64,000 nt of DNA from Candidatus Peregrinibacteria bacterium CG1_02_54_53. Its GTDB lineage: Bacteria; Patescibacteriota; Gracilibacteria; Peribacterales; Peribacteraceae. Numbering within the stretch: the stretch's first letter is position 1; every line of letters begins with the position of its first letter. This document shows, one piece after another, positions 1-64,000 of the stretch. Under the pieces are notes generated by a model. The model had not been told where the DNA came from. It was given only the letters and a program-made list of their open reading frames with translations, and did no database searches. Both the position numbers and the translations under genes were made by a program. The stretch spans positions 1 to 64,000 of the forward strand of contig MNWP01000003.1 in NCBI GenBank assembly GCA_001872575.1, read 5' to 3'.

Positions 1-314
1 AAGGGCGTTCGTCCCATCGGTGCGAGTCTTCGGGAAATCCTGCTCCGCAGCATCGAGGGAGACACGCACATTCTCTCGCCGTACCTCCTTGCCGATCACA
101 TCGGAGACAGCCTGCGTGCCGATCAGCGCCAATGTGATCCTGATCTCGTGCCCCGCCTTTCACCACAACTCACCCTGCTCCCGGTTATGGACACGGCGTG
201 AGAGGAAGTTCTCCGCAGCACCTAGCCGTGTATGGCACACGGGCTGCGACGAACCGACCCAAAGGTGTGTATCCTATCATTTGACCAGAGTTTCCGAAAG
301 GGTATAGTCGGCGA

Positions 315-473
315 ATGACGACGACCATTGTGCTCAACTTCAAGTGCAAGGACTGTGGAACGGTGATCGGGCAGTACATCACCAACAGCACAAATGAGGA
401 TGGCACCCCGAAAGATAAATTGCCATGCCCGAACTGCAAATCTCACAATGTGGAGTACCAGACTCGGTTCTGA
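315..473 (+). CDS. 52-aa zinc-ribbon-like microprotein (MTTTIVLNFKCKDCGTVIGQ...KLPCPNCKSHNVEYQTRF)
   Basis: Own translation; below the ORF-track length cutoff; two CxxC motifs (CKDC, CPNC). Confidence 0.6.
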   Translation: MTTTIVLNFKCKDCGTVIGQYITNSTNEDGTPKDKLPCPNCKSHNVEYQTRF

Positions 474-479
474 ATACCT

Positions 480-704
480 ATGCTGACCATTCTCCGCATA
501 CTGGCGGCCTGTCTGACATTCGCCGGATCGGTGATGGTCGCTCTTTCAGTTGCAAAGAACCCTCACGATGCGCATCAAATGGTGAACGGGAAAATAAAGT
601 ACCTGGCCATTATCCACCTGGAGCGATTCCGATGGGGCATGGGTCTCATGGTGTTCGGCTTCTTCCTACAGATGATCACCGAGGTCGCAACGATGCGCGG
701 GTGA
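480..704 (+). CDS. Small membrane protein with two predicted TM helices
   Basis: 74-aa ORF with two hydrophobic stretches, 6 nt after the preceding zinc-ribbon ORF. Confidence 0.55.
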   Translation: MLTILRILAACLTFAGSVMVALSVAKNPHDAHQMVNGKIKYLAIIHLERFRWGMGLMVFGFFLQMITEVATMRG

Positions 705-808
705 TACAAAGATGGTCAGAAACCAACTGGGTCTAGAACCAAAAATCCGCCACCTCAGACTTTGACTTTTTGGCTGAGGCAAGCGGGTCTATTGACCATA
801 GCCAGTGA

Positions 809-883
809 TGGCAGCCCCGGCGGGAATCGAACCCGCGTTACCAGATTGAAAATCTGGCGTCCTAACCGTTAGACGACGGGGCC
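809..883 (-). tRNA. tRNA-Glu(TTC), CCA encoded
   Basis: Reverse complement GGCCCCGTCGTCTAACGGTTAGGACGCCAGATTTTCAATCTGGTAACGCGGGTTCGATTCCCGCCGGGGCTGCCA folds as a cloverleaf; anticodon TTC. Confidence 0.95.
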
Positions 884-1110
884 GGAAAGAAAAGAACATT
901 GAGACCTCCGCATCGCTTTCCGCGCTGATGCGCGGCGTTAGACCCGCCTACGCTCCTGACTTTGTTCGGAGCTTCGGACGGGCAGGCGACGGGGCCACAC
1001 AGAAAGAACTGTGCAGAAAGGGTATGGCAGAGCAGCTTTAAGCGCCAGAGGAGAGTGGCAGAAACATGCAAAAAATGCTATAATGATGAGAAATCATTCC
1101 ATACATTTTC

Positions 1111-1488
1111 ATGGTCCTCCGCACACTACGAACGGCATTCATTCTCTCCGGTCTCGTCATTCTCGTCTCGACCGTGGGCAACGTGCACACAATCATGCGG
1201 GCAAATCTGACAAGTCAGGGATCGATGCTCTCGGACGTGAACATCGAAAAGATGTCGACCCTGCAAATTCGACAGCATCTCAGTGCACCGGAGCGTACAA
1301 AGCGGGATGCCTCGGCCGAAATTGCACTCGGGAGCATGCTTCTGTTGCTCGGCTTGGGGCTGCACGCCTACATCAAGCGTAGGACCCCTGACGAACGCGC
1401 GGTAAAAGTGCACACCGCTCCTGTACGTAGAGGACGCGAAACGCGCAAAATGGACCGTTGGTTTCTCTGGATGACGGTACGCATGTAA
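1111..1488 (+). CDS. Hypothetical membrane protein (two TM segments)
   Basis: ORF with N-terminal TM and a second hydrophobic segment (IALGSMLLLLGLGLHAY). Confidence 0.5.
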   Translation: MVLRTLRTAFILSGLVILVSTVGNVHTIMRANLTSQGSMLSDVNIEKMSTLQIRQHLSAPERTKRDASAEIALGSMLLLLGLGLHAYIKRRTPDERAVKVHTAPVRRGRETRKMDRWFLWMTVRM

Positions 1489-1497
1489 AGGCAATCG

Positions 1498-1530
1498 AAA
1501 AAGGCGGGCCCCGTACGGGTCACCGCCTCT
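1498..1530 (-). terminator. Rho-independent terminator downstream of the Gly/Cys peptide ORF
   Basis: Minus strand: GGCGG-TGACCCGTACGGGGC-CCGCC hairpin followed by TTTTT. Confidence 0.65.
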
Positions 1531-1554
1531 CGATTGAGGGGGGCGTGCAAGGCT

Positions 1555-1629
1555 TTAGCAGGAGCCGCAGCCGCAACCACCGCCACCACCCATGAGGCCA
1601 CAACAGCCTCCTTTTTCACCACCGGACAT
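1555..1629 (-). CDS. 24-aa Gly/Cys-rich peptide MSGGEKGGCCGLMGGGGGCGCGSC
   Basis: Own translation; absent from ORF track (too short); flanked by promoter/CIRCE upstream and terminator downstream. Confidence 0.6.
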   Translation of the reverse strand: MSGGEKGGCCGLMGGGGGCGCGSC

Positions 1630-1658
1630 AAGAGGGGGGGAAGAACTAAGAGACGAGA

Positions 1659-1687
1659 AGTATACCATACCAATTTGGCACTCTCAA
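1659..1687 (-). promoter_or_regulatory. Sigma70-type promoter, TTGAGA-N17-TATACT
   Basis: Minus strand -35 TTGAGA at 1687-1682 and -10 TATACT at 1664-1659, spacer exactly 17 nt. Confidence 0.7.
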
Positions 1688-1701
1688 TGATAGAGTGCTA
1701 A
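1675..1701. promoter_or_regulatory. CIRCE operator (HrcA binding site)
   Basis: TTGGCACTC-TCAATGATA-GAGTGCTAA versus consensus TTAGCACTC-N9-GAGTGCTAA; one mismatch. Confidence 0.9.
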
Positions 1702-1739
1702 TTTCTTCTTGATTTTCGCTCGAAAAATGGGTGCCGCAT

Positions 1740-2585
1740 TCAGAGCGGATGCTTCTTGCCCAAGCCGTCTCTGTGATATTTGCCGAATTCCATAATTTCG
1801 CGGGCCACGTCATTTTTGACAACCGGCCCATCGGTGCACATGCGCATACCTGACGCATCGACCGCACAGTTGCCGCAGAGTCCGTAACCGCATTTCATGT
1901 ACCGCTCGAGTGAGAGTTGGCACGCAACCTTGTGCTGAAAGCAGAGATCGGAAACCGCGAGCAGCATTTTCTCGGGGCCGCAGGCGAAGACCTGATCAAC
2001 CGCGCGAGCGGTTGACCCTGAGCGAAGTTGAAGGGTCTTTGCTTCGAGTATGTCTCGAAGAATGTCTACATTGTATCCCTTATGCCCCTGCGACCCGTCA
2101 TCTGTGGCAACGGAGAGTGTGGTTCCGGGCAAGCCGGAAAATGCATCGAGGTAAAGCAGGTGCTCCTTGCTCCGCGCACCGACGATTGCGGTAATTGTGC
2201 AGGAATCTTTTGCTGCTTCGGTTGCAGCGAAAAACATCGGCGCCGCTCCGTAGCCACCCGCGACAAGCGCAAGGTGCTGCTTGGGTTTCCACTCGTAATG
2301 CGTACCGAATGGGCCGCGCAGCCCCACCAAATCCCCTTTCTTCAGACTCGCCAGTTTCTTCGTCGTATCGCCGACCGCGAAGAACGTGATCTGCAATTTC
2401 TTGCCATCATCCAATGCAACACTCATGGGAATTTCATCGCTGCCCGGCAGCCACACCATGATGAATTGTCCGGGTTTGGCACCCAGTGAGACGGCAAAGG
2501 TAAATGTCTGCACATGCTCTGTCTCTTTCTTCACACTTGCAATGCGATATGTAATAGGCAAACGATTCCCGCAACCGCATGTCAT
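1740..2585 (-). CDS. pyrK: Dihydroorotate dehydrogenase electron-transfer subunit / FAD-[2Fe-2S] reductase
   Basis: Starts MTCGCGNRLP; 2Fe-2S motif CGYGLCGNCAVDASGMRMC; ACGPEKML; start overlaps pyrD stop (ATGA). Confidence 0.88.
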   Translation of the reverse strand: MTCGCGNRLPITYRIASVKKETEHVQTFTFAVSLGAKPGQFIMVWLPGSDEIPMSVALDDGKKLQITFFAVGDTTKKLASLKKGDLVGLRGPFGTHYEWKPKQHLALVAGGYGAAPMFFAATEAAKDSCTITAIVGARSKEHLLYLDAFSGLPGTTLSVATDDGSQGHKGYNVDILRDILEAKTLQLRSGSTARAVDQVFACGPEKMLLAVSDLCFQHKVACQLSLERYMKCGYGLCGNCAVDASGMRMCTDGPVVKNDVAREIMEFGKYHRDGLGKKHPL

Positions 2586-3550
2586 AATGAGCGAGAGGAA
2601 AGAGCCTGATGCATTCCACCGATGAGCTTGGAGATATCTTGCACTCCCTCTGCTTCGCCCCATGCCGCCATTTCTTCGCAGACCAGACGAAAAACTTCAG
2701 CACCGCGGTACCCGATTGCCGTGCCGATGCCGATGAGCGTGGCACCCGCAAGCAGGAACTCAATGGCATCCTCGCCCGTCATGATGCCCCCCGTGCCAAT
2801 GATCGGGAGCTTGCCTCCCGTGGCCCGGTAGACATCCGCAATGCAGCGCACCGCAATCGGCTTGATAGCGGGACCCGACATGCCACCGACTTTGTTGGCG
2901 AGAATCGGCAGGCGGCTCTTGAGATCGATCGCCATGCCCGGACCGACAGTGTTGATGACTGTGAATCCGTCGGCACCTGCATCCACGCAGGCCGCGGCGA
3001 TGGAGCCAATGTCGTCGACATTCGGCGAGAGCTTGATGAAAACGGGGATCTTGCCGCTCACCGATTTCACAGCTTTGGTGACGGCAGAGGCATCATGTGC
3101 CGAGCAGGCGAAGGGCTTGCCGAACTCATCTTCAACGTTGGGACAGCTGATGTTCACTTCGAGAAAATCCGGTTGAAGCTTCGCGATTTCTGCAGCGGTC
3201 TTGCCATAGTTTTCGACCGTGTTGGCAATGATGTTTGCAATGAGCGGGACCCTTCGGATGCGCTCAGGGCCTCCGGCAGGCCCCTTCATATAATCGCCGA
3301 TCTCCTCGCGCGCCTTTTCGATACCCGCATCGGGCACACCCACGGCATTGAGCGTCCAATGCTCCGTCGAAATAATGGTGGGATTGGGGTGACCCTTATG
3401 CTCCGAAAGCCACAGGGACTTTGTCGTAATGCCCCCTGCTCCGTTCTGCGCCACCCGACGCCAACTCGATGCCGTAATTCCCCAGATGCCCGACGCGAGA
3501 ACAGTGGGGTTCTGGAAGGTGACCCCGAGGACCGTCTGGGAGAGGTTCAT
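2582..3550 (-). CDS. pyrD: Dihydroorotate dehydrogenase, catalytic subunit
   Basis: MNLSQTVLGVTFQNPTVLASGIWG, NISCPNVEDEFGKPFACS, GTGGIMTGEDAIEFLLAGA. Confidence 0.93.
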   Translation of the reverse strand: MNLSQTVLGVTFQNPTVLASGIWGITASSWRRVAQNGAGGITTKSLWLSEHKGHPNPTIISTEHWTLNAVGVPDAGIEKAREEIGDYMKGPAGGPERIRRVPLIANIIANTVENYGKTAAEIAKLQPDFLEVNISCPNVEDEFGKPFACSAHDASAVTKAVKSVSGKIPVFIKLSPNVDDIGSIAAACVDAGADGFTVINTVGPGMAIDLKSRLPILANKVGGMSGPAIKPIAVRCIADVYRATGGKLPIIGTGGIMTGEDAIEFLLAGATLIGIGTAIGYRGAEVFRLVCEEMAAWGEAEGVQDISKLIGGMHQALSSRSL

Positions 3551-3609
3551 CGATCGTCAGTATGCAGGAAACGACGGTCGGGATCCAGCAAAAGGCACGC
3601 TTCTGCAGT

Positions 3610-4266
3610 CTATCGCTCCGGCTGCCGAAGCAGCCAGATCCCCGCGTAGCTTAGGGGAGTGTAGAGCACGCCCATACCGAACTTAAAGAGCCACCATGGA
3701 ATCGCCATAAGCACGATCACTTTGAGCGGATACACACCAATGAAGGCAATAGAAAACCAGATTGTGGTATCAATAAGTTGCCCCCAGAAATTGGAAAGGT
3801 TGGACCGCAGCCAGAAGTACTTTCCGCCCAAACGCGCCTTCAGGAAGAAGAAGGAAAAAACGTCCTGATACTCCCCGACGATGAATGCGATCAGCGAAGC
3901 GAAGGTGAAGCGCAAAGAGAGACTGAAGATCTGATTATAGGCATCGGGCATGCGGAACTCTGCGGAGGTTGGCATGACGTTGCTGAGCGCGTTAAAGAGC
4001 AGAAAGACGACGAGACTGAGAAATCCCATCCGCACGAAGGCACGGGCATGAGCTTTGCCATACACCTCACCCACGACATCCGTCATGAGAAAGACCAAAG
4101 GGAAGGCGAAGATCGCCGTCGACAGGTGCGTGCCGAAAACGAATGGCATGATCTTGATGCCGACGGTATTCGAGGCGAATAGGGCTGTGAGATAGAGCAT
4201 GAGGGCGAAAACAAGCTTTCGATCAAAGACGAAACGATCCGAAGTGGACGGAGAAACGGAATCCAT
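3610..4266 (-). CDS. Queuosine precursor transporter (YhhQ/VUT family)
   Basis: Polytopic membrane protein with NTVGIKIMPFVFG...FPLVFLMTDVVGEVYG. Confidence 0.85.
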   Translation of the reverse strand: MDSVSPSTSDRFVFDRKLVFALMLYLTALFASNTVGIKIMPFVFGTHLSTAIFAFPLVFLMTDVVGEVYGKAHARAFVRMGFLSLVVFLLFNALSNVMPTSAEFRMPDAYNQIFSLSLRFTFASLIAFIVGEYQDVFSFFFLKARLGGKYFWLRSNLSNFWGQLIDTTIWFSIAFIGVYPLKVIVLMAIPWWLFKFGMGVLYTPLSYAGIWLLRQPER

Positions 4267-4306
4267 GGCATGAAAGGAAAGAAATGAAAAAGCGCAGGCT
4301 TGTCTC

Positions 4307-6242
<1,936 letters not shown>

Positions 6243-6268
6243 AACCTTGAGTAACAAAATCCTTCCAA

Positions 6269-6294
6269 GAAAAACACCGCCCTTGCGGACGGTG
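6269..6294 (-). terminator. Rho-independent terminator of the 6317..6781 gene
   Basis: Minus strand CACCGTCCGCAAGGGCGGTG followed by TTTTT. Confidence 0.75.
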
Positions 6295-6316
6295 CTTTGG
6301 ATTGCGAACAATGGAA

Positions 6317-6781
6317 TTACTGACCGGTCGTCAGACGGTTGGCGCGCTCCGTCATTTCAACGAGCGTGCGGCGCGTTACTTTCTGGAACCCGGATGAGCC
6401 GCCGGTCTGCACCAATGCCGGAGGCAGAACGAGCATGGACTCGGCATTGTCGATAATGCTGCGACGGCTGGGACGGTTGCCACGGGCATCCTGTACGCGC
6501 GCACCGCGGAATGTACGAACACGCGTGGTAATGCGTGAACGTTGCAAGAGTGACAAACCGGTATCATCACTCATGGCCTCGCGACGCTCGCGTAGACGCA
6601 AGGTGGTGCGAACTTCCCCTGCGGGTGCCCGCTGCTCGGCCAGGGTCTTCTCTCCAAGCAGGCGACGTGAAATACGGTTCTCCACGGCACCGGGATTCAT
6701 CATGGCCATGGCAGGAACGGCAACCGAAAGGAGCATTGCGGCAGAAGCAGAGATTGAAATAGCACGTTTCATAGCTGACAT
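6317..6781 (-). CDS. Secreted hypothetical protein (signal peptide, Arg-rich mature region)
   Basis: MSAMKRAISISASAAMLLSVAVPAMAMM signal peptide. Confidence 0.7.
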   Translation of the reverse strand: MSAMKRAISISASAAMLLSVAVPAMAMMNPGAVENRISRRLLGEKTLAEQRAPAGEVRTTLRLRERREAMSDDTGLSLLQRSRITTRVRTFRGARVQDARGNRPSRRSIIDNAESMLVLPPALVQTGGSSGFQKVTRRTLVEMTERANRLTTGQ

Positions 6782-6934
6782 ATGGAAAGGAATCAAAAAA
6801 AGCACTCTCAGGGTACTGGGGGGACACGCCAAGTCAATCGGAAAGGCTGCCGAGTGAACGGCAGGAACGCAATGACGACACAATTTCAGCGAGTGGCAAA
6901 TGACACGCTGCCACGGCAAAAAATCCGTACCGGA

Positions 6935-7345
6935 TTACAGCAATTTTCTGACCTTCGTCTTCATGCGTCGCGCAGTGCGCTTGGCCTTTCCTGCCGCCTT
7001 TTTCGCCGCCGTTCTTGCGGAGGAATTTGCACTCTGCGCAGCGGTTGACGCTGCTTCTTCGGCACGATTGACCAGCTTCATAAGCTCTTTTCGTGCCGTT
7101 TCAAATGTGTCCTGAGTATAGCTCTTGGCCTTCTTCAGATTATGCTGCACCTCATCGCTGTCGATGAATTCCTGTGCTTGCGCAGCAAGTTTTTTACCGT
7201 CACGTTGCAGGTGTTTGCCGAGTAATCGTGCTGCGGTCTCTGCATCTTTGGCTTCTGCAAGATCTTTGCGTAACTTCTTATTACTGAAGAGATACCCCGC
7301 CATTGCGCCGCCAAGCGTGCCGATGAGGAGGGAGAGTTTTTTCAT
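6935..7345 (-). CDS. YtxH-like membrane-anchored protein with Lys/Ala-rich histone H1-like tail
   Basis: MKKLSLLIGTLGGAMAGYLFSNKKLRKDL...ARTAAKKAAGKAKRTARRMKTKVRKLL. Confidence 0.7.
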   Translation of the reverse strand: MKKLSLLIGTLGGAMAGYLFSNKKLRKDLAEAKDAETAARLLGKHLQRDGKKLAAQAQEFIDSDEVQHNLKKAKSYTQDTFETARKELMKLVNRAEEAASTAAQSANSSARTAAKKAAGKAKRTARRMKTKVRKLL

Positions 7346-7419
7346 AAACGTAGAGAGGGAACCGAAGTACGGAGTATACAGGATGAGTATACAGGATGGC
7401 GAGAGATGACACGCAAACC

Positions 7420-8709
7420 CTACCCCAGCACCTTCGTCGTCGAACACACTTCTACGTTCCCTGAGCTGCGATCCTTCACTTCGACTCCCCCTGCCTTCAG
7501 GCTCTTAAGTGAAACAACAACACGCGTGGGAATACCGAGAAGATCAGCATCGTTGAGGCGCGAACCAACTGATGCATCGATGCGATCATCGAGCAGACAG
7601 GCAACACCCTTCTTCTGCAACGAACGATAGAGATCCTGCGCGACGGTAAACGGTTCTTCATTGGTGTCTTTGGCTAGCGGAACAATGAGAACACGTGCCG
7701 GCGCAATGTCGGGCGGCCACACGAGCCCATCTTTATCGGCAAACGCCTCTGCAATGATGCCCATGAGACGCGAAATACCGATGCCATAGCACCCCATGAG
7801 AATGGGATGTACCTTGCCTTTCTCATCGGTATACACGAGCTTGAATGGATCAGAGAACTTCGTACCCAATTTGAAGATATTGGCCGCTTCACTGGCACGC
7901 TCCTCGCGGAACTCTTTGCCACCCGTGACGGGGCACGTGGTCTCCTTTGCATCGTAGATTTCGTGATTCACTGCAATACGCTTGCCCTGCTTCTCGGCCT
8001 CAACACTCACAAAAATAGTATCTTCACCCTGTGGCAGCAGCACCTGGTACTCATGGGAATACGGTGAGAAAGAGCCACCGGAGGCATAGGTGAGGTACGT
8101 GCGGTCTGCCAATCCGAGACGCTCAAAGATTTTATCGTACGCTCCCTGCACTGTTTCGTAGTAACGATCGAGACAGGCAGCATCGGGGTGAAAGGAGTAG
8201 AGATCCTTCATGAGGAATTCCCTGCCCCGAAGAATGCCGGATTTTGCTCTCAGTTCATTGCGGAACTTCGTCTGGATCTGGTAGCAGCCAAAAGGTAAAT
8301 CGCGATAGGAATGGATGAAGCGTTGCACAAGCGGTACCACGACTTCCTCGTGCGTAGGATTAAGCGCGTACTCATTTTCACCGGCAGCTGGTACGTGAAA
8401 GAGAGGTTCGAAAACCTTCTTATCCCATCGGCCTGTCTTCTCCCAGTACTCGCGGGGAGCAAGTGCCGACATCACGATCTCCTGTCCGCCGATGGCATCC
8501 ATCTCCTCACGTACTACCTGCTCAACCTTGCGTAGAACCTTGAGGCCCAGAGGAAGAAAGGAATACACGCCAGCCATGGTCTTGCTGATATACCCCGCAC
8601 GCGTAAGCAGCTCTGCGTTGACGCTCTTGGCATCAGCTACGGCGTCCTTGGAGGTCTTGGTGAAAAGTTGAGAGAGGAGCATCCGAGGCGATGAGAGAGA
8701 CAAGCGCAT
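7420..8709 (-). CDS. proS: Proline--tRNA ligase, short form
   Basis: Class II aaRS motifs: TKFRNELRAKSGILRGREFLMKDLYSFH, GCYGIGISRLMG; start 8709 or 8682. Confidence 0.93.
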   Translation of the reverse strand: MRLSLSSPRMLLSQLFTKTSKDAVADAKSVNAELLTRAGYISKTMAGVYSFLPLGLKVLRKVEQVVREEMDAIGGQEIVMSALAPREYWEKTGRWDKKVFEPLFHVPAAGENEYALNPTHEEVVVPLVQRFIHSYRDLPFGCYQIQTKFRNELRAKSGILRGREFLMKDLYSFHPDAACLDRYYETVQGAYDKIFERLGLADRTYLTYASGGSFSPYSHEYQVLLPQGEDTIFVSVEAEKQGKRIAVNHEIYDAKETTCPVTGGKEFREERASEAANIFKLGTKFSDPFKLVYTDEKGKVHPILMGCYGIGISRLMGIIAEAFADKDGLVWPPDIAPARVLIVPLAKDTNEEPFTVAQDLYRSLQKKGVACLLDDRIDASVGSRLNDADLLGIPTRVVVSLKSLKAGGVEVKDRSSGNVEVCSTTKVLG

Positions 8710-8830
8710 CTTATGTGAGAAATCCCCCGAAAGGAAGGTAAGGAAAGTAAGAAAGGTAAGGAAGGGATCAAAAGACAAGCCCCATCGAAGTGCCTTCCTT
8801 ACATTCCTGCCCTTCCTCACCTTCCTTACT

Positions 8831-9250
8831 TCAACTGAGCCAAATACCAATCATCGTCACAGCAGCGCCAAACGCGATACCGGCAAATACTTCAGTGAAC
8901 GAATGCCCCAAAGTTTCTTTCAGTCTGTGAAAGTGCTGCAGCACATTGAGCACCCGCGCCTGTTCGCCCAACACCGCCCGCACGCCGATGGCGTCGTACC
9001 AAACAATGCAGGCAAAGACGGTGGCAATCGCAAATTCCACGGAATCCGCTCCCGATTTGCGACCGACCACAATGAGGAGTGATGTCACGAAGGCCGAGTG
9101 ACTGCTGGGCATGCCGCCCTGCTGAAAGAGATGCCGACGACCCGTGCCATGAAACTCGTCAACGATGTACTTCACAATCTCCGTGAGAACGAGCACGATG
9201 AGCGGAATGAGAAAGAGGTATGTGCGCAGAAGATCAGAGAGCGGAGTCAT
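8831..9250 (-). CDS. Divergent PAP2 / DUF212 family membrane protein
   Basis: GGMPSSHSAFVTSL, WYDAIGVRAVLGEQA, KETLGHSFTEVFAG. Confidence 0.85.
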   Translation of the reverse strand: MTPLSDLLRTYLFLIPLIVLVLTEIVKYIVDEFHGTGRRHLFQQGGMPSSHSAFVTSLLIVVGRKSGADSVEFAIATVFACIVWYDAIGVRAVLGEQARVLNVLQHFHRLKETLGHSFTEVFAGIAFGAAVTMIGIWLS

Positions 9251-9274
9251 GGTGAAAGTATAACGTGAAACGTG

Positions 9275-10087
9275 CTAGATCGCAGCCACGTCGCAGACGC
9301 CGCGGTACGGACACCACTTGCATGCCGAAGCACTGGGTGTTGGCCGATAATCCTTTGCTGTCATACGCTCATAAATGAGCTTGATCTGCGTGCGTGCATC
9401 TTTGAGTTGAGAAGCTGATCGCATCGTGGCCCGCTCCACTACACCTTCATCAGAGAGAAAGAGCAGAAGGAGCTCGGTACACGGCTTATCGAAGAGTTGC
9501 TCACTGGCAAGAGCGTAAAGTGAGAGTTGCAGATTGGCATCGGCCTGCGCTTCTGTACAAGGGACCGTCGTCTTAAAATCCACGATGCGCACGCCCTGCT
9601 CAACCTGCTCAATGCGATCGAGTCTGCCCGTGATCGTCGTGCCATCCACTTCCACCGAAAATCCCTTCTCGACCGCAATGACTTTTCCGGGAGCGGCAGA
9701 CCACCAAATGAAGAACTGTCGCAGAAGGTTTTCTCCCCTCTTACGAGCGAAGTCTGCCTCAAGTCGTGTTTTGTACGTATCGAAGACAAAGCAATCGTGC
9801 CAGATCTCGATGAGCTTTTCTTCTGTGAGAGCAGGAGGCTCACGTACAGCCTGCTCAACGAATAATCCCAACTGATCCTCGCGCACTTCAGTCTTCTTTT
9901 TCTTCCTATCCCCTAACCCTAATCCTAACCCTAACTCCAGTTCCCCCCATCGCTTCAGCGCATTGTGCACGCTGCCACCGAAACTCTCGCCTTCCGAAAC
10001 CCCCCATGGGATTTTTTTGACGTGCGAAAACTCAAACTGCCGGGGGCATGTCCTATAGCGCCTCAACTGAGAATAACTCAATGCCAT
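9275..10087 (-). CDS. PD-(D/E)XK nuclease superfamily (RecB-like exonuclease) with probable Fe-S cysteines
   Basis: LSYSQLRRYRTCPRQFEFSHV, GRLDRIEQ...VRIVDFKTT, C-terminal CKWCPYRGVC. Confidence 0.85.
   Translation of the reverse strand: MALSYSQLRRYRTCPRQFEFSHVKKIPWGVSEGESFGGSVHNALKRWGELELGLGLGLGDRKKKKTEVREDQLGLFVEQAVREPPALTEEKLIEIWHDCFVFDTYKTRLEADFARKRGENLLRQFFIWWSAAPGKVIAVEKGFSVEVDGTTITGRLDRIEQVEQGVRIVDFKTTVPCTEAQADANLQLSLYALASEQLFDKPCTELLLLFLSDEGVVERATMRSASQLKDARTQIKLIYERMTAKDYRPTPSASACKWCPYRGVCDVAAI
9910..9936. repeat. Telomere-like CCCTAA tract inside the PD-(D/E)XK gene
   Basis: CCCCTAACCCTAATCCTAACCCTAACT; encodes ELGLGLGLG on the minus strand. Confidence 0.8.
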
Positions 10088-10155
10088 TCATGCATAGTAT
10101 GCCCGAAACCCCGCTGAAAGCCCCGAGTGAAACCGAGGGGAGCGAAGCCGAGGGG

Positions 10156-10203
10156 CCGGGGACAGGTTCGATAACGCCTGAGCTGGGAGTAGCTCAAAGA
10201 CAT
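10156..10203 (-). pseudogene. 16-codon N-terminal fragment of a second PD-(D/E)XK nuclease paralog
   Basis: MSLSYSQLRRYRTCPR versus MALSYSQLRRYRTCPR of the intact gene, with many synonymous differences; then runs into GC-rich repeat. Confidence 0.7.
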
Positions 10204-10365
10204 GTGCGGTCTTGCCCACCGACTCGTCCCCCGAAACCTCGGCGAAGGGGGAAGCTCCGAATGAGCAAAGCGAAAGAGGAGCGAAGGTGGGAGCGTCGAA
10301 GCTGGGAGTAGGAGAGGGGCACGGATCAAGTGTACCCTGATACAAGTCCGTGAAGGCGACTTGTC

Positions 10366-13300
10366 TCACCACTCATGCTTCATGTGCGAGAGCATCCGAC
10401 GGTATGGACTTGAGAACACTCCTCCGGTGATCACTTTCTCCTCTAGAAGATTATTGAGCAGTGCATTGAGGAATGCTGCTTTATTCTTCGCATCGCGATA
10501 GTACGGCCAAAGTTCGCCATTCAGATGCGAGAGGTACTCTCGACCGCTCCAGCCATTGCCTCCCTGGTACCTCGCCATACTGAGAATACGATCAAGCTCC
10601 TCGCGACGCACCGCTTCGACATACGCGGAGTCATTTGCTCGGGGATGACCGGTGAGATCCATTGGCGTGATGAGCACCCGGCGAACGAGATCCCGATCTT
10701 CGCGGGTGAATGTTTCGCTTGGCTCCTGCCGCAGGGTCTCAATAGTCGGATGGAAATTCCAATTCTGGCCGCCGCGCGTAACGCGGAAATCGAAAGGAGT
10801 CGGCTCGATCTCCGGATCCGCAGACGATGCGCTCAGTCCGGTTGAGATATCCGCAAACTCAATATCCGAATCACCAAAACGGCCGCGGAATGTCCCCGGC
10901 TTCGCTGTAAACGAATGCAAGTCTGCATCTTCTTCGTACGATCCCGGGACAAAGACAACAGCATTGCCACTATGTGCACGTTGAATGGCTGCTTGGCGCA
11001 GCCGCTCCTGAACTGCAGACTTCTTGGCGCGATCCGGCGCCTCTTTCTCCCACTGAGTAAGTTGCGCCTGCGTCTCAGCTTCATGCCGTTCAGCGGATTG
11101 TTTTTTCTGCTCGGCCTGCTCGGCGGCGCGCTCGGTACGAGTGCGTTTGGCGAGTTCAAGCAACTGTTGGGCGCCCGGACGGACAAGAAATTCCTGCAGT
11201 GTCAGTGCGCGTGCATGACCGTCTATCGAGCTCTTCTCGGGCATACCGGAAAGCTGGAATGTTCCCACACCGCGCTGGAGGACGCTCACTTTGCCGGACG
11301 CAAGATCGCCGAACAGATATGTTGCAAGAACACCCTCATGTCCACCACCCAAATCTTGTTCCTCAAAGAGGACAGCCTGTAAACGACCGGATTCAAACCC
11401 CGATACATCGACATTCGGATTGGCAATTCTGCGGGCGAGACTTCTGTCGGGATAGTGCGCACCACGGATCAAGACAACCGGTCCACTATCACCATAGAAC
11501 TTCTCATACGAGGCGACATGGCGAGGTGCGTCCTGTTGTACGGCTTGCTTCTCGCACAATCGATCAAGCCCTTCCGTGATGTATGCCTTTGCCGCATCGT
11601 AGCTGACAGCATCTCTTGAGCGGCCCAGGACATCGAGAACACTCGTATTCTTATGAAGCGGCGGCTCACCGAGCTTACCTGCCAGCATATTGGCCACGTG
11701 GAACGGTGCTCCGTAGAATGCCTCATCCAATTGATCCACTGCCGACGGCAGATGCGTAATGCGAGAGAGCGACCAGTCATTCCAGCGTTTGCGCTTCGCT
11801 GCGACTTCTTCTCCCAATGTTTGCGCGGCGAGTTGCTTGAGCTGAAGCCGGACAGCAGGATCATCGATCAAGTAATAGAGCTGATCGCGATTGCCAAAGT
11901 CGAGATGCTTCGAAAGACCCGCAACGGCACCGGCCGTTAACGTAAAGAGCTCGGGGTTCTGGAGGAACTTTTCTGCACGAGTGTCTCCCGAAGTCTGTCG
12001 TACCTGTGCAAGCAACGACTGCAACGCCAGCTCCGCGCGTGTCTTGCCTTTGTTTTGCTCGAAGACATGTGGATCCACCTTGCTGAGCTGCTGACCAAAG
12101 ACCTGTACGCCACCCAGCGCCTGCACAATTTGGCTGAAAGAGGCGCGATGCTCATCTCCTTCGGGGACAGTATCGAGGAGCGTGCGGTACTCCAAATATC
12201 GCTTTTCGCGGATGTGCTGAAGGTAACACACAGCCGAACGTCGCATAGCCTCGCGAATATCCATCAGTGTCACATTTGTTCCCACAATCCCCAGGGCATT
12301 CGTTCCGACTTCCCCCCGAAGCGCCGATTGAAGCGAGATGTTTCCTGCATGAACCGAAGCAAAGAGCTGTACCGAGAACATCGGCATAACGAACTGCTCA
12401 AAATCTTCGCGGTAAAACCGGTCCAGAATATCGGGAGACCACATCCCCCCCAAGCATTCATTCATGACCTCCGGCGCATGCTGCATCATCTCACGCACGA
12501 AAATGCCGTAAAGCATGCGCTTACGGAGCTCCGGCTTGTCTGCATTGCCATCCGTAGGTGACTCACTCGAAGACGGCCACAAATCCGAAAGCATCCAACT
12601 CGACGCCCTCTCAATCCAGTCGTACTCCGTTTCACCTGTCGTCTGCTGCGCGCCAAGAATCGCCAACAACCACGGAGGTGCGTCGTGAAGAAACAAACGC
12701 ATCTTATTCTGTTCCCACGCATTGATACCCGCACGAATCGTGATTTCGACACCAGCGATCACGAGTCCGGCAGGACCGGTGAATGCCTTTGCTCCTACAA
12801 GAATCGTTGCGGCCAAACCTGCCGCGGTGTTGACCGTTCGAAGCTTCTGAGCCAACTCACGCTCATCAAATGCGCCACCCACATGTGTGTCAATCTGTCG
12901 CTGCAATCCGCGAAGCGACACCTCTACGCCTGAGGCAGGGTGCCGGTATACACCGTACGAAACGCGCTCAAATTGACTGCCATTTCGCTCAAGATCCTGA
13001 CGCAATTGATCGATAACAGATTCGGCGTACTCTGTTGCGCGATCGCGCTGCTGCTGTATTTCATCGATCTCGACGTAATCTCCGTAGAGCGCCAGAGCCT
13101 GTACACCAACACCGGCCACATACAGCGTGCGAGCACCCGGCGAAGCGGTGCGCCACTCGTTCATCCAGTGTCTCCCCCATCGACCCGCCGTGCCGCTCGC
13201 GACATCGCGTGCCACGTTGATCCCCGCGGCAAGCTTATCGGTCAGCAGCACGTTCATATGAGGGCGTGCTGCCAGACGAACAGCCTTCCGAACACCGCCA

Positions 13301-15879
13301 TTGGTGACAATGCTACGCGCTTTCGCAATGACCTCGTCACACAGCGCAATGGCAGGGTGACCCTTGGGCAGAGCGGCACGACGGGCGACCAGATCATCGA
13401 GAAACAAATTCCATGCACGTTTGGAATCGAGGCCACGGAAGGTACGCACGAAGTTGTCATACATAATATTACCCAATGATTTATCGAGATCAATGATCTT
13501 CGAAATCTTGCCATCAAGATCATTGATCAATTCTTTCGCAGTCCGTGCGTCGGGAGCTGAGGCAATCCATGGACGCAGAATGGTAGCTTTGAGAACACGG
13601 GCAGGAAGGGGCGGGGCGGCTAATCCCGCCTTCATCCGATCTGCACGGAAGATGACATCGGCGGGGGTAACGCTCAGATCCGAATACACTTTGGCAACAT
13701 ACCCGGCAAAGAGAAGCGCCGGAGTCGCAACAAGCGGATAGCGAACGTACGCGCTCTTCATCCACGCAGCCCCCTCGCGGGGACCAAGAATAGCAGCGGT
13801 AAGCGCCGCCTGCGCACCTTTCTCTGTGAGAAAACTGAGCATGCGCTGACCGTTTTCGATAAGTTCAGGAGGCATCTCCGGCCAGTCCCCTTCCTCGGCC
13901 ATCGTCTGCAGGGATGTTTCTCCCATAGCAAGAATCATCTGTGAATGTGCATCTTTGAGCAGCCGCTCATCCTGCAACGTAACGTACTTGAAGATCTCCG
14001 CCTGCATGAGAAGAATTCCTACGGGATTCCCCCGCTGCATCATGCGCTGGTAGAGATACAAACGCACCGACTGCGACACGGGCATGCGATCCATGAGAAT
14101 CGTCCGAACGATGGCCATGTTCTCCGCTTTCGAATTGCTCCAGTTCTGATCGGGGAAAATCTTATGGAAGAATGGAAGCATGAACGTGGGCGTCTCGTCT
14201 TCCATTGCAGCACAGACACTCGCGAGCACTGCTGCAGGAGCGGCATCCGGTCCTTGAGCGGGAGCCTGGTGTGCTTGCCGAAATCCATGTGCACTCACGC
14301 CGCCTTGCTCAAGAGCAAACTTCATGATGTCGAACGGTTGAATGTTTTTAAGTGCCTCCTCAGAAAGTCCAAGCCGCTCGCGCGACTCATCAATAATCAA
14401 CGCTAATTCGCCTTCGGCTCCGCTGGCGAGGTACAACTGTTCGGGATTGAGAAGATTCTTCAGCTTCTTTGGATCACCTTCTGCAGCAACAACCGTTTCA
14501 ATGATGCCGGCCACGGCCTCTGCGCCCTGAGCAAAAGCCTGAACGAAATCTCGCATGGTCATGGCCTCGATATCAGCCGGACTCAAATCATCACGGGATG
14601 CGAGAAGCGCCTGGCGTTTATTCCAACAGAGAAGAATGACGTACTTGGCCGCAGCCTCACGACGCTCTTTATCTTCACCGAGCACCGTCACGCTCTCGGG
14701 ACGAATCGTGACTTCATTGGCTGCAGCCTCTGCTTGCGCAGGATCAGCCGTAATGCACTGAAAGAGATCTCGAAGAGGGCGATCTTGGTTCGCTTTGATA
14801 AAGTCATTCACCTGTGCCTCGTGCACGGTACCCAAGTCGGGGGAAGCGGGATAAATAGCCAGGAGCCCACGCGCGAGCAACCGTACGCCCGCGGCTTTCA
14901 TCACACTCTCGGCGTCTTCGCGCATCTGCTCAGGAACCTGCGGGCCTGGTGCAGATTGTGCTGCATCCGGAGTGCTCTCCTGAGTACGACGCTTTTCAAG
15001 TTCACGATCGAACTCGCCAATCTTCTCAACGAGCTTATCTTTCTCTGCCTGCAATGCGTGCACCTGCGCCTTTGCCATATCAGTCCCGCTCTGCATCGCA
15101 GCATCAATACGTGCAATCTGCTCTTCGGCTGCATGCTTGGCAGCCAGTATTTTTTCTGTCGCACCCTTAAGATTGCCCATGAATTCTTTTGCGTACTTCT
15201 CTAGGCCCTTATATCCGAGGTATCCGGCAACGCCGGCAATGGTCAGCAATCCGGCACCAATCAGCGTCTTCGTAAACCACCCCATACCCTCTTTTGTCTT
15301 TGCTGCAGCTTTCTTTGTGCCTCCCCACAGCCATCTCATCAATCGGTACGCGCCGTACGTCAGAGCGGCTGCGCCCAATCCGATGCCGACATGCGTCATT
15401 TTTTCTTTCGTGGAGGACTGCTCCCAGTACTCCTTGGCACGCTTCCAATTGCGCGACAAAAAACCCTGCTCCGCCTCAGAGGGGGCGGGAGTTTCGGTCG
15501 CGGTCGGGATCATCGTGGGCTGAGAAACCTCAGGCTGTTCAACTGCTGCAGCCGGCGCTTCAGCCTGAAGCAAGGACGCCTCTGGGGTATTGAGTGACTG
15601 ACGCATACGTTCAATTTTCTTAAGAAGGGCAATCTGCTCCTCCTGCGACTGCGTACGGTGTGAAACACGTTCCTGAAGCCGGCTCAGGTTCGCATCGGCA
15701 ATGTGGCGCTGCTTCGTATCGAGCTTCTGCCCTTCTGCCACCATCGCACGATACACATCGGATTGCTCAGGAATCTCCATAACGATCTTTTCGAGGTCAT
15801 CTGTAGTGGCATGCTCATCTGTGAGACGATCCAATACGGCCTTCGGACGCTCTCTTGGAACCTCTGTATTTTGCGGCAT
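10366..15879 (-). CDS. Giant protein (about 1,840-1,860 aa), unknown function; N-terminal coiled coil, hydrophobic segments, long alpha-helical body
   Basis: Single uninterrupted ORF (track 10366..15948); likely start MPQNTEVPRERPKAVL; hydrophobic segments such as VGIGLGAAALTYGAYRLMRWLWGG. Confidence 0.85.
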   Translation of the reverse strand: MPQNTEVPRERPKAVLDRLTDEHATTDDLEKIVMEIPEQSDVYRAMVAEGQKLDTKQRHIADANLSRLQERVSHRTQSQEEQIALLKKIERMRQSLNTPEASLLQAEAPAAAVEQPEVSQPTMIPTATETPAPSEAEQGFLSRNWKRAKEYWEQSSTKEKMTHVGIGLGAAALTYGAYRLMRWLWGGTKKAAAKTKEGMGWFTKTLIGAGLLTIAGVAGYLGYKGLEKYAKEFMGNLKGATEKILAAKHAAEEQIARIDAAMQSGTDMAKAQVHALQAEKDKLVEKIGEFDRELEKRRTQESTPDAAQSAPGPQVPEQMREDAESVMKAAGVRLLARGLLAIYPASPDLGTVHEAQVNDFIKANQDRPLRDLFQCITADPAQAEAAANEVTIRPESVTVLGEDKERREAAAKYVILLCWNKRQALLASRDDLSPADIEAMTMRDFVQAFAQGAEAVAGIIETVVAAEGDPKKLKNLLNPEQLYLASGAEGELALIIDESRERLGLSEEALKNIQPFDIMKFALEQGGVSAHGFRQAHQAPAQGPDAAPAAVLASVCAAMEDETPTFMLPFFHKIFPDQNWSNSKAENMAIVRTILMDRMPVSQSVRLYLYQRMMQRGNPVGILLMQAEIFKYVTLQDERLLKDAHSQMILAMGETSLQTMAEEGDWPEMPPELIENGQRMLSFLTEKGAQAALTAAILGPREGAAWMKSAYVRYPLVATPALLFAGYVAKVYSDLSVTPADVIFRADRMKAGLAAPPLPARVLKATILRPWIASAPDARTAKELINDLDGKISKIIDLDKSLGNIMYDNFVRTFRGLDSKRAWNLFLDDLVARRAALPKGHPAIALCDEVIAKARSIVTNGGVRKAVRLAARPHMNVLLTDKLAAGINVARDVASGTAGRWGRHWMNEWRTASPGARTLYVAGVGVQALALYGDYVEIDEIQQQRDRATEYAESVIDQLRQDLERNGSQFERVSYGVYRHPASGVEVSLRGLQRQIDTHVGGAFDERELAQKLRTVNTAAGLAATILVGAKAFTGPAGLVIAGVEITIRAGINAWEQNKMRLFLHDAPPWLLAILGAQQTTGETEYDWIERASSWMLSDLWPSSSESPTDGNADKPELRKRMLYGIFVREMMQHAPEVMNECLGGMWSPDILDRFYREDFEQFVMPMFSVQLFASVHAGNISLQSALRGEVGTNALGIVGTNVTLMDIREAMRRSAVCYLQHIREKRYLEYRTLLDTVPEGDEHRASFSQIVQALGGVQVFGQQLSKVDPHVFEQNKGKTRAELALQSLLAQVRQTSGDTRAEKFLQNPELFTLTAGAVAGLSKHLDFGNRDQLYYLIDDPAVRLQLKQLAAQTLGEEVAAKRKRWNDWSLSRITHLPSAVDQLDEAFYGAPFHVANMLAGKLGEPPLHKNTSVLDVLGRSRDAVSYDAAKAYITEGLDRLCEKQAVQQDAPRHVASYEKFYGDSGPVVLIRGAHYPDRSLARRIANPNVDVSGFESGRLQAVLFEEQDLGGGHEGVLATYLFGDLASGKVSVLQRGVGTFQLSGMPEKSSIDGHARALTLQEFLVRPGAQQLLELAKRTRTERAAEQAEQKKQSAERHEAETQAQLTQWEKEAPDRAKKSAVQERLRQAAIQRAHSGNAVVFVPGSYEEDADLHSFTAKPGTFRGRFGDSDIEFADISTGLSASSADPEIEPTPFDFRVTRGGQNWNFHPTIETLRQEPSETFTREDRDLVRRVLITPMDLTGHPRANDSAYVEAVRREELDRILSMARYQGGNGWSGREYLSHLNGELWPYYRDAKNKAAFLNALLNNLLEEKVITGGVFSSPYRRMLSHMKHEW

Positions 15880-15956
15880 TTGACGAAAGAGAAGCCGCCC
15901 CTCACAGAGCGATTCAGAATGCCTCAAAAAGAAGTGATATAGATGCATAGAAAGTA

Positions 15957-16139
15957 TTAATGAAACAGTCTTCTAACAAAACCACGCACGCCTCTGCCTG
16001 CAGCACGAACTATTCCGCCTGCAAATTCACCGCCAATTTCCAGTGCGTCCCCCAATACATCACTAACGCGGGCAGTAACACTGCTTTGCACATGTTCGAC
16101 GGGTGACCGCATTGCCGGATCACGATCGAGGGATTTCAT
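15957..16139 (-). CDS. 60-aa amphipathic protein, unknown function
   Basis: MKSLDRDPAMRSPVEHVQSSVTARVSDVLGDALEIGGEFAGGIVRAAGRGVRGFVRRLFH; sits between operon members. Confidence 0.55.
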   Translation of the reverse strand: MKSLDRDPAMRSPVEHVQSSVTARVSDVLGDALEIGGEFAGGIVRAAGRGVRGFVRRLFH

Positions 16140-16165
16140 AGAAAAACCGGAAAAACAGGAAATAA

Positions 16166-17011
16166 TTACTGTGTGCGTCTGGTTTTCATCTTTGCGAGAT
16201 ACCCCAACGGTACCGAAACCGGTGCAATGATGCCTCGTGCCATCGTACCCACAAGACCTGCAGGGGCGCTGCCACGAACACGCTGATGCCAGCGCCCAAG
16301 ACCATAGAGAGTGGCTCCTCCGGCCAGAGGCAAGGCTGCACCGGTTGCCAATCCTGTAAGAACTCCCGCTCCCTGCATGGCGCCCATTATTCCCAGACCC
16401 GAAGAGGAGGCTCCGACTGCGTTGGCGGCAGCAGAGAGACCGAGATACGGGGTGAGTGCCATCGTCGTTGCCGCACCGGCGGCAGCACCCGCCAGAGATC
16501 CGGCAACAGGATGTTTGAGTTTCTTTCCGAGATAATAGCCCACCGCCCCTCCCGCTGCGGGGATTCCCAATGTAAGCCCTAATGTGCCAGCGGAAGGCAA
16601 GAAACCTGCTGCCGCAGCTCTTGCCGTGGGAGCAACGATCGCCGACCCATATGCGGGCAACACCGACGCGGCGGCGGCCGTGCCGAGTGCTGCCGCAGTT
16701 GCACCCTGTATGGCAGGTTCTTGCTCAGACACTTCAGCCAAGGGCATTTCACGAGATACTAGAGATTCCACAGGAAGAACCCGTGCGGGCTCTACGGGTT
16801 TTCGAACGGAGGTCTCGGTGGCTCGATTGGGGTTTCTCTGTTGCTTCTCTCGCTCAGATTCTTTGGCGACATCCGCCGCCAACGAAAGAAAGGGGGCTGC
16901 ACGATCACGCGTGTTCGAGATACCGCGCTGTACATGCAATGAGTTTTGCGCCTGCGGAGGAAACGAGGGCTGCTGAGGTGTTTCGGGAATGTGTGATGTG
17001 GATTTGTGCAT
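16166..17011 (-). CDS. Ala/Gly-rich membrane protein (glycine-zipper-like), unknown function
   Basis: Multiple Gly/Ala-rich hydrophobic segments (AAGGAVGYYLGKKLKHPVAGSLAGAAAGAATT). Confidence 0.7.
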   Translation of the reverse strand: MHKSTSHIPETPQQPSFPPQAQNSLHVQRGISNTRDRAAPFLSLAADVAKESEREKQQRNPNRATETSVRKPVEPARVLPVESLVSREMPLAEVSEQEPAIQGATAAALGTAAAASVLPAYGSAIVAPTARAAAAGFLPSAGTLGLTLGIPAAGGAVGYYLGKKLKHPVAGSLAGAAAGAATTMALTPYLGLSAAANAVGASSSGLGIMGAMQGAGVLTGLATGAALPLAGGATLYGLGRWHQRVRGSAPAGLVGTMARGIIAPVSVPLGYLAKMKTRRTQ

Positions 17012-17031
17012 GATTATTAAAAATGGAAAAA

Positions 17032-18486
17032 TTACGCAGAAGGCACGACTTCGAACGTCATCTTGCGTTTCTTTTCGGCTCCGGCGCTGTTGCGGTATGC
17101 CACTTCGAGCGTGTCTGTGCCACCGGCGACAGCCTGTGCTACACGACTCGGCTCCTGCTCCGTCACGGTGACAGTGCCCGACAATCCGATTGCTCCTGTG
17201 ATGGCCACAGTTCCATCGCTGATTTTTTCAACCTTGGTAACGGATGCCGTCGGCGTGAAGAAGAGCACATGCGGCTTAACGCGGTATTTATTGTCACCCA
17301 TTTTCAAAAGTGTTTCGCCATTCTCCTGCACCTTAGCGATTTCCATTCCGTCAATCGTGAGCGACTGCACCTCGGTACGTGTGAGTTGCTCGGGAGATGC
17401 CACAGGAGCGGCAGCCGGAGCGGCATCGGGTGCAGATTGCGGATTCGCTGCAGGGGCACCGGCTGCGGCAGGCACAGTCGCTGGAGCCGCTCCGGGAACA
17501 GGAGTAGGTGCTGCAGCGGGAGTTGCCAGCTTCTGGGCAACGACCTCATCGGCCGCCTGTTCGAGCTGCAATTGTGTAACTTTCAAAGGAATCACGGTGC
17601 GGTTAGCAGGATTTTCACGCAGCTTGAGCGCAACCAGTCGGCAGTACTCATCGAACGAAATGGTTTGTCCCGTCACGGCAATCATCTGGAACTTCTCCAT
17701 GAACGGCTGAAGCGAGAACTCCTGATCGGGCGCATTGGGCAACGCCTCGATTTTGAATTTGGCAAAGTTTTTGTATGCAACGCCGAAATCCCCCATGACG
17801 AAATTGAGGGGCTTCTTGATCCAGTCAGGCAGATAGTCATCCACGGATGCTGCAAGCGAGCCGAACATCTGTGCTGATTTCTCTCGGAACCACGCGAATC
17901 CGGTACCGACAGCGGCTATTGCGGCAGTCACACCTCCAACAAGTTCTTTCCATCCTTTTCCTCCCCACTTCTTCGTCCATCCCCAACTACTTTTGAGCCA
18001 ACTCTGTACGGTCTCCGCTCCACTCGTGAGCTTGTCACCTGTCCACGCCATCCAGCCTTCGGGCTTGTCCTGCCCTCGGCCCTGAGAGGGCTCGGGCCCG
18101 CGAATGGGAGCGGAGTCGAGGGGCTTCTCGGGGGAAGATCCAACGGGAGCAGTGGGAATTTGTTCGGCCGACGGCGCCGGTCTGGCGGCATCAATCTGCG
18201 CACGCAGCGCCGCTTTGCGCTCATCGACAAAGTTGAGGATGCCAATGCGACCATCGAGCAGCTCTGCGGGAATCTCAGCCTGTCGTGCTCCGACACGCGC
18301 ACTCAGCTCTTCAAGCTGTTCTTTGTTCATGCGCGATACGGCACTTTTCATGATGGCCGTTTTACCCTCATCGGTACTCTGCAACGCAACTTCTGTTTTG
18401 AGCTGCTGCAGAATTCTGTTCACCTGCTCCTTTGCCTCTTGCGAGGCATCGGGGGAAGGATTTGGTGTTTCTGTTGGCAACGTCAT
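17032..18486 (-). CDS. 484-aa protein with Pro/Ala linkers, Trp/Lys-rich segment and C-terminal beta-type domain
   Basis: SSWGWTKKWGGKGWKELVGGVTAAIAAVG; PAAAPTPVPGAAPATVPAAAGAP linker. Confidence 0.75.
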   Translation of the reverse strand: MTLPTETPNPSPDASQEAKEQVNRILQQLKTEVALQSTDEGKTAIMKSAVSRMNKEQLEELSARVGARQAEIPAELLDGRIGILNFVDERKAALRAQIDAARPAPSAEQIPTAPVGSSPEKPLDSAPIRGPEPSQGRGQDKPEGWMAWTGDKLTSGAETVQSWLKSSWGWTKKWGGKGWKELVGGVTAAIAAVGTGFAWFREKSAQMFGSLAASVDDYLPDWIKKPLNFVMGDFGVAYKNFAKFKIEALPNAPDQEFSLQPFMEKFQMIAVTGQTISFDEYCRLVALKLRENPANRTVIPLKVTQLQLEQAADEVVAQKLATPAAAPTPVPGAAPATVPAAAGAPAANPQSAPDAAPAAAPVASPEQLTRTEVQSLTIDGMEIAKVQENGETLLKMGDNKYRVKPHVLFFTPTASVTKVEKISDGTVAITGAIGLSGTVTVTEQEPSRVAQAVAGGTDTLEVAYRNSAGAEKKRKMTFEVVPSA

Positions 18487-18503
18487 GATGATGGAATGAA
18501 AAA

Positions 18504-19664
18504 TTACGCGGGAATCCGCTCGAAGCGGAACTCGGTACCTGTGTGCTGGGCGTTGTTGGGATTGTCGGCAACTTTTTCCAAAAACGCGCGGATATCCGCC
18601 ATAGCAACAAGTTTCGGAGAGGAGTATTCAACGGCAGTATTGTCCTGATACGTCGCTCTCCCCTCGAATCGCAAACCGTCGGCAGAAAGCGTGGCAGTCT
18701 TGAGCAACCACGAAGGCACGTTCGCGTTGTTTCCGGGAGCCATGCGATACCGCACAGGAGCGCCGGTGGGCCCCACGGCGATGTTCCACTCGCCGGTCGG
18801 CAGCACCTGAAGAGAGACCGCCTTGCCACGTACCTGCACCTTTGCCGGCGCAGGACCCATGACATTGAGCGGGGCCGTCACCGACTCGATCGGAGGCACG
18901 AACTCCGGTGCCTGCGCCACCTGTCCGGGCAGCACGGGAGGCAGTTCCTGCGCGGTCACCGCCATATCGAGCAGATCGTTGTGCGTGATTTCGGTCTTGC
19001 TGCCGTTGCCGCCCTTCTTCTTCCATGCAGTCACGACTTCGCTGTAATACATTTCACGGCTGAATGTGGGACCGCGTGTCTGCGCGAGTACCTTGTAGCG
19101 ATCAGCCAGCTGAGCCTGTCCGCGCTCCGCCGCCTCGCCCTTGGCCTTCGCTTCGGGATCTTCGGGGCTGATCGCAGAGAGCTGCAGGTTCCCTTTCTTG
19201 AGTGCACTCGTCAGCTCGGCGAAGTCGGCACCTGCCATCTCGTTGAGCCACTCGGCTGCCTTCTTGAACCCGAGCATACCAAGCGTACTGGCCATGCCGC
19301 GGAGTGTTGAGGCACCCATCGACTGGATCTGCTTCATGAATTTCTGCACCATCTCGAACGCCTTCTGCATCCCGTCACTGATCTTGTCCATCGCAGTCTT
19401 GTTGGTTCCAAGATCCTCCTCTCCCGTTTGAGGAGTCGGCTTGGCACCCGCCGGCTGAGCCATTGCAGCAATACCCTGCTCCAATTCCGCATCAGGATCA
19501 TTAATCTTTTTAGTAAGCCCTTCACGATTTTCCCGGTTTTCCGCCCGCACTTTTCCTTCATCTGGTGAGACCGGGGGCAAAGACTCCTGTGAAGCAGTCT
19601 GCTGCGCTTCTTTGCTCTCAGGAACCGTAGAAAGAGGTTTGATTTCGGGAGTAGTATCGCTCAT
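18504..19664 (-). CDS. 386-aa protein, unknown function; first gene of the giant-protein operon
   Basis: Uninterrupted ORF; same general architecture as the 484-aa neighbour. Confidence 0.75.
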   Translation of the reverse strand: MSDTTPEIKPLSTVPESKEAQQTASQESLPPVSPDEGKVRAENRENREGLTKKINDPDAELEQGIAAMAQPAGAKPTPQTGEEDLGTNKTAMDKISDGMQKAFEMVQKFMKQIQSMGASTLRGMASTLGMLGFKKAAEWLNEMAGADFAELTSALKKGNLQLSAISPEDPEAKAKGEAAERGQAQLADRYKVLAQTRGPTFSREMYYSEVVTAWKKKGGNGSKTEITHNDLLDMAVTAQELPPVLPGQVAQAPEFVPPIESVTAPLNVMGPAPAKVQVRGKAVSLQVLPTGEWNIAVGPTGAPVRYRMAPGNNANVPSWLLKTATLSADGLRFEGRATYQDNTAVEYSSPKLVAMADIRAFLEKVADNPNNAQHTGTEFRFERIPA

Positions 19665-19688
19665 GTTTGTTTTGGGGAATTTACTACT

Positions 19689-19718
19689 ATTCTACCACAA
19701 AAACCCCATTTCTCACAA
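19689..19718 (-). promoter_or_regulatory. Putative promoter of the giant-protein operon (TTGTGA-N18-TAGAAT)
   Basis: -35/-10 like hexamers about 25-50 nt upstream of 19664. Confidence 0.45.
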
Positions 19719-19750
19719 CATGCCAAGGCACGCTAAAGTGAGCTTCCAAC

Positions 19751-19780
19751 CTACCCCCTAACCCTACCCCTAACCCTATC
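19751..19780. repeat. Telomere-like CCCTAA/CCCTAC tract abutting the hpf start codon
   Basis: CTACCCCCTAACCCTACCCCTAACCCTATC directly followed by ATG. Confidence 0.8.
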
Positions 19781-20128
19781 ATGAACATCCAGCACTTCGA
19801 GAAGAACTTCCGTTTCTCTGGTCGCGAACTCCCCACGATTGCGCGCAAGATCGGCAAGATCGCCACGTACTGCAAACGTGTGAAGGATGCATCGTCATCG
19901 ATTCGCGTCGAAGTGGAGCGACAGAAGACCAAGAAGGAACGGGATCAGATCATGGTAACCGTCACGGTGGAGTTGCCCGAAAAAGTGCTGCGCGCAGAAT
20001 CACGCAAGCCCGATGTCATCGAGGCGATCGATCGCTGTATCGAGAAACTAGAGCCGCAACTGAAGCGCTACAAGGAAAAATGGAGCGGAAAAGCAAATGC
20101 CCGGAAAGCGGAACGGACGAAGAAATGA
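19781..20128 (+). CDS. hpf: Ribosome hibernation-promoting factor / RaiA family
   Basis: MNIQHFEKNFRFSGRELPTIARKIGKIATYCKRV...IRVEVERQK; sigma-54 modulation/S30EA-like. Confidence 0.75.
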   Translation: MNIQHFEKNFRFSGRELPTIARKIGKIATYCKRVKDASSSIRVEVERQKTKKERDQIMVTVTVELPEKVLRAESRKPDVIEAIDRCIEKLEPQLKRYKEKWSGKANARKAERTKK

Positions 20129-20180
20129 GAACGTGCAAAGCGAAATCTCGCCGTAGCTGAGCGAAGCGAAACGAAGGCGG

Positions 20181-20237
20181 ATGAAGCGTTACAAGGAGAT
20201 GGAAATTGGCAAGACGAAGGCAAGAAAAGCGAAATGA
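20181..20237 (+). pseudogene. 18-codon C-terminal fragment of an hpf paralog
   Basis: MKRYKEMEIGKTKARKAK versus HPF C-terminus LKRYKEKWSGKANARKAERTKK. Confidence 0.55.
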
Positions 20238-20256
20238 AGTTCCCGATGAACGATGT

Positions 20257-21303
20257 TTATTCGTCGAGCCACTTCACTCGATCAAGACCGGGGAGTGATG
20301 TCACCCATGTTTGTCCGGGGGCAAAGAGGAACGACGAACCCTTATCCGTTTTGAAAACGAACGAACCGAAGAGACCCTCTTTCCGCCACTCACCCTGCTG
20401 CACCATACCGCCCGTGAACAGCAGTGCACGTCCGTGCCCGCTTACCGGAATCGTCAAACGGCCCATTTCGCCAATGGCGGTAACGGGCATCTCAAGCACC
20501 AGCACATTGCGCGGGTGGCCCTGATCCTCCGTCGGACCACTTGAACGAATATAGGCATCGCGCAAACGTGAGTAGCGATAGACGACATCATGAACGGGGT
20601 TATGAAAGTTGAGATTTACGGTCAGCGCCGCGGAACCTGCGGTGGGATTGCCAATCGTGTATGGCGGCCAAGGCGTTTCAGTGATGGGTGCGCCGGGGAG
20701 AGAGGTGATTTCGGAACGACGGATGAAGAGGTTGTGCGGTTCGGGAATGGCCTCATCGCGTTCGGCACTGCCGTAATGCGAGAGCAGATCGATAGCCGTG
20801 ATATCGCCACTGCGCGCCTTGCTATAGGCCTCGGGGCTCGCACCGGCATGAACAACAGTGGAGACCAGCGGTTGCAATGCATCGATGAAGTAGGGCCGCA
20901 ACGAACGCACCGGACCGATGCGTCCGGGCAGATGATCGGCATCGAACACCACCGCAAACCGCGAGATGAAACCCTCCACCGGAAACTCCCACACCATCAA
21001 TGCATCATCGATCCCCTCCTGATGGAGCCGCGCGCCTTCGTGATTCTCAATCATTACTGCAAGAAGGCGTTTGCGAGGTATGTCACTGGGAATTCGCAAC
21101 TTCGACAGAATCGTCGCATCGCTGAGCGCGCTGCGTGACTTTCCCTGTTCGAGATCCCATCCCGCCGTCATGGCAGGTGACCCCGGCAAGACCAGGCGCA
21201 CGAGAAACGCGCTCGCTATACATACGGCCAGTACGATGCCGACTGCCGTACCAAGTGAACGGGCCTGTTCGCGATTGAGAAGAAATTTCTGCATCAGATT
21301 CAC
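20257..21303 (-). CDS. DUF3048 domain-containing (YerB-like) membrane-anchored protein
   Basis: LLAVMIENHEGARLHQEGIDDALMVWEFPVEGFISRFAVVFDADHLPGRIGPVRSLRPYFIDAL. Confidence 0.88.
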   Translation of the reverse strand: MNLMQKFLLNREQARSLGTAVGIVLAVCIASAFLVRLVLPGSPAMTAGWDLEQGKSRSALSDATILSKLRIPSDIPRKRLLAVMIENHEGARLHQEGIDDALMVWEFPVEGFISRFAVVFDADHLPGRIGPVRSLRPYFIDALQPLVSTVVHAGASPEAYSKARSGDITAIDLLSHYGSAERDEAIPEPHNLFIRRSEITSLPGAPITETPWPPYTIGNPTAGSAALTVNLNFHNPVHDVVYRYSRLRDAYIRSSGPTEDQGHPRNVLVLEMPVTAIGEMGRLTIPVSGHGRALLFTGGMVQQGEWRKEGLFGSFVFKTDKGSSFLFAPGQTWVTSLPGLDRVKWLDE

Positions 21304-21390
21304 AAAACGAAAGACGCAGGACTATACCACGCACCGGGCTTTCTGCAGCCGAGAAAATGAAGAATTGTCCCCCATGATTCTGCGACGATA

Positions 21391-22089
21391 TTACTCGTCC
21401 TTGGCTTTCTTCTCCTTCTTTGAAGCCTCTTCTGCAGCCGGTGCAGCGGCACCTTCTGCCGCAGCGGCACCCTCGGCGGAAGCCTCCCCTTCTGCAGCGG
21501 CACCTTCGGCAGCGGCAGGAGTCGGCAGAACTTCTTCTTCTTTACGCTGCTCCTGTGCCGTGACAAGAACGGCATCGGCATCATCCAAAATCGTGACGCC
21601 CGAAGGAACCACGATATCGGAAACTTCCACCACATCGTGCACCTGCGCAAGCTTCGTCAGCGACACTTCAAGATCGTGTGGCAGATCCATGGGCAAACAC
21701 TGCACGGTGACGTGGTCCTGCACGGTGACGATGATTGCAGCAAATTCCTTCACGGCAGGAGCATCGCCCGTAAAGCGAATCGGAACCGGAGCCTCAATCT
21801 CTTTCTTCAGGTTCACTGCGTAGAAATCCACATGGGTGATCTGACCTGTGATCGGCTCAAACTGGAGTGCATGAAAGAGAACGGGCACCTTCTTTCCATC
21901 AATCTCCAAGTCGACCAGCGTGTTTTCACCCGCCTTCATGTAGGCCTTGGTGAGCTCGATAGATCCGCATTGCATCGTCGTATTCTTCACCTCGTTTCCG
22001 TAGAGCACACACGGAACACTGTTCGCGCGACGAACATCGTTGGGAGACTGCTCTCCTCGCGCCGTTGCTTTGAGTGCGACCATTTCCAT
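21391..22089 (-). CDS. rplY: 50S ribosomal protein bL25 / general stress protein Ctc
   Basis: GEQSPNDVRRANSVPCVLYGNEVKN, FHALQFEPITGQITHVDFYAV; Ala/Glu-rich C-terminal tail. Confidence 0.92.
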   Translation of the reverse strand: MEMVALKATARGEQSPNDVRRANSVPCVLYGNEVKNTTMQCGSIELTKAYMKAGENTLVDLEIDGKKVPVLFHALQFEPITGQITHVDFYAVNLKKEIEAPVPIRFTGDAPAVKEFAAIIVTVQDHVTVQCLPMDLPHDLEVSLTKLAQVHDVVEVSDIVVPSGVTILDDADAVLVTAQEQRKEEEVLPTPAAAEGAAAEGEASAEGAAAAEGAAAPAAEEASKKEKKAKDE

Positions 22090-22242
22090 AGAAAGCTGCA
22101 CGAGGGTACGGGAGGAGGGAGATATGGTCAACCTTGGAATGTAGTTTTTCGTTAAAATATCCAAGGGGAGGGAGGAGGTTAGGGAGACAAGAAAAGTGAG
22201 AAAGGTTGGAAAGGTAGAAAACGAGTAACCTCTCAGACTTTC

Positions 22243-23061
22243 CTAACTTCTCAAACTTCGCAAACCTTCACCCCTCCATTTCCAGAAGTACTTGAGCGCA
22301 CTGGCAATATGAACACGCCCCGTCTTACGAAGGAGAAGCGAGAAAAATCCTCCACCGCTCAAACGTTGTTTACGATCGCGTGCGACGATGGAAGAGGCAT
22401 ACACCACCCGCTTTCCCTTCAGATGGCAACGACGGCACAGATCGATATCTTCAAAGAAGAGAAAGAATCGTTCGTCGAATCCCAGAAGCTGATTGAAGAA
22501 ATCTCTGCGAAAGAACAGACATGCCCCCACCACCCAATCCGTGTCGCGAAGCAGTACATCCGGCGCATCCAACTGCAGATAGTGCCGCAGCCTGCCGGGG
22601 AAAAGGTACTGCAAAAATGTGCGCTTGATACAGACATCAAGAAGTGACGGGAAGGCGCGCGCAGACTCACGAATACGACCATCGGGATACTCCAGCTTGG
22701 GCGCGAGAATACCGATCGAAGGATCTTCACGAAGAGTCTGTACCATGCGCTCAAGCCCTGTTGGTTCCAGTTCGTTGTCGGGATTGATGATGAGCAGGTA
22801 CTCCCCGCGCGCGGAACGCGCTGCGTAATTGTTGCCGGCACCGTACCCGCGATTGCGGTTGGATTCGAACAGGCGCACCTGCGGATGCGTTCCAAAACGG
22901 GCACGTAACGTGCCGATGGAATCATCTTCGGAGTGATTATCGAGTACCAGAATCTCGATGTCCTGCGCAATGGTCTGTTTCAATAGGGCCTGCACGCACT
23001 TCGTCGCATCCTGCGGTGACCATATGGTGACGATGATGGCCGAGACGAGAGGCTGGGACAT
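22243..23061 (-). CDS. Glycosyltransferase family 2 (rhamnosyltransferase-like)
   Basis: MSQPLVSAIIVTIWSPQDATKCVQALLKQT, ILVLDNHSEDDS, NRGYGAGNNYA, DERFFLFFEDIDLCRR. Confidence 0.9.
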   Translation of the reverse strand: MSQPLVSAIIVTIWSPQDATKCVQALLKQTIAQDIEILVLDNHSEDDSIGTLRARFGTHPQVRLFESNRNRGYGAGNNYAARSARGEYLLIINPDNELEPTGLERMVQTLREDPSIGILAPKLEYPDGRIRESARAFPSLLDVCIKRTFLQYLFPGRLRHYLQLDAPDVLLRDTDWVVGACLFFRRDFFNQLLGFDERFFLFFEDIDLCRRCHLKGKRVVYASSIVARDRKQRLSGGGFFSLLLRKTGRVHIASALKYFWKWRGEGLRSLRS

Positions 23062-23222
23062 GGGAATATGGTATGGGAAGATTGACTGGTGTGCGAGGTT
23101 GTAGAAGTGAGGAAGGCCTGAAAGGTAGAAACCTATCTGGCTTCTCTCACTTCTAAAACTTCTCTCATCTCTCACCTGAACTTCTCTCACTTCTCCAACC
23201 TCAAACGTGGCATCATATCCCC

Positions 23223-25655
23223 GTGCCCAAGAAGAAGAACTCCAAGGCAGCCGAGCTCAAAAAGCGCGTTGCCAAACTTCCGGTCAAACCGGGTGTCTAC
23301 CGCTGGCTCGATGCCCGCGGCACCGTGCTCTACGTGGGCAAGGCCCTGAACCTGCGCAAGCGCGTCACAAGTTACCTGGGCAAGGACGCTCAACTTGGAC
23401 CGTGGAAACAATCGCTAATGGAGAGAGCCACCGATGTCTCGGTGACCGTGGCCAACTCGGAACTGGAGGCACTCATTCTCGAGACGAACCTCATCAAGCA
23501 AAAGAAGCCCAAATACAACGTGCTCATGAAGGATGACAAGAACTACGTGTATGTGCGCATCAGTGCACAGGATCCCTATCCCCGCATTGATCTCGTGCGC
23601 ACGCCATCTGAAGATAAGGCAAAGTACTTCGGCCCGTACGTGAGTGCTCTCGAAATCCGCGAAACACTCACACTGCTTAGGCGTGTGTTCCCCTACCGCA
23701 CGTGCAAGATGTGCATCGATGTTTCGGAAGAAGGGAATAGGAAATCGGGCAGAGGATTGGATACCATACGTGCCCCGTCGAATGCATCCCGAAGTCCGGA
23801 TTCCGATTTCCGAATTCCTCTCCCCGTCACCGTCACGCACCGTGACCGCCCTACTCCATGCCTGGATTACCACATCAAGCAATGTTGCGCACCCTGTATC
23901 GGGGCCACTTCTCCTGAGGAGTACCGACATATGGCGATCGAGGGCGTGATGGATTTTCTTAAAGGCAAAACCGACGATGCGCTCGCGCTCCTGACGGAAC
24001 GCATGAAGACTGCCGCACGCGATCAAAAATTCGAACAGGCCGCCAAGTTGCGCGATGCACTGCAGACAATTGAACGGCTCTCCGAAAAGCAGATCGTCTC
24101 TGACACCACAGGGGAGGATGCCGATATTTTCGGCATCGCAGTGGAAGGAAGTCGCGTGCACGTGGTGCTGCTCAAGGAACGGAGTGGAAAAATCATCGAC
24201 GAGTCGTCCTTCACACTTCTCGGTCATGCAGAGAGCGATACCGAAGCACTCACACAGTTTTTACCCCAGTACTACGCGGACGCCCCCGATGTGCCACCAC
24301 TTCTACTACTCCCGACTGATGTCTCCGACTCAAAGCTCCTCGCACAGTGGCTTACGAAGCGTCGGGGATCGAAGGTAACCCTTCGTGTGCCGGAACGCGG
24401 CAAGGGCGGCAAGCTGCTCGCGCTCGCCGAAGAGAACGCTCGTGAGAAGGTGCAGCATTTCGAAACCAAGTGGGAGGCCGCCGCGCGCAACGTGGAGGAT
24501 GCGCTCAAGGAATTGAAAGCCACCCTCAACCTTTTGATGATTCCCAAGCGCATCGAAGGCTACGATATTTCGCACTTAAGCGGCACAGAAACGGTCGGAA
24601 GCATGTCGGTTTTCGTTAATGGTAAGCCAAAAAATGATCAGTACCGATCGTTCACCCTCCGCACGGTGCGCGAAGGGGAGATCGACGACTATCGGGCACT
24701 GAAAGAAGTGCTGGAACGCAGGCTGCGGCACCTGACAACGGACTTGCGACAGGAACAGAAGGGGTGGAAAGCGAAAAACGTTACATTCGGCAAAGCGCGC
24801 AAAGATGAGCACAAACACATCATGAGTCTCCATAAAAAGCACTATCAAGAAATCAATGATGAAGACATCGACTTTACCAAGTATCTGGTTGCCCGACACA
24901 ATAAAACAATCGTTGGATTCTGTCGCATCGTGGAACATAAGGGAGGGCATAAAGAGCTCAAGAGCCTGTGGATACATGATGATTTCCGCGGGCAGAAACT
25001 GGGGCAGTTTCTCACAAGAAAAATTCTCTCGATGCAGAAGAAGGCAAAGAAGATATTCATCGCGGCAAAAGTTTCTCTCGTGGAGTACTACAGCACCATC
25101 GGATTCCGGCCCGCAAACGATCCGCCACAGATCATTGTCAAAAAACATGAGCGAGCCGCTCGCAAGAAAGGCGTGCCGACAGGCATCGTCATGGTCTACA
25201 TTTTCGCAGAACACAAAAAGGATGATGTCTCACTGACCACGCGTCCCGATCTTCTTCTCATCGACGGCGGCAAGGGGCAGCTCAATGCGGCATGCGCAGT
25301 ATTGAAAGAGCTGGAGCTGAATATTCCGGCGATTGGCCTCGCCAAGAGAGAGGAAGAAGTATTCGTTCCCGGACATCCTCACCCTCTCATCTTCGAAAAG
25401 GATTCTCCGGCCCGCTTTCTGCTCATGCGATTGCGCGATGAAGCGCATCGCTTCGCCAATGCGCACCGCGAAACACGTGCAAAGAAACGTGCCGTCTTCT
25501 CGGTCTTAGACTCTATCCCCGGTATCGGACCGCAGACACGCGTGAAGCTGCTGAAGAAATTCGGATCACTCGAAGCGATCAAGACGGCAAACGATGAGGA
25601 GCTCCTGAAGATCCTTTCAAAGTCACAGATGCAAACCTTCCGCGAACAACTTTAA
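23223..25655 (+). CDS. uvrC: Excinuclease ABC subunit C with an inserted GNAT domain
   Basis: GIY-YIG (KPGVYRWLDARGTVLYVGKALNLRKRV), PCLDYHIKQCCAPCIG, GYDISHLSGTETVGSMSVF, PDLLLIDGGKGQLNAA, SIPGIGPQTRVKLLKKFGS; GNAT signature inside. Confidence 0.95.
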   Translation: MPKKKNSKAAELKKRVAKLPVKPGVYRWLDARGTVLYVGKALNLRKRVTSYLGKDAQLGPWKQSLMERATDVSVTVANSELEALILETNLIKQKKPKYNVLMKDDKNYVYVRISAQDPYPRIDLVRTPSEDKAKYFGPYVSALEIRETLTLLRRVFPYRTCKMCIDVSEEGNRKSGRGLDTIRAPSNASRSPDSDFRIPLPVTVTHRDRPTPCLDYHIKQCCAPCIGATSPEEYRHMAIEGVMDFLKGKTDDALALLTERMKTAARDQKFEQAAKLRDALQTIERLSEKQIVSDTTGEDADIFGIAVEGSRVHVVLLKERSGKIIDESSFTLLGHAESDTEALTQFLPQYYADAPDVPPLLLLPTDVSDSKLLAQWLTKRRGSKVTLRVPERGKGGKLLALAEENAREKVQHFETKWEAAARNVEDALKELKATLNLLMIPKRIEGYDISHLSGTETVGSMSVFVNGKPKNDQYRSFTLRTVREGEIDDYRALKEVLERRLRHLTTDLRQEQKGWKAKNVTFGKARKDEHKHIMSLHKKHYQEINDEDIDFTKYLVARHNKTIVGFCRIVEHKGGHKELKSLWIHDDFRGQKLGQFLTRKILSMQKKAKKIFIAAKVSLVEYYSTIGFRPANDPPQIIVKKHERAARKKGVPTGIVMVYIFAEHKKDDVSLTTRPDLLLIDGGKGQLNAACAVLKELELNIPAIGLAKREEEVFVPGHPHPLIFEKDSPARFLLMRLRDEAHRFANAHRETRAKKRAVFSVLDSIPGIGPQTRVKLLKKFGSLEAIKTANDEELLKILSKSQMQTFREQL

Positions 25656-25674
25656 AAAAACATCAGGATATCAT

Positions 25675-25741
25675 CCTGAGCGTAGTCGAAGGATGAACAC
25701 GCTCGCCCATTTCACCACTCCTCGACTACGCTCGGAGTGAC
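25675..25741. repeat. REP-like palindromic repeat pair
   Basis: ATCCTGAGCGTAGTCGAAGGATG ... ACTCCTCGACTACGCTCGGAGTG inverted copies. Confidence 0.75.
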
Positions 25742-25768
25742 AAATCCGAGTTCCCTAACCCTAATCCC

Positions 25769-26329
25769 TCATCCCGAATTCTCCGGTTGATGATCATATC
25801 GCTGATAACGCGTAACGACCTCGCTGATCTTGGCAGCCACCTCGCGTGCACGCGGCACGTAACTCTTGATGATGCGATCGCCACCCAGTCCCTCTTTGAG
25901 ATGCACACTTACGATGCCAAACGGAAAGATATTCCAATACTGGGTCTGCACACTCACGCCGCCGACGTTTTCGAGATTAAGCGGCTTGATCTCCTGTCGA
26001 AAAAAGGATGTCTGATCCACGAATATGATTTTATCGGTTGTGACGAGGATGAAATCGTACGCCCAGTCGATATATGCCTTGAGCAGATTGAAGAAGACGA
26101 ATACAAACCAGAGAAGGAAGAGAATGCCGGCTGTCCACCACGGAGGAGCACCCCACCATATTGCACCTGCCACCACCAGTACCATCACAATCGAAATGAT
26201 CATCTCACGCAGGCTGGCAAAGAAAAATGAGAGACCGTGGTAGTACGTCATGAGCACTTCCTGTTCCCCCGCAGAGAGGAACTGCTTCTTGAGTTTCTCG
26301 ACATCGGTCTCGAGGGCGAAAATACGCAT
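25769..26329 (-). CDS. Membrane protein with bacterial PH (DUF304-like) domain
   Basis: Two TM helices then YDFILVTTDKIIFVDQTSFFRQEIKPLNLENVGGVSVQTQ. Confidence 0.75.
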   Translation of the reverse strand: MRIFALETDVEKLKKQFLSAGEQEVLMTYYHGLSFFFASLREMIISIVMVLVVAGAIWWGAPPWWTAGILFLLWFVFVFFNLLKAYIDWAYDFILVTTDKIIFVDQTSFFRQEIKPLNLENVGGVSVQTQYWNIFPFGIVSVHLKEGLGGDRIIKSYVPRAREVAAKISEVVTRYQRYDHQPENSG

Positions 26330-26429
26330 GTCGGCATTCTACTCCCTTTCACGCCAAAACTGCAGCAACCGCTTTGCAGGGGCTTAACGAGACCAGTACA
26401 CTGGCCGCGCTTGATCTTTTGTACATCAA

Positions 26430-26552
26430 CTAAGCTGTGCCGAAGACGGGCTCCGCCTGTCTGGAGGCACACCGCTTAGGGAAAAGAGAGTTCATGAGAG
26501 AAAAACCGCCGCAGGCCCTGAGCGGAGTTGAAGGGCAGGTTTGTCTCTCATG
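26430..26552 (-). repeat. Structured repeat element, copy A (REP-like repeat in the hairpin loop)
   Basis: Minus strand CATGAGAGACAAACC...GGTTTTTCTCTCATG then CTTTTCCCTAAGCGGTGTGCCTCCAG; shared with copies B and C. Confidence 0.65.
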
Positions 26553-26558
26553 CCTAAA

Positions 26559-26633
26559 GGCCTCATCGTCTAACGGTTAGGACATCAGGTTCTCATCCTG
26601 AAAATCGGGGTTCGATTCCCCGTGAGGCTGCCA
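26559..26633 (+). tRNA. tRNA-Glu(CTC), CCA encoded
   Basis: GGCCTCATCGTCTAACGGTTAGGACATCAGGTTCTCATCCTGAAAATCGGGGTTCGATTCCCCGTGAGGCTGCCA; anticodon CTC. Confidence 0.95.
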
Positions 26634-26702
26634 TATCATTCCCAGCAAGTTCAATATCTTTGATTGCCTCATACACCAAAGATAATTTTTGGGTTCGTAC
26701 CG

Positions 26703-27029
26703 TTATCCGAACGTCAGCACCTTATCCGATTCCTCGATGAGACGCAGGAGATCGGCCATGGTCGAGATGGGACAGACTGCACTTTCAGATTGCGAACGAC
26801 TCTTGAGGCAACTCCCGCAAGCAAGGAGTTGGCCGCCAAGCACGGTGAACTCCTCGACTTTCTTGGAAATGTCGAAGTGTTCGGTATCAGGGATGCGCTC
26901 AAGCTCCACGCCTTCGCTCAGGAGGAAGATCTGAACATCGTGCGCCGCCTTCCGCGCCGTGATCGCGAGCCGCAGCGCGTTCCACACATGCTCCGGCTCG
27001 TTCGATTGCAGGATAATGCCAAGTTTCAT
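26703..27029 (-). CDS. DsrE/F-like sulfur-relay family protein
   Basis: MKLGIILQSNEPEHVWNALRLAITARKAAHDVQIFLLSEGVE...LLACGSCLKSR. Confidence 0.75.
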   Translation of the reverse strand: MKLGIILQSNEPEHVWNALRLAITARKAAHDVQIFLLSEGVELERIPDTEHFDISKKVEEFTVLGGQLLACGSCLKSRSQSESAVCPISTMADLLRLIEESDKVLTFG

Positions 27030-27035
27030 GTGCGA

Positions 27036-27731
27036 TCAGGAGAGATCCTTCTTGCGCTCATCGAATTCCTTCTTGTCGATTTCTCCCTTGGCGTAGCGCT
27101 CTTTCAGAATGTCGAGTGCGGATTTCCCTTCCGCTGCACCGGAGTTGCGCGAGAGCCATTTCACGAGAGCGACAATCCCGGCGATGATCAGCACCCACCA
27201 CAGAATCATAAAGATCATGCCGAAGGGGCCGAAGCCGCTGAATCCGTATCCCATCATGGACGACAGTGTATCAGGAGCAGCACCGTTTGACCATCCCATC
27301 ATCGGGGAAGCGTTGTTCCACCCTCCTCCCATCATGCCATTGCCCATCATCATGCCCATCATGGGTATCATCATCCCCGCGTTCCCCATCGGGAGCGTCC
27401 CGTCTCCCCCGCACCCGCTCATGCGCTTGCCCATCACGACGTGCATCTGTTCTTCGCCTTCCTCGCCCATCATGCGCGTCATCATGGCGTTCATGGCCTC
27501 GTGGGAATCGCCCGTCATCTCGCCCATGAAGAACTCGCCGAGCGCGGCGAACTGCTCATCGGTGAGATCCTTGCATCCGACTTCTCCGCGCTCCATCCGC
27601 TGCCAGAGTTCTCTGCCTTCCGCTTCCTCACGGGCGGTGTGGTCGTCCATCATGCCCGCTTCTTGCGCGGAGGCGAGGGGTGAGAGGAGGAGTGTGCCGG
27701 TGATGAGAGCGACGGAGAGGCGGTGGAACAT
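27036..27731 (-). CDS. Secreted/membrane protein with Met-rich region and C-terminal SHOCT domain
   Basis: Signal peptide; MMIPMMGMMMGNGMMGGGWNNASPMMG; TM; ALDILKERYAKGEIDKKEFDERKKDL. Confidence 0.85.
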   Translation of the reverse strand: MFHRLSVALITGTLLLSPLASAQEAGMMDDHTAREEAEGRELWQRMERGEVGCKDLTDEQFAALGEFFMGEMTGDSHEAMNAMMTRMMGEEGEEQMHVVMGKRMSGCGGDGTLPMGNAGMMIPMMGMMMGNGMMGGGWNNASPMMGWSNGAAPDTLSSMMGYGFSGFGPFGMIFMILWWVLIIAGIVALVKWLSRNSGAAEGKSALDILKERYAKGEIDKKEFDERKKDLS

Positions 27732-27769
27732 AGTGTGTGTGAAGGAGGAATGTCTGGTAGTGTACACTT

Positions 27770-28153
27770 ATGGATTTCGATTACACAGTAACCACAGTTA
27801 AAGACTTTGATGTCGCTCTCTCAAGCGTGCAAGAGGAGATCGCGAAGGCGGGTATGCGCGTGCTCCATATCCACGATGTGCAGGCGACGCTCGCGGAGAA
27901 GAGCATCACTCGCGATCCATACAAGATCGTAGAGTTCTGCAACGCGAAGTACGCGAGTGCATTCCTGAATGCCGACCCCAAGATCGGCCTCTGCATGCCC
28001 TGCAAGATCAACGTATACGTCCACGAGGGGAAAGTCTTTCTCTCCGGGATGCGCCCTATTGTCCTTCCGCAGTTTTTCCCGCATGTTGATCTGGGCGAGA
28101 TGCCGCAGGAGGTCGATGCCATCGTGCGGTCGATCATCGATAAGGCGACATGA
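27770..28153 (+). CDS. DUF302 domain-containing protein
   Basis: MRVLHIHDVQATLAEKSITRDPYKIVEFCNAKYASAFLNADPKIGLCMPCKINVY. Confidence 0.85.
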   Translation: MDFDYTVTTVKDFDVALSSVQEEIAKAGMRVLHIHDVQATLAEKSITRDPYKIVEFCNAKYASAFLNADPKIGLCMPCKINVYVHEGKVFLSGMRPIVLPQFFPHVDLGEMPQEVDAIVRSIIDKAT

Positions 28154-28325
28154 TGAAGGCTGATAACCTATGCGGTTGCGACAGTTGCGATATTTTTCAG
28201 GACTTGATACCAATGGATCATCGCATCGAAGACACCTGTTTGAGAAAGTCTTCGGGCTGCCATTCTGCGTCGCAAGCTATGCAGAATGGCATGAGGGAAG
28301 TTCTGCGAAGTTTACGGAGCATGAA

Positions 28326-28339
28326 CCGTGAGGCTGCCA
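28326..28339 (+). repeat. 14-bp copy of the tRNA-Glu(CTC) 3' end (att-like)
   Basis: CCGTGAGGCTGCCA identical to 26620..26633. Confidence 0.65.
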
Positions 28340-28501
28340 GTCGACCCGGTGTCTTCCATACGTCATTTATGGCTAGGGCTGCCGTTTCGCTTTCATGGAG
28401 TTTTTCATGGCTATTATCCCCTGAGAAGCGTAATATCCCCTCCGGATGGCACAGAAAGATATCTCTGCGTCCTCCACTCTATATTTTTTTCTCCCCGTTT
28501 C

Positions 28502-28696
28502 ATGGCTACAGGCACGATTAAGAAGAAGACGGATAAAGGATTCGGTTTTATCTCGATGGAAGGTTCAGAGGACTTGTTCTTCCACAACACTGCCTGTAAC
28601 GGGCAGTTCGACAGTCTGCAAGAAGGCCAGGCCGTGCAGTTCGATGTTGAGCAAGGCCAGAAAGGCCCCAAGGCGGTCAACGTGGTCGCCGCGTAA
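28502..28696 (+). CDS. Cold-shock protein, CspA family
   Basis: MATGTIKKKTDKGFGFISMEGSEDLFFHNTAC...GQAVQFDVEQGQKGPKAVNV. Confidence 0.95.
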   Translation: MATGTIKKKTDKGFGFISMEGSEDLFFHNTACNGQFDSLQEGQAVQFDVEQGQKGPKAVNVVAA

Positions 28697-28719
28697 AGCG
28701 ATAATCCCGCAATTGAAAA

Positions 28720-28746
28720 GAGAGCACCTCGGTGCTCTCTTTTTTG
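28720..28746 (+). terminator. Rho-independent terminator after the csp gene
   Basis: AGAGAGCACCTCGGTGCTCTCT followed by TTTTT. Confidence 0.9.
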
Positions 28747-30819
28747 TTATGCCTCCACAATCACCTTGGCATCGAGAATAGTGAGGTCTTTGGCGGTAAC
28801 CAGAACGGGGTTCAGATCGATCGCACTGATTTGCGGACACTCCACGGACAATCGTGAAACGGTCGCTATGAGCCGGGCGAGCGCATCCACATTCAGTTGT
28901 GGTTTGCCACGCAGGCCAAGGAGGAGTTTCCAGCTGGTGAGCTGCGTGAGCATAGGATAGGCCTGCTCAGGCGAGACAGGCGCCACGCGGAAAGCAGTAT
29001 CTTTGAAGAGTTCGGTGTAGATGCCACCGAGTCCGGCCATCACCAGATGCCCGGCCGTCTCATCCTTAAGGGCACCTACAATAAACTCGCTGCCCGGCGG
29101 TAAACTCTGCTGAATGAGCACGCCGGCCACGCGCGCCTTTGGCGCTTTGGATTTCACACTCTTTGTGATCCTGGCGAATGCCGAGCGTACTTGTGCATCA
29201 CTCGTGAGGTGCACCGCCACACCGCCCACATCCATCTTGTGCAAAATTTCTTTGGAACTGATTTTCGCAACGACGGGATACCCGATACTGCACGCTATCT
29301 TCACCGCGGCATCGGCGGTCTTGACCACCTGCCCCTGCGGAAGCGGAATCTTGTAGAGCTCAAGGAGCGAGCGGGTGCGTGCCTCGTTGAGCAGCCCCTT
29401 TCCGCCTGCCTGCAGAATACGCCTGGCCCTGGCTGCGCGTTTGGCATTCATGGGAATGGCACGACGTTTCGCAACTGATATTTTGGCTCTCCTAAGCGAA
29501 GAGAAGATATGCATGGCAGATTCCGGACACGAAAAATTGGGAACGCCATGTGCGTGCAGCACTGAGACCGCTTCACGAATGCTCTCTCCTCCCATGAAAC
29601 AACAGAGGATAGGAAAGAGCGGATGCCGATCTTTAATGGCAACAATGGTCTCGGCGATCTCCTTTGCCGGAGTCATGATCTGGGGAGTGAGAATCGCCAG
29701 CGCGCCATCGATGTTCGGATCCTGTGCGGCAGCCGTCAGTGCATGTTCGTAGCGGTCGGCCAACGCATCACCCAATACATCGATGGGATTTCTGGCACTG
29801 GAGGAGGGTGGCAAAACTGCGCGCAACTTCGCCTCATTCTTGGACGATAAGGAAGGGAGAATGAGCTCTTCTCGAACGGCCGCATCGGTCGCGAGGACGC
29901 CGGGTCCGCCCGCATTTGTGACAATGGCGATGCGATCGGAAAGCAATGAAGGTTGTTGCGAGAGTGTTCGCAGCAAGTCGAGAAACTGTCGCGTTGATCG
30001 CGCACGTAAAATCCCCGCCTGTTCGCAAATGGCTTCAATCGCCGCATCGGATCCCGCAAGTGCTCCGGTATGCGATGAAGCTGCGGCCCTTCCCTGCTCG
30101 GTAATACCGCCCTTGAGAAGGACGATGGGCTTGGTACGTCCGATCCGCTCAGCGAGTGCAAGAAATCGACGTCCATCCACGATACCTTCAACGTAAAGAC
30201 CGATCACCGTCGTCTCCGTATCCTTCTCACAAATCTCGAGCAGATCGCACTCGTCCATGGTCACTTTGTTCCCGAGACTGAGAAACAACGAGAGTTTGAG
30301 GCCGATGACGTCGGCACGATCGATGAATGCATCACCGAGTGCTCCCGACTGGCTGATGAGCGCCACCCCTCCCGCGGGCGGAAGCCGATTGGCGAAAGAG
30401 GCATTAAGACCGATACCCGGACGTATGAATCCGAGTGAATTGGGCCCCACCAAGTGCATATGGTGACGTTCGACAACGCGCCTGAGCTTGTCTTCGATGG
30501 CACGGCCATCCACCCCCACCTCACGAAATCCGGAGCTGATGATCACGAGTGCTTTGACTCCTTTCTTGCCACATTCTTCCGCAATTGCCGGAACAGTCAT
30601 GGCGGGCGTGGCGATAACGGCGACGTCAATGGGGCCCGGAACAGCGGAAACCGACGCGTACACCTGCTGATCGAGAATCGATCCGCCTTTCGGATTGATC
30701 GGATAGATATTTCCCTTGTAACCCTGCGTGAGAAGATTTCTCAAAATTAAATGCCCGACCTTGTGCTCATCACTCGAAGCACCGATCACCGCAACCGAGT
30801 CGGGACGCAGGAGGGACAT
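28747..30819 (-). CDS. Acetate--CoA ligase (ADP-forming), alpha-beta fusion / acyl-CoA synthetase
   Basis: LRPDSVAVIGASSDEHKVGHLILRNL, SQSGALGDAFIDRA, ATP-grasp region PVVAKISSKEILHKMDVGGVAVHL. Confidence 0.92.
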   Translation of the reverse strand: MSLLRPDSVAVIGASSDEHKVGHLILRNLLTQGYKGNIYPINPKGGSILDQQVYASVSAVPGPIDVAVIATPAMTVPAIAEECGKKGVKALVIISSGFREVGVDGRAIEDKLRRVVERHHMHLVGPNSLGFIRPGIGLNASFANRLPPAGGVALISQSGALGDAFIDRADVIGLKLSLFLSLGNKVTMDECDLLEICEKDTETTVIGLYVEGIVDGRRFLALAERIGRTKPIVLLKGGITEQGRAAASSHTGALAGSDAAIEAICEQAGILRARSTRQFLDLLRTLSQQPSLLSDRIAIVTNAGGPGVLATDAAVREELILPSLSSKNEAKLRAVLPPSSSARNPIDVLGDALADRYEHALTAAAQDPNIDGALAILTPQIMTPAKEIAETIVAIKDRHPLFPILCCFMGGESIREAVSVLHAHGVPNFSCPESAMHIFSSLRRAKISVAKRRAIPMNAKRAARARRILQAGGKGLLNEARTRSLLELYKIPLPQGQVVKTADAAVKIACSIGYPVVAKISSKEILHKMDVGGVAVHLTSDAQVRSAFARITKSVKSKAPKARVAGVLIQQSLPPGSEFIVGALKDETAGHLVMAGLGGIYTELFKDTAFRVAPVSPEQAYPMLTQLTSWKLLLGLRGKPQLNVDALARLIATVSRLSVECPQISAIDLNPVLVTAKDLTILDAKVIVEA

Positions 30820-30924
30820 CGCAGAGATTGTAGGCGTGTTTACCGCTCTATTCCATCGTACACGTGCGCGCCTTGGGTATACGGAGCACGGGGCCTATAC
30901 TCATCGTGTTCTTCCCCCTCCCTT

Positions 30925-31686
30925 ATGTTCGATCTCACCGGAAAAGTCGCCCTCGTCACCGGAGCACAACGCGGGATGGGACGTGCCGATGCACTCGCAC
31001 TCGCCGTGCAGGGCGCAACAGTCATCGTGACCGACATCGACCTTAAAACATGTGAATCTGTGGTGAAGGAAATTGAGAAATCCGACGGCAAAGCGGCAGC
31101 GTTCGTCCTGAATGTGACGAACAAGAAACAGATCGACGCGGTATTCGACGCCGTCATCAAGCAGTACAAGAAAATCGATATCCTCGTGAATAATGCCGGA
31201 ATCTTCCGCCCCAAATCGGCACTGGAAATGACCGAGGAGGAGTGGCAGCAGACGATCGACGTGAATCTGAAAGGCTACTTTCTCTGCGCACAGCGAGCAG
31301 CAAAAGAGATGGCCAAACAAAAGTACGGCCGCATCATCAACATCGCCTCGATCGCCTGCGGGCAGGTGGGTGTGGGATTCATGGGAACGGCGCATTACAG
31401 CGCCACGAAAGGTGGTGTCATCGGCATGACCGAGACCATGGCGCTTGAATGGGCGCCGCTCGGCATCACGGTGAACGCCATCGGCCCGGGCGCGATCGAC
31501 ACGCCCATGGTCGCCATGATCAAGGATGATCCCGCATCTATGAAATCTATCACCGACCGCGTGCCGATGAAACGGATGGGCAAGCCCGAAGAAATTGCAG
31601 CAGCCGTCGTGTTCCTGGCATCGGACGAAGCGAGCTATGTGACCGGCGCCACGCTCTTCGTAGACGGTGGATACCTTGCGGCATAA
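30925..31686 (+). CDS. SDR family oxidoreductase (FabG-like)
   Basis: GKVALVTGAQRGMG, NNAG, YSATKGG, VNAIGPGAIDTPM. Confidence 0.95.
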   Translation: MFDLTGKVALVTGAQRGMGRADALALAVQGATVIVTDIDLKTCESVVKEIEKSDGKAAAFVLNVTNKKQIDAVFDAVIKQYKKIDILVNNAGIFRPKSALEMTEEEWQQTIDVNLKGYFLCAQRAAKEMAKQKYGRIINIASIACGQVGVGFMGTAHYSATKGGVIGMTETMALEWAPLGITVNAIGPGAIDTPMVAMIKDDPASMKSITDRVPMKRMGKPEEIAAAVVFLASDEASYVTGATLFVDGGYLAA

Positions 31687-31693
31687 TTTCCTT

Positions 31694-32539
31694 TCACGTT
31701 CCAACCGCCACCAGAACCACATCCGCGCCGAGGGCAAGCACGAAACCACTGATCAACCCCCATCCCATCCAGACGTGGGATTCCAGTTTACGGCCTGCAG
31801 CAAGCATCTCGCTGATCACATACATCATGGCTCCGCCAGCCAGGGCGAGAAAGAGAATTGCCAGAAGATCCGAATGGAATATGTATCCGAGCAGCGTACC
31901 CAGAAAATTCGGGCCACCTGCGATCAGACCAAGCAGAAGAAGGAATTTCCACGAAACCCTCTGGCGAAGAAGCGGAGCCACGATGCCGAAAGCCTCGGTG
32001 ATATTATGAAGACCGAATCCGATGATGAGCAGGAGTGACAGTGACCAAGCGCCCTGAACGGCCGCGTTGCCGATCGCAAGCCCCTCGGAAAAATTATGCA
32101 GGCCGATACCCGCTGCAATGAGCAACGCCAGAGAACGTGCCGGCAACTCAGAAGTGTGACGAAGAGCATGACGACCGTAGAAAAGCGGTCCAAGCAGTCC
32201 ACCGGAAAATCCGGCAATCAGTATAACGAACAGCAATGTTGCTTCGCTTATACCAAGCTCTGTCGCTTCTTCGAGCGGCTCGACCGCATGTTCCACAATA
32301 TCCGTGAAAAGAAAAAAGAGAATGCCGACTGCCAGTGCATTCAAAAAGGAAAGCTGAGCTCTTGATACGGCACGAAAGCGTGCAAGTGGCATGCCAAAAA
32401 ATATCGTAAACCCCGACAGGGCGCCCAGAACGAGCGTGGAAGAGAAGGACATAATAATGGCGGAAGAGAATAGATCGCCGAGTTGATCGAATAGCTCGAC
32501 GTTTTGCGTAATCCTAGACCACGAAAAGATGTCAAACAA
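31694..32539 (-). CDS. ZIP family metal transporter
   Basis: GIGLHNFSEGLAIG and GFGLHNITEAFGI motifs. Confidence 0.9.
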   Translation of the reverse strand: MFDIFSWSRITQNVELFDQLGDLFSSAIIMSFSSTLVLGALSGFTIFFGMPLARFRAVSRAQLSFLNALAVGILFFLFTDIVEHAVEPLEEATELGISEATLLFVILIAGFSGGLLGPLFYGRHALRHTSELPARSLALLIAAGIGLHNFSEGLAIGNAAVQGAWSLSLLLIIGFGLHNITEAFGIVAPLLRQRVSWKFLLLLGLIAGGPNFLGTLLGYIFHSDLLAILFLALAGGAMMYVISEMLAAGRKLESHVWMGWGLISGFVLALGADVVLVAVGT

Positions 32540-32616
32540 GCGGCACCATCTACCAGATCAGAGATCGGGCCACCGCTTCGCCTTGCGAGTCCTCAAACTT
32601 CCGCGAGAATAGAGCC

Positions 32617-35334
32617 ATGACCGGTGCAATCGAAAAGCCTCTCCATACACCAGATCCTTTTGCGAAGAGCGTGTGGCACACCATGACGGTTGAGGAAACC
32701 GTGAATGCCTTGCACACACCCGCACAGAGCGGCCTGAACGAAACGGAGGCGCAGCGCAGACTCAAGGAATACGGTCCGAATGCGCTCAAGAAAGTGGACG
32801 GCATTTCGCCGTGGAGAATCCTCTTTGAACAGGTGAAGAACGTGCTCATTGTGATCTTGATCATCGCCATTGCCCTCTCCGCTGCGCTGGGGCATGAGAT
32901 CGAAGCCGTCACGATCGGCATCATCGTCGTCTTTGCCGTTGTACTGGGGTTCGTGCAGGAATTCAAGGCCGAACGTGCTATCGAGGCTTTGCGCAAGATG
33001 GCTGCCCCCCTCGCCACCGTACTGCGCGGCGGAGAAGAGAAAGAAATTCCTGCTCGCGATATCGTGCCGGGCGACGTGATTTTTCTTGTGGCGGGAAACC
33101 GCATTCCTGCGGACGGACGTGTATTGAAATCCGTCAATCTGCACGCCGAAGAGGCATCGCTCACCGGAGAATCGATACCCGTGGCGAAGGCGATTGAACC
33201 GATGCTCAGTGAAAACCCGCCCATCGGCGATCGCCACAACATGCTCTTTGCCGGTACGGCCATCACCTACGGTCGCGGTACTATGATCGTCACTGCTACC
33301 GGCATGCAGACCGAATTCGGCAAGATTGCGCAACTGCTTCAGACTGTAAAAGAGAGCGCCACGCCACTGCAACGCAACCTGGATGCGGTTGGCAAGCGTC
33401 TTGCTCAATGGGCTTCTGTCATCGTCGTTCTCATCGTCGGTGCCGGCATCGTACGCGGCCAGCCGATTCTCGACATGATCATCTTCGGGGTGGCGTTGGC
33501 CGTGGCCGTTGTGCCCGAGGCACTTCCTGCCGTCGTAACGATCTCGCTGGCCATCGGCGTTCAGCGCATGGTGAAGCGCAATGCACTCATTCGTCACTTG
33601 CCGGCTGTCGAAACGCTCGGCAGCACTTCGGTCATCTGCTCCGACAAAACCGGCACGCTCACTCGAGACGAGATGACCGTGCGCCGCATCTGGATGTGGG
33701 ATGAAACGTACGACGTCACCGGAAGCGGCTATGAACCCAAAGGGGAATTCCAAAAGGACAAGCAACACATTGATCCGCCCGAGACACTCCGCGATCTGCT
33801 GCGCGCAGCCGTACTCGCTTCGGATACGCGACTCGTACGCGGAGAGGGTGGTACATGGAGCATCAAGGGTGACCCGACGGAAGGATCGCTCGTGGTTGTC
33901 GCAGCGAAGGCGGGTATCCACAAGGATAGAGAAGATGAGCTCGCACCGAGGAAATCCGAAATCCCTTTCACCTCGGAATCCAAGCGCATGGTCACGTTAC
34001 TCGAAACGCCACAGGGCCTCACGGCCTTCGCGAAGGGTGCCCCCGAAGTGATTGTGGAATCGTGCGGATACATTCGCACGCCGGAAGGAACGACTGCCTT
34101 GACTGCTGATGTGAAGACGAAAGTGCTTACGGTCGCCCGCACGATGGCCAATGACGCTCTGCGCCTGCTGGCGGTCGCCGTCAAAGAAACCGGTGACATC
34201 ACCGACACGGGAGCGGGTATGACCCTGCTCGGGCTCATCGGCATGATCGACCCGGCGCGCGCAGAGGCACTGGCGGCTGTGCATCGTTGCGAGGAAGCAG
34301 GCATTCGCGTCGTGATGATCACGGGCGATCACCCCATCACCGCACAAGCCGTGGCAAAGGAGCTCAATATTCTGCACAACAATCGGGTGGTCACGGGTCA
34401 GGGCCTGGACGATATGAGTGATGCCGAACTGGAATCCGCCATCGGCAATATCGACGTTTTTGCACGTGTTTCGCCCGCGCATAAGCTTCGGGTCGTCACC
34501 GCTCTGCAGAAACAAGGCCGTATCGTCGCCATGACCGGTGACGGTGTGAATGATGCGCCCGCACTCAAAAAAGCGGATGTGGGTGTGGCTATGGGCATAT
34601 CGGGTACCGATGTCAGTCGCGAGGCCGCCGACATGACACTGACCGATGATAACTTCGCCTCGATCGTGGCCGCCGTGGAGGAGGGACGCGCCATCTTCGG
34701 CAACATCAAGAAATATCTCATGTATCTGCTGTCATCGAACATCGGTGAGCTCTGTCTGATGGTCGGCGCAAGTATGCTGGGTACGCCTCTGCCACTGAGC
34801 GCCGTGCAGATTCTGTACGTAAACCTGGCGACTGATGGTTTGCCTGCTCTCGCACTGGCCGTGGATCCTGCAGAGCGTGACCTCATGCGCCATCCGCCGC
34901 GCGACCCCAAAGGCAGAATCTTCAGTCGTTCGGTGGTATTTCTCATGCTTCTGGGGGGACTGTGGTCCGCCTGCGCCAACCTCGGTCTCTTCATCTGGGC
35001 ATCCGCATCGGGCCGATCCGTCGCAGAAGCAATGACAATGACCTTCCTCTCGCTCGTTCTCATTCAGTTCTTCAAAGCGTATAACTTCCGATCCGATCAC
35101 GATTCGGTACTGCGCGGGCTCTTCAGGAATCGCTGGCTCAATATCTCCATCCTCTGGGAAATCCTGCTGCTCATCGCCATCGTATACTGGCCCGTGCTGC
35201 AACATCCTTTTGGAACATTTGCCGTGACAGGCCGTGATTGGATGATCATCCTGCTCCTCGCGGCGACGGTGATTCCCGTGCTCGAAACAGGCAAGTGGAT
35301 GATCCGTCGAGGCATGTTCGGTCTGCACCTTTGA
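32617..35334 (+). CDS. Cation-transporting P-type ATPase (Ca2+ type)
   Basis: SLTGES, CSDKTGTLTRDEMTV, MTGDGVNDAPALKKADVGVAMG. Confidence 0.96.
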   Translation: MTGAIEKPLHTPDPFAKSVWHTMTVEETVNALHTPAQSGLNETEAQRRLKEYGPNALKKVDGISPWRILFEQVKNVLIVILIIAIALSAALGHEIEAVTIGIIVVFAVVLGFVQEFKAERAIEALRKMAAPLATVLRGGEEKEIPARDIVPGDVIFLVAGNRIPADGRVLKSVNLHAEEASLTGESIPVAKAIEPMLSENPPIGDRHNMLFAGTAITYGRGTMIVTATGMQTEFGKIAQLLQTVKESATPLQRNLDAVGKRLAQWASVIVVLIVGAGIVRGQPILDMIIFGVALAVAVVPEALPAVVTISLAIGVQRMVKRNALIRHLPAVETLGSTSVICSDKTGTLTRDEMTVRRIWMWDETYDVTGSGYEPKGEFQKDKQHIDPPETLRDLLRAAVLASDTRLVRGEGGTWSIKGDPTEGSLVVVAAKAGIHKDREDELAPRKSEIPFTSESKRMVTLLETPQGLTAFAKGAPEVIVESCGYIRTPEGTTALTADVKTKVLTVARTMANDALRLLAVAVKETGDITDTGAGMTLLGLIGMIDPARAEALAAVHRCEEAGIRVVMITGDHPITAQAVAKELNILHNNRVVTGQGLDDMSDAELESAIGNIDVFARVSPAHKLRVVTALQKQGRIVAMTGDGVNDAPALKKADVGVAMGISGTDVSREAADMTLTDDNFASIVAAVEEGRAIFGNIKKYLMYLLSSNIGELCLMVGASMLGTPLPLSAVQILYVNLATDGLPALALAVDPAERDLMRHPPRDPKGRIFSRSVVFLMLLGGLWSACANLGLFIWASASGRSVAEAMTMTFLSLVLIQFFKAYNFRSDHDSVLRGLFRNRWLNISILWEILLLIAIVYWPVLQHPFGTFAVTGRDWMIILLLAATVIPVLETGKWMIRRGMFGLHL

Positions 35335-35335
35335 T

Positions 35336-35803
35336 TCACGCGTGATGGTACCCGCTCCCCCGCCGGATTTCGTGTGCGCGGTAAAGCTGCTCGAGAAATA
35401 TCAACCTGCACAATTCGTGAGGAAACGTCATATCCGAGAGTTTAAGCATGCGATACGCACGGCTGCGAACGGCATCAGTCAGACCGTACGCACCGCCGAG
35501 CACAAATGTGAGCGGCCGCCCCGCATCGCGCGTCGACTCCAGTGCATCGGCGAATGCAGTGGATGACATATCCTTGCCACGTTCATCAAGCACCCATACG
35601 TCACCCTCCTGTTTCTCAAGCACCCTAAGAAGGCGCTGCGATTCTTCCTCCGCCTGCCTCGATGAATCCTTCTGCTTGCTTGCAGGAACTTCAACCACAT
35701 CCACTGCACACACGTGACGGAGACGCGCAAGAAAGTCTGCACATCCTGCGGTGATCCAATGGATCTTGAGCGAACCGACGCAGAGCAGCGTGATCTTCTG
35801 CAT
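35336..35803 (-). CDS. rlmH: 23S rRNA (pseudouridine1915-N3)-methyltransferase
   Basis: LDERGKDMSSTAFADAL, FVLGGAYGLTDAV, FPHELCRLIFLEQLYRA. Confidence 0.92.
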   Translation of the reverse strand: MQKITLLCVGSLKIHWITAGCADFLARLRHVCAVDVVEVPASKQKDSSRQAEEESQRLLRVLEKQEGDVWVLDERGKDMSSTAFADALESTRDAGRPLTFVLGGAYGLTDAVRSRAYRMLKLSDMTFPHELCRLIFLEQLYRAHEIRRGSGYHHA

Positions 35804-35826
35804 GCCTCTACAGTACACTGCCGCCA

Positions 35827-37353
35827 CTATTTACGTTGCAGCAAGCTCACCGCCTCAATGTGCGCCGTATGCGGGAAGAGGTCGACCGGTTGCACCGTGC
35901 GCAATTCGTATCCCGCCTTGAGGAACTCGCCCAAGTCACGCGCGAACGTGGCCATGTTGCACGACACGTACACGATCTTTTCGGGCTTGTGCGCTGCCAC
36001 CGCTTCACGTGCATCGGGATGCAATCCTGCACGAGGAGGATCCACGATGATCGTGTTGAACTTATACTTCGATCCGGGCTTCAGTTGTTCGTTGAGCACC
36101 TGCTCGGTACGACCGCGGTAGAAGCTGATGTTGCCGATGCGATTCTTGCCCGCACTCTTCAGTGCGTCTTCGATTGCCGAAGGATGACTCTCGATTCCCA
36201 CGACCTTCTCGCAGAAGCGCGACAGATACTGACCGATCGTTCCCATGCCGCAGTACGCATCCAGCACGGTATCGCGGGGACTGAGGTCCGCAGCGGCTGC
36301 AACGGCCTGATACAGCTTCTCGGCGCCGAGCGTATTTGTCTGGAAAAAGGAGAACGGTGAGATTTCGAAGGAGAGGTCGAAGAGTTTTTCGGTAATGGTG
36401 GGCTTGCCCGTGAGACAGTGAATCTTGGGGCTCTCGGGTTTGTCATTGAGCCCCAGATGCTCGACGACGAGCAACGAAGCGAGACCCGAGCGTCCCCCGA
36501 ACCGCATGAAGTACTGAAACAGCGGCTCAAGTTCCTTTTTGCGTGCATTCACCAGGAAGGCGATCATCTGCTCACCGGTGTTGATACCGCGTCGAAGCAA
36601 AAGAATGCGGAGCATCCCGCGGTGTGTTTTGGGATTATAGACCGGAAGCTTTGTCTCGCTCATGAAACGCCTCACGTCCGTGAGCAACGTCGGCAACTGT
36701 TCGTCGTACAGATGACACTCGGATACCGGCAGAATGGTGGACCACTGACCCGGCATGTGAAAACCAATGGAAGGATTTTCATCGATGAATTGACGTTGGT
36801 TGTTCTTTTCTTCGGTACGCATCGATTCGAAACCGAACGAGAGCTCCAGCTTGTTGCGGTAGTGAAAAACCTGCGGGCTGGGAATGATCTTGAGCACTCT
36901 GCCGCCAAGCGACGCACGCACGGCGGGATCTGCGGGAGTGAGATGCATAAGGGTCTCGCGCACGATGTCTTCCTTATACTGAATCTGTTTAACGTACGAG
37001 AGTTGTTGCCACACACATCCGCCGCAGTTGTGGCAGTGCTGACAGCGCGGCATTACTTCATCCTTCGAACGCTTGAGTACCTTTTCGATCCTGGCTTCGG
37101 CATAACTGCCGCGATTCTTTGTGATGACAATTTCTACCTTCTGACCCGGCAGAGCAGCTGTAACAAATGCAGGAATCTTATCGATATGTGCCAGTCCGGC
37201 TCCTCCATGTGTGAGCTTTTCGATCGTAACGGTATGTCGCTGACCGGGCTTCAGTGAGGCCGTGTGTGAGGCATCTCCGGAAGAAACAGGGCCTTCAAGC
37301 CCTTCCTGCCCGGGCGTTTGCCCGGTGCCTTCCTGTGTGGACAGTGTTGACAT
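35827..37353 (-). CDS. rlmD: 23S rRNA (uracil-5-)-methyltransferase, TRAM domain
   Basis: TRAM region; CxxCxxCxC-like CQHCHNCGGCVWQ; DAYCGMGTIGQYL; VDPPRAGLH; VSCNMATFARDL. Confidence 0.9.
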   Translation of the reverse strand: MSTLSTQEGTGQTPGQEGLEGPVSSGDASHTASLKPGQRHTVTIEKLTHGGAGLAHIDKIPAFVTAALPGQKVEIVITKNRGSYAEARIEKVLKRSKDEVMPRCQHCHNCGGCVWQQLSYVKQIQYKEDIVRETLMHLTPADPAVRASLGGRVLKIIPSPQVFHYRNKLELSFGFESMRTEEKNNQRQFIDENPSIGFHMPGQWSTILPVSECHLYDEQLPTLLTDVRRFMSETKLPVYNPKTHRGMLRILLLRRGINTGEQMIAFLVNARKKELEPLFQYFMRFGGRSGLASLLVVEHLGLNDKPESPKIHCLTGKPTITEKLFDLSFEISPFSFFQTNTLGAEKLYQAVAAAADLSPRDTVLDAYCGMGTIGQYLSRFCEKVVGIESHPSAIEDALKSAGKNRIGNISFYRGRTEQVLNEQLKPGSKYKFNTIIVDPPRAGLHPDAREAVAAHKPEKIVYVSCNMATFARDLGEFLKAGYELRTVQPVDLFPHTAHIEAVSLLQRK

Positions 37354-37396
37354 TATTCTAAAATAGTAGTATAAATATCACCTTTTTTGCTCTCAC

Positions 37397-38314
37397 GTGC
37401 GAGGAAAAACCTTCCTCATCATCGGCATCGCTCTCACGGTCGGCAACGCGTCCGGACCAACCGGAGCCACTGTAAGCATAGCACAAGATCCGCCTGCTGC
37501 AAGTAAGCAAGCCTTGCCAACCGTTGCGCTGCTCCCCCTTCCTGAAGAGTCACATGAGGCACGCCCCGGGTCGCGTATCGTTTCGACGAAACAACGCACG
37601 TGGCAACCTGCCCCTGTTATCGTTCAGGAAGCACCTGCGGTAACCAAAGTATTGCGCCGCAACTTTCTCCCCGTCGTAGATCAGCCCGATATTGAAGAGC
37701 ACCATAAGATCATTGCTGATGAAGTTCTGCGTCTACTCCCTGCAGGTTGTACCAGTCAGTTGAAAAATTTCTACGTTCGCTACGACAAGCCCGAGCGTCG
37801 GGGACTCGCCGGAAAGAGCACGATTATTCTCGATGGTACGTTACCCGATGAGGAATTTCGCGCGGTGCTGATTCACGAGGCATTGGGGCATGTGTTCGAC
37901 TTGGGATGCCTTACGGGGTCGCCGCTCGCAGGTTCCAGTATCTTCAAAGACGGTAACGAACCGATTTTCCGCGATGATCCCAGTCTCTCCTTCTACCGTA
38001 TCTCCTGGTATGACAGTCAAACGCAGCGCGACGATGCCAAGCCCGATGATTTCGTGAGCGGATATGCCGCGTCAGATCCGTTCGAAGATCTGGCCGAGAG
38101 CACCATCTACTACATACTGCAGAATGAAGCATTCACCCAGCGTGCGATGACGAACGCCACACTCGCCGAGAAACTGAAGTGGTTGCAGGCATTTCTGCCG
38201 GTGAATCCGACCTCTGTCGCCACACCCGGTGAAGGATGGGATGGCTCGGTACCATGGGACGCTACAAAGCTGGCCTACTCATGGAAAAATCCTGCAATTG
38301 TCGCGCGCCAGTAA
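37397..38314 (+). CDS. Secreted protein with gluzincin-like HEALGH motif (putative metallopeptidase)
   Basis: N-terminal signal-like segment; VLIHEALGHVFDLG; downstream DPFEDLAEST. Confidence 0.6.
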   Translation: MRGKTFLIIGIALTVGNASGPTGATVSIAQDPPAASKQALPTVALLPLPEESHEARPGSRIVSTKQRTWQPAPVIVQEAPAVTKVLRRNFLPVVDQPDIEEHHKIIADEVLRLLPAGCTSQLKNFYVRYDKPERRGLAGKSTIILDGTLPDEEFRAVLIHEALGHVFDLGCLTGSPLAGSSIFKDGNEPIFRDDPSLSFYRISWYDSQTQRDDAKPDDFVSGYAASDPFEDLAESTIYYILQNEAFTQRAMTNATLAEKLKWLQAFLPVNPTSVATPGEGWDGSVPWDATKLAYSWKNPAIVARQ

Positions 38315-38364
38315 GCTACCGGCGATACGCTATTCACGATAAGCTACGTACGACTCTCTTTTGT

Positions 38365-39180
38365 ATGTCCCGCCCGCGCTTTCTTCTCCTCCTCTGGCTT
38401 CTCTCGGATCTTCTGCTCTTCGTAGGCCTGTACACGCTGGCGTACTTCATGCGCGTGGGATGGATTCTCTCGAGCAACTTCCCGCTCCGTCCGTTTCTCA
38501 TCTCGAGCCTGCTGGTCGCACCGATCTGGCTGCTGGTACTGGGCACCACCCGCACCTTCGCTCTCACGCGAAACCAACGAACCATTCGCAACGCCGCCTA
38601 TATCGCGTACGCCGCTCTGGTGGGTGTGGCACTCTTTACGCTCGCTTTCTACTTCCGTTACAAAACATCATTTCAGGGAGTCAGTCGCCTGCTCCTGCTT
38701 GAGGCATTCATCCTCACGGCAGGTGGAACCTGGACATGGCATCTCATTTTCGACCTGCTGAGGCGCATGGCACTGAGGCGCTCACCACCCAGCTTCCCTA
38801 CGCTCATCGTGGGCCTCACGCGCGAATCGAAGACACTCATCCGGCAACTCAATCAGCATCGTAATCCCCTCGTGCCCGTCGCCATTCTCGACGGACAGGG
38901 AACGAAGGAATCAGAAATCGACGGCGTGCCGGTGTGCGGCAAGCTTGACCGACTCGAAGAAACTTTGCAGCAGAAGGAGATCACGCACCTCGTGCAGTGC
39001 AGTACGCTCGAACAGAGTCTGAACCTGCTCAGCGCCTGCCGGCGTCGCGGCATCACGTACATCCTGTTGCCCTCCGTGCTCGGCATCGTGGAACGTGATG
39101 AGCATGTGGAATCTCTCGAGGGCCTGCCAGTGACCGTCGTACGACCATCGCGCACGGCTTGGTATTCATTCTTTTTTTAG
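38365..39180 (+). CDS. Membrane protein resembling the N-terminal half of polyprenyl glycosylphosphotransferases
   Basis: Four-TM N-terminus then Rossmann-like FPTLIVGLTRESKTLIRQL...VPVAILDGQ; no C-terminal transferase domain before the stop. Confidence 0.65.
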   Translation: MSRPRFLLLLWLLSDLLLFVGLYTLAYFMRVGWILSSNFPLRPFLISSLLVAPIWLLVLGTTRTFALTRNQRTIRNAAYIAYAALVGVALFTLAFYFRYKTSFQGVSRLLLLEAFILTAGGTWTWHLIFDLLRRMALRRSPPSFPTLIVGLTRESKTLIRQLNQHRNPLVPVAILDGQGTKESEIDGVPVCGKLDRLEETLQQKEITHLVQCSTLEQSLNLLSACRRRGITYILLPSVLGIVERDEHVESLEGLPVTVVRPSRTAWYSFFF

Positions 39181-39183
39181 ATT

Positions 39184-40140
39184 ATGCGCGCGTTTCTGCT
39201 TGCCGGAGGTTTCGCAACACGGCTGTGGCCGCTGACCGAAAAACGCGCCAAGCCGCTGTTGCCACTTGCAGGTAAGCCCCTCATTGATCATGTTCTCGAA
39301 CAACTCCCTGCTGATCTGCCGGTCACCGTAAGTGTCAATGTTGCATTCCAGGAAAGCTTCGCCCACTGGAAAGCACAGAGTAAACATGCCAATGCCGAGA
39401 TTCTTGTGGAGCAGTCGCGCAAAGACACCGAGAAACTCGGAGCATTGGGAGCCGTCGCCCAATGGATCACTCAGCAACGCATCACCGACGATGTGCTCTT
39501 GCTCACGGGCGACAACTACTTCGGTTTTTCGATCCAAAACTTCCTGCAGCAGTACACCCCCGGTACGCCGCTGATTGCAGCCTTCGACATCAAGGATCCC
39601 AAGCAAGCACAGGGATTCGGAACGATTGTGCCGGACGGCGACGGCAAGCACGTTGCAGCGTTTGAAGAGAAGCCTGCACATCCGCAGAGTTCGCTCGTGA
39701 GTACGGGACTCTCGGTCCTGCCGGCGATACATTTGCCAATCGTGGAGGAATACGCCAGGCAGAAGCCCGATAACGTCGGAGGAATTTTTGAGGAGTTTTT
39801 GCGCAAAGGCATTCCCGTGGAATTTCGTGCCTACACGGAGCCTTGGTTCGACATTGGCTCGTTTGAAGCGTATCTCGAAGCAACACGCATTCTCGTGGGG
39901 AACCGCGTGCATCTGGGTCATGGCGCTGCATGCGAAAAAACCACCGCAGAAGGACCTGTCGTTCTAGGCAATCACTCTGTGGTACGCAATGCGACGCTGC
40001 GCAACGTTATCATGTTTGAACACTGCACCGTGGAAGACTGCGTTCTCACAGATTGCATTCTCGACGATCACTGTGTTCTTAAGGGCATCGATCTCTCGAG
40101 ACAGATGTTGCGCGAAGGCACAATTCTCGAGAGAAAATAG
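39184..40140 (+). CDS. NDP-sugar pyrophosphorylase / nucleotidyltransferase
   Basis: MRAFLLAGGFATRLWPLTEKRAKPLLPLAGKPLIDHV; GDNYFG; C-terminal hexapeptide-like repeats. Confidence 0.92.
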   Translation: MRAFLLAGGFATRLWPLTEKRAKPLLPLAGKPLIDHVLEQLPADLPVTVSVNVAFQESFAHWKAQSKHANAEILVEQSRKDTEKLGALGAVAQWITQQRITDDVLLLTGDNYFGFSIQNFLQQYTPGTPLIAAFDIKDPKQAQGFGTIVPDGDGKHVAAFEEKPAHPQSSLVSTGLSVLPAIHLPIVEEYARQKPDNVGGIFEEFLRKGIPVEFRAYTEPWFDIGSFEAYLEATRILVGNRVHLGHGAACEKTTAEGPVVLGNHSVVRNATLRNVIMFEHCTVEDCVLTDCILDDHCVLKGIDLSRQMLREGTILERK

Positions 40141-40190
40141 CCTTAGACGTGTTTGCGGCTGAGAGTCCGCTTCCCTACACTCTCTCTGCT

Positions 40191-40847
40191 ATGAAGCGCC
40201 TCTTTCCGCTTGTACTGCTCACGCTCATCCTCGTTGGATGCGGCTCGAAGACGGTTGTGCTCTCTCTCACCTTCGACGTGGAAGATTCTGTCCAACGCAC
40301 TGTTTTGCTCGAAGAGGCAAAAAAAGTGATTGACCGGCGCCTGAGCCGTTTCGAGGATGCGACTCCGTCGTCGATGATGGTCAATAACCAGGATGACGGT
40401 TCTGTGCAGCTGTCGTTCGATGTACAGAACGACGAAGCCCGTAAAATCCTCGTCGACGAACTCCTTACGCCCTACTCAATGCGAGTGATGACTGCCGGCA
40501 CGGGAACGGGCGATCTGTTCGTGGAAGAAGTGGGCTGGTTCAACGATACCGGTATTACACAGAGGCAAATCGTGTGGACGGAAGGAAACTCGGACCAAAA
40601 TGGAAAGGGCGTCGTGCGGCTCGTCTTCTCAGAAGAGGGCCACGCAATGCTTTCCGAAGTTTTTAGCAACCACCAAGGAGGTGAACTGGGTCTCTTTGTC
40701 CATGACAGACTCATGGCCCGCATGCCCATTGATTCCGGTGAACCGAAAGAAGAAATTATCATTGCCGGTATTCCGGTACCTGACATGGCAGGAATCTTTG
40801 CCGATGACGTAAACGTCGGAACACACGTCACCTTCTCTCTTCCCTAA
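40191..40847 (+). CDS. Lipoprotein with SecD P1-head-like region
   Basis: Lipobox [22 protein letters not shown]...[28 protein letters not shown]. Confidence 0.55.
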
Positions 40848-40899
40848 CCCTACCCCTACCCCTACCCCTAGCCCTATCCCTAACCCTACCCCTCACCCA
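40843..40899. repeat. Telomere-like CCCTAA/CCCTAC tract between the lipoprotein gene and secD
   Basis: CCCTAACCCTACCCCTACCCCTACCCCTAGCCCTATCCCTAACCCTACCCC. Confidence 0.85.
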
Positions 40900-40903
40900 G
40901 AAT

Positions 40904-43336
40904 ATGGAATCCAATCGTCGCATGATCTGGCCCGCTCTCACGGGCGTCGTCGCACTTGTTCTTCTCTTCATCGCCCTGCCGGACGGATGGAAACTGTGGG
41001 CCCCCACGTTTCTACGTGCGCCCTCGTTCCACTTCGGCCTCGATCTCATAGGGGGCACTCAGCTCGATTTTCGAATCTCGGAACAGGAAATGAATGATCA
41101 GGTCGCCCGTCTGAATGCCGAAATCGAACAACTGCAGGAGCAAGGAGCCGGATCGGATAAGATTTCAATTCTTGAAAATCAGCTCTACTCGACGCAGCAA
41201 CAGCAAGCGTCTGTCGTGGAATCCATCCGCACGGTCCTCGAACGACGCATCAATGCCCTCGGCGTGAGCGAGGCGGTGATCACCCCCTCTTACATCGGTG
41301 ACGAGCGTCACTTGCTGGTGGAATGCCCCGGAGTCGTAGATACGCAAGAGTGTATTGCCACGGTGGGAAAGACCATCCAACTGGAATTCAAAGAGGAATT
41401 TACCGAACCAACTGAGGAATTTGAAAAGGGAGTACGTGATCGTGTCGATACATCTCTGCGTCGTATCACGGTGAGCGGTGCTTCACTCGATCTTGTTGGC
41501 GAAGATCTTGGCTCCACGCTCGGCGTCTTCTACGCCGACAGTCAATGGTTCTTTAAGAAGGATTTGCCCAAAGGACTCGAGGATATGTGGTCACTTCCCG
41601 TTGGAAAGGTGGTGAAACGTGAAGGATCAATCACCGTCCCTGAGCAGGATGAGCAGGGTCAGGTGACGGACAAAGAAATTCCCGGCATCTTCTTGGCCGA
41701 GGCGATCTCGCCGCGCACTCAGACAGGCCGCGTGGTGATCGAAGCTCCAACTGCTTTCGCGCTACTGGCCAAGCAGCAAAATCTCACCTACACCCCAAAC
41801 GTCAATACGCCTCTCGATGCCAAAATCGATCCCGGTATCGTAGGAGCCCTGCAAACGATGTCGCCGGGTGATCTGAAGACGATAAGTCTGGGAGAAGGAT
41901 CGGCAGCACTGCTCTTTCTTCGGCAACGTACTCCGGGGCAGGAACAGATGGCCGCCAGCCACATCCTGATTTCGTTCAAAGGTGCGGCCGCCATGAGCGA
42001 AAGCATCACTCGTACGAAAGAAGAGGCTCTCGCGCTCGCGCAGAACATCAAGCAGCAACTTGATGAGGGCGCAGACTTTGCAACACTGGCCAAGCAATAC
42101 TCCGATGACAGTTCCGGCAAATCCGGTGGAGATCTGGGAACATTCGCCCGCGGAGCAATGGTGGCACCCTTCGAACAAACAGCCTTTGCACTTTCGCAAG
42201 GCGATATCAGTGAACCGATTGAAACACAGTTCGGGTACCACATTATCCGTGCCGACCGTGCCGCCTCACTCTCATTCGATGTCGCATCGTATGACGATCT
42301 TCGCTTCAGTGGCAGCGATGCCAAGATACAGGCAGATGCGGCACAAGCCGAACTCCAGGCAGGAAAAGTGATGGAATACGAAGACGCCGTTCCGGTGCGA
42401 TCCATCTTCTTCTCGCTGCTCCCCACAGGCTGGAAAGACACCACGCTCACCGGAAAGCATTTCCGCTCCGCAGGCGTGACATTGGACCCCACGACCAGTA
42501 TGCCGACTGTTCAAATCGCATTCGATGATGAAGGAGCGAAGCTTTTCCAAGAACTCACCAAGAACAATGTCGGCAAGCGCATCGCGATCTTCGTCGGTGG
42601 CGACCTGGTTTCCGCACCGACGGTGCAACAAGAAATCGCCGGAGGTACTGCAATCATCACGGGCAGTGCCAATTTCGAAGAAGCACAACGCCTTGCACAA
42701 GACCTGAATACCGGAGCGATTCCCGCTCCCATCTACCTGGCCGGCCAGCACACGATTGAGGCGACACTCGGCAGCGAGGCCTTGCGTACATCCCTTAAGG
42801 CAGCCCTCATCGGCATCTTCTTGCTCATGATCTACATGGTGGTGCTCTACCGTTTCCTTGGGCTGTTGGCCAACGTGGCACTGTCGATGTACGCCCTGCT
42901 CTTCACCGTGATCCTCAAACTTCCGCTCTTCCTGTTCTCAAGCCAGCACATCGTGCTCACGCTTGCCGGCATGGCCGGTATTATCCTCTCCATCGGCATG
43001 GCCGTAGATGCGAATGTGCTGATCTTCGAGCGCATTAAGGAAGAACTGCGTAAGGGCAAGCTCGTGACGACCGCCGTCGAAGTGGGCTTCAAGCGCGCCT
43101 GGCCGAGCATTCGTGACGGTAACGCTTCAACCCTGCTCACCTGTGCCATCCTCTTTATCATCGGAACCTCCATCGTACGAGGCTTCTCGGTGACACTGGG
43201 TATGGGTGTGCTCATGTCGATGTTCACGGCCATCACCGTGACACGTTGGCTGATCCGTAAGACTGCGCACCTCTCATTCGCCAAGAATACGCGCCTGCTG
43301 ATCGGCGTGAAGACAGTACCGCCCCCCGCACTCTGA
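40904..43336 (+). CDS. secD: Protein translocase subunit SecD with embedded parvulin/PpiC PPIase domain
   Basis: [29 protein letters not shown]-terminal TM bundle with [19 protein letters not shown]; PPIase region ASHILI...[44 protein letters not shown]. Confidence 0.93.
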
Positions 43337-43337
43337 T

Positions 43338-43844
43338 TCACTTCTCGTGCTGACAGCACTTCTTGTACTTCTTTCCGCTCCCGCACGGACAAGGTGCGTT
43401 ACGGCCGACCCGTGGAGCCTCGCGACGAACGGGCTTGGGGTGCAAAATCGCGCTGAGTGATCCCTGCACCTGCTCTGCGAGTTCCTGTGTTGCCTGTTCC
43501 GCCCCCTCTCCACCATCGCCAAGCCGTAAGCCGTCGAGACGCTCGAGAAGAGGCTCGACTGTTTCTGTACTGAGCGAACGCGCAAGTTCGGGAGGGAGTG
43601 CCTGAATGAGCGCGTGGTGCAGCGTGGTGACAAGAGTGGGCCGATCTCCTTCTTCTGATTCAGCTGCCTGCCGTGCAGCTGGCAATGCGTCAATGACCTT
43701 TGCAAGCATTCCACTGCCCTTCAATCGCCTCACCGTACTCTTTCCAAGGAGCGCTGTAAGGTGAGCAAACAGGGCCGCCTCGTTGATTTCGCCCTCATCG
43801 ACGCAATCATCGCCGCGCTGTTGCTGTTCAGAAGGAGAACTCAT
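43338..43844 (-). CDS. SEC-C motif-containing protein
   Basis: C-terminal [23 protein letters not shown]. Confidence 0.75.
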
Positions 43845-43866
43845 AGAAGTGTCGAATGAGGTGGTA

Positions 43867-44499
43867 CTACGTAGAGAGCGCAAATCCGTTCTTCTCTGCC
43901 TCTAACTGACGGAATCGTCCTGCGCGCACAAGTGAGCGATCGTGTGCATCCATGGTTACCCTGGAAAATGTGCGATATCTCTCAGAAAGAAAATCGACCC
44001 GTTTCTGCACCGAAACGGCGGCGATTTCGCGAACTTCATCGACCTGCCATGTCTCGGATCCCAAAGTGACAGAGTCGGCATCCGCCTCAAACGATTGTTG
44101 GGTGTGCTCCTTTTCATGCGCAAGAATGTCTTCCGCCTTGTGGCGATCGATGATGCCGTCTCCACCGGTGATCTTGCAAGGATCAATGCAAATGACATCC
44201 GCATCCAATTGCGCCTCGCCAGCAACATCGTCATCCAGCTTTTTGAGTGTGAGAGAGGAGCCACAGAATGCCTGTTTAAGTTCACCTCTCGCATGATCAA
44301 TCTCATAGGCAGCAGCAATGCGCTCCTGCGGCGTGGCATACTCCAGAGCCACCGCAAGCTCGGAACGTACGGAACCTGTCAAATCCTCGCGAACACGATG
44401 AGACTGCCGGGCCAGCTCGGCGTTGAAGGAATCAACTTTTCCTTCCTGCCGCTGCGCGGCATCATCGTAGAAGGCCTGTGCCAGTTCCAAAGATGTCAT
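43867..44499 (-). CDS. Hypothetical protein with HExxH (HEKEH) motif
   Basis: [24 protein letters not shown]. Confidence 0.5.
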
Positions 44500-44608
44500 A
44501 CATGCCCATCCTGACGTAGAAAAATCCTCTCACCAACTGTTTAGACGACGAAAATCGATAATACCTATATTTTTGCTCTACAAAGCCAAAAATCAATGAT
44601 CCCTTAAC

Positions 44609-45091
44609 TCACTTCAGACGCTCGTACACCAGAAAATCCATCGCGTATTTGTTCTCACTGTCTGCCGGATACTCCTCGCGACTCACCTCCTTCCACTCCG
44701 AAGTGGAAAAAGATGGAAACGATACGTCGCCCTGCGGCGAAGCGTGCACGCGTGTGAAATAGATACGATCGGCCATGGGAAACATGGCAACATAAATCTG
44801 CGCGCCGCCGATCACAAATGCCTCGACTTCTCCCGTATCTCGAGCGACAGAGATTGCCTCCTGCGGCGAATGGACCACCGTGCATCCGTTGATCTGAAGA
44901 TCCGGCTTGTGCGTGATGATGATATTGAGACGATGTGGAAGCGGCCTTCCGATGGATTGATAAGTCTTCTGCCCCATGATCACCGCATGCCCCTCCGTCG
45001 TCTTACGGAAGTACTGCATATCGCGCGGCAGATCCCAGAGCAGCTGATTCTTATTCCCGATCATGCCATTGTCCGCCACGGCCACAATCAT
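44609..45091 (-). CDS. folA: Dihydrofolate reductase
   Basis: MIVAVADNGMIGNKNQLLWDLPRDMQYFRKTTEGHAVIMGQKTYQSIGRPLPHR, VIGGAQIY. Confidence 0.97.
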   Translation of the reverse strand: MIVAVADNGMIGNKNQLLWDLPRDMQYFRKTTEGHAVIMGQKTYQSIGRPLPHRLNIIITHKPDLQINGCTVVHSPQEAISVARDTGEVEAFVIGGAQIYVAMFPMADRIYFTRVHASPQGDVSFPSFSTSEWKEVSREEYPADSENKYAMDFLVYERLK

Positions 45092-45201
45092 AGAAAGCTT
45101 CACAAGTGAAGTGTATAGAAACAAAACAGCAAACAAAACAGGTATCGTCCTCAGTCTTAAATTTCAACATGCCAATACGCAGTCCTGTTACCAAAAACCG
45201 C

Positions 45202-45297
45202 GGCGAAGCACAGGGTCTTGCGGGTCCCAGTGCTGGAGCCGCACCATTGAGGGAAAAGGGTACCCGTGAGGAAAAAACCCTAGGTTTGTCCCTTACG
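45202..45297 (-). repeat. Structured repeat element, copy C (immediately after the thyA stop codon)
   Basis: Minus strand CGTAAGGGACAAACCTAGGGTTTTTTCCTCACGGG...CTTTTCCCTCAATGGTGCGGCTCCAGCACTGGGACCCG. Confidence 0.65.
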
Positions 45298-45299
45298 AT

Positions 45300-46118
45300 T
45301 TATACGGCAATGGGGGCCTTGATAGCGGGATGCGGATCGTAGTGGAGAATCTGAAAGTCCCCGAAGGTGAAACCGAAGATCGAATGCACCTCAGGATTCA
45401 GTTGTAATTGCGGAAGAGCGCGGGGAGAACGCGTCAGCTGCTCTCGCGCTTGTTCGAGATGGTTGGAATATAGGTGCAGATCGCCGAACGTGTGGACGAA
45501 ATCTCCCACCTGCAAACCCGTGACCTGCGCCACCATGTGCGTGAGCAGACTGTACGAGGCGATGTTGAACGGCACGCCGAGAAAGAGATCCGCACTACGC
45601 TGGTACAGCTGGCACGAGAGTCTGCCGTTCACGACGTAAAACTGAAAGAGGCAATGGCAGGGAGCCAGGGCCATTTTGCCGCGTTTCACATTCTCCTGCG
45701 GCTTGATCGTGCCATCGGGAATGAATTGCGGATTCCACGCCGAGACGATCAGTCGGCGCGAATCGGGATTGCGCTTAATTTCATCCACAACCCATTGAAT
45801 CTGATCGACCCCGCTGAAATCGCGCCATTGCTTACCGTAGAGCGGACCCAAGTCGCCGTTCTCATCGACCCATTCATCCCAAATGGAAACACCGTTGTCT
45901 TTCAGCGAACGAATATTCGTCTCGCCGCGCAGAAACCACAGAAGCTCATGGATGATGGAACGCGTGTGAAGCTTCTTGGTTGTAAGGAGCGGGAATCCCG
46001 CTCCCAAATCAAACCGCAGCTGCGCACCGAAAACCGAGATGGTGCCGGTGCCCGTTCGGTCGGATTTCTGCGTCCCATTATTTAGAACATGACCGAGAAG
46101 AGAGAGATATTGCTTCAT
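45300..46118 (-). CDS. thyA: Thymidylate synthase
   Basis: [56 protein letters not shown]. Confidence 0.98.
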
Positions 46119-46237
46119 TGGACGCAGGGGGGAGTGCCGACTTGGCCGGCGGAGCCCCAAAGGAGCGAAGTCGGCAAGAGGTCGAGGTACTGACGCATGG
46201 AAAACTATCCTACAAGCTAGACGCTCTGTGCTACAAG

Positions 46238-46987
46238 CTATTGGCTCTTTCCTGCGTATTTCCAAGCCATTTCGAAGATTTGTCGTTGTGTTTCGGCCAC
46301 TTCCACGCTCTCGATAATGACGCCAAATACGTGATCGGCGGAACCGAATGAGCAGATTGCCATCTTGTGATCGTAGATATTGATCTCGTTGGTAAAATCG
46401 AAATTTTTGGAGGGAACCAGACGGATTTCGCGAAGATGCTTACGATCCTCTCCGTGGACCTTGTGCCCGGCTTCATCATCAGGTGCAATACCCCGCAACC
46501 GGATTTTCCGGCGCACGCGCTCGGCAACGTACTCTTCATCATAATTCGGCCAAAAGTGTCGTACTACTGCGGAGTTTGCAAAGTTGAGAAGATCACTTTT
46601 GGCCGTGAGCGTGTCTTCGTACACGCGCCGCACTCCTTCCCAGCCCTCAAAGAAGCGGATAATCGGACGTCGTCGATCCTTGCCTTGTAAACTACGCAAT
46701 TCGGGAAGCACTCTCTGCAGCGCATCGGCGTTCTTTCGCGCTTCAACTGCAAGATGCTCCGGCGGCACCGGAACGTACCACTTGGCTCTCACCTTGCGTA
46801 CCACGGTAAGAAGCCCGCGCTGCGCCAGCCCCTCAAGCGTGTTGTACGTGGTAATGCGATTGATCTTCGTCGCTTTGGCATAAGCAGAAGCAGGTGCGGA
46901 TCCCAACGAAAGCCCTGCCAGATAGAGCGCGGATTCCTTTTCATCAAGCCCGATGGAACGCAGTACGTGCAGGAGGTCGGCCGCCAT
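46238..46987 (-). CDS. TrmB-family transcriptional regulator
   Basis: [52 protein letters not shown]. Confidence 0.82.
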
Positions 46988-47030
46988 TCAAAGAGGATAT
47001 TGATGTTGTAGAAAAAAACAACAAACAACC

Positions 47031-47684
47031 TTACTTTCCCAAATCTTTCTTCTTCAAGACCAGCGACGACGAACACTTCTGCTTGAACGCGCACTGCTCA
47101 CACTTCCTCCTCTGCGCCGTACACACCGCTCTGCCATGACTGATGAAGAGCGCATTGATCCTCCCCCATTCTTTGCGCGGAAAGAGCGCCATGAGATCCC
47201 GTTCCACACGTTCCGGCGTCTTACCCCGTGAAAGACCCAATCGACGAGCCACCCGAAAGACGTGCGTATCGACCGCGATGCCTTCGTTCTTTCCGAACGC
47301 TGCGTAGAGAACGATGCACGCGGTCTTTCTTCCAACGCCCGGCAATGCCGTGAGCTCCTCTAATGTGCGAGGAACCGTTCCACGATATTCCTCTGCCAGC
47401 TTCTTGCAGAGACCGTGAATATAGCGTGCTTTGCTGCGAAACGTGCCGCAGGAATGAATAATGCGTTCAAGCTCACTACGGGGAAGATTGCCGTAATCAC
47501 GTGCGGTCCGGCAGCGGTCAAACAGTATCGGTGTGACGCGATTAACCTGCGCATCCGTGCACCGAGCCGAGAGAACAGTGGCGATCAGCAAATCGAGTGG
47601 CGTGCGCCAGTGAAGGAATGATTGCGGCGGACGGTAGAGCCGCTTAAGTTCGCGCAGAGCGCCAGCAGGAGATATCGTCAACAC
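47031..47684 (-). CDS. nth: Endonuclease III
   Basis: LLIATVLSARCTDAQVN, LPGVGRKTACIVL, VDTHVFRVARRLG, Cys cluster CTAQRRKCEQCAFKQKC. Confidence 0.96.
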   Translation of the reverse strand: MLTISPAGALRELKRLYRPPQSFLHWRTPLDLLIATVLSARCTDAQVNRVTPILFDRCRTARDYGNLPRSELERIIHSCGTFRSKARYIHGLCKKLAEEYRGTVPRTLEELTALPGVGRKTACIVLYAAFGKNEGIAVDTHVFRVARRLGLSRGKTPERVERDLMALFPRKEWGRINALFISHGRAVCTAQRRKCEQCAFKQKCSSSLVLKKKDLGK

Positions 47685-47783
47685 GATTGTATGATAGAGG
47701 AAAACTCATAACTCAAAACTCACGACTACGCCGTCAAGCCAACTCCCTCGCTCACACCAATCCTTCGGGTATAGTCGGCTCCC

Positions 47784-48359
47784 ATGCTTCCTGCATTCAC
47801 CGTTTTCGACGTGGAGACTACCGGCTTAGACCCACGTCAGGGACACCGTATTCTCGAAATTGCCGGCGTACGCATCGAGGAGGGAAAGATTCAGGAAGAA
47901 CAAGTTTTTTCGCAGCTCGTGAACCCCGAACGGCCCATTCCGTGGGAAGCAAAGAGAGTTCACCACATCAGCGATGAAGAAGTGCTGACTGCCCCGACAA
48001 TCGATGCCATTCTCCCGGAGTTTTTGCGCTTTGCGCAGGACTCTCTGCTGGTTGCCCACAATGCGGAATTCGATATGGGTTTTCTGATACGTGAAAAAGA
48101 ATGCTGCTGGGGATACATCGAACTGCCCGAGAGTATCTGTACCATGAAACTCAGTCGATCGCTCTTTCCTCATGAATTCCGGCACAATCTCGACGTCGTG
48201 GCTCAACGACTCGGCATCCCGCCGTCCGAACAGCGACACCGCGCACTCCCTGATGTATTTACGACGGCTCAGGCACTGCTCAAGATGCTCGAAATCGGCA
48301 AGATCACCTCAATAGAGGATCTTCAGAAGAAAGCAGGCCTGAGGCAAATGGTGGCGTAA
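47784..48359 (+). CDS. DnaQ-like 3'-5' exonuclease (Pol III epsilon family)
   Basis: FTVFDVETTGLDPRQGHRILEIAGV, VAHNAEFDMGFL, HRALPDVFTTAQAL. Confidence 0.92.
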   Translation: MLPAFTVFDVETTGLDPRQGHRILEIAGVRIEEGKIQEEQVFSQLVNPERPIPWEAKRVHHISDEEVLTAPTIDAILPEFLRFAQDSLLVAHNAEFDMGFLIREKECCWGYIELPESICTMKLSRSLFPHEFRHNLDVVAQRLGIPPSEQRHRALPDVFTTAQALLKMLEIGKITSIEDLQKKAGLRQMVA

Positions 48360-48409
48360 TTCAGAACAAGGAACGCCGAAACACGCTACACTGTTCTCTG
48401 TAGTTTTTC

Positions 48410-48431
48410 CTGACCCTGACCCTGGCCCTAT
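48410..48431. repeat. Degenerate CCCT-type tract upstream of def
   Basis: CCTGACCCTGACCCTGGCCCTA. Confidence 0.5.
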
Positions 48432-48444
48432 TTCTATCTCTCTC

Positions 48445-48924
48445 GTGTCCGTCCTCCCCATCCAGAAAGGCGCCGATAATCCCATCCTCCGAAAAAAGGG
48501 AGCGAAGGTGCCCGAAGTCTCCAAGGCTCTGAAGAAATTGATCAAGAACATGCGCGAGACGGTTAAGGCTGAAGATGGTGCCGGCCTGGCTGCACCACAG
48601 ATCGGCGAGTCGTTACAACTGTGTTTGGCTCTCATTGAAGGCAAGATGACCGTGCTCATCAATCCGGAGATCACGTGGAAGAGTGACGAAACAGATATCG
48701 AAGAAGAAGGATGCCTAAGCCTTCCGGGGCTACAGGTTGCCGTTGCGCGCCCCATTGCGATCACGGTGAAATTCTTAAACGAGAAGGGGGCGGCGCAGGA
48801 ACTCAAACTTATGGATTTTTCGGCTCGTACCGTCCAACACGAGATGGATCATCTCAATGGCGTGCTTCTTGTTGATTATCTCGCAACTGATCATATGATC
48901 CCGCAAAACGAGCAAACCGCGTGA
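48445..48924 (+). CDS. def: Peptide deformylase (GTG start)
   Basis: GAGLAAPQIG, EGCLSLPG, QHEMDHLNGVL. Confidence 0.96.
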   Translation: MSVLPIQKGADNPILRKKGAKVPEVSKALKKLIKNMRETVKAEDGAGLAAPQIGESLQLCLALIEGKMTVLINPEITWKSDETDIEEEGCLSLPGLQVAVARPIAITVKFLNEKGAAQELKLMDFSARTVQHEMDHLNGVLLVDYLATDHMIPQNEQTA

Positions 48925-48965
48925 AGCGATTGCGAAGGGAATCACGCTCCCGCTACTCTGCTGAC

Positions 48966-50417
48966 ATGCCCGAACTGGAAGCTGTAATCGGCTTGGAAGT
49001 CCACGCGCAGATGAATACGAAGACGAAGATGTTCTGCGGGTGTGACAACGATGCTTTCGGTAAGACGCCCAACACCACCGTATGTCCCATCTGCATGGGA
49101 TTTCCCGGCACACTGCCTGTTCCAAACAAGGAAGCGATTGCCAAGGCCGTACGGGCCTCGCTGGCTATTGGATGCGCGGTGGCAAGCGAATGTCACTTCG
49201 ACCGCAAGCATTACTTCTACCCCGATCTGCCTGCAGGATTCCAAATCTCCCAGTACGACTTTCCCCTCGCGAAGGGCGGGAACGTGCACTACGACATCAT
49301 CGATGCGAGCGGCAACACCTCAGAAGAACGATCCTGCCGCATCACACGCCTGCACATGGAGAACGATGCGGGAAAATTGAGTCACTACGGCAACAGCACA
49401 CTTTGTGACTACAATAGAGCAGGTACACCACTCATGGAAATCGTTACGGAACCGGATCTGACCTCAGCCCAAGACGCCGTCGCATTCGCTCAGGAACTGC
49501 GACGCATTCTGATCTCGGTGGGAGCGAGTGACGCAGACATGTTTAAGGGAATGATGCGGTTCGATGCTTCGATCTCCCTGAAAGAAAAGGGAACAAAAAA
49601 GCTCAATCCACGCAGTGAGATCAAAAATCTCAACTCATTCAAGGCCCTCGAAAAAGCCCTGCAATTCGAGGAAAAACGACTACGCGATCTGTGGAAGAAA
49701 GACAACGGCCCATTGAAGAACGACATTACTGTCGGCTGGCTGGATGATGAAGAGAAAACCCATGTCCTGCGCGACAAAGAAACTGCCGGCGACTACCGCT
49801 ACTTTCCCGAGCCGGATTTACCGCCGCTGGAGTTCGATACGAAGGAACTCGAGAAAGTGCGCACCGGTCTGCCGCCCCTGCCACGCGAGGAGAAAAAGAA
49901 ACTCTCATCTCTGGGCTTAACCGAAGCAGAGGCGCAGCAACTCAGCGCCGATGCCGACCTCAGGCAAATCTTTGAGGCTGTGTTGGCAAAACTGAAAGAT
50001 GCCAAGCGCACTTCAGGGATCGTCATCACACAGCTTCAGGGATTTCTCAATGCCGCCGGCAAAACGGTACGGCAGGGCCCGGGGGCACAGGCCATGCTTG
50101 ATCTTGTCGAAGCTATCGAGAACGGAAAGATCTCGGGCAGCAAAGGAAAAGATGTGCTGGAGAAAATGGTGGAGACGGGTAAATCCGCTCCCGAAATCAT
50201 CGCGGAAGAAGGGCTGGAGCAAATCTCGGATGAAAGCGCTCTGGAAACACTCGTCGAGAAAGCAATTGCGGCGAATCCGAAGGCTGTTGAATCCTTTAAG
50301 AAAGGAAAAGCCCAGGCACTCGGCGCAATCGTGGGCTGGATTATGAAAGAGACCAAAGGACAGGCGAATCCGGAAAAGGTGAATGGGATTTTGCTGAATA
50401 AAATGAAAGCTAATTAA
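48966..50417 (+). CDS. gatB: Asp-tRNA(Asn)/Glu-tRNA(Gln) amidotransferase subunit B
   Basis: MPELEAVIGLEVHAQMNTKTKMFCGC, NTTVCPICMGFPGTLPV, RKHYFYPDLPAGFQISQYDFP. Confidence 0.97.
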   Translation: MPELEAVIGLEVHAQMNTKTKMFCGCDNDAFGKTPNTTVCPICMGFPGTLPVPNKEAIAKAVRASLAIGCAVASECHFDRKHYFYPDLPAGFQISQYDFPLAKGGNVHYDIIDASGNTSEERSCRITRLHMENDAGKLSHYGNSTLCDYNRAGTPLMEIVTEPDLTSAQDAVAFAQELRRILISVGASDADMFKGMMRFDASISLKEKGTKKLNPRSEIKNLNSFKALEKALQFEEKRLRDLWKKDNGPLKNDITVGWLDDEEKTHVLRDKETAGDYRYFPEPDLPPLEFDTKELEKVRTGLPPLPREEKKKLSSLGLTEAEAQQLSADADLRQIFEAVLAKLKDAKRTSGIVITQLQGFLNAAGKTVRQGPGAQAMLDLVEAIENGKISGSKGKDVLEKMVETGKSAPEIIAEEGLEQISDESALETLVEKAIAANPKAVESFKKGKAQALGAIVGWIMKETKGQANPEKVNGILLNKMKAN

Positions 50418-50418
50418 A

Positions 50419-50583
50419 TCAATGCGGAGAAGCCACCTGCAACATCCACCCCCAAGACGCAGCAAGAATCGCGCTCAGGACTATATCGGTGTTTGATCCA
50501 AAAAAATCAACAAGTGGCGTGCTGGTTGTAGACATTCCCAGTATTGCCGCAATGAAGAATAGGAATCCAGAAACAAATTTCAC
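50419..50583 (-). CDS. 54-aa small hydrophobic membrane protein (GTG start)
   Basis: MKFVSGFLFFIAAILGMSTTSTPLVDFFGSNTDIVLSAILAASWGWMLQVASPH; own translation, not in ORF track. Confidence 0.5.
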   Translation of the reverse strand: MKFVSGFLFFIAAILGMSTTSTPLVDFFGSNTDIVLSAILAASWGWMLQVASPH

Positions 50584-50589
50584 AGATTC

Positions 50590-50688
50590 TTACGATAGTT
50601 TCTTGCCGAAAAGACCGATAACAATGAGACCAATAACATAAATGACCATGAAGAGAACCGGATGGCCTGGAGCGGCAAATAGTGTCAT
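50590..50688 (-). CDS. 32-aa single-TM peptide
   Basis: MTLFAAPGHPVLFMVIYVIGLIVIGLFGKKLS; own translation, not in ORF track. Confidence 0.5.
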   Translation of the reverse strand: MTLFAAPGHPVLFMVIYVIGLIVIGLFGKKLS

Positions 50689-50740
50689 GGCTCAAGTGTA
50701 GCATCACCAGCAATAAATAGGCGTCAAATGAAAATTACGC

Positions 50741-50841
50741 GCGAAGCGCTGGGTGGCTCCGACGGGACCCAGCGCTGGAGCGCAACCACTAAAGGGAAAA
50801 GATGGCTCATGGAAGGAAAACCGCCAGGTTTGCCTTCCATG
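50741..50841 (-). repeat. Structured repeat element, copy B (immediately after the efp stop codon)
   Basis: Minus strand CATGGAAGGCAAACCTGGCGGTTTTCCTTCCATG...CTTTTCCCTTTAGTGGTTGCGCTCCAGCGCTGGGTCCCGTC...ACCCAGCGCTTCGC. Confidence 0.65.
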
Positions 50842-50843
50842 AA

Positions 50844-51401
50844 TTAGACCTTTTTCATATACGCCCCCGTCTCCGTATTCACCTTCACGATATCCCCTTC
50901 ACTTAAAAAGAGCGGCACGTTGACAGTGAGCCCGCTCTCGAGCTTGGCTGGCTTGGTGCCGCCCGTTGCGGTATCACCGCGAACACCGGGCATCGTCTCC
51001 ACAATCTTCAGGTCCACCGTAGGTGGCACCTGAATACCAATGGGGTGCTCCTGAAACATCAGTGCATCGACTTCTACGCCATCCGTAAGATACTGAACGG
51101 TGTCACCTAACGTCTCTTTGTTGAGAAAAAACTGATCGTAACTCTGCAGATCCATGAACGTGTACTGTTCGCCGTCGTTGTAGAGGTATTGCACACGACG
51201 ATATCCCACATCAGCCGGCTCAACCTGTTCGCTTCCCTGAAAATTCTTCTGAATCACTGCACCGGTCTTCAGATTCCTCAGCTTACACTGCATATTCGCC
51301 TTGCTCTGGCTTTTGCGCCCGAACTGCGAAGCAACGATGAGATATGGCACCCCGTCGAGTTGAATCGCACGGCCGGGCTTGAGTTCTGTAATCACGTACA
51401 T
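50844..51401 (-). CDS. efp: Elongation factor P
   Basis: ELKPGRAIQLDGVPYLIVASQFGRKSQSKANMQCKLRNLKTG...; SGLTVNVPLFLSEGDIVKVNTETGAY. Confidence 0.95.
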   Translation of the reverse strand: MYVITELKPGRAIQLDGVPYLIVASQFGRKSQSKANMQCKLRNLKTGAVIQKNFQGSEQVEPADVGYRRVQYLYNDGEQYTFMDLQSYDQFFLNKETLGDTVQYLTDGVEVDALMFQEHPIGIQVPPTVDLKIVETMPGVRGDTATGGTKPAKLESGLTVNVPLFLSEGDIVKVNTETGAYMKKV

Positions 51402-51446
51402 AACAGAACGGCAGTCTGCCGAGTATGACCCCCAGCGGTCAAGCGC

Positions 51447-53384
51447 TCACTGAGGATTCTGCTGCTCTGCAGCTCTCTTCCAGCCAAGATGAATGATGGC
51501 CTGACGTACGCGTTCGGGAAAGTTCTCAGGCCCACCGGGAAGGGCAAAGTAGAGTCTGCGCAGAATGCGCCCCTGATCAGGATGACCCTCGATCGTCCTG
51601 AGCTCTTGAACGAACTGATTCAGGCGCGACTGTGTGAGATGGTAGGCGAAAATGCGCTGACGAATACCGGCTACGAACTGTTGCACCTCGGCTTCTGAGA
51701 GTGATGGAGCCTCTTCAATCGGCAAGTATGCGGTGATCTGCTGAAGGAGAATAGGATCCACTTTTTGCGTCTGGCCGAGTTCCTCTTGTTTCCTGAGTGC
51801 AAGTGCGAGCATTTCGAGCGCCGCCGAGGACTCTCGGCGCACCTCAGGCGTCAGTGTGGCCACATTCTGACTCTTGAGAATTTGCACTTCGGGCTGGAGC
51901 TCCGCCCACATTTCGGGCAATCCGCGCAGGTTCCCCGTCTCGATTGTCTGCGTGAGGACACTGAGAGCATCGAGTAACAAACTACCACGCGTGTCTGTTA
52001 TTGTTCCCGCCGCTCCATCGGCCAGCCTCGAGCTGGTCTCGAGTACAACCTTTTTCAACATGTACCCTTGATCTCCGGGCAATGCCGCTGCGGTATCGCT
52101 CGCATTCTGTGACACAACCTGCCTAAGTAAGAATTGTGCAAGTGTCGCATCACCGGATCCTGTTGCCAGTGAGACAAGTGTCGAACGGTACTCCTCGAGC
52201 GGTAAAGCCACGGCGCCGGTGTGCCCTTGTGCAAGGAGCGCTGCGGCCTCCGTGAGACGCGCATCAGCATGCTGAATTTGCTTTTGAAGTTTGGCCTCGC
52301 CTCCAATAGTGAGAAAAAGGTCGACTGCCTCAACTGCGCGCTTTACCGGATAGAGCGTGGAAGTCGGCAGAATGCGTGCCCGATCCGCAAGACGCGCCTG
52401 CTGCAGTGCGGCGATTTCCTGGCGATGTACCGCATCGAGCGTGAGATTTCCTTGTGCCCAAGGTGCTTGATACGAAGTCGTAGGCAGTTTCTGCGCATAC
52501 GGCGTGCCCGTAGCTCGCAATATGGTCCACTGGCCTGCGACGAGGGGCAGATTCTTGCCCTCGCGTGTGACCTGCGCGCTGCGATCATAGACCTCCACGC
52601 GCACATCGCGCTCACCTTCGATCGAAACGCTTCCGCCATTGACGGTTACGAGGCCCACCGGCGTAAACACGGTGATTCCGCGAAGGTTCGACGGTACAAG
52701 CCCCTGCAACCACAGACGCCCGGTGTAGATCGACAACGTGGGAACAAGCTCTGTAGCAGGTTCCATTCGATCCGAGATATCAACCAGATCGATCATCGTC
52801 CCGTGATCGAGGCGCACGACGCCATCGTCACCCAACACGATACTGGCCTGACCGTCTTCGGCTGTTCGAATTCGCATACCCGCGCGCAATGCGACCTCCT
52901 CTGTAACCGGCCGCCATACCTCGTCGACAAGAATGGAAACGGATCCGTGCGGAAGCAACATTGCTTCCGATCCGGCTGCAGAGTATGGCGCCCAGAGTAT
53001 GCGCGGTGTCATTTGACCAACAAACACGAGCAGCACAGCTGCGGCCACCCATTTCACCCCCCAGAACACATGGCGTGTCTGCCGCACAGGAACAAGCTCG
53101 GGCGAGAATCGCTGCCAGAGCACACGACTCAATCCTTCAGGTGTAACAAACCACCCGCGCAGCTCCACAAGAAATCCGTGAGCGCGGTTTGCCAGAAGAG
53201 AGGAAGAAATCCTCTGCCAGATGGCATGTTTTGCTTCAGGTGTAGGTGTAAGAATGGCTTTAGCGGCACGCAGCGCCTCTGGAGCAGAGACCATCGCCTG
53301 CAGGCGGGTACGAACACGGCTCTGAGCACCCGCATCGGGCGTCAGATCACGTTGGAGCCTTAAGAGGAGGTCCTCTGCAGACAT
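51447..53384 (-). CDS. FecR-domain membrane protein (putative anti-sigma factor) with DUF5667-like region
   Basis: TM then FecR-like WRPVTEEVALRAGMRIRTAEDGQASIVLGDDGVVRLDHGT; YPVKRAVEAVDLFLT region. Confidence 0.75.
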   Translation of the reverse strand: MSAEDLLLRLQRDLTPDAGAQSRVRTRLQAMVSAPEALRAAKAILTPTPEAKHAIWQRISSSLLANRAHGFLVELRGWFVTPEGLSRVLWQRFSPELVPVRQTRHVFWGVKWVAAAVLLVFVGQMTPRILWAPYSAAGSEAMLLPHGSVSILVDEVWRPVTEEVALRAGMRIRTAEDGQASIVLGDDGVVRLDHGTMIDLVDISDRMEPATELVPTLSIYTGRLWLQGLVPSNLRGITVFTPVGLVTVNGGSVSIEGERDVRVEVYDRSAQVTREGKNLPLVAGQWTILRATGTPYAQKLPTTSYQAPWAQGNLTLDAVHRQEIAALQQARLADRARILPTSTLYPVKRAVEAVDLFLTIGGEAKLQKQIQHADARLTEAAALLAQGHTGAVALPLEEYRSTLVSLATGSGDATLAQFLLRQVVSQNASDTAAALPGDQGYMLKKVVLETSSRLADGAAGTITDTRGSLLLDALSVLTQTIETGNLRGLPEMWAELQPEVQILKSQNVATLTPEVRRESSAALEMLALALRKQEELGQTQKVDPILLQQITAYLPIEEAPSLSEAEVQQFVAGIRQRIFAYHLTQSRLNQFVQELRTIEGHPDQGRILRRLYFALPGGPENFPERVRQAIIHLGWKRAAEQQNPQ

Positions 53385-53419
53385 ATCACACTGGGTAAAA
53401 CGGAGAAAAGGCGCTTTTG

Positions 53420-53992
53420 TTACAGCATTCCATGAGCTTCTGGGGGGAGCAGTGCCTCGAGTTTTTCGAGAGCACGGAACTTGAGGACACGAACCGCCCC
53501 TTCGCGCATTTTAAGCGTACGGGCGATTTCACTGTGTGGTAGATCTGCCATATACGAAAGAAGGAGAATGTCGCGATAGCGGCGCGGCAGTTTGTCCATT
53601 GCGGCACGAACCATTGCAAGTGTCTCGGAACGCTTGACGCGATGATCGGCATGGTTCATCTCATCGGGATCATGAAGATCTTCGGGCATTTCGGCGATTT
53701 CGCGCTTCGAACGATAGGCATCGATGACTTCGTACCGCGCAATGCGAAAGAGCCAAGCTGCAAACGGCACACCCTTGCGCTCCTGATACGTGTGAAGCTT
53801 CTCCCAAACTTTAAGAAAGACATCGGCCACCAGATCTTCGGCCATTTCTGTATCGAAACGAAATGCGGCATAGCGATAGACCTGCGGAAAAAAATAGTCG
53901 TACAGACGCTCGAACGCCTGCGTGTCACCCTCTTTGGCCTGACGGACGAAAGAGAGGATTTCCTGCTCGGTGGGGGTGGTGTTCTCCGCCAT
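53420..53992 (-). CDS. ECF-type RNA polymerase sigma factor
   Basis: Region 2 (VYRYAAFRFDTEMAEDLVADVFLKVWEKL) and region 4 (LPRRYRDILLLSYMADLPHSEIARTLKMREGAVRVLKFRALEKL). Confidence 0.92.
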   Translation of the reverse strand: MAENTTPTEQEILSFVRQAKEGDTQAFERLYDYFFPQVYRYAAFRFDTEMAEDLVADVFLKVWEKLHTYQERKGVPFAAWLFRIARYEVIDAYRSKREIAEMPEDLHDPDEMNHADHRVKRSETLAMVRAAMDKLPRRYRDILLLSYMADLPHSEIARTLKMREGAVRVLKFRALEKLEALLPPEAHGML

Positions 53993-54099
53993 GGGAGATG
54001 CCAAGTATACAAGACGAATGAAGGAATACGGCAAAAAATATAGGGAGATACAGCCATCGCAATGCGTACCTTTCGATTGACAAATAATCGATCGCGGCC

Positions 54100-55905
54100 T
54101 CACTCCCACTCAATCGTCGCCGGCGGCTTACTTGTAAGGTCGTAGAAGACGGAGTCGATGCCATTGAGCTCCATAATACGCCTGGTCATGCGTTGCAGGA
54201 CCTCGGGAGGCAGAGCGGCAGCGCGCGCCGTCATTGCCTCCTGTGATTCCACGGGACGCAGCACGACCGATTGCCCTCCGGACGTTTCGCCGAACGGCAG
54301 CAGCACCACGGGAAATTGCCAAATCGATTCATAGAGATCTGCGCGACGCATTTCTTCGATGACAATGGCATCGGCCTCGCGAAGCAGATCTGCACGCTCC
54401 TTGGTGATGGCTCCGGGGGTGAAGACGAAATCGCGCGGCTCGGCAGAAGACGTGCAGAGCAGCACACGATTGAACTCGCGACGACGGTTGGGGATTTCGG
54501 TGGCGAAACGCCAAATCTGCTCGGTGAGCGAGCAGGGTTCTTTCGCAAAGAGCGCAAGAGCGTGCCGGTATGTGCGACCGTCGCCTTGCACTCCCACGCT
54601 CTTTACGGGGAGCACCGCCCATCCTCCTGCCCAGCGCTTGATACCGACATCATCGATCGTAAGCGAATCGGATTTTTCGGCACAGAGAATGCGCACCCCC
54701 AAGCCCGGCCCCGGAAACGGATGTCGCCATACGAGTTCGTGCGGCAACCCCAGCTCCTCGCCAAGTGCCCGGACCTCATCTTTGTAGAGTTCTTTGAGCG
54801 GTTCGATTACGAGTCCTTTTTTGAGCATCTCTTGAATGGCCGGCACGCGATTGTGGTGCGTCTTGATGTGATCGGCATGCTTGGTGCCTTTCGTCTCGAT
54901 GGTATCGGGGTAGATCGTCCCCTGCCCCAGCATCCATCCGTCCGAAGCAGTCAATCCCAACTCTTCACTCACACGTTTCTGCACGGTAAGAAACGTATCG
55001 CCGATCACGCGCCGCTTCTCTTCGGGATCCATCACGCCATCGAGTGCGGAAAAGAATTCCGTCGAGGCATCTTCGATACGCACATTGGTCACACCCAGCC
55101 TCTCAAATGCGGCACGAATCTCAGAAATTTCGTTCTTGCGCATGAGGCCGGTATCGATCAGGAGTCCCTGCACGCGATGGGCCCCCAACACTTCATTGAG
55201 CAACACGAATGCCACGGTGGAATCGACGCCGCCCGATACGAGCATAAAGACGCGCCGGTCCTTCACCTGCTCCGCGATTTCATCACCGATGCGCTTGGCG
55301 TAGCCCGAAACGGACCATGGTGTAGCGCGGCAGAGCTCGACGAAGCGCCGCAGAATCTCCGTGCCATGCTCGGTATGTGTGACTTCGGGATGAAACTGCA
55401 CGGCAAAGAATTTGCGACGCGGATTTTCGAACGCGGCATGAGAACATGTCTGTGATGTTGCCGTGAGCTGGAATCCCTCAGGGAGTTCTGTTGCTTCATC
55501 CCCGTGCGACATCCACACCGTGCACCGCTCACCGATATCTTTGAGCAAAATACCGCCGTCATTCACCGGTTTGATTTCGGTATGGCCATACTCTTTCACC
55601 TTGCCGGCGGTCACGGTGCCGTTGAGCGCTTTGGTCATCCACTGCAGGCCGTAGCAAATACCCAGCACCGGAATACCGAGGGAAAATATTTTGGGATCGG
55701 CCGTGGGGCTCGCCTTGTCGTACACACTCTGCGGTCCGCCCGAGAGAATGATTCCCGCCGCAGTCTTGAGCTCTTTTATCGAAGTGGAGGGATCGCGAAT
55801 CTCGGAATACGCACCGAGACTGCGTACACGACGCGCAATGAGATGCGCATACTGTCCGCCAAAATCGAGAATGATGATCGGCCGCCGTACGTGCGTGTCT
55901 GTCAT
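54100..55905 (-). CDS. guaA: GMP synthase (glutamine-hydrolysing)
   Basis: PIIILDFGGQYAHLIARRVR, VLGICYGLQ, LVSGGVDSTVAFVLL, RHPFPGPGLGVRI. Confidence 0.97.
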   Translation of the reverse strand: MTDTHVRRPIIILDFGGQYAHLIARRVRSLGAYSEIRDPSTSIKELKTAAGIILSGGPQSVYDKASPTADPKIFSLGIPVLGICYGLQWMTKALNGTVTAGKVKEYGHTEIKPVNDGGILLKDIGERCTVWMSHGDEATELPEGFQLTATSQTCSHAAFENPRRKFFAVQFHPEVTHTEHGTEILRRFVELCRATPWSVSGYAKRIGDEIAEQVKDRRVFMLVSGGVDSTVAFVLLNEVLGAHRVQGLLIDTGLMRKNEISEIRAAFERLGVTNVRIEDASTEFFSALDGVMDPEEKRRVIGDTFLTVQKRVSEELGLTASDGWMLGQGTIYPDTIETKGTKHADHIKTHHNRVPAIQEMLKKGLVIEPLKELYKDEVRALGEELGLPHELVWRHPFPGPGLGVRILCAEKSDSLTIDDVGIKRWAGGWAVLPVKSVGVQGDGRTYRHALALFAKEPCSLTEQIWRFATEIPNRRREFNRVLLCTSSAEPRDFVFTPGAITKERADLLREADAIVIEEMRRADLYESIWQFPVVLLPFGETSGGQSVVLRPVESQEAMTARAAALPPEVLQRMTRRIMELNGIDSVFYDLTSKPPATIEWE

Positions 55906-55970
55906 GAGAACAGGATAGCCTGAGACTGGTCGTTGACAAAAGCCGAAGCAGGAGAGACCATGCACCCCCT

Positions 55971-56702
55971 ATGCCAATACCTTCCGCCATTGATGTTCTG
56001 AAAAAACAACTCACAAACGCACCCAAACTCGCTGAAAGAGAGCTGGTGCAACGTACTGAGAAATACAGGCCAGCTGAAGGTGATTCACCTGAAAAAACCG
56101 CAAGACGGCTCGGTCTCATCAGGACTGAAATAGAAAGATATCACGAGGGTATCCGCGACCTGTTACAGAGCAGCGCAAACATGCGCACAGCGACTCCTCT
56201 CGAAGAGATCGAAGGATCATCACCCGATGTTCAGCGCGCATTTGATATCATCGAAGGTGTTTTTGGCGCACCGAACTCAGGAAGTACAGAAGAAACAATG
56301 ATGGTCAATATCGCGCACACACATGCCAAATTCCACGCACAGATGAGAACCATGCTGGAAGCAGTTGAGAAAATTGAAGCTGCCAACGGAAAAACCGCCC
56401 CCACGCTTCAGATGACAAAGAAGCCCCCTGTGACGTCAAAGGCTCGATCTTTGGAGCCAGACCTGCCTGCAAAAACCACTGCCAATCCTCCGCCACACGA
56501 GACTCCTGCTGCTCCCATAGATTCACCCTTACCGAAAGACGATCAGGAGGTAATGGATGAAGGAGTAACAGTGATCGGAGATTCCGGAAAACCCTCGCCG
56601 GTGGATGGCGAAGATGATCTCGATGCCATGTTGAATGAACCTGGCTCCGGAATCGATTTCGAAGAAGTTACGATTAAACCACCAAAGAAAGAAGGAGGGT
56701 GA
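55971..56702 (+). CDS. Hypothetical protein: helical N-terminus, disordered Pro/Lys/Asp-rich C-terminus
   Basis: 243-aa uninterrupted ORF divergent from guaA. Confidence 0.65.
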   Translation: MPIPSAIDVLKKQLTNAPKLAERELVQRTEKYRPAEGDSPEKTARRLGLIRTEIERYHEGIRDLLQSSANMRTATPLEEIEGSSPDVQRAFDIIEGVFGAPNSGSTEETMMVNIAHTHAKFHAQMRTMLEAVEKIEAANGKTAPTLQMTKKPPVTSKARSLEPDLPAKTTANPPPHETPAAPIDSPLPKDDQEVMDEGVTVIGDSGKPSPVDGEDDLDAMLNEPGSGIDFEEVTIKPPKKEGG

Positions 56703-58088
56703 TTATGAACGCGACTGTCGAGAGATCTGCATCCCCAATAGCAGCCACACGGTGTAGGCCACAGCGCTATCCTCCCATGCATGAAGGACGAGTGCGGCAA
56801 TACTGATGCCGAGGAAAAGGAGGAATGCGGGCGAAGAACCGGCAACACGCACAAGCGATTTAAGTAAAACAATGGTGAGTGCAACAAAGAGCAGGAATCC
56901 CAAAATGCCCAATTCCACACCGATTTGCAGGTACCAGTTCTCGGGCAGGAACGGGCAACGGCATTCGTGATCAACGGGCTGCACCTGTGTTGCTCCGAGA
57001 AAGACACAGAGAGTCGGCGTTGTTTTTGCCCATGAGGGATCATCCTGTGGGCGTAAGAAAACACACGTCTCGCTGACACGATTACTGGCCGGCCCCGCAC
57101 TGCCCAGCCCTTCACCCAACGGAGAACGGATCATCCGTCCCATCGCCTGCAGCGGCCGCACCAGATGCCCGCGTGAGGAGGAGAGACGGAAAAATATCGA
57201 AGGAAAGAGTAGCGACGCGATAATGCCCACTGCGACACAAATGAAAACGGCGCCGGCAACGACGCTTTTAAGAAGCGGACGCGGAACCGATCGGCAGAGC
57301 GCAGTGATCGTCATGACAAAGGCGGCAATCCACGCCGCACGTGAGAATGTGAGAAATAGCGCAAGAAGAATAAGGGCGCCCATCGTGGCCTGATTGATCG
57401 TGATCGCCTTCCGTGAAGTCACCTTCATCAGCAACAGGCCGAAGGGAATCAACAGCCACAATCCAAACTGATTCGGCCCGCTCATCGTACCTTGTACACG
57501 ACGCAGTGCCGTTTCACTCACCTGCTGGAAAGCGGCCAGCGGGCCGTCGGCAAAGTAGAGGGAATGTGCCGGGGCATATCCCAACCAAAGAAAGAACCGG
57601 ATCGGCAGCAATATCGTGAGAATTCCATAGAGAGCGACGACCACGCCTGCGCCAAGCAGAACACCGAATGCTGCTCTCTGAAACTGTTCGGACCATGTTG
57701 CGCGCCGTACGAACAGGAACGCAACGAGTGGCACGAAGTCGTACTTGAATCCCAGGAGTGCGAGTTTCAGATCACCGTGGGTGAGGACCGTCACGAACGC
57801 GCTGAGGATAATGAGTGCGACGATCAATCCGTCGATCACATCCAACTGCAAGCGTCGCGGCCGCGCTTGAACCCACTCGATGAGTGCGAGAATCAGAATG
57901 GCGCCCAGCAGCGCCTCCTTCCAAAGTGCGAGGAACGCGAGCGGCGCATGGCCTTTGCCCATGAGGAGCCCGGTACCCACTGTCACGAGCAACGCATGCA
58001 GCGGCAGGAGCGCAAGTAAGACGAGTGTGAGCCGTTCGCGGAGACGTTGGAGCATAGAACGGTTATGAAATCGCAAGTCTCTCGTCAT
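56703..58088 (-). CDS. O-antigen ligase/polymerase-like membrane protein
   Basis: Multi-TM with RVQGTMSGPNQFGLWLLIPFGLLL and LFLTFSRAAWIAAF. Confidence 0.8.
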   Translation of the reverse strand: MTRDLRFHNRSMLQRLRERLTLVLLALLPLHALLVTVGTGLLMGKGHAPLAFLALWKEALLGAILILALIEWVQARPRRLQLDVIDGLIVALIILSAFVTVLTHGDLKLALLGFKYDFVPLVAFLFVRRATWSEQFQRAAFGVLLGAGVVVALYGILTILLPIRFFLWLGYAPAHSLYFADGPLAAFQQVSETALRRVQGTMSGPNQFGLWLLIPFGLLLMKVTSRKAITINQATMGALILLALFLTFSRAAWIAAFVMTITALCRSVPRPLLKSVVAGAVFICVAVGIIASLLFPSIFFRLSSSRGHLVRPLQAMGRMIRSPLGEGLGSAGPASNRVSETCVFLRPQDDPSWAKTTPTLCVFLGATQVQPVDHECRCPFLPENWYLQIGVELGILGFLLFVALTIVLLKSLVRVAGSSPAFLLFLGISIAALVLHAWEDSAVAYTVWLLLGMQISRQSRS

Positions 58089-59397
58089 CGGAGCGGAATA
58101 CTTCGCCCGTCTTCAGTACCTGTTCCACCGCATTGATGCACTTGGCGCTCACATTCTCCCCGTAGATTTTTGGTGCTTTGCGCATCTCTGCGTTATCCCA
58201 CGCATACTCGATAAGCTTTTTAATGACCGTGGAATCAGTCGGAGAAGCGATAAGGTTGCCACCCGCCATGGCCGATTCACTGCGATCGGATCCGAAACGC
58301 AGCGTGACGCACGGAATACCCATCGCGTTCATCTCTTCCTGCATGGAACCGGAATCGGTGGCGCATACCGCCGCCTTGGTCATGGCGGCCATCACATCCA
58401 TGTACTCGGCCCACACGGGCGAGTAGATGAAGTTTTTGTGTTTCTTCGCGAGTGCTTCCACTTCTTTCTTCAGCCCCATCCGTTCGAACGCACGTTCCGT
58501 CTGCGTCATGGTAATGAGTAGGACTTTGCGACCATCTTGAATGAGCGACACCATGGCATCGTAGATCGCCCTGAAGCGCGAATCGGAACCACAGTTCTCG
58601 CGACGATGAATGCAGAAGCGTACGAAATCGCCATCAGCCAGGAGCGGATAGCGCTCGAACACGGTGGATTGCTTCATGCGCTCTTGCGCTTCGGCGACGG
58701 CATCCACCACGGAATTCCCCACAACAAAGATGCGATCATCCGGGAATCCCTCACTTTGCATAAATTCCCGATCCAACTCCACAGGGGCAAGATGGACACC
58801 CGTTGCCGCCTCGCTGCAACGCGTATTGAACTGTTCGGGACACGGCTCCAGACTCCCCCGTTCCCAGTTCTTACGATCCATCAGGAACGTTCTCCATTCC
58901 ACACAATCTTTGTCGTCCCACGCCCTACGCCCTACGCCCCAATCCTGGTAGTTCGGTGTCAGCGTCCGAATACCCGCCTCTACGTGTACCGAGGCAAACC
59001 CGTGACTGAACCCCGCATTGCTCGCCGCCATGGCCGTGGTAGTATCGCCATGCACATACGGAATCACCACTTTGCCCTTCTCTTTCAGCTCTCCGATGAC
59101 AAACCCAAGTCGCCCGATGATCTGGCTGACAATCTCATGCATGACACCACGTACGTTCAGATTGAAATCAGGTTCCACGCCGAACTCTTTGAGCATGCCC
59201 CCACTCAGGTTTTCGCTGTAGTGCTGTCCCGTATGACCGAGAATCACGAGATGCCCGCGCTTCTTAAGCTCGAAATACAGCGGAAGCTGCTTGATGATAT
59301 CCGGCTTCGTCGCAATGAGAATCAAGTGAACGTGCCCTGACGGGTGAGCGGCCACCTCGTCGAAGAATTGCTTTGTGCGGTAGGTGATTTCCTTCAT
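58063..59397 (-). CDS. wecB: UDP-N-acetylglucosamine 2-epimerase family
   Basis: GHTGQHYSENL, VHGDTTTAMAAS, HVEAGIRT, HRRENCGS, ATDSGSMQEEMNAMGIPCVTLR. Confidence 0.85.
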   Translation of the reverse strand: MKEITYRTKQFFDEVAAHPSGHVHLILIATKPDIIKQLPLYFELKKRGHLVILGHTGQHYSENLSGGMLKEFGVEPDFNLNVRGVMHEIVSQIIGRLGFVIGELKEKGKVVIPYVHGDTTTAMAASNAGFSHGFASVHVEAGIRTLTPNYQDWGVGRRAWDDKDCVEWRTFLMDRKNWERGSLEPCPEQFNTRCSEAATGVHLAPVELDREFMQSEGFPDDRIFVVGNSVVDAVAEAQERMKQSTVFERYPLLADGDFVRFCIHRRENCGSDSRFRAIYDAMVSLIQDGRKVLLITMTQTERAFERMGLKKEVEALAKKHKNFIYSPVWAEYMDVMAAMTKAAVCATDSGSMQEEMNAMGIPCVTLRFGSDRSESAMAGGNLIASPTDSTVIKKLIEYAWDNAEMRKAPKIYGENVSAKCINAVEQVLKTGEVFRSDDERLAIS

Positions 59398-59445
59398 ACG
59401 GAGCCCAGCATAGCGGGCAAACGTCATGCGCACTATACCGACCGT

Positions 59446-60951
59446 TCACTTCATCTCTTTTGGGACAGGCAACCCCATGATCTTCAGACAGAGCGGCGCA
59501 ATATCTTTGATACCCGTTAATTGCTGCAGATCTTTGGATGACGTTACTATCTTGGCGTGCACAAACGTCTGAACGGGGTTGGTGGTATGGGCCGGCGAAG
59601 TGCTGCCATCCGGCAGGAGCATGTCTTCCACATGGCCATGATCCGACGTCACGATCCAGCCATATCCATGCTGCTCAAGCGTGGGCAAAAGCCGATCAAG
59701 ATCGCGGTCCACCGTCTCGCAGGCGATCACCGCCGCAGGGATATGCGCGCCATGCCCGACCAGATCGGGATTGGCGTAATTCGCGACGATAAAGTCGTAC
59801 TTCTCAGCATTGACCTGCTCCATGAGCCTGTCGGTGAGTTCATCGGCGCTCATCTCGGGTACGGTGGCGAAGTTGGGGACCTTTGGTGACTCCACGAGGA
59901 TGCGATCCTCACCCGGAAAAGGCTCGTGGCGCTGAGCGTTAAAAAAGAACGTCACGTGCGCCATCTTGTCTGTCTCGGCGATCCGCAGTTGTTTAAGCCC
60001 CGCCTTGGAGATGACTTCGCCCAGCGTGTTCTTCTCTTTTGGAGCGGGAAATGCCACCGGCAAATGATCGGAATACGGACCCATGCAGACGACATCCTTG
60101 ATATGGACGGGACGCGGGAACTCCGTGAACTGCTCGTCGGAAAGAGCGCGGACAATCTGAATCATCCGATCGGAACGGAAATTCACACAGACCACCACGT
60201 CATTCTCGTGCATGGGTGCGAAATTCGCAGTCTTAAGCGGACGAATGTAATAGTCCGTCTGTTCCTTTTCGGGTGCTTTTCTATACCAGGCTTTCGCTCC
60301 TTCGCAGACACCGTTGCAGAGATCGCCCGTTCCCTGCGTGTAGAGATCGTAGGCCGGCTTTGTGCGATCGGCATACTGCCGGTCACGGTCCATGGCGTAG
60401 TAACGTCCGATAAACGAAGCCACGCGTGCCTGCGGATATTCCTTGAGCTTCGCCTGGAGCAGTTCAAAATCTTTGCAGAATTGCTGCCTGGGCACATCGC
60501 GCCCATCGCCGATAAGATGAAGAAAAATACGCTCCACTCCCTGTTCCTGTGCAAGTTTCAGCATGGCATGCACATGCTCCACATGACCATGCACCCCCCC
60601 GACGGAGTAAATGCTGAGCAGATGCAAAGGTACATTTCTTTTTTTTGCACGCTGACACGCTGCAACAAGAACTTCATTGCGAAAGAACGCTCTCGATCGA
60701 ATGGCCTGATTGATTTCTTCCAATGGCTGCCAGACAATCCGCCCCGCCCCGATGACCAAATGCCCCGGCTCACTGGCTCCTTGTTGCCCTTCCGGCAGTC
60801 CGGCTGCCGGCCCTGACGCTTGCATAATGACACTGGGAACTTCCTGCTCCAAACGCGCAATGGTCGGAAGTTTAGCAAGCGAACGCGCGTTGCCCGGCCC
60901 GGGGGAAGCCACTCCGAATCCGTCGATGATGATCAGACAGAGCTTTTGCAT
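59446..60951 (-). CDS. gpmI: 2,3-bisphosphoglycerate-independent phosphoglycerate mutase
   Basis: LIIDGFGVASPGPGNA, SEPGHLVIGAGRIVWQPLEEINQAI, HLIGDGRDVPR, TSDHGHVEDML. Confidence 0.95.
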   Translation of the reverse strand: MQKLCLIIIDGFGVASPGPGNARSLAKLPTIARLEQEVPSVIMQASGPAAGLPEGQQGASEPGHLVIGAGRIVWQPLEEINQAIRSRAFFRNEVLVAACQRAKKRNVPLHLLSIYSVGGVHGHVEHVHAMLKLAQEQGVERIFLHLIGDGRDVPRQQFCKDFELLQAKLKEYPQARVASFIGRYYAMDRDRQYADRTKPAYDLYTQGTGDLCNGVCEGAKAWYRKAPEKEQTDYYIRPLKTANFAPMHENDVVVCVNFRSDRMIQIVRALSDEQFTEFPRPVHIKDVVCMGPYSDHLPVAFPAPKEKNTLGEVISKAGLKQLRIAETDKMAHVTFFFNAQRHEPFPGEDRILVESPKVPNFATVPEMSADELTDRLMEQVNAEKYDFIVANYANPDLVGHGAHIPAAVIACETVDRDLDRLLPTLEQHGYGWIVTSDHGHVEDMLLPDGSTSPAHTTNPVQTFVHAKIVTSSKDLQQLTGIKDIAPLCLKIMGLPVPKEMK

Positions 60952-61008
60952 AGAATCAGTGGTACGCTACCACCCGGCAGCCGAACGTGCTACATTCCAC
61001 CCCTGACT

Positions 61009-61326
61009 ATGGACTGGCACCGTGTTTCTAGCCTTCGCTTCTTCCACACCATCGGGTGGGCAGTACTGCTATGTGCACTCATCGTTGCTGTGGCGGCGAC
61101 ATTGGGTCGCGCCACGCTCAATCTGAAAGCCGCCCTCACCGATAAACCGGATATCGCCATCTACCTGCTCCTGCCCGAAGAGGAAATCGGACGCACCATG
61201 CTCCTACGCGAGAAAGATAACGAGCGCGATTATCTGGCCGAGACTAAAGACGGCCCCAAGCTGGTGCGCCTGAAGAGAGGGGAAAAACAGTGGTATGTGG
61301 AGGAAGTGCAGACACTGCGGGAGTAA
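61009..61326 (+). CDS. Small membrane protein, unknown function
   Basis: MDWHRVSSLRFFHTIGWAVLLCALIVAVAATLG TM helix. Confidence 0.6.
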   Translation: MDWHRVSSLRFFHTIGWAVLLCALIVAVAATLGRATLNLKAALTDKPDIAIYLLLPEEEIGRTMLLREKDNERDYLAETKDGPKLVRLKRGEKQWYVEEVQTLRE

Positions 61327-61402
61327 GTATCAGAATACCGGTGCAACGGAATATCCATGCACTACGTCGGACACGCTTTCACTGATACTCTGATACTCCC
61401 GC

Positions 61403-62143
61403 ATGGATCGCACCTTCCTTCTCGGCGTACCCTTAGACCCCGTAACCCGAACGGAGGCTTTGGAGATGATCAGGCGATTTTTGCGGGAGGAAAAGCAAAG
61501 GCACGTCATGACACCGAATAATGAGATGCTGGTCGAGGCTTGCCATAACACTTCTTTCCGTGATCTGTTAAATAGAACTACTTTGAACATCCCTGATTCG
61601 GTGGGCCTGCTCTGGATGGCACGATTCACGCGGCAACGATTGTCCCAACGCGTGACAGGCGTCGACACCGTCACCACCCTATGCACATCACTCACTGAAG
61701 AGACGCCAATATTCCTCTTAGGAGCCAAACCAGGCGTGGCCGAGTCCGCCGCACAGGCGCTCATGAGCAGCAACCCACACCTGAAGGTGACAGGCTGCTT
61801 TGCAGGAACCCCGCGGGAGGAAGATGCGCCAATAATTCTCACCATGATCCGAGCCGCAGCACCGCATCTGCTACTTGTGGCCTACGGTGCACCCGCCCAG
61901 GATCTTTGGATTGACCGTTACCTGAAAGAACTCCCCTCTGTGCGCGTGGCAATGGGTATCGGTGGCACATTCGACTTTCTCGCAGGCACCCGCAAACGTG
62001 CCCCTGCGTGGATGCGGAGAATGGGACTGGAATGGCTCTGGCGACTCGTGCGGGAACCGAAGAGGATCGGCAGGATTTGGAGGGCCGTGGTGATCTTCCC
62101 GCTGCTCGTGCTGCGCTACGGCAAAGCCGCACCCCGAATATGA
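61403..62143 (+). CDS. WecB/TagA/CpsF family glycosyltransferase
   Basis: MTPNNEMLVEAC, IPDSVGLLWMARF, FLLGAKPGVAESAAQAL, VAYGAPAQDLWI, MGIGGTFDFLAGTRKRAPAWMRRMGLEWLWRLVREPKR. Confidence 0.96.
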   Translation: MDRTFLLGVPLDPVTRTEALEMIRRFLREEKQRHVMTPNNEMLVEACHNTSFRDLLNRTTLNIPDSVGLLWMARFTRQRLSQRVTGVDTVTTLCTSLTEETPIFLLGAKPGVAESAAQALMSSNPHLKVTGCFAGTPREEDAPIILTMIRAAAPHLLLVAYGAPAQDLWIDRYLKELPSVRVAMGIGGTFDFLAGTRKRAPAWMRRMGLEWLWRLVREPKRIGRIWRAVVIFPLLVLRYGKAAPRI

Positions 62144-62380
62144 GGCTGAACAAAACAGAACAACCTACAAAACACATACAGGAACAAACAAAATCTCCGG
62201 AAACGCGCCTATGTGGCGGCGATAGCGGAGGAGGTCATAGGCGGCCTGCCCGTCCGTAGTTCGCCTTGGGTGGACGAAGGCGGGAGCGCTTTCTTTCGTT
62301 CTTTCTTTATCGCGCCTGACAAAGAAAGGACAGAAAAACTCATTCGCCTCCCTCCGCCCCCTTCGCTATAGTAGGCGCCC

Positions 62381-63112
62381 ATGCGGAAGTATCTCCTGTC
62401 ACTCATAGGTTTCGGCTTGCTCCTCGCAGCCTGCTCACTCTCCACTCCGCCCGCACAACAGCAGCAGGATTCTTCTTCATCCTCGTCGAGCGAGAGTTCC
62501 GCACCGGTTCAATTGCAGGGAGAGGAAATCGGCGAAGGTGAGCCGGCGACCGAGGAACGGACCGAGACGGGATCGCTCGCGGAGCATTCCCTCCCGACGG
62601 GTGCACTGGAGATCGGCAACCCGCAGGCTCCGCTGACACTGCTCGTCTTCACCGAGCATCACTGCAGTTACTGCCGTCAGTTTCTCTTTGAAATTTTCCC
62701 TCGCCTCAAGACCGATTTTATCGAAGCAGGAACGCTGAAGCTGCAAATTGCCATGCTCCCGCTGCAGAAGTACCGGAAGAGCAACGAGGCTTCACTCGGC
62801 TTCATCTGCAGCGCCGGGCAGGGTAAAGGCTTAGCCATGCACGACGCACTCTTCCGCAACCCCAATAAATCGAAAGAAGCCATTCTCTCGTATGCGACGG
62901 ATCTCAAGCTCGATACCGCCGCCCTGAGTGAATGTATGAAGAGTGGACAGACAGCGGCACTTCTGGCTGCTCAGCAATCATGGGCGCAGAGCCTGGGCGT
63001 GGACGTCGTTCCCACATTCTTCCTCAACGGCGAAAAGTTCATCGGGCTGCCCTACTACCCCGATTTACGAGGCAGAATTGAAGATTTCATCAAAAAATTG
63101 GCAGAGAAATAA
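62381..63112 (+). CDS. DsbA/DsbG-like thioredoxin-fold lipoprotein
   Basis: Lipobox LLAAC; FTEHHCSYCRQF (CxxC); VDVVPTFFLNG. Confidence 0.9.
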   Translation: MRKYLLSLIGFGLLLAACSLSTPPAQQQQDSSSSSSSESSAPVQLQGEEIGEGEPATEERTETGSLAEHSLPTGALEIGNPQAPLTLLVFTEHHCSYCRQFLFEIFPRLKTDFIEAGTLKLQIAMLPLQKYRKSNEASLGFICSAGQGKGLAMHDALFRNPNKSKEAILSYATDLKLDTAALSECMKSGQTAALLAAQQSWAQSLGVDVVPTFFLNGEKFIGLPYYPDLRGRIEDFIKKLAEK

Positions 63113-63155
63113 GCCGGCTTGCACTGCTCAATCGAGAGGGGTAGCGTCGCAGGTC

Positions 63156-63524
63156 ATGGAACTGCCAGTCGATCCTGAATCTGGCATTCATAATGCGGAG
63201 CCACCGTCAGATGGAACAGGTTGGCTCGGTCATATCCATCAGTGGGCTTCTTCTCGTATACGAAGAATACTTTCGACAGATCAATCTGCCGCAAAAACAC
63301 CAGAGCCGGATCGGCATCTTCAGAAGCTCTACCAGTGTCATCTGGCAGAAGCCGACAGGCATCAAACATTTGAGCAATTTCTGACGTGGTGGAACAGGCT
63401 GCCACAAGACGGGCGCACGGCACTCGCGACACAGTACATGAGAAGTGAAAAATGGAGAGAGCTACATTGCCAATCGAATGACCTTTGTGCGCGTATTCTG
63501 CCCTCGGGCGATCGAGACGTGTGA
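63156..63524 (+). CDS. 122-aa orphan hypothetical protein
   Basis: ORF with plausible helical composition; overlaps the convergent DUF167 gene by ~60 nt. Confidence 0.35.
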   Translation: MELPVDPESGIHNAEPPSDGTGWLGHIHQWASSRIRRILSTDQSAAKTPEPDRHLQKLYQCHLAEADRHQTFEQFLTWWNRLPQDGRTALATQYMRSEKWRELHCQSNDLCARILPSGDRDV

Positions 63525-63773
63525 GAGCGGTACGGAGAATTCACGTGAGAGAAAACGCATGAGCTCCGTATTCGCCCTGCCGTCTTCGGGTGCAGCAGCG
63601 ATATCAATCTTCACCGTCTCATCCGCCATCACACCCTTGATCGCGGTACGTTTCGCTCCGGGATGTACGCGCACCGTAAAAGAAAGGGAACCTTTCCTTG
63701 CAAGCCGCTCTCGAAATGGTGACAGCACCGTAAGAGTATAGGGGACATTTACCGTACCTGCTCTTTGCGCCAC
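63462..63773 (-). CDS. DUF167 / YggU family protein
   Basis: [17 protein letters not shown]...[46 protein letters not shown]. Confidence 0.88.
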
Positions 63774-64000
63774 TTCTCGATCTCTTTGTGGTGCCCCGAG
63801 AGCAGAACATCGGGAACCTTCAGGCCACGAAATTCCTCCGGACGCGTGTAGTGGGGATACTCTTTCTTGCGGCCGAGGGATTCGGAAAAACTCTCTTCCA
63901 TGGCTGACTCTTCTTTGCCCAACACGCCGGGGATCTGACGTGCCACCGCATCGACAAGCACCATGGCAGGAAGTTCGCCTCCCGTGAGCACATAGTCACC
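63749..64000 (-). CDS. trmD: tRNA (guanine-N1)-methyltransferase, partial (runs off window end)
   Basis: [38 protein letters not shown]...[34 protein letters not shown]. Confidence 0.93.

Follow-up and report, generated by a model that had tools for sequence, protein, structure and literature searches.

A predicted HrcA-controlled gene for a Gly/Cys-rich micropeptide in Candidatus Peribacteraceae

The minus strand of the window (the whole stretch of DNA that was analysed, 64 kb in length) carries at positions 1701-1498 a one-mismatch CIRCE, a sigma-70-like promoter overlapping this CIRCE, a micro-ORF and a terminator. As far as sequence comparison goes, this arrangement strongly supports a stand-alone gene for a Gly/Cys-rich peptide that would be controlled by HrcA, as had been proposed in an earlier note on this DNA. 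In our assessment this is a classic HrcA operon that yields a new type of product, the HrcA regulon having been thought to be limited to chaperones, proteases and its own repressor. The micro-gene family described here seems to be previously undescribed. No mention of HrcA in Peribacteria was found in the open literature (subscription literature being outside the scope), and chaperones, thioredoxin and small proteins go unmentioned in the main text of a paper on five complete Peribacteria genomes. Gene finders drop ORFs as short as these, so that an effector would have been overlooked across a whole bacterial family.

The locus in the window

The CIRCE operator, i.e., the presumptive HrcA site, is read at 1675-1701 on the minus strand as TTAGCACTC-TATCATTGA-GAGTGCCAA, with one mismatch to TTAGCACTC-N9-GAGTGCTAA and a spacer of exactly 9 nt, and it is also conserved in relatives. 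It is the only match in the 64 kb to a CIRCE search allowing up to three mismatches, for which shuffled sequences give an expectation of 0.01. The -35 hexamer TTGAGA (1687-1682) lies within the right arm of the CIRCE and is followed, after a 17-nt spacer, by the -10 hexamer TATACT (1664-1659), so that both the overlap and the promoter are as first described. From the -10 to the ATG there are 29 nt, from which a leader of about 22-23 nt is predicted (1630-1652, with the transcription start placed from the -10), containing the pyrimidine tract TTCTTCCCCCCC; the length previously given (about 22 nt) holds, while the wording “nearly leader-less” does not, the leader being merely short. The reported absence of a Shine-Dalgarno sequence from this leader is correct and normal here, since only 6 of the 44 long ORFs of the window have one. 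The complete ORF (1629-1555, from the ATG at 1629 to the TAA at 1555, stop included) encodes the 24-aa peptide MSGGEKGGCCGLMGGGGGCGCGSC, which contains five Cys (positions 9, 10, 19, 21 and 24) and not six, and which is expected to be disordered. An intrinsic terminator, read as a G+C hairpin followed by a T run, occupies about 1531-1498, and the whole transcript would be an RNA of only about 150 nt. Within the ORF (1580-1620, minus strand) there is also a perfect Shine-Dalgarno-like run, AAAAAGGAGG, followed 14 nt later by an ATG in frame, from which MGGGGGCGCGSC would be made; this is absent from relatives with shorter peptides. Elsewhere in the window, an ORF of 52 aa on the plus strand (315-473) has two CxxC pairs and looks zinc-ribbon-like.

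The genome to which the window belongs (1.37 Mb, 42 contigs) contains six CIRCEs, and the other five precede groES-groEL, dnaK, a clpC-type ATPase gene, a gene for an Hsp20-type protein and hrcA (as named from the translated sequences). Given that these five front classical targets, the micro-gene would bring a standard HrcA regulon to six targets. It resembles the groESL and dnaK operons known from this regulon in the operator, in the 9-nt spacer and in the promoter overlap, but differs from them in that the product of the micro-gene is a Gly/Cys peptide of 8-30 aa across the family, and not a chaperone, a protease or a regulator.

The TTCTTCCCCCCC tract is common to the relatives and resembles the leaders of groES, dnaK, clpC and hsp20. 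When ATGs are scored with a matrix made from the micro-gene leaders, 17 of 48 long ORFs of the window rank among the best 5%, against an expectation of 2.4, and this enrichment at the starts of long ORFs argues that the tract is a general start-site feature of the genome, rather than a special RNA element. A TTYCCCC pyrimidine tract was likewise noticed shortly before many ATGs, those of chaperone genes included (in the window and at L038, L046, L053 and L054), and it is possible that the pyrimidine tract represents a translation-start or start-site signal used throughout the lineage.

A family of micro-genes and the evidence that they are translated

A direct protein search with the 24-mer reached only the window, the sister species and one match of E = 0.2 in an unrelated coding region, which is why the relatives were sought through the operator combined with a codon pattern, and through synteny with pyrK. 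The resulting set (built from CIRCE plus codon patterns, looser patterns and a pyrK-anchored search) comprises 46 micro-ORFs, which come from 44 of 74 Candidatus Peribacteraceae genomes (one of them with two copies) and from one further named species. Carriers are found in 22 of 40 genera, the genera being the grouping made by the search tool and the genomes having been tallied by hand from the locus list. Among the 359 genomes of the class, a pattern combining the CIRCE right arm with Gly/Cys codons had a match in 20, which all belong to the family of the window, as compared with one match for the reversed control; of these 20 matches, that in G064:C40 is a chance match without a CIRCE, the micro-gene proper of G064 following pyrK. 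When a pattern containing both CIRCE arms was run over 85,462 species, it returned 42 stretches: 20 are Peribacteria/Peregrinibacteria records, all with CIRCE and micro-ORF, and the other 22, which come from other bacteria, are CIRCEs before hrcA/groES-like genes, or chance, none of them showing a comparable Gly/Cys micro-ORF when checked. Among the species scanned, the arrangement of CIRCE and micro-ORF was found only in the Peribacteria clade. Matches to TGYGGNTGYGGNNNNTGYTRR outside the family were rejected as chance coding matches.

The sister genome (G002) encodes the identical peptide in an ORF that differs by three changes, each at a third codon position, behind a two-mismatch CIRCE and in the same pyrD-pyrK neighbourhood, and the peptide of the isolate STB_147 is the same as that of this sister. 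Behind a CIRCE in the same genus are also MVGGGKGGCCGCGSC, MSGGEKGGCCGCC and MFGGGKGGGGCGGCCGCC. In one genome, two CIRCE/micro-gene copies (L101 and L105, at G047:C35:69329 and 73190) are located about 3.9 kb apart. Another genome has a 30-aa member, MWSNDDGKGGCCGSCCGFTCGGGGCGCGSC (L074, G040:C20 near 38000), that lacks a CIRCE and lies on a contig different from that of pyrK.

In the window, the conserved upstream neighbours are a pyrK-like gene (dihydroorotate dehydrogenase electron-transfer subunit; 1740-2585, minus strand, start codon assumed) and, next to it, a pyrD-like gene (dihydroorotate dehydrogenase; 2582-3550, minus strand), both named from the sequence together with established family knowledge. 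Most members directly follow pyrK (pyrDK) on the same strand, across genera. When the 53 distinct pyrK loci that extend at least 250 nt beyond the gene are considered, a CIRCE (up to four mismatches) lies within 700 nt in 32, and in 31 of these 32 a Gly/Cys ORF begins at an ATG located 45-59 nt further on (the remaining one, G062, has its ORF on the opposite strand), which strongly supports the proposed HrcA control of a peptide gene. The earlier note had regarded as contrary evidence a CIRCE kept beside a broken peptide with unconserved Cys, and this was looked for in the relatives and not found. What the relatives keep is a Gly/Cys micro-ORF, although neither the length of 24 aa nor the number and pattern of Cys is maintained. 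In some genomes with pyrK no micro-gene was seen after it, so the micro-gene would not be essential. Its place after pyrK looks inherited, and no functional tie to pyrimidine synthesis was seen.

Since the search for most members relied on Gly/Cys patterns, the conservation of composition is partly a matter of ascertainment, against which the spacing of the promoters and the set anchored on pyrK serve as safeguards. Four pyrK-anchored loci with CIRCE-like sites (L206, L208, L212 and L224) were fetched without any Gly/Cys pattern, listed with a composition filter and reread without it. As for the promoters, 14 members have a -35 of the TTGAGA/TTGCGA type within the CIRCE right arm, and in 22 the -35 is TAGACA and abuts the edge of the CIRCE, which places the promoter about 10 nt further downstream. 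In both registers the -10 is separated from the ATG by 28-33 nt (with one exception, at 24 nt, where a further ATG in frame would bring the distance to 30 nt). The start codon tracks the promoter and not the operator, and this is good evidence that the promoter serves the micro-ORF. Terminators follow 37-71 nt beyond the stop codon wherever the locus reaches far enough.

The 46 peptides are 8-30 aa long, always Gly-rich and with 2-8 Cys. All of them have at least two Cys (nine have only two), and 42 contain CC or CxC. Leaving out the initial Met, they add up to 331 Gly, 184 Cys and 58 Ser, followed by Phe, Lys, Asp and Thr. MTGPGCGC and MTGGCGCK are the shortest, with MSGGSGSCC also among the shortest, and MSDGHCNCLGGGRCNCKKCNCS is the most metallothionein-like. 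In two members (L176 and L178, from G066 and G048) tandem repeats of FGPGCGSC are present, i.e., these peptides would have grown by repeat duplication. Between near-identical pairs, 12 of 16 nucleotide changes are synonymous (fraction expected 0.25, P = 4e-5) and 14 of 16 fall in codon position 3 (P = 1e-5), the 16 changes being a hand sum over L001/L002, L001/L116, L100/L101 and L176/L178 that takes them as independent. The Gly codons vary in their third position across the members (GGT 136, GGC 129, GGA 52 and GGG 14), with G dominating position 2. In turn, the aligned leader-plus-ORF RNA shows no conserved fold (z = -0.8), and Rfam gave no match up to E = 1 for positions 1450-1750 of the window. 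Mostly synonymous change, together with the lack of a conserved fold and of an Rfam match, indicates that selection acts on a short protein. Five members searched against Pfam and NCBIfam (metallothionein profiles included) gave no match up to E = 10, and a PDB search gave none either. For genes of 8-15 codons, validation can come from the regulon, the promoter-to-start distance, synteny and codon-position change, and not from protein similarity.

What the micropeptide may do

The reading that we prefer, whose chances we would put a little short of even, is that of a thiol micropeptide that is derepressed from HrcA and buffers soft metals or the thiol/disulfide state during proteotoxic stress. 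HrcA is known to be inactivated when unfolded proteins occupy GroEL (HrcA/GroEL titration). At a self-standing gene whose promoter is overlapped by the CIRCE, and in which a short leader rich in pyrimidines is followed by the Gly/Cys micro-ORF and an intrinsic terminator, HrcA bound to the CIRCE would block the RNA polymerase until folding stress (heat, thiophilic metals or oxidants) draws GroEL off HrcA, and the micropeptide would then be made in a burst alongside GroESL, DnaK, ClpC and Hsp20. The resulting micropeptide would be soluble and 8-30 residues long (24 in the window), the only chemistry common to the members being at least two Cys in a flexible Gly background, and we infer that folding stress leads to its accumulation and that it acts by way of its thiols. 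These Cys may constitute a cheap gene-encoded thiol buffer that chelates soft metals (Cu(I), Zn(II), As(III)/Cd(II)), engages damaged proteins in thiol-disulfide exchange, or does both. The Cys pairs, the Gly background and the members rich in His or CNC are in keeping with metal buffering; however, a multi-metal cluster like that of classical metallothioneins is out of reach for two-Cys members of 8-10 residues. Between the metal and redox roles we have no more than a mild preference, for metal/thiol buffering in general.

Small metallothioneins, such as the fungal copper metallothioneins of roughly 25 aa, share with the micropeptides the very short length, the Gly richness, the lack of an expected fold, the CxC/CC/CxxC pairs and the induction by stress (predicted here), although the micropeptides have no Pfam, NCBIfam or PDB match, many of them contain only 2-4 Cys and their control would be exerted via HrcA and not by a metal sensor. 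With regard to size, the gene for the microcin C7 precursor, mccA, has 7 codons and is part of a modification/export cluster. It is comparable to the 8-codon members as a stand-alone gene of fewer than 10 codons for a functional peptide (the function being a prediction here), whereas no modification or export genes were seen at the micro-gene loci.

One alternative, rather unlikely in our estimation, is a low-molecular-weight dithiol with a mainly redox task, the CGC/CC motifs mimicking a disulfide isomerase/reductase that repairs mis-oxidised proteins, with no role for metals. The shortest members amount to Gly plus CGC or CC, and the CGC peptide by itself is isomerase-active, with a redox potential of -167 mV, according to PMC5238392, which cites Woycechowsky and Raines, so that thiol-disulfide exchange fits the forms of 8-10 residues. 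The likeness to this CGC tripeptide mimic lies in the shortest natural peptides ending in CGC or CC within a Gly background (PMC5238392); the mimic, however, is synthetic, whereas the natural motif forms part of a gene product. The redox alternative also draws on the GCS2 glutamate-cysteine ligase, which 67 of the 74 family genomes lack, yet one of the seven that have it is the genome of the window (a GCS2-family glutamate-cysteine-ligase-like gene at G000:C7:7439-8224), and the argument from missing glutathione is weakened there. A role as glutathione substitute is thus possible in most relatives and is not argued for the genome of the window. Furthermore, members that have 5-8 Cys and CNC/CNCKKCNC patterns are more suggestive of metal ligands, and cytosolic disulfide repair is normally done by thioredoxin. 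It is improbable that the peptide instead binds a chaperone or protease (GroEL, DnaK or ClpC), or HrcA as a feedback ligand, with the Cys giving an assembly or a disulfide-linked form: its regulon is shared with exactly GroEL, DnaK, ClpC and HrcA, but conservation is limited to Gly and Cys, no binding motif is recognisable and the length varies nearly fourfold.

A regulatory RNA with an incidental ORF would suit the short transcript with its own terminator and conserved pyrimidine leader; we consider it quite improbable, as close relatives change mostly at synonymous third positions, the Gly codons vary, neither a conserved fold nor an Rfam match was obtained, and the leader tract, found also before groES, dnaK, clpC and hsp20 and enriched at other long ORFs, looks translational or promoter-proximal. 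The layout of a short Cys-rich ORF with an immediate terminator is also that of an attenuator, in which ribosomes stalling at Cys/Gly codons of a leader peptide would attenuate a downstream gene, a reading with very little to recommend it given that the gene has its own stress promoter, that no anti-terminator pairing is evident and that no conserved downstream gene was found. Beyond the terminator there are convergent genes in the window and in the sister, a putative methyltransferase gene in G008/G045 and a gene for a RelA/SpoT-like protein in G023/G050, and this difference between genera argues against a leader for a downstream gene. The chances are equally slight that the micro-gene encodes the precursor of a modified ribosomal peptide of the thiazole/oxazole type, like microcin B17; the similar richness of such cores in Gly, Cys and Ser is a lead only. 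A YcaO-modified peptide is unlikely, given that YcaO occurs in one of the 74 family genomes and not in that of the window, that no micro-gene was found in the carrier (L230, G009:C1:7637-8647) and that neither a leader peptide nor an adjoining modification or transporter gene is present in the loci read.

Should the preferred thiol-buffer reading be extended, ultra-small bacteria would encode their stress thiol directly, as an HrcA-induced Gly/Cys micropeptide of at least 8 codons that takes over part of the job of glutathione and phytochelatins (metal buffering and disulfide repair). This extension is doubtful, if possible; were it true, it would define a new class of heat-shock effectors, encoded by some of the smallest stand-alone functional genes known. 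As the operator, the promoter register, the ORF and the terminator are all readable, a role of a minimal thiol peptide in heat shock can be put to a direct test, using synthetic peptides 8-24 residues long.

Operators other than the standard CIRCE

A CIRCE (up to five mismatches) accompanies 36 of the 46 members. In G023, G050, G065, G008 and G045 the micro-gene has a TTGACA-N17 promoter with the palindrome TTAGTTTAGTNCTAAACTAA, placed between the -35 and the -10, instead of the CIRCE, and there is one such site per genome, at the micro-gene only (L225 1501-1520, and the same place in L226-L229). Another five members have neither CIRCE nor TTAGTTTAGTNCTAAACTAA. The peptide thus appears to outlive its regulator, HrcA control being probably the commonest mode and not a universal one. 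The half sites of TTAGTTTAGTNCTAAACTAA recall DtxR boxes, and a metal regulator of the DtxR type was considered for them and rejected, no DtxR-type C-terminal domain being found in the 74 family genomes. A variant of the CIRCE, TTATCACTC-N9-GAGTGATAG, is located at the micro-gene in L206, L208, L212 and L224, and similar sites occur elsewhere in G005/G006. Such variants suggest that the specificity of HrcA may have drifted in part of the family.
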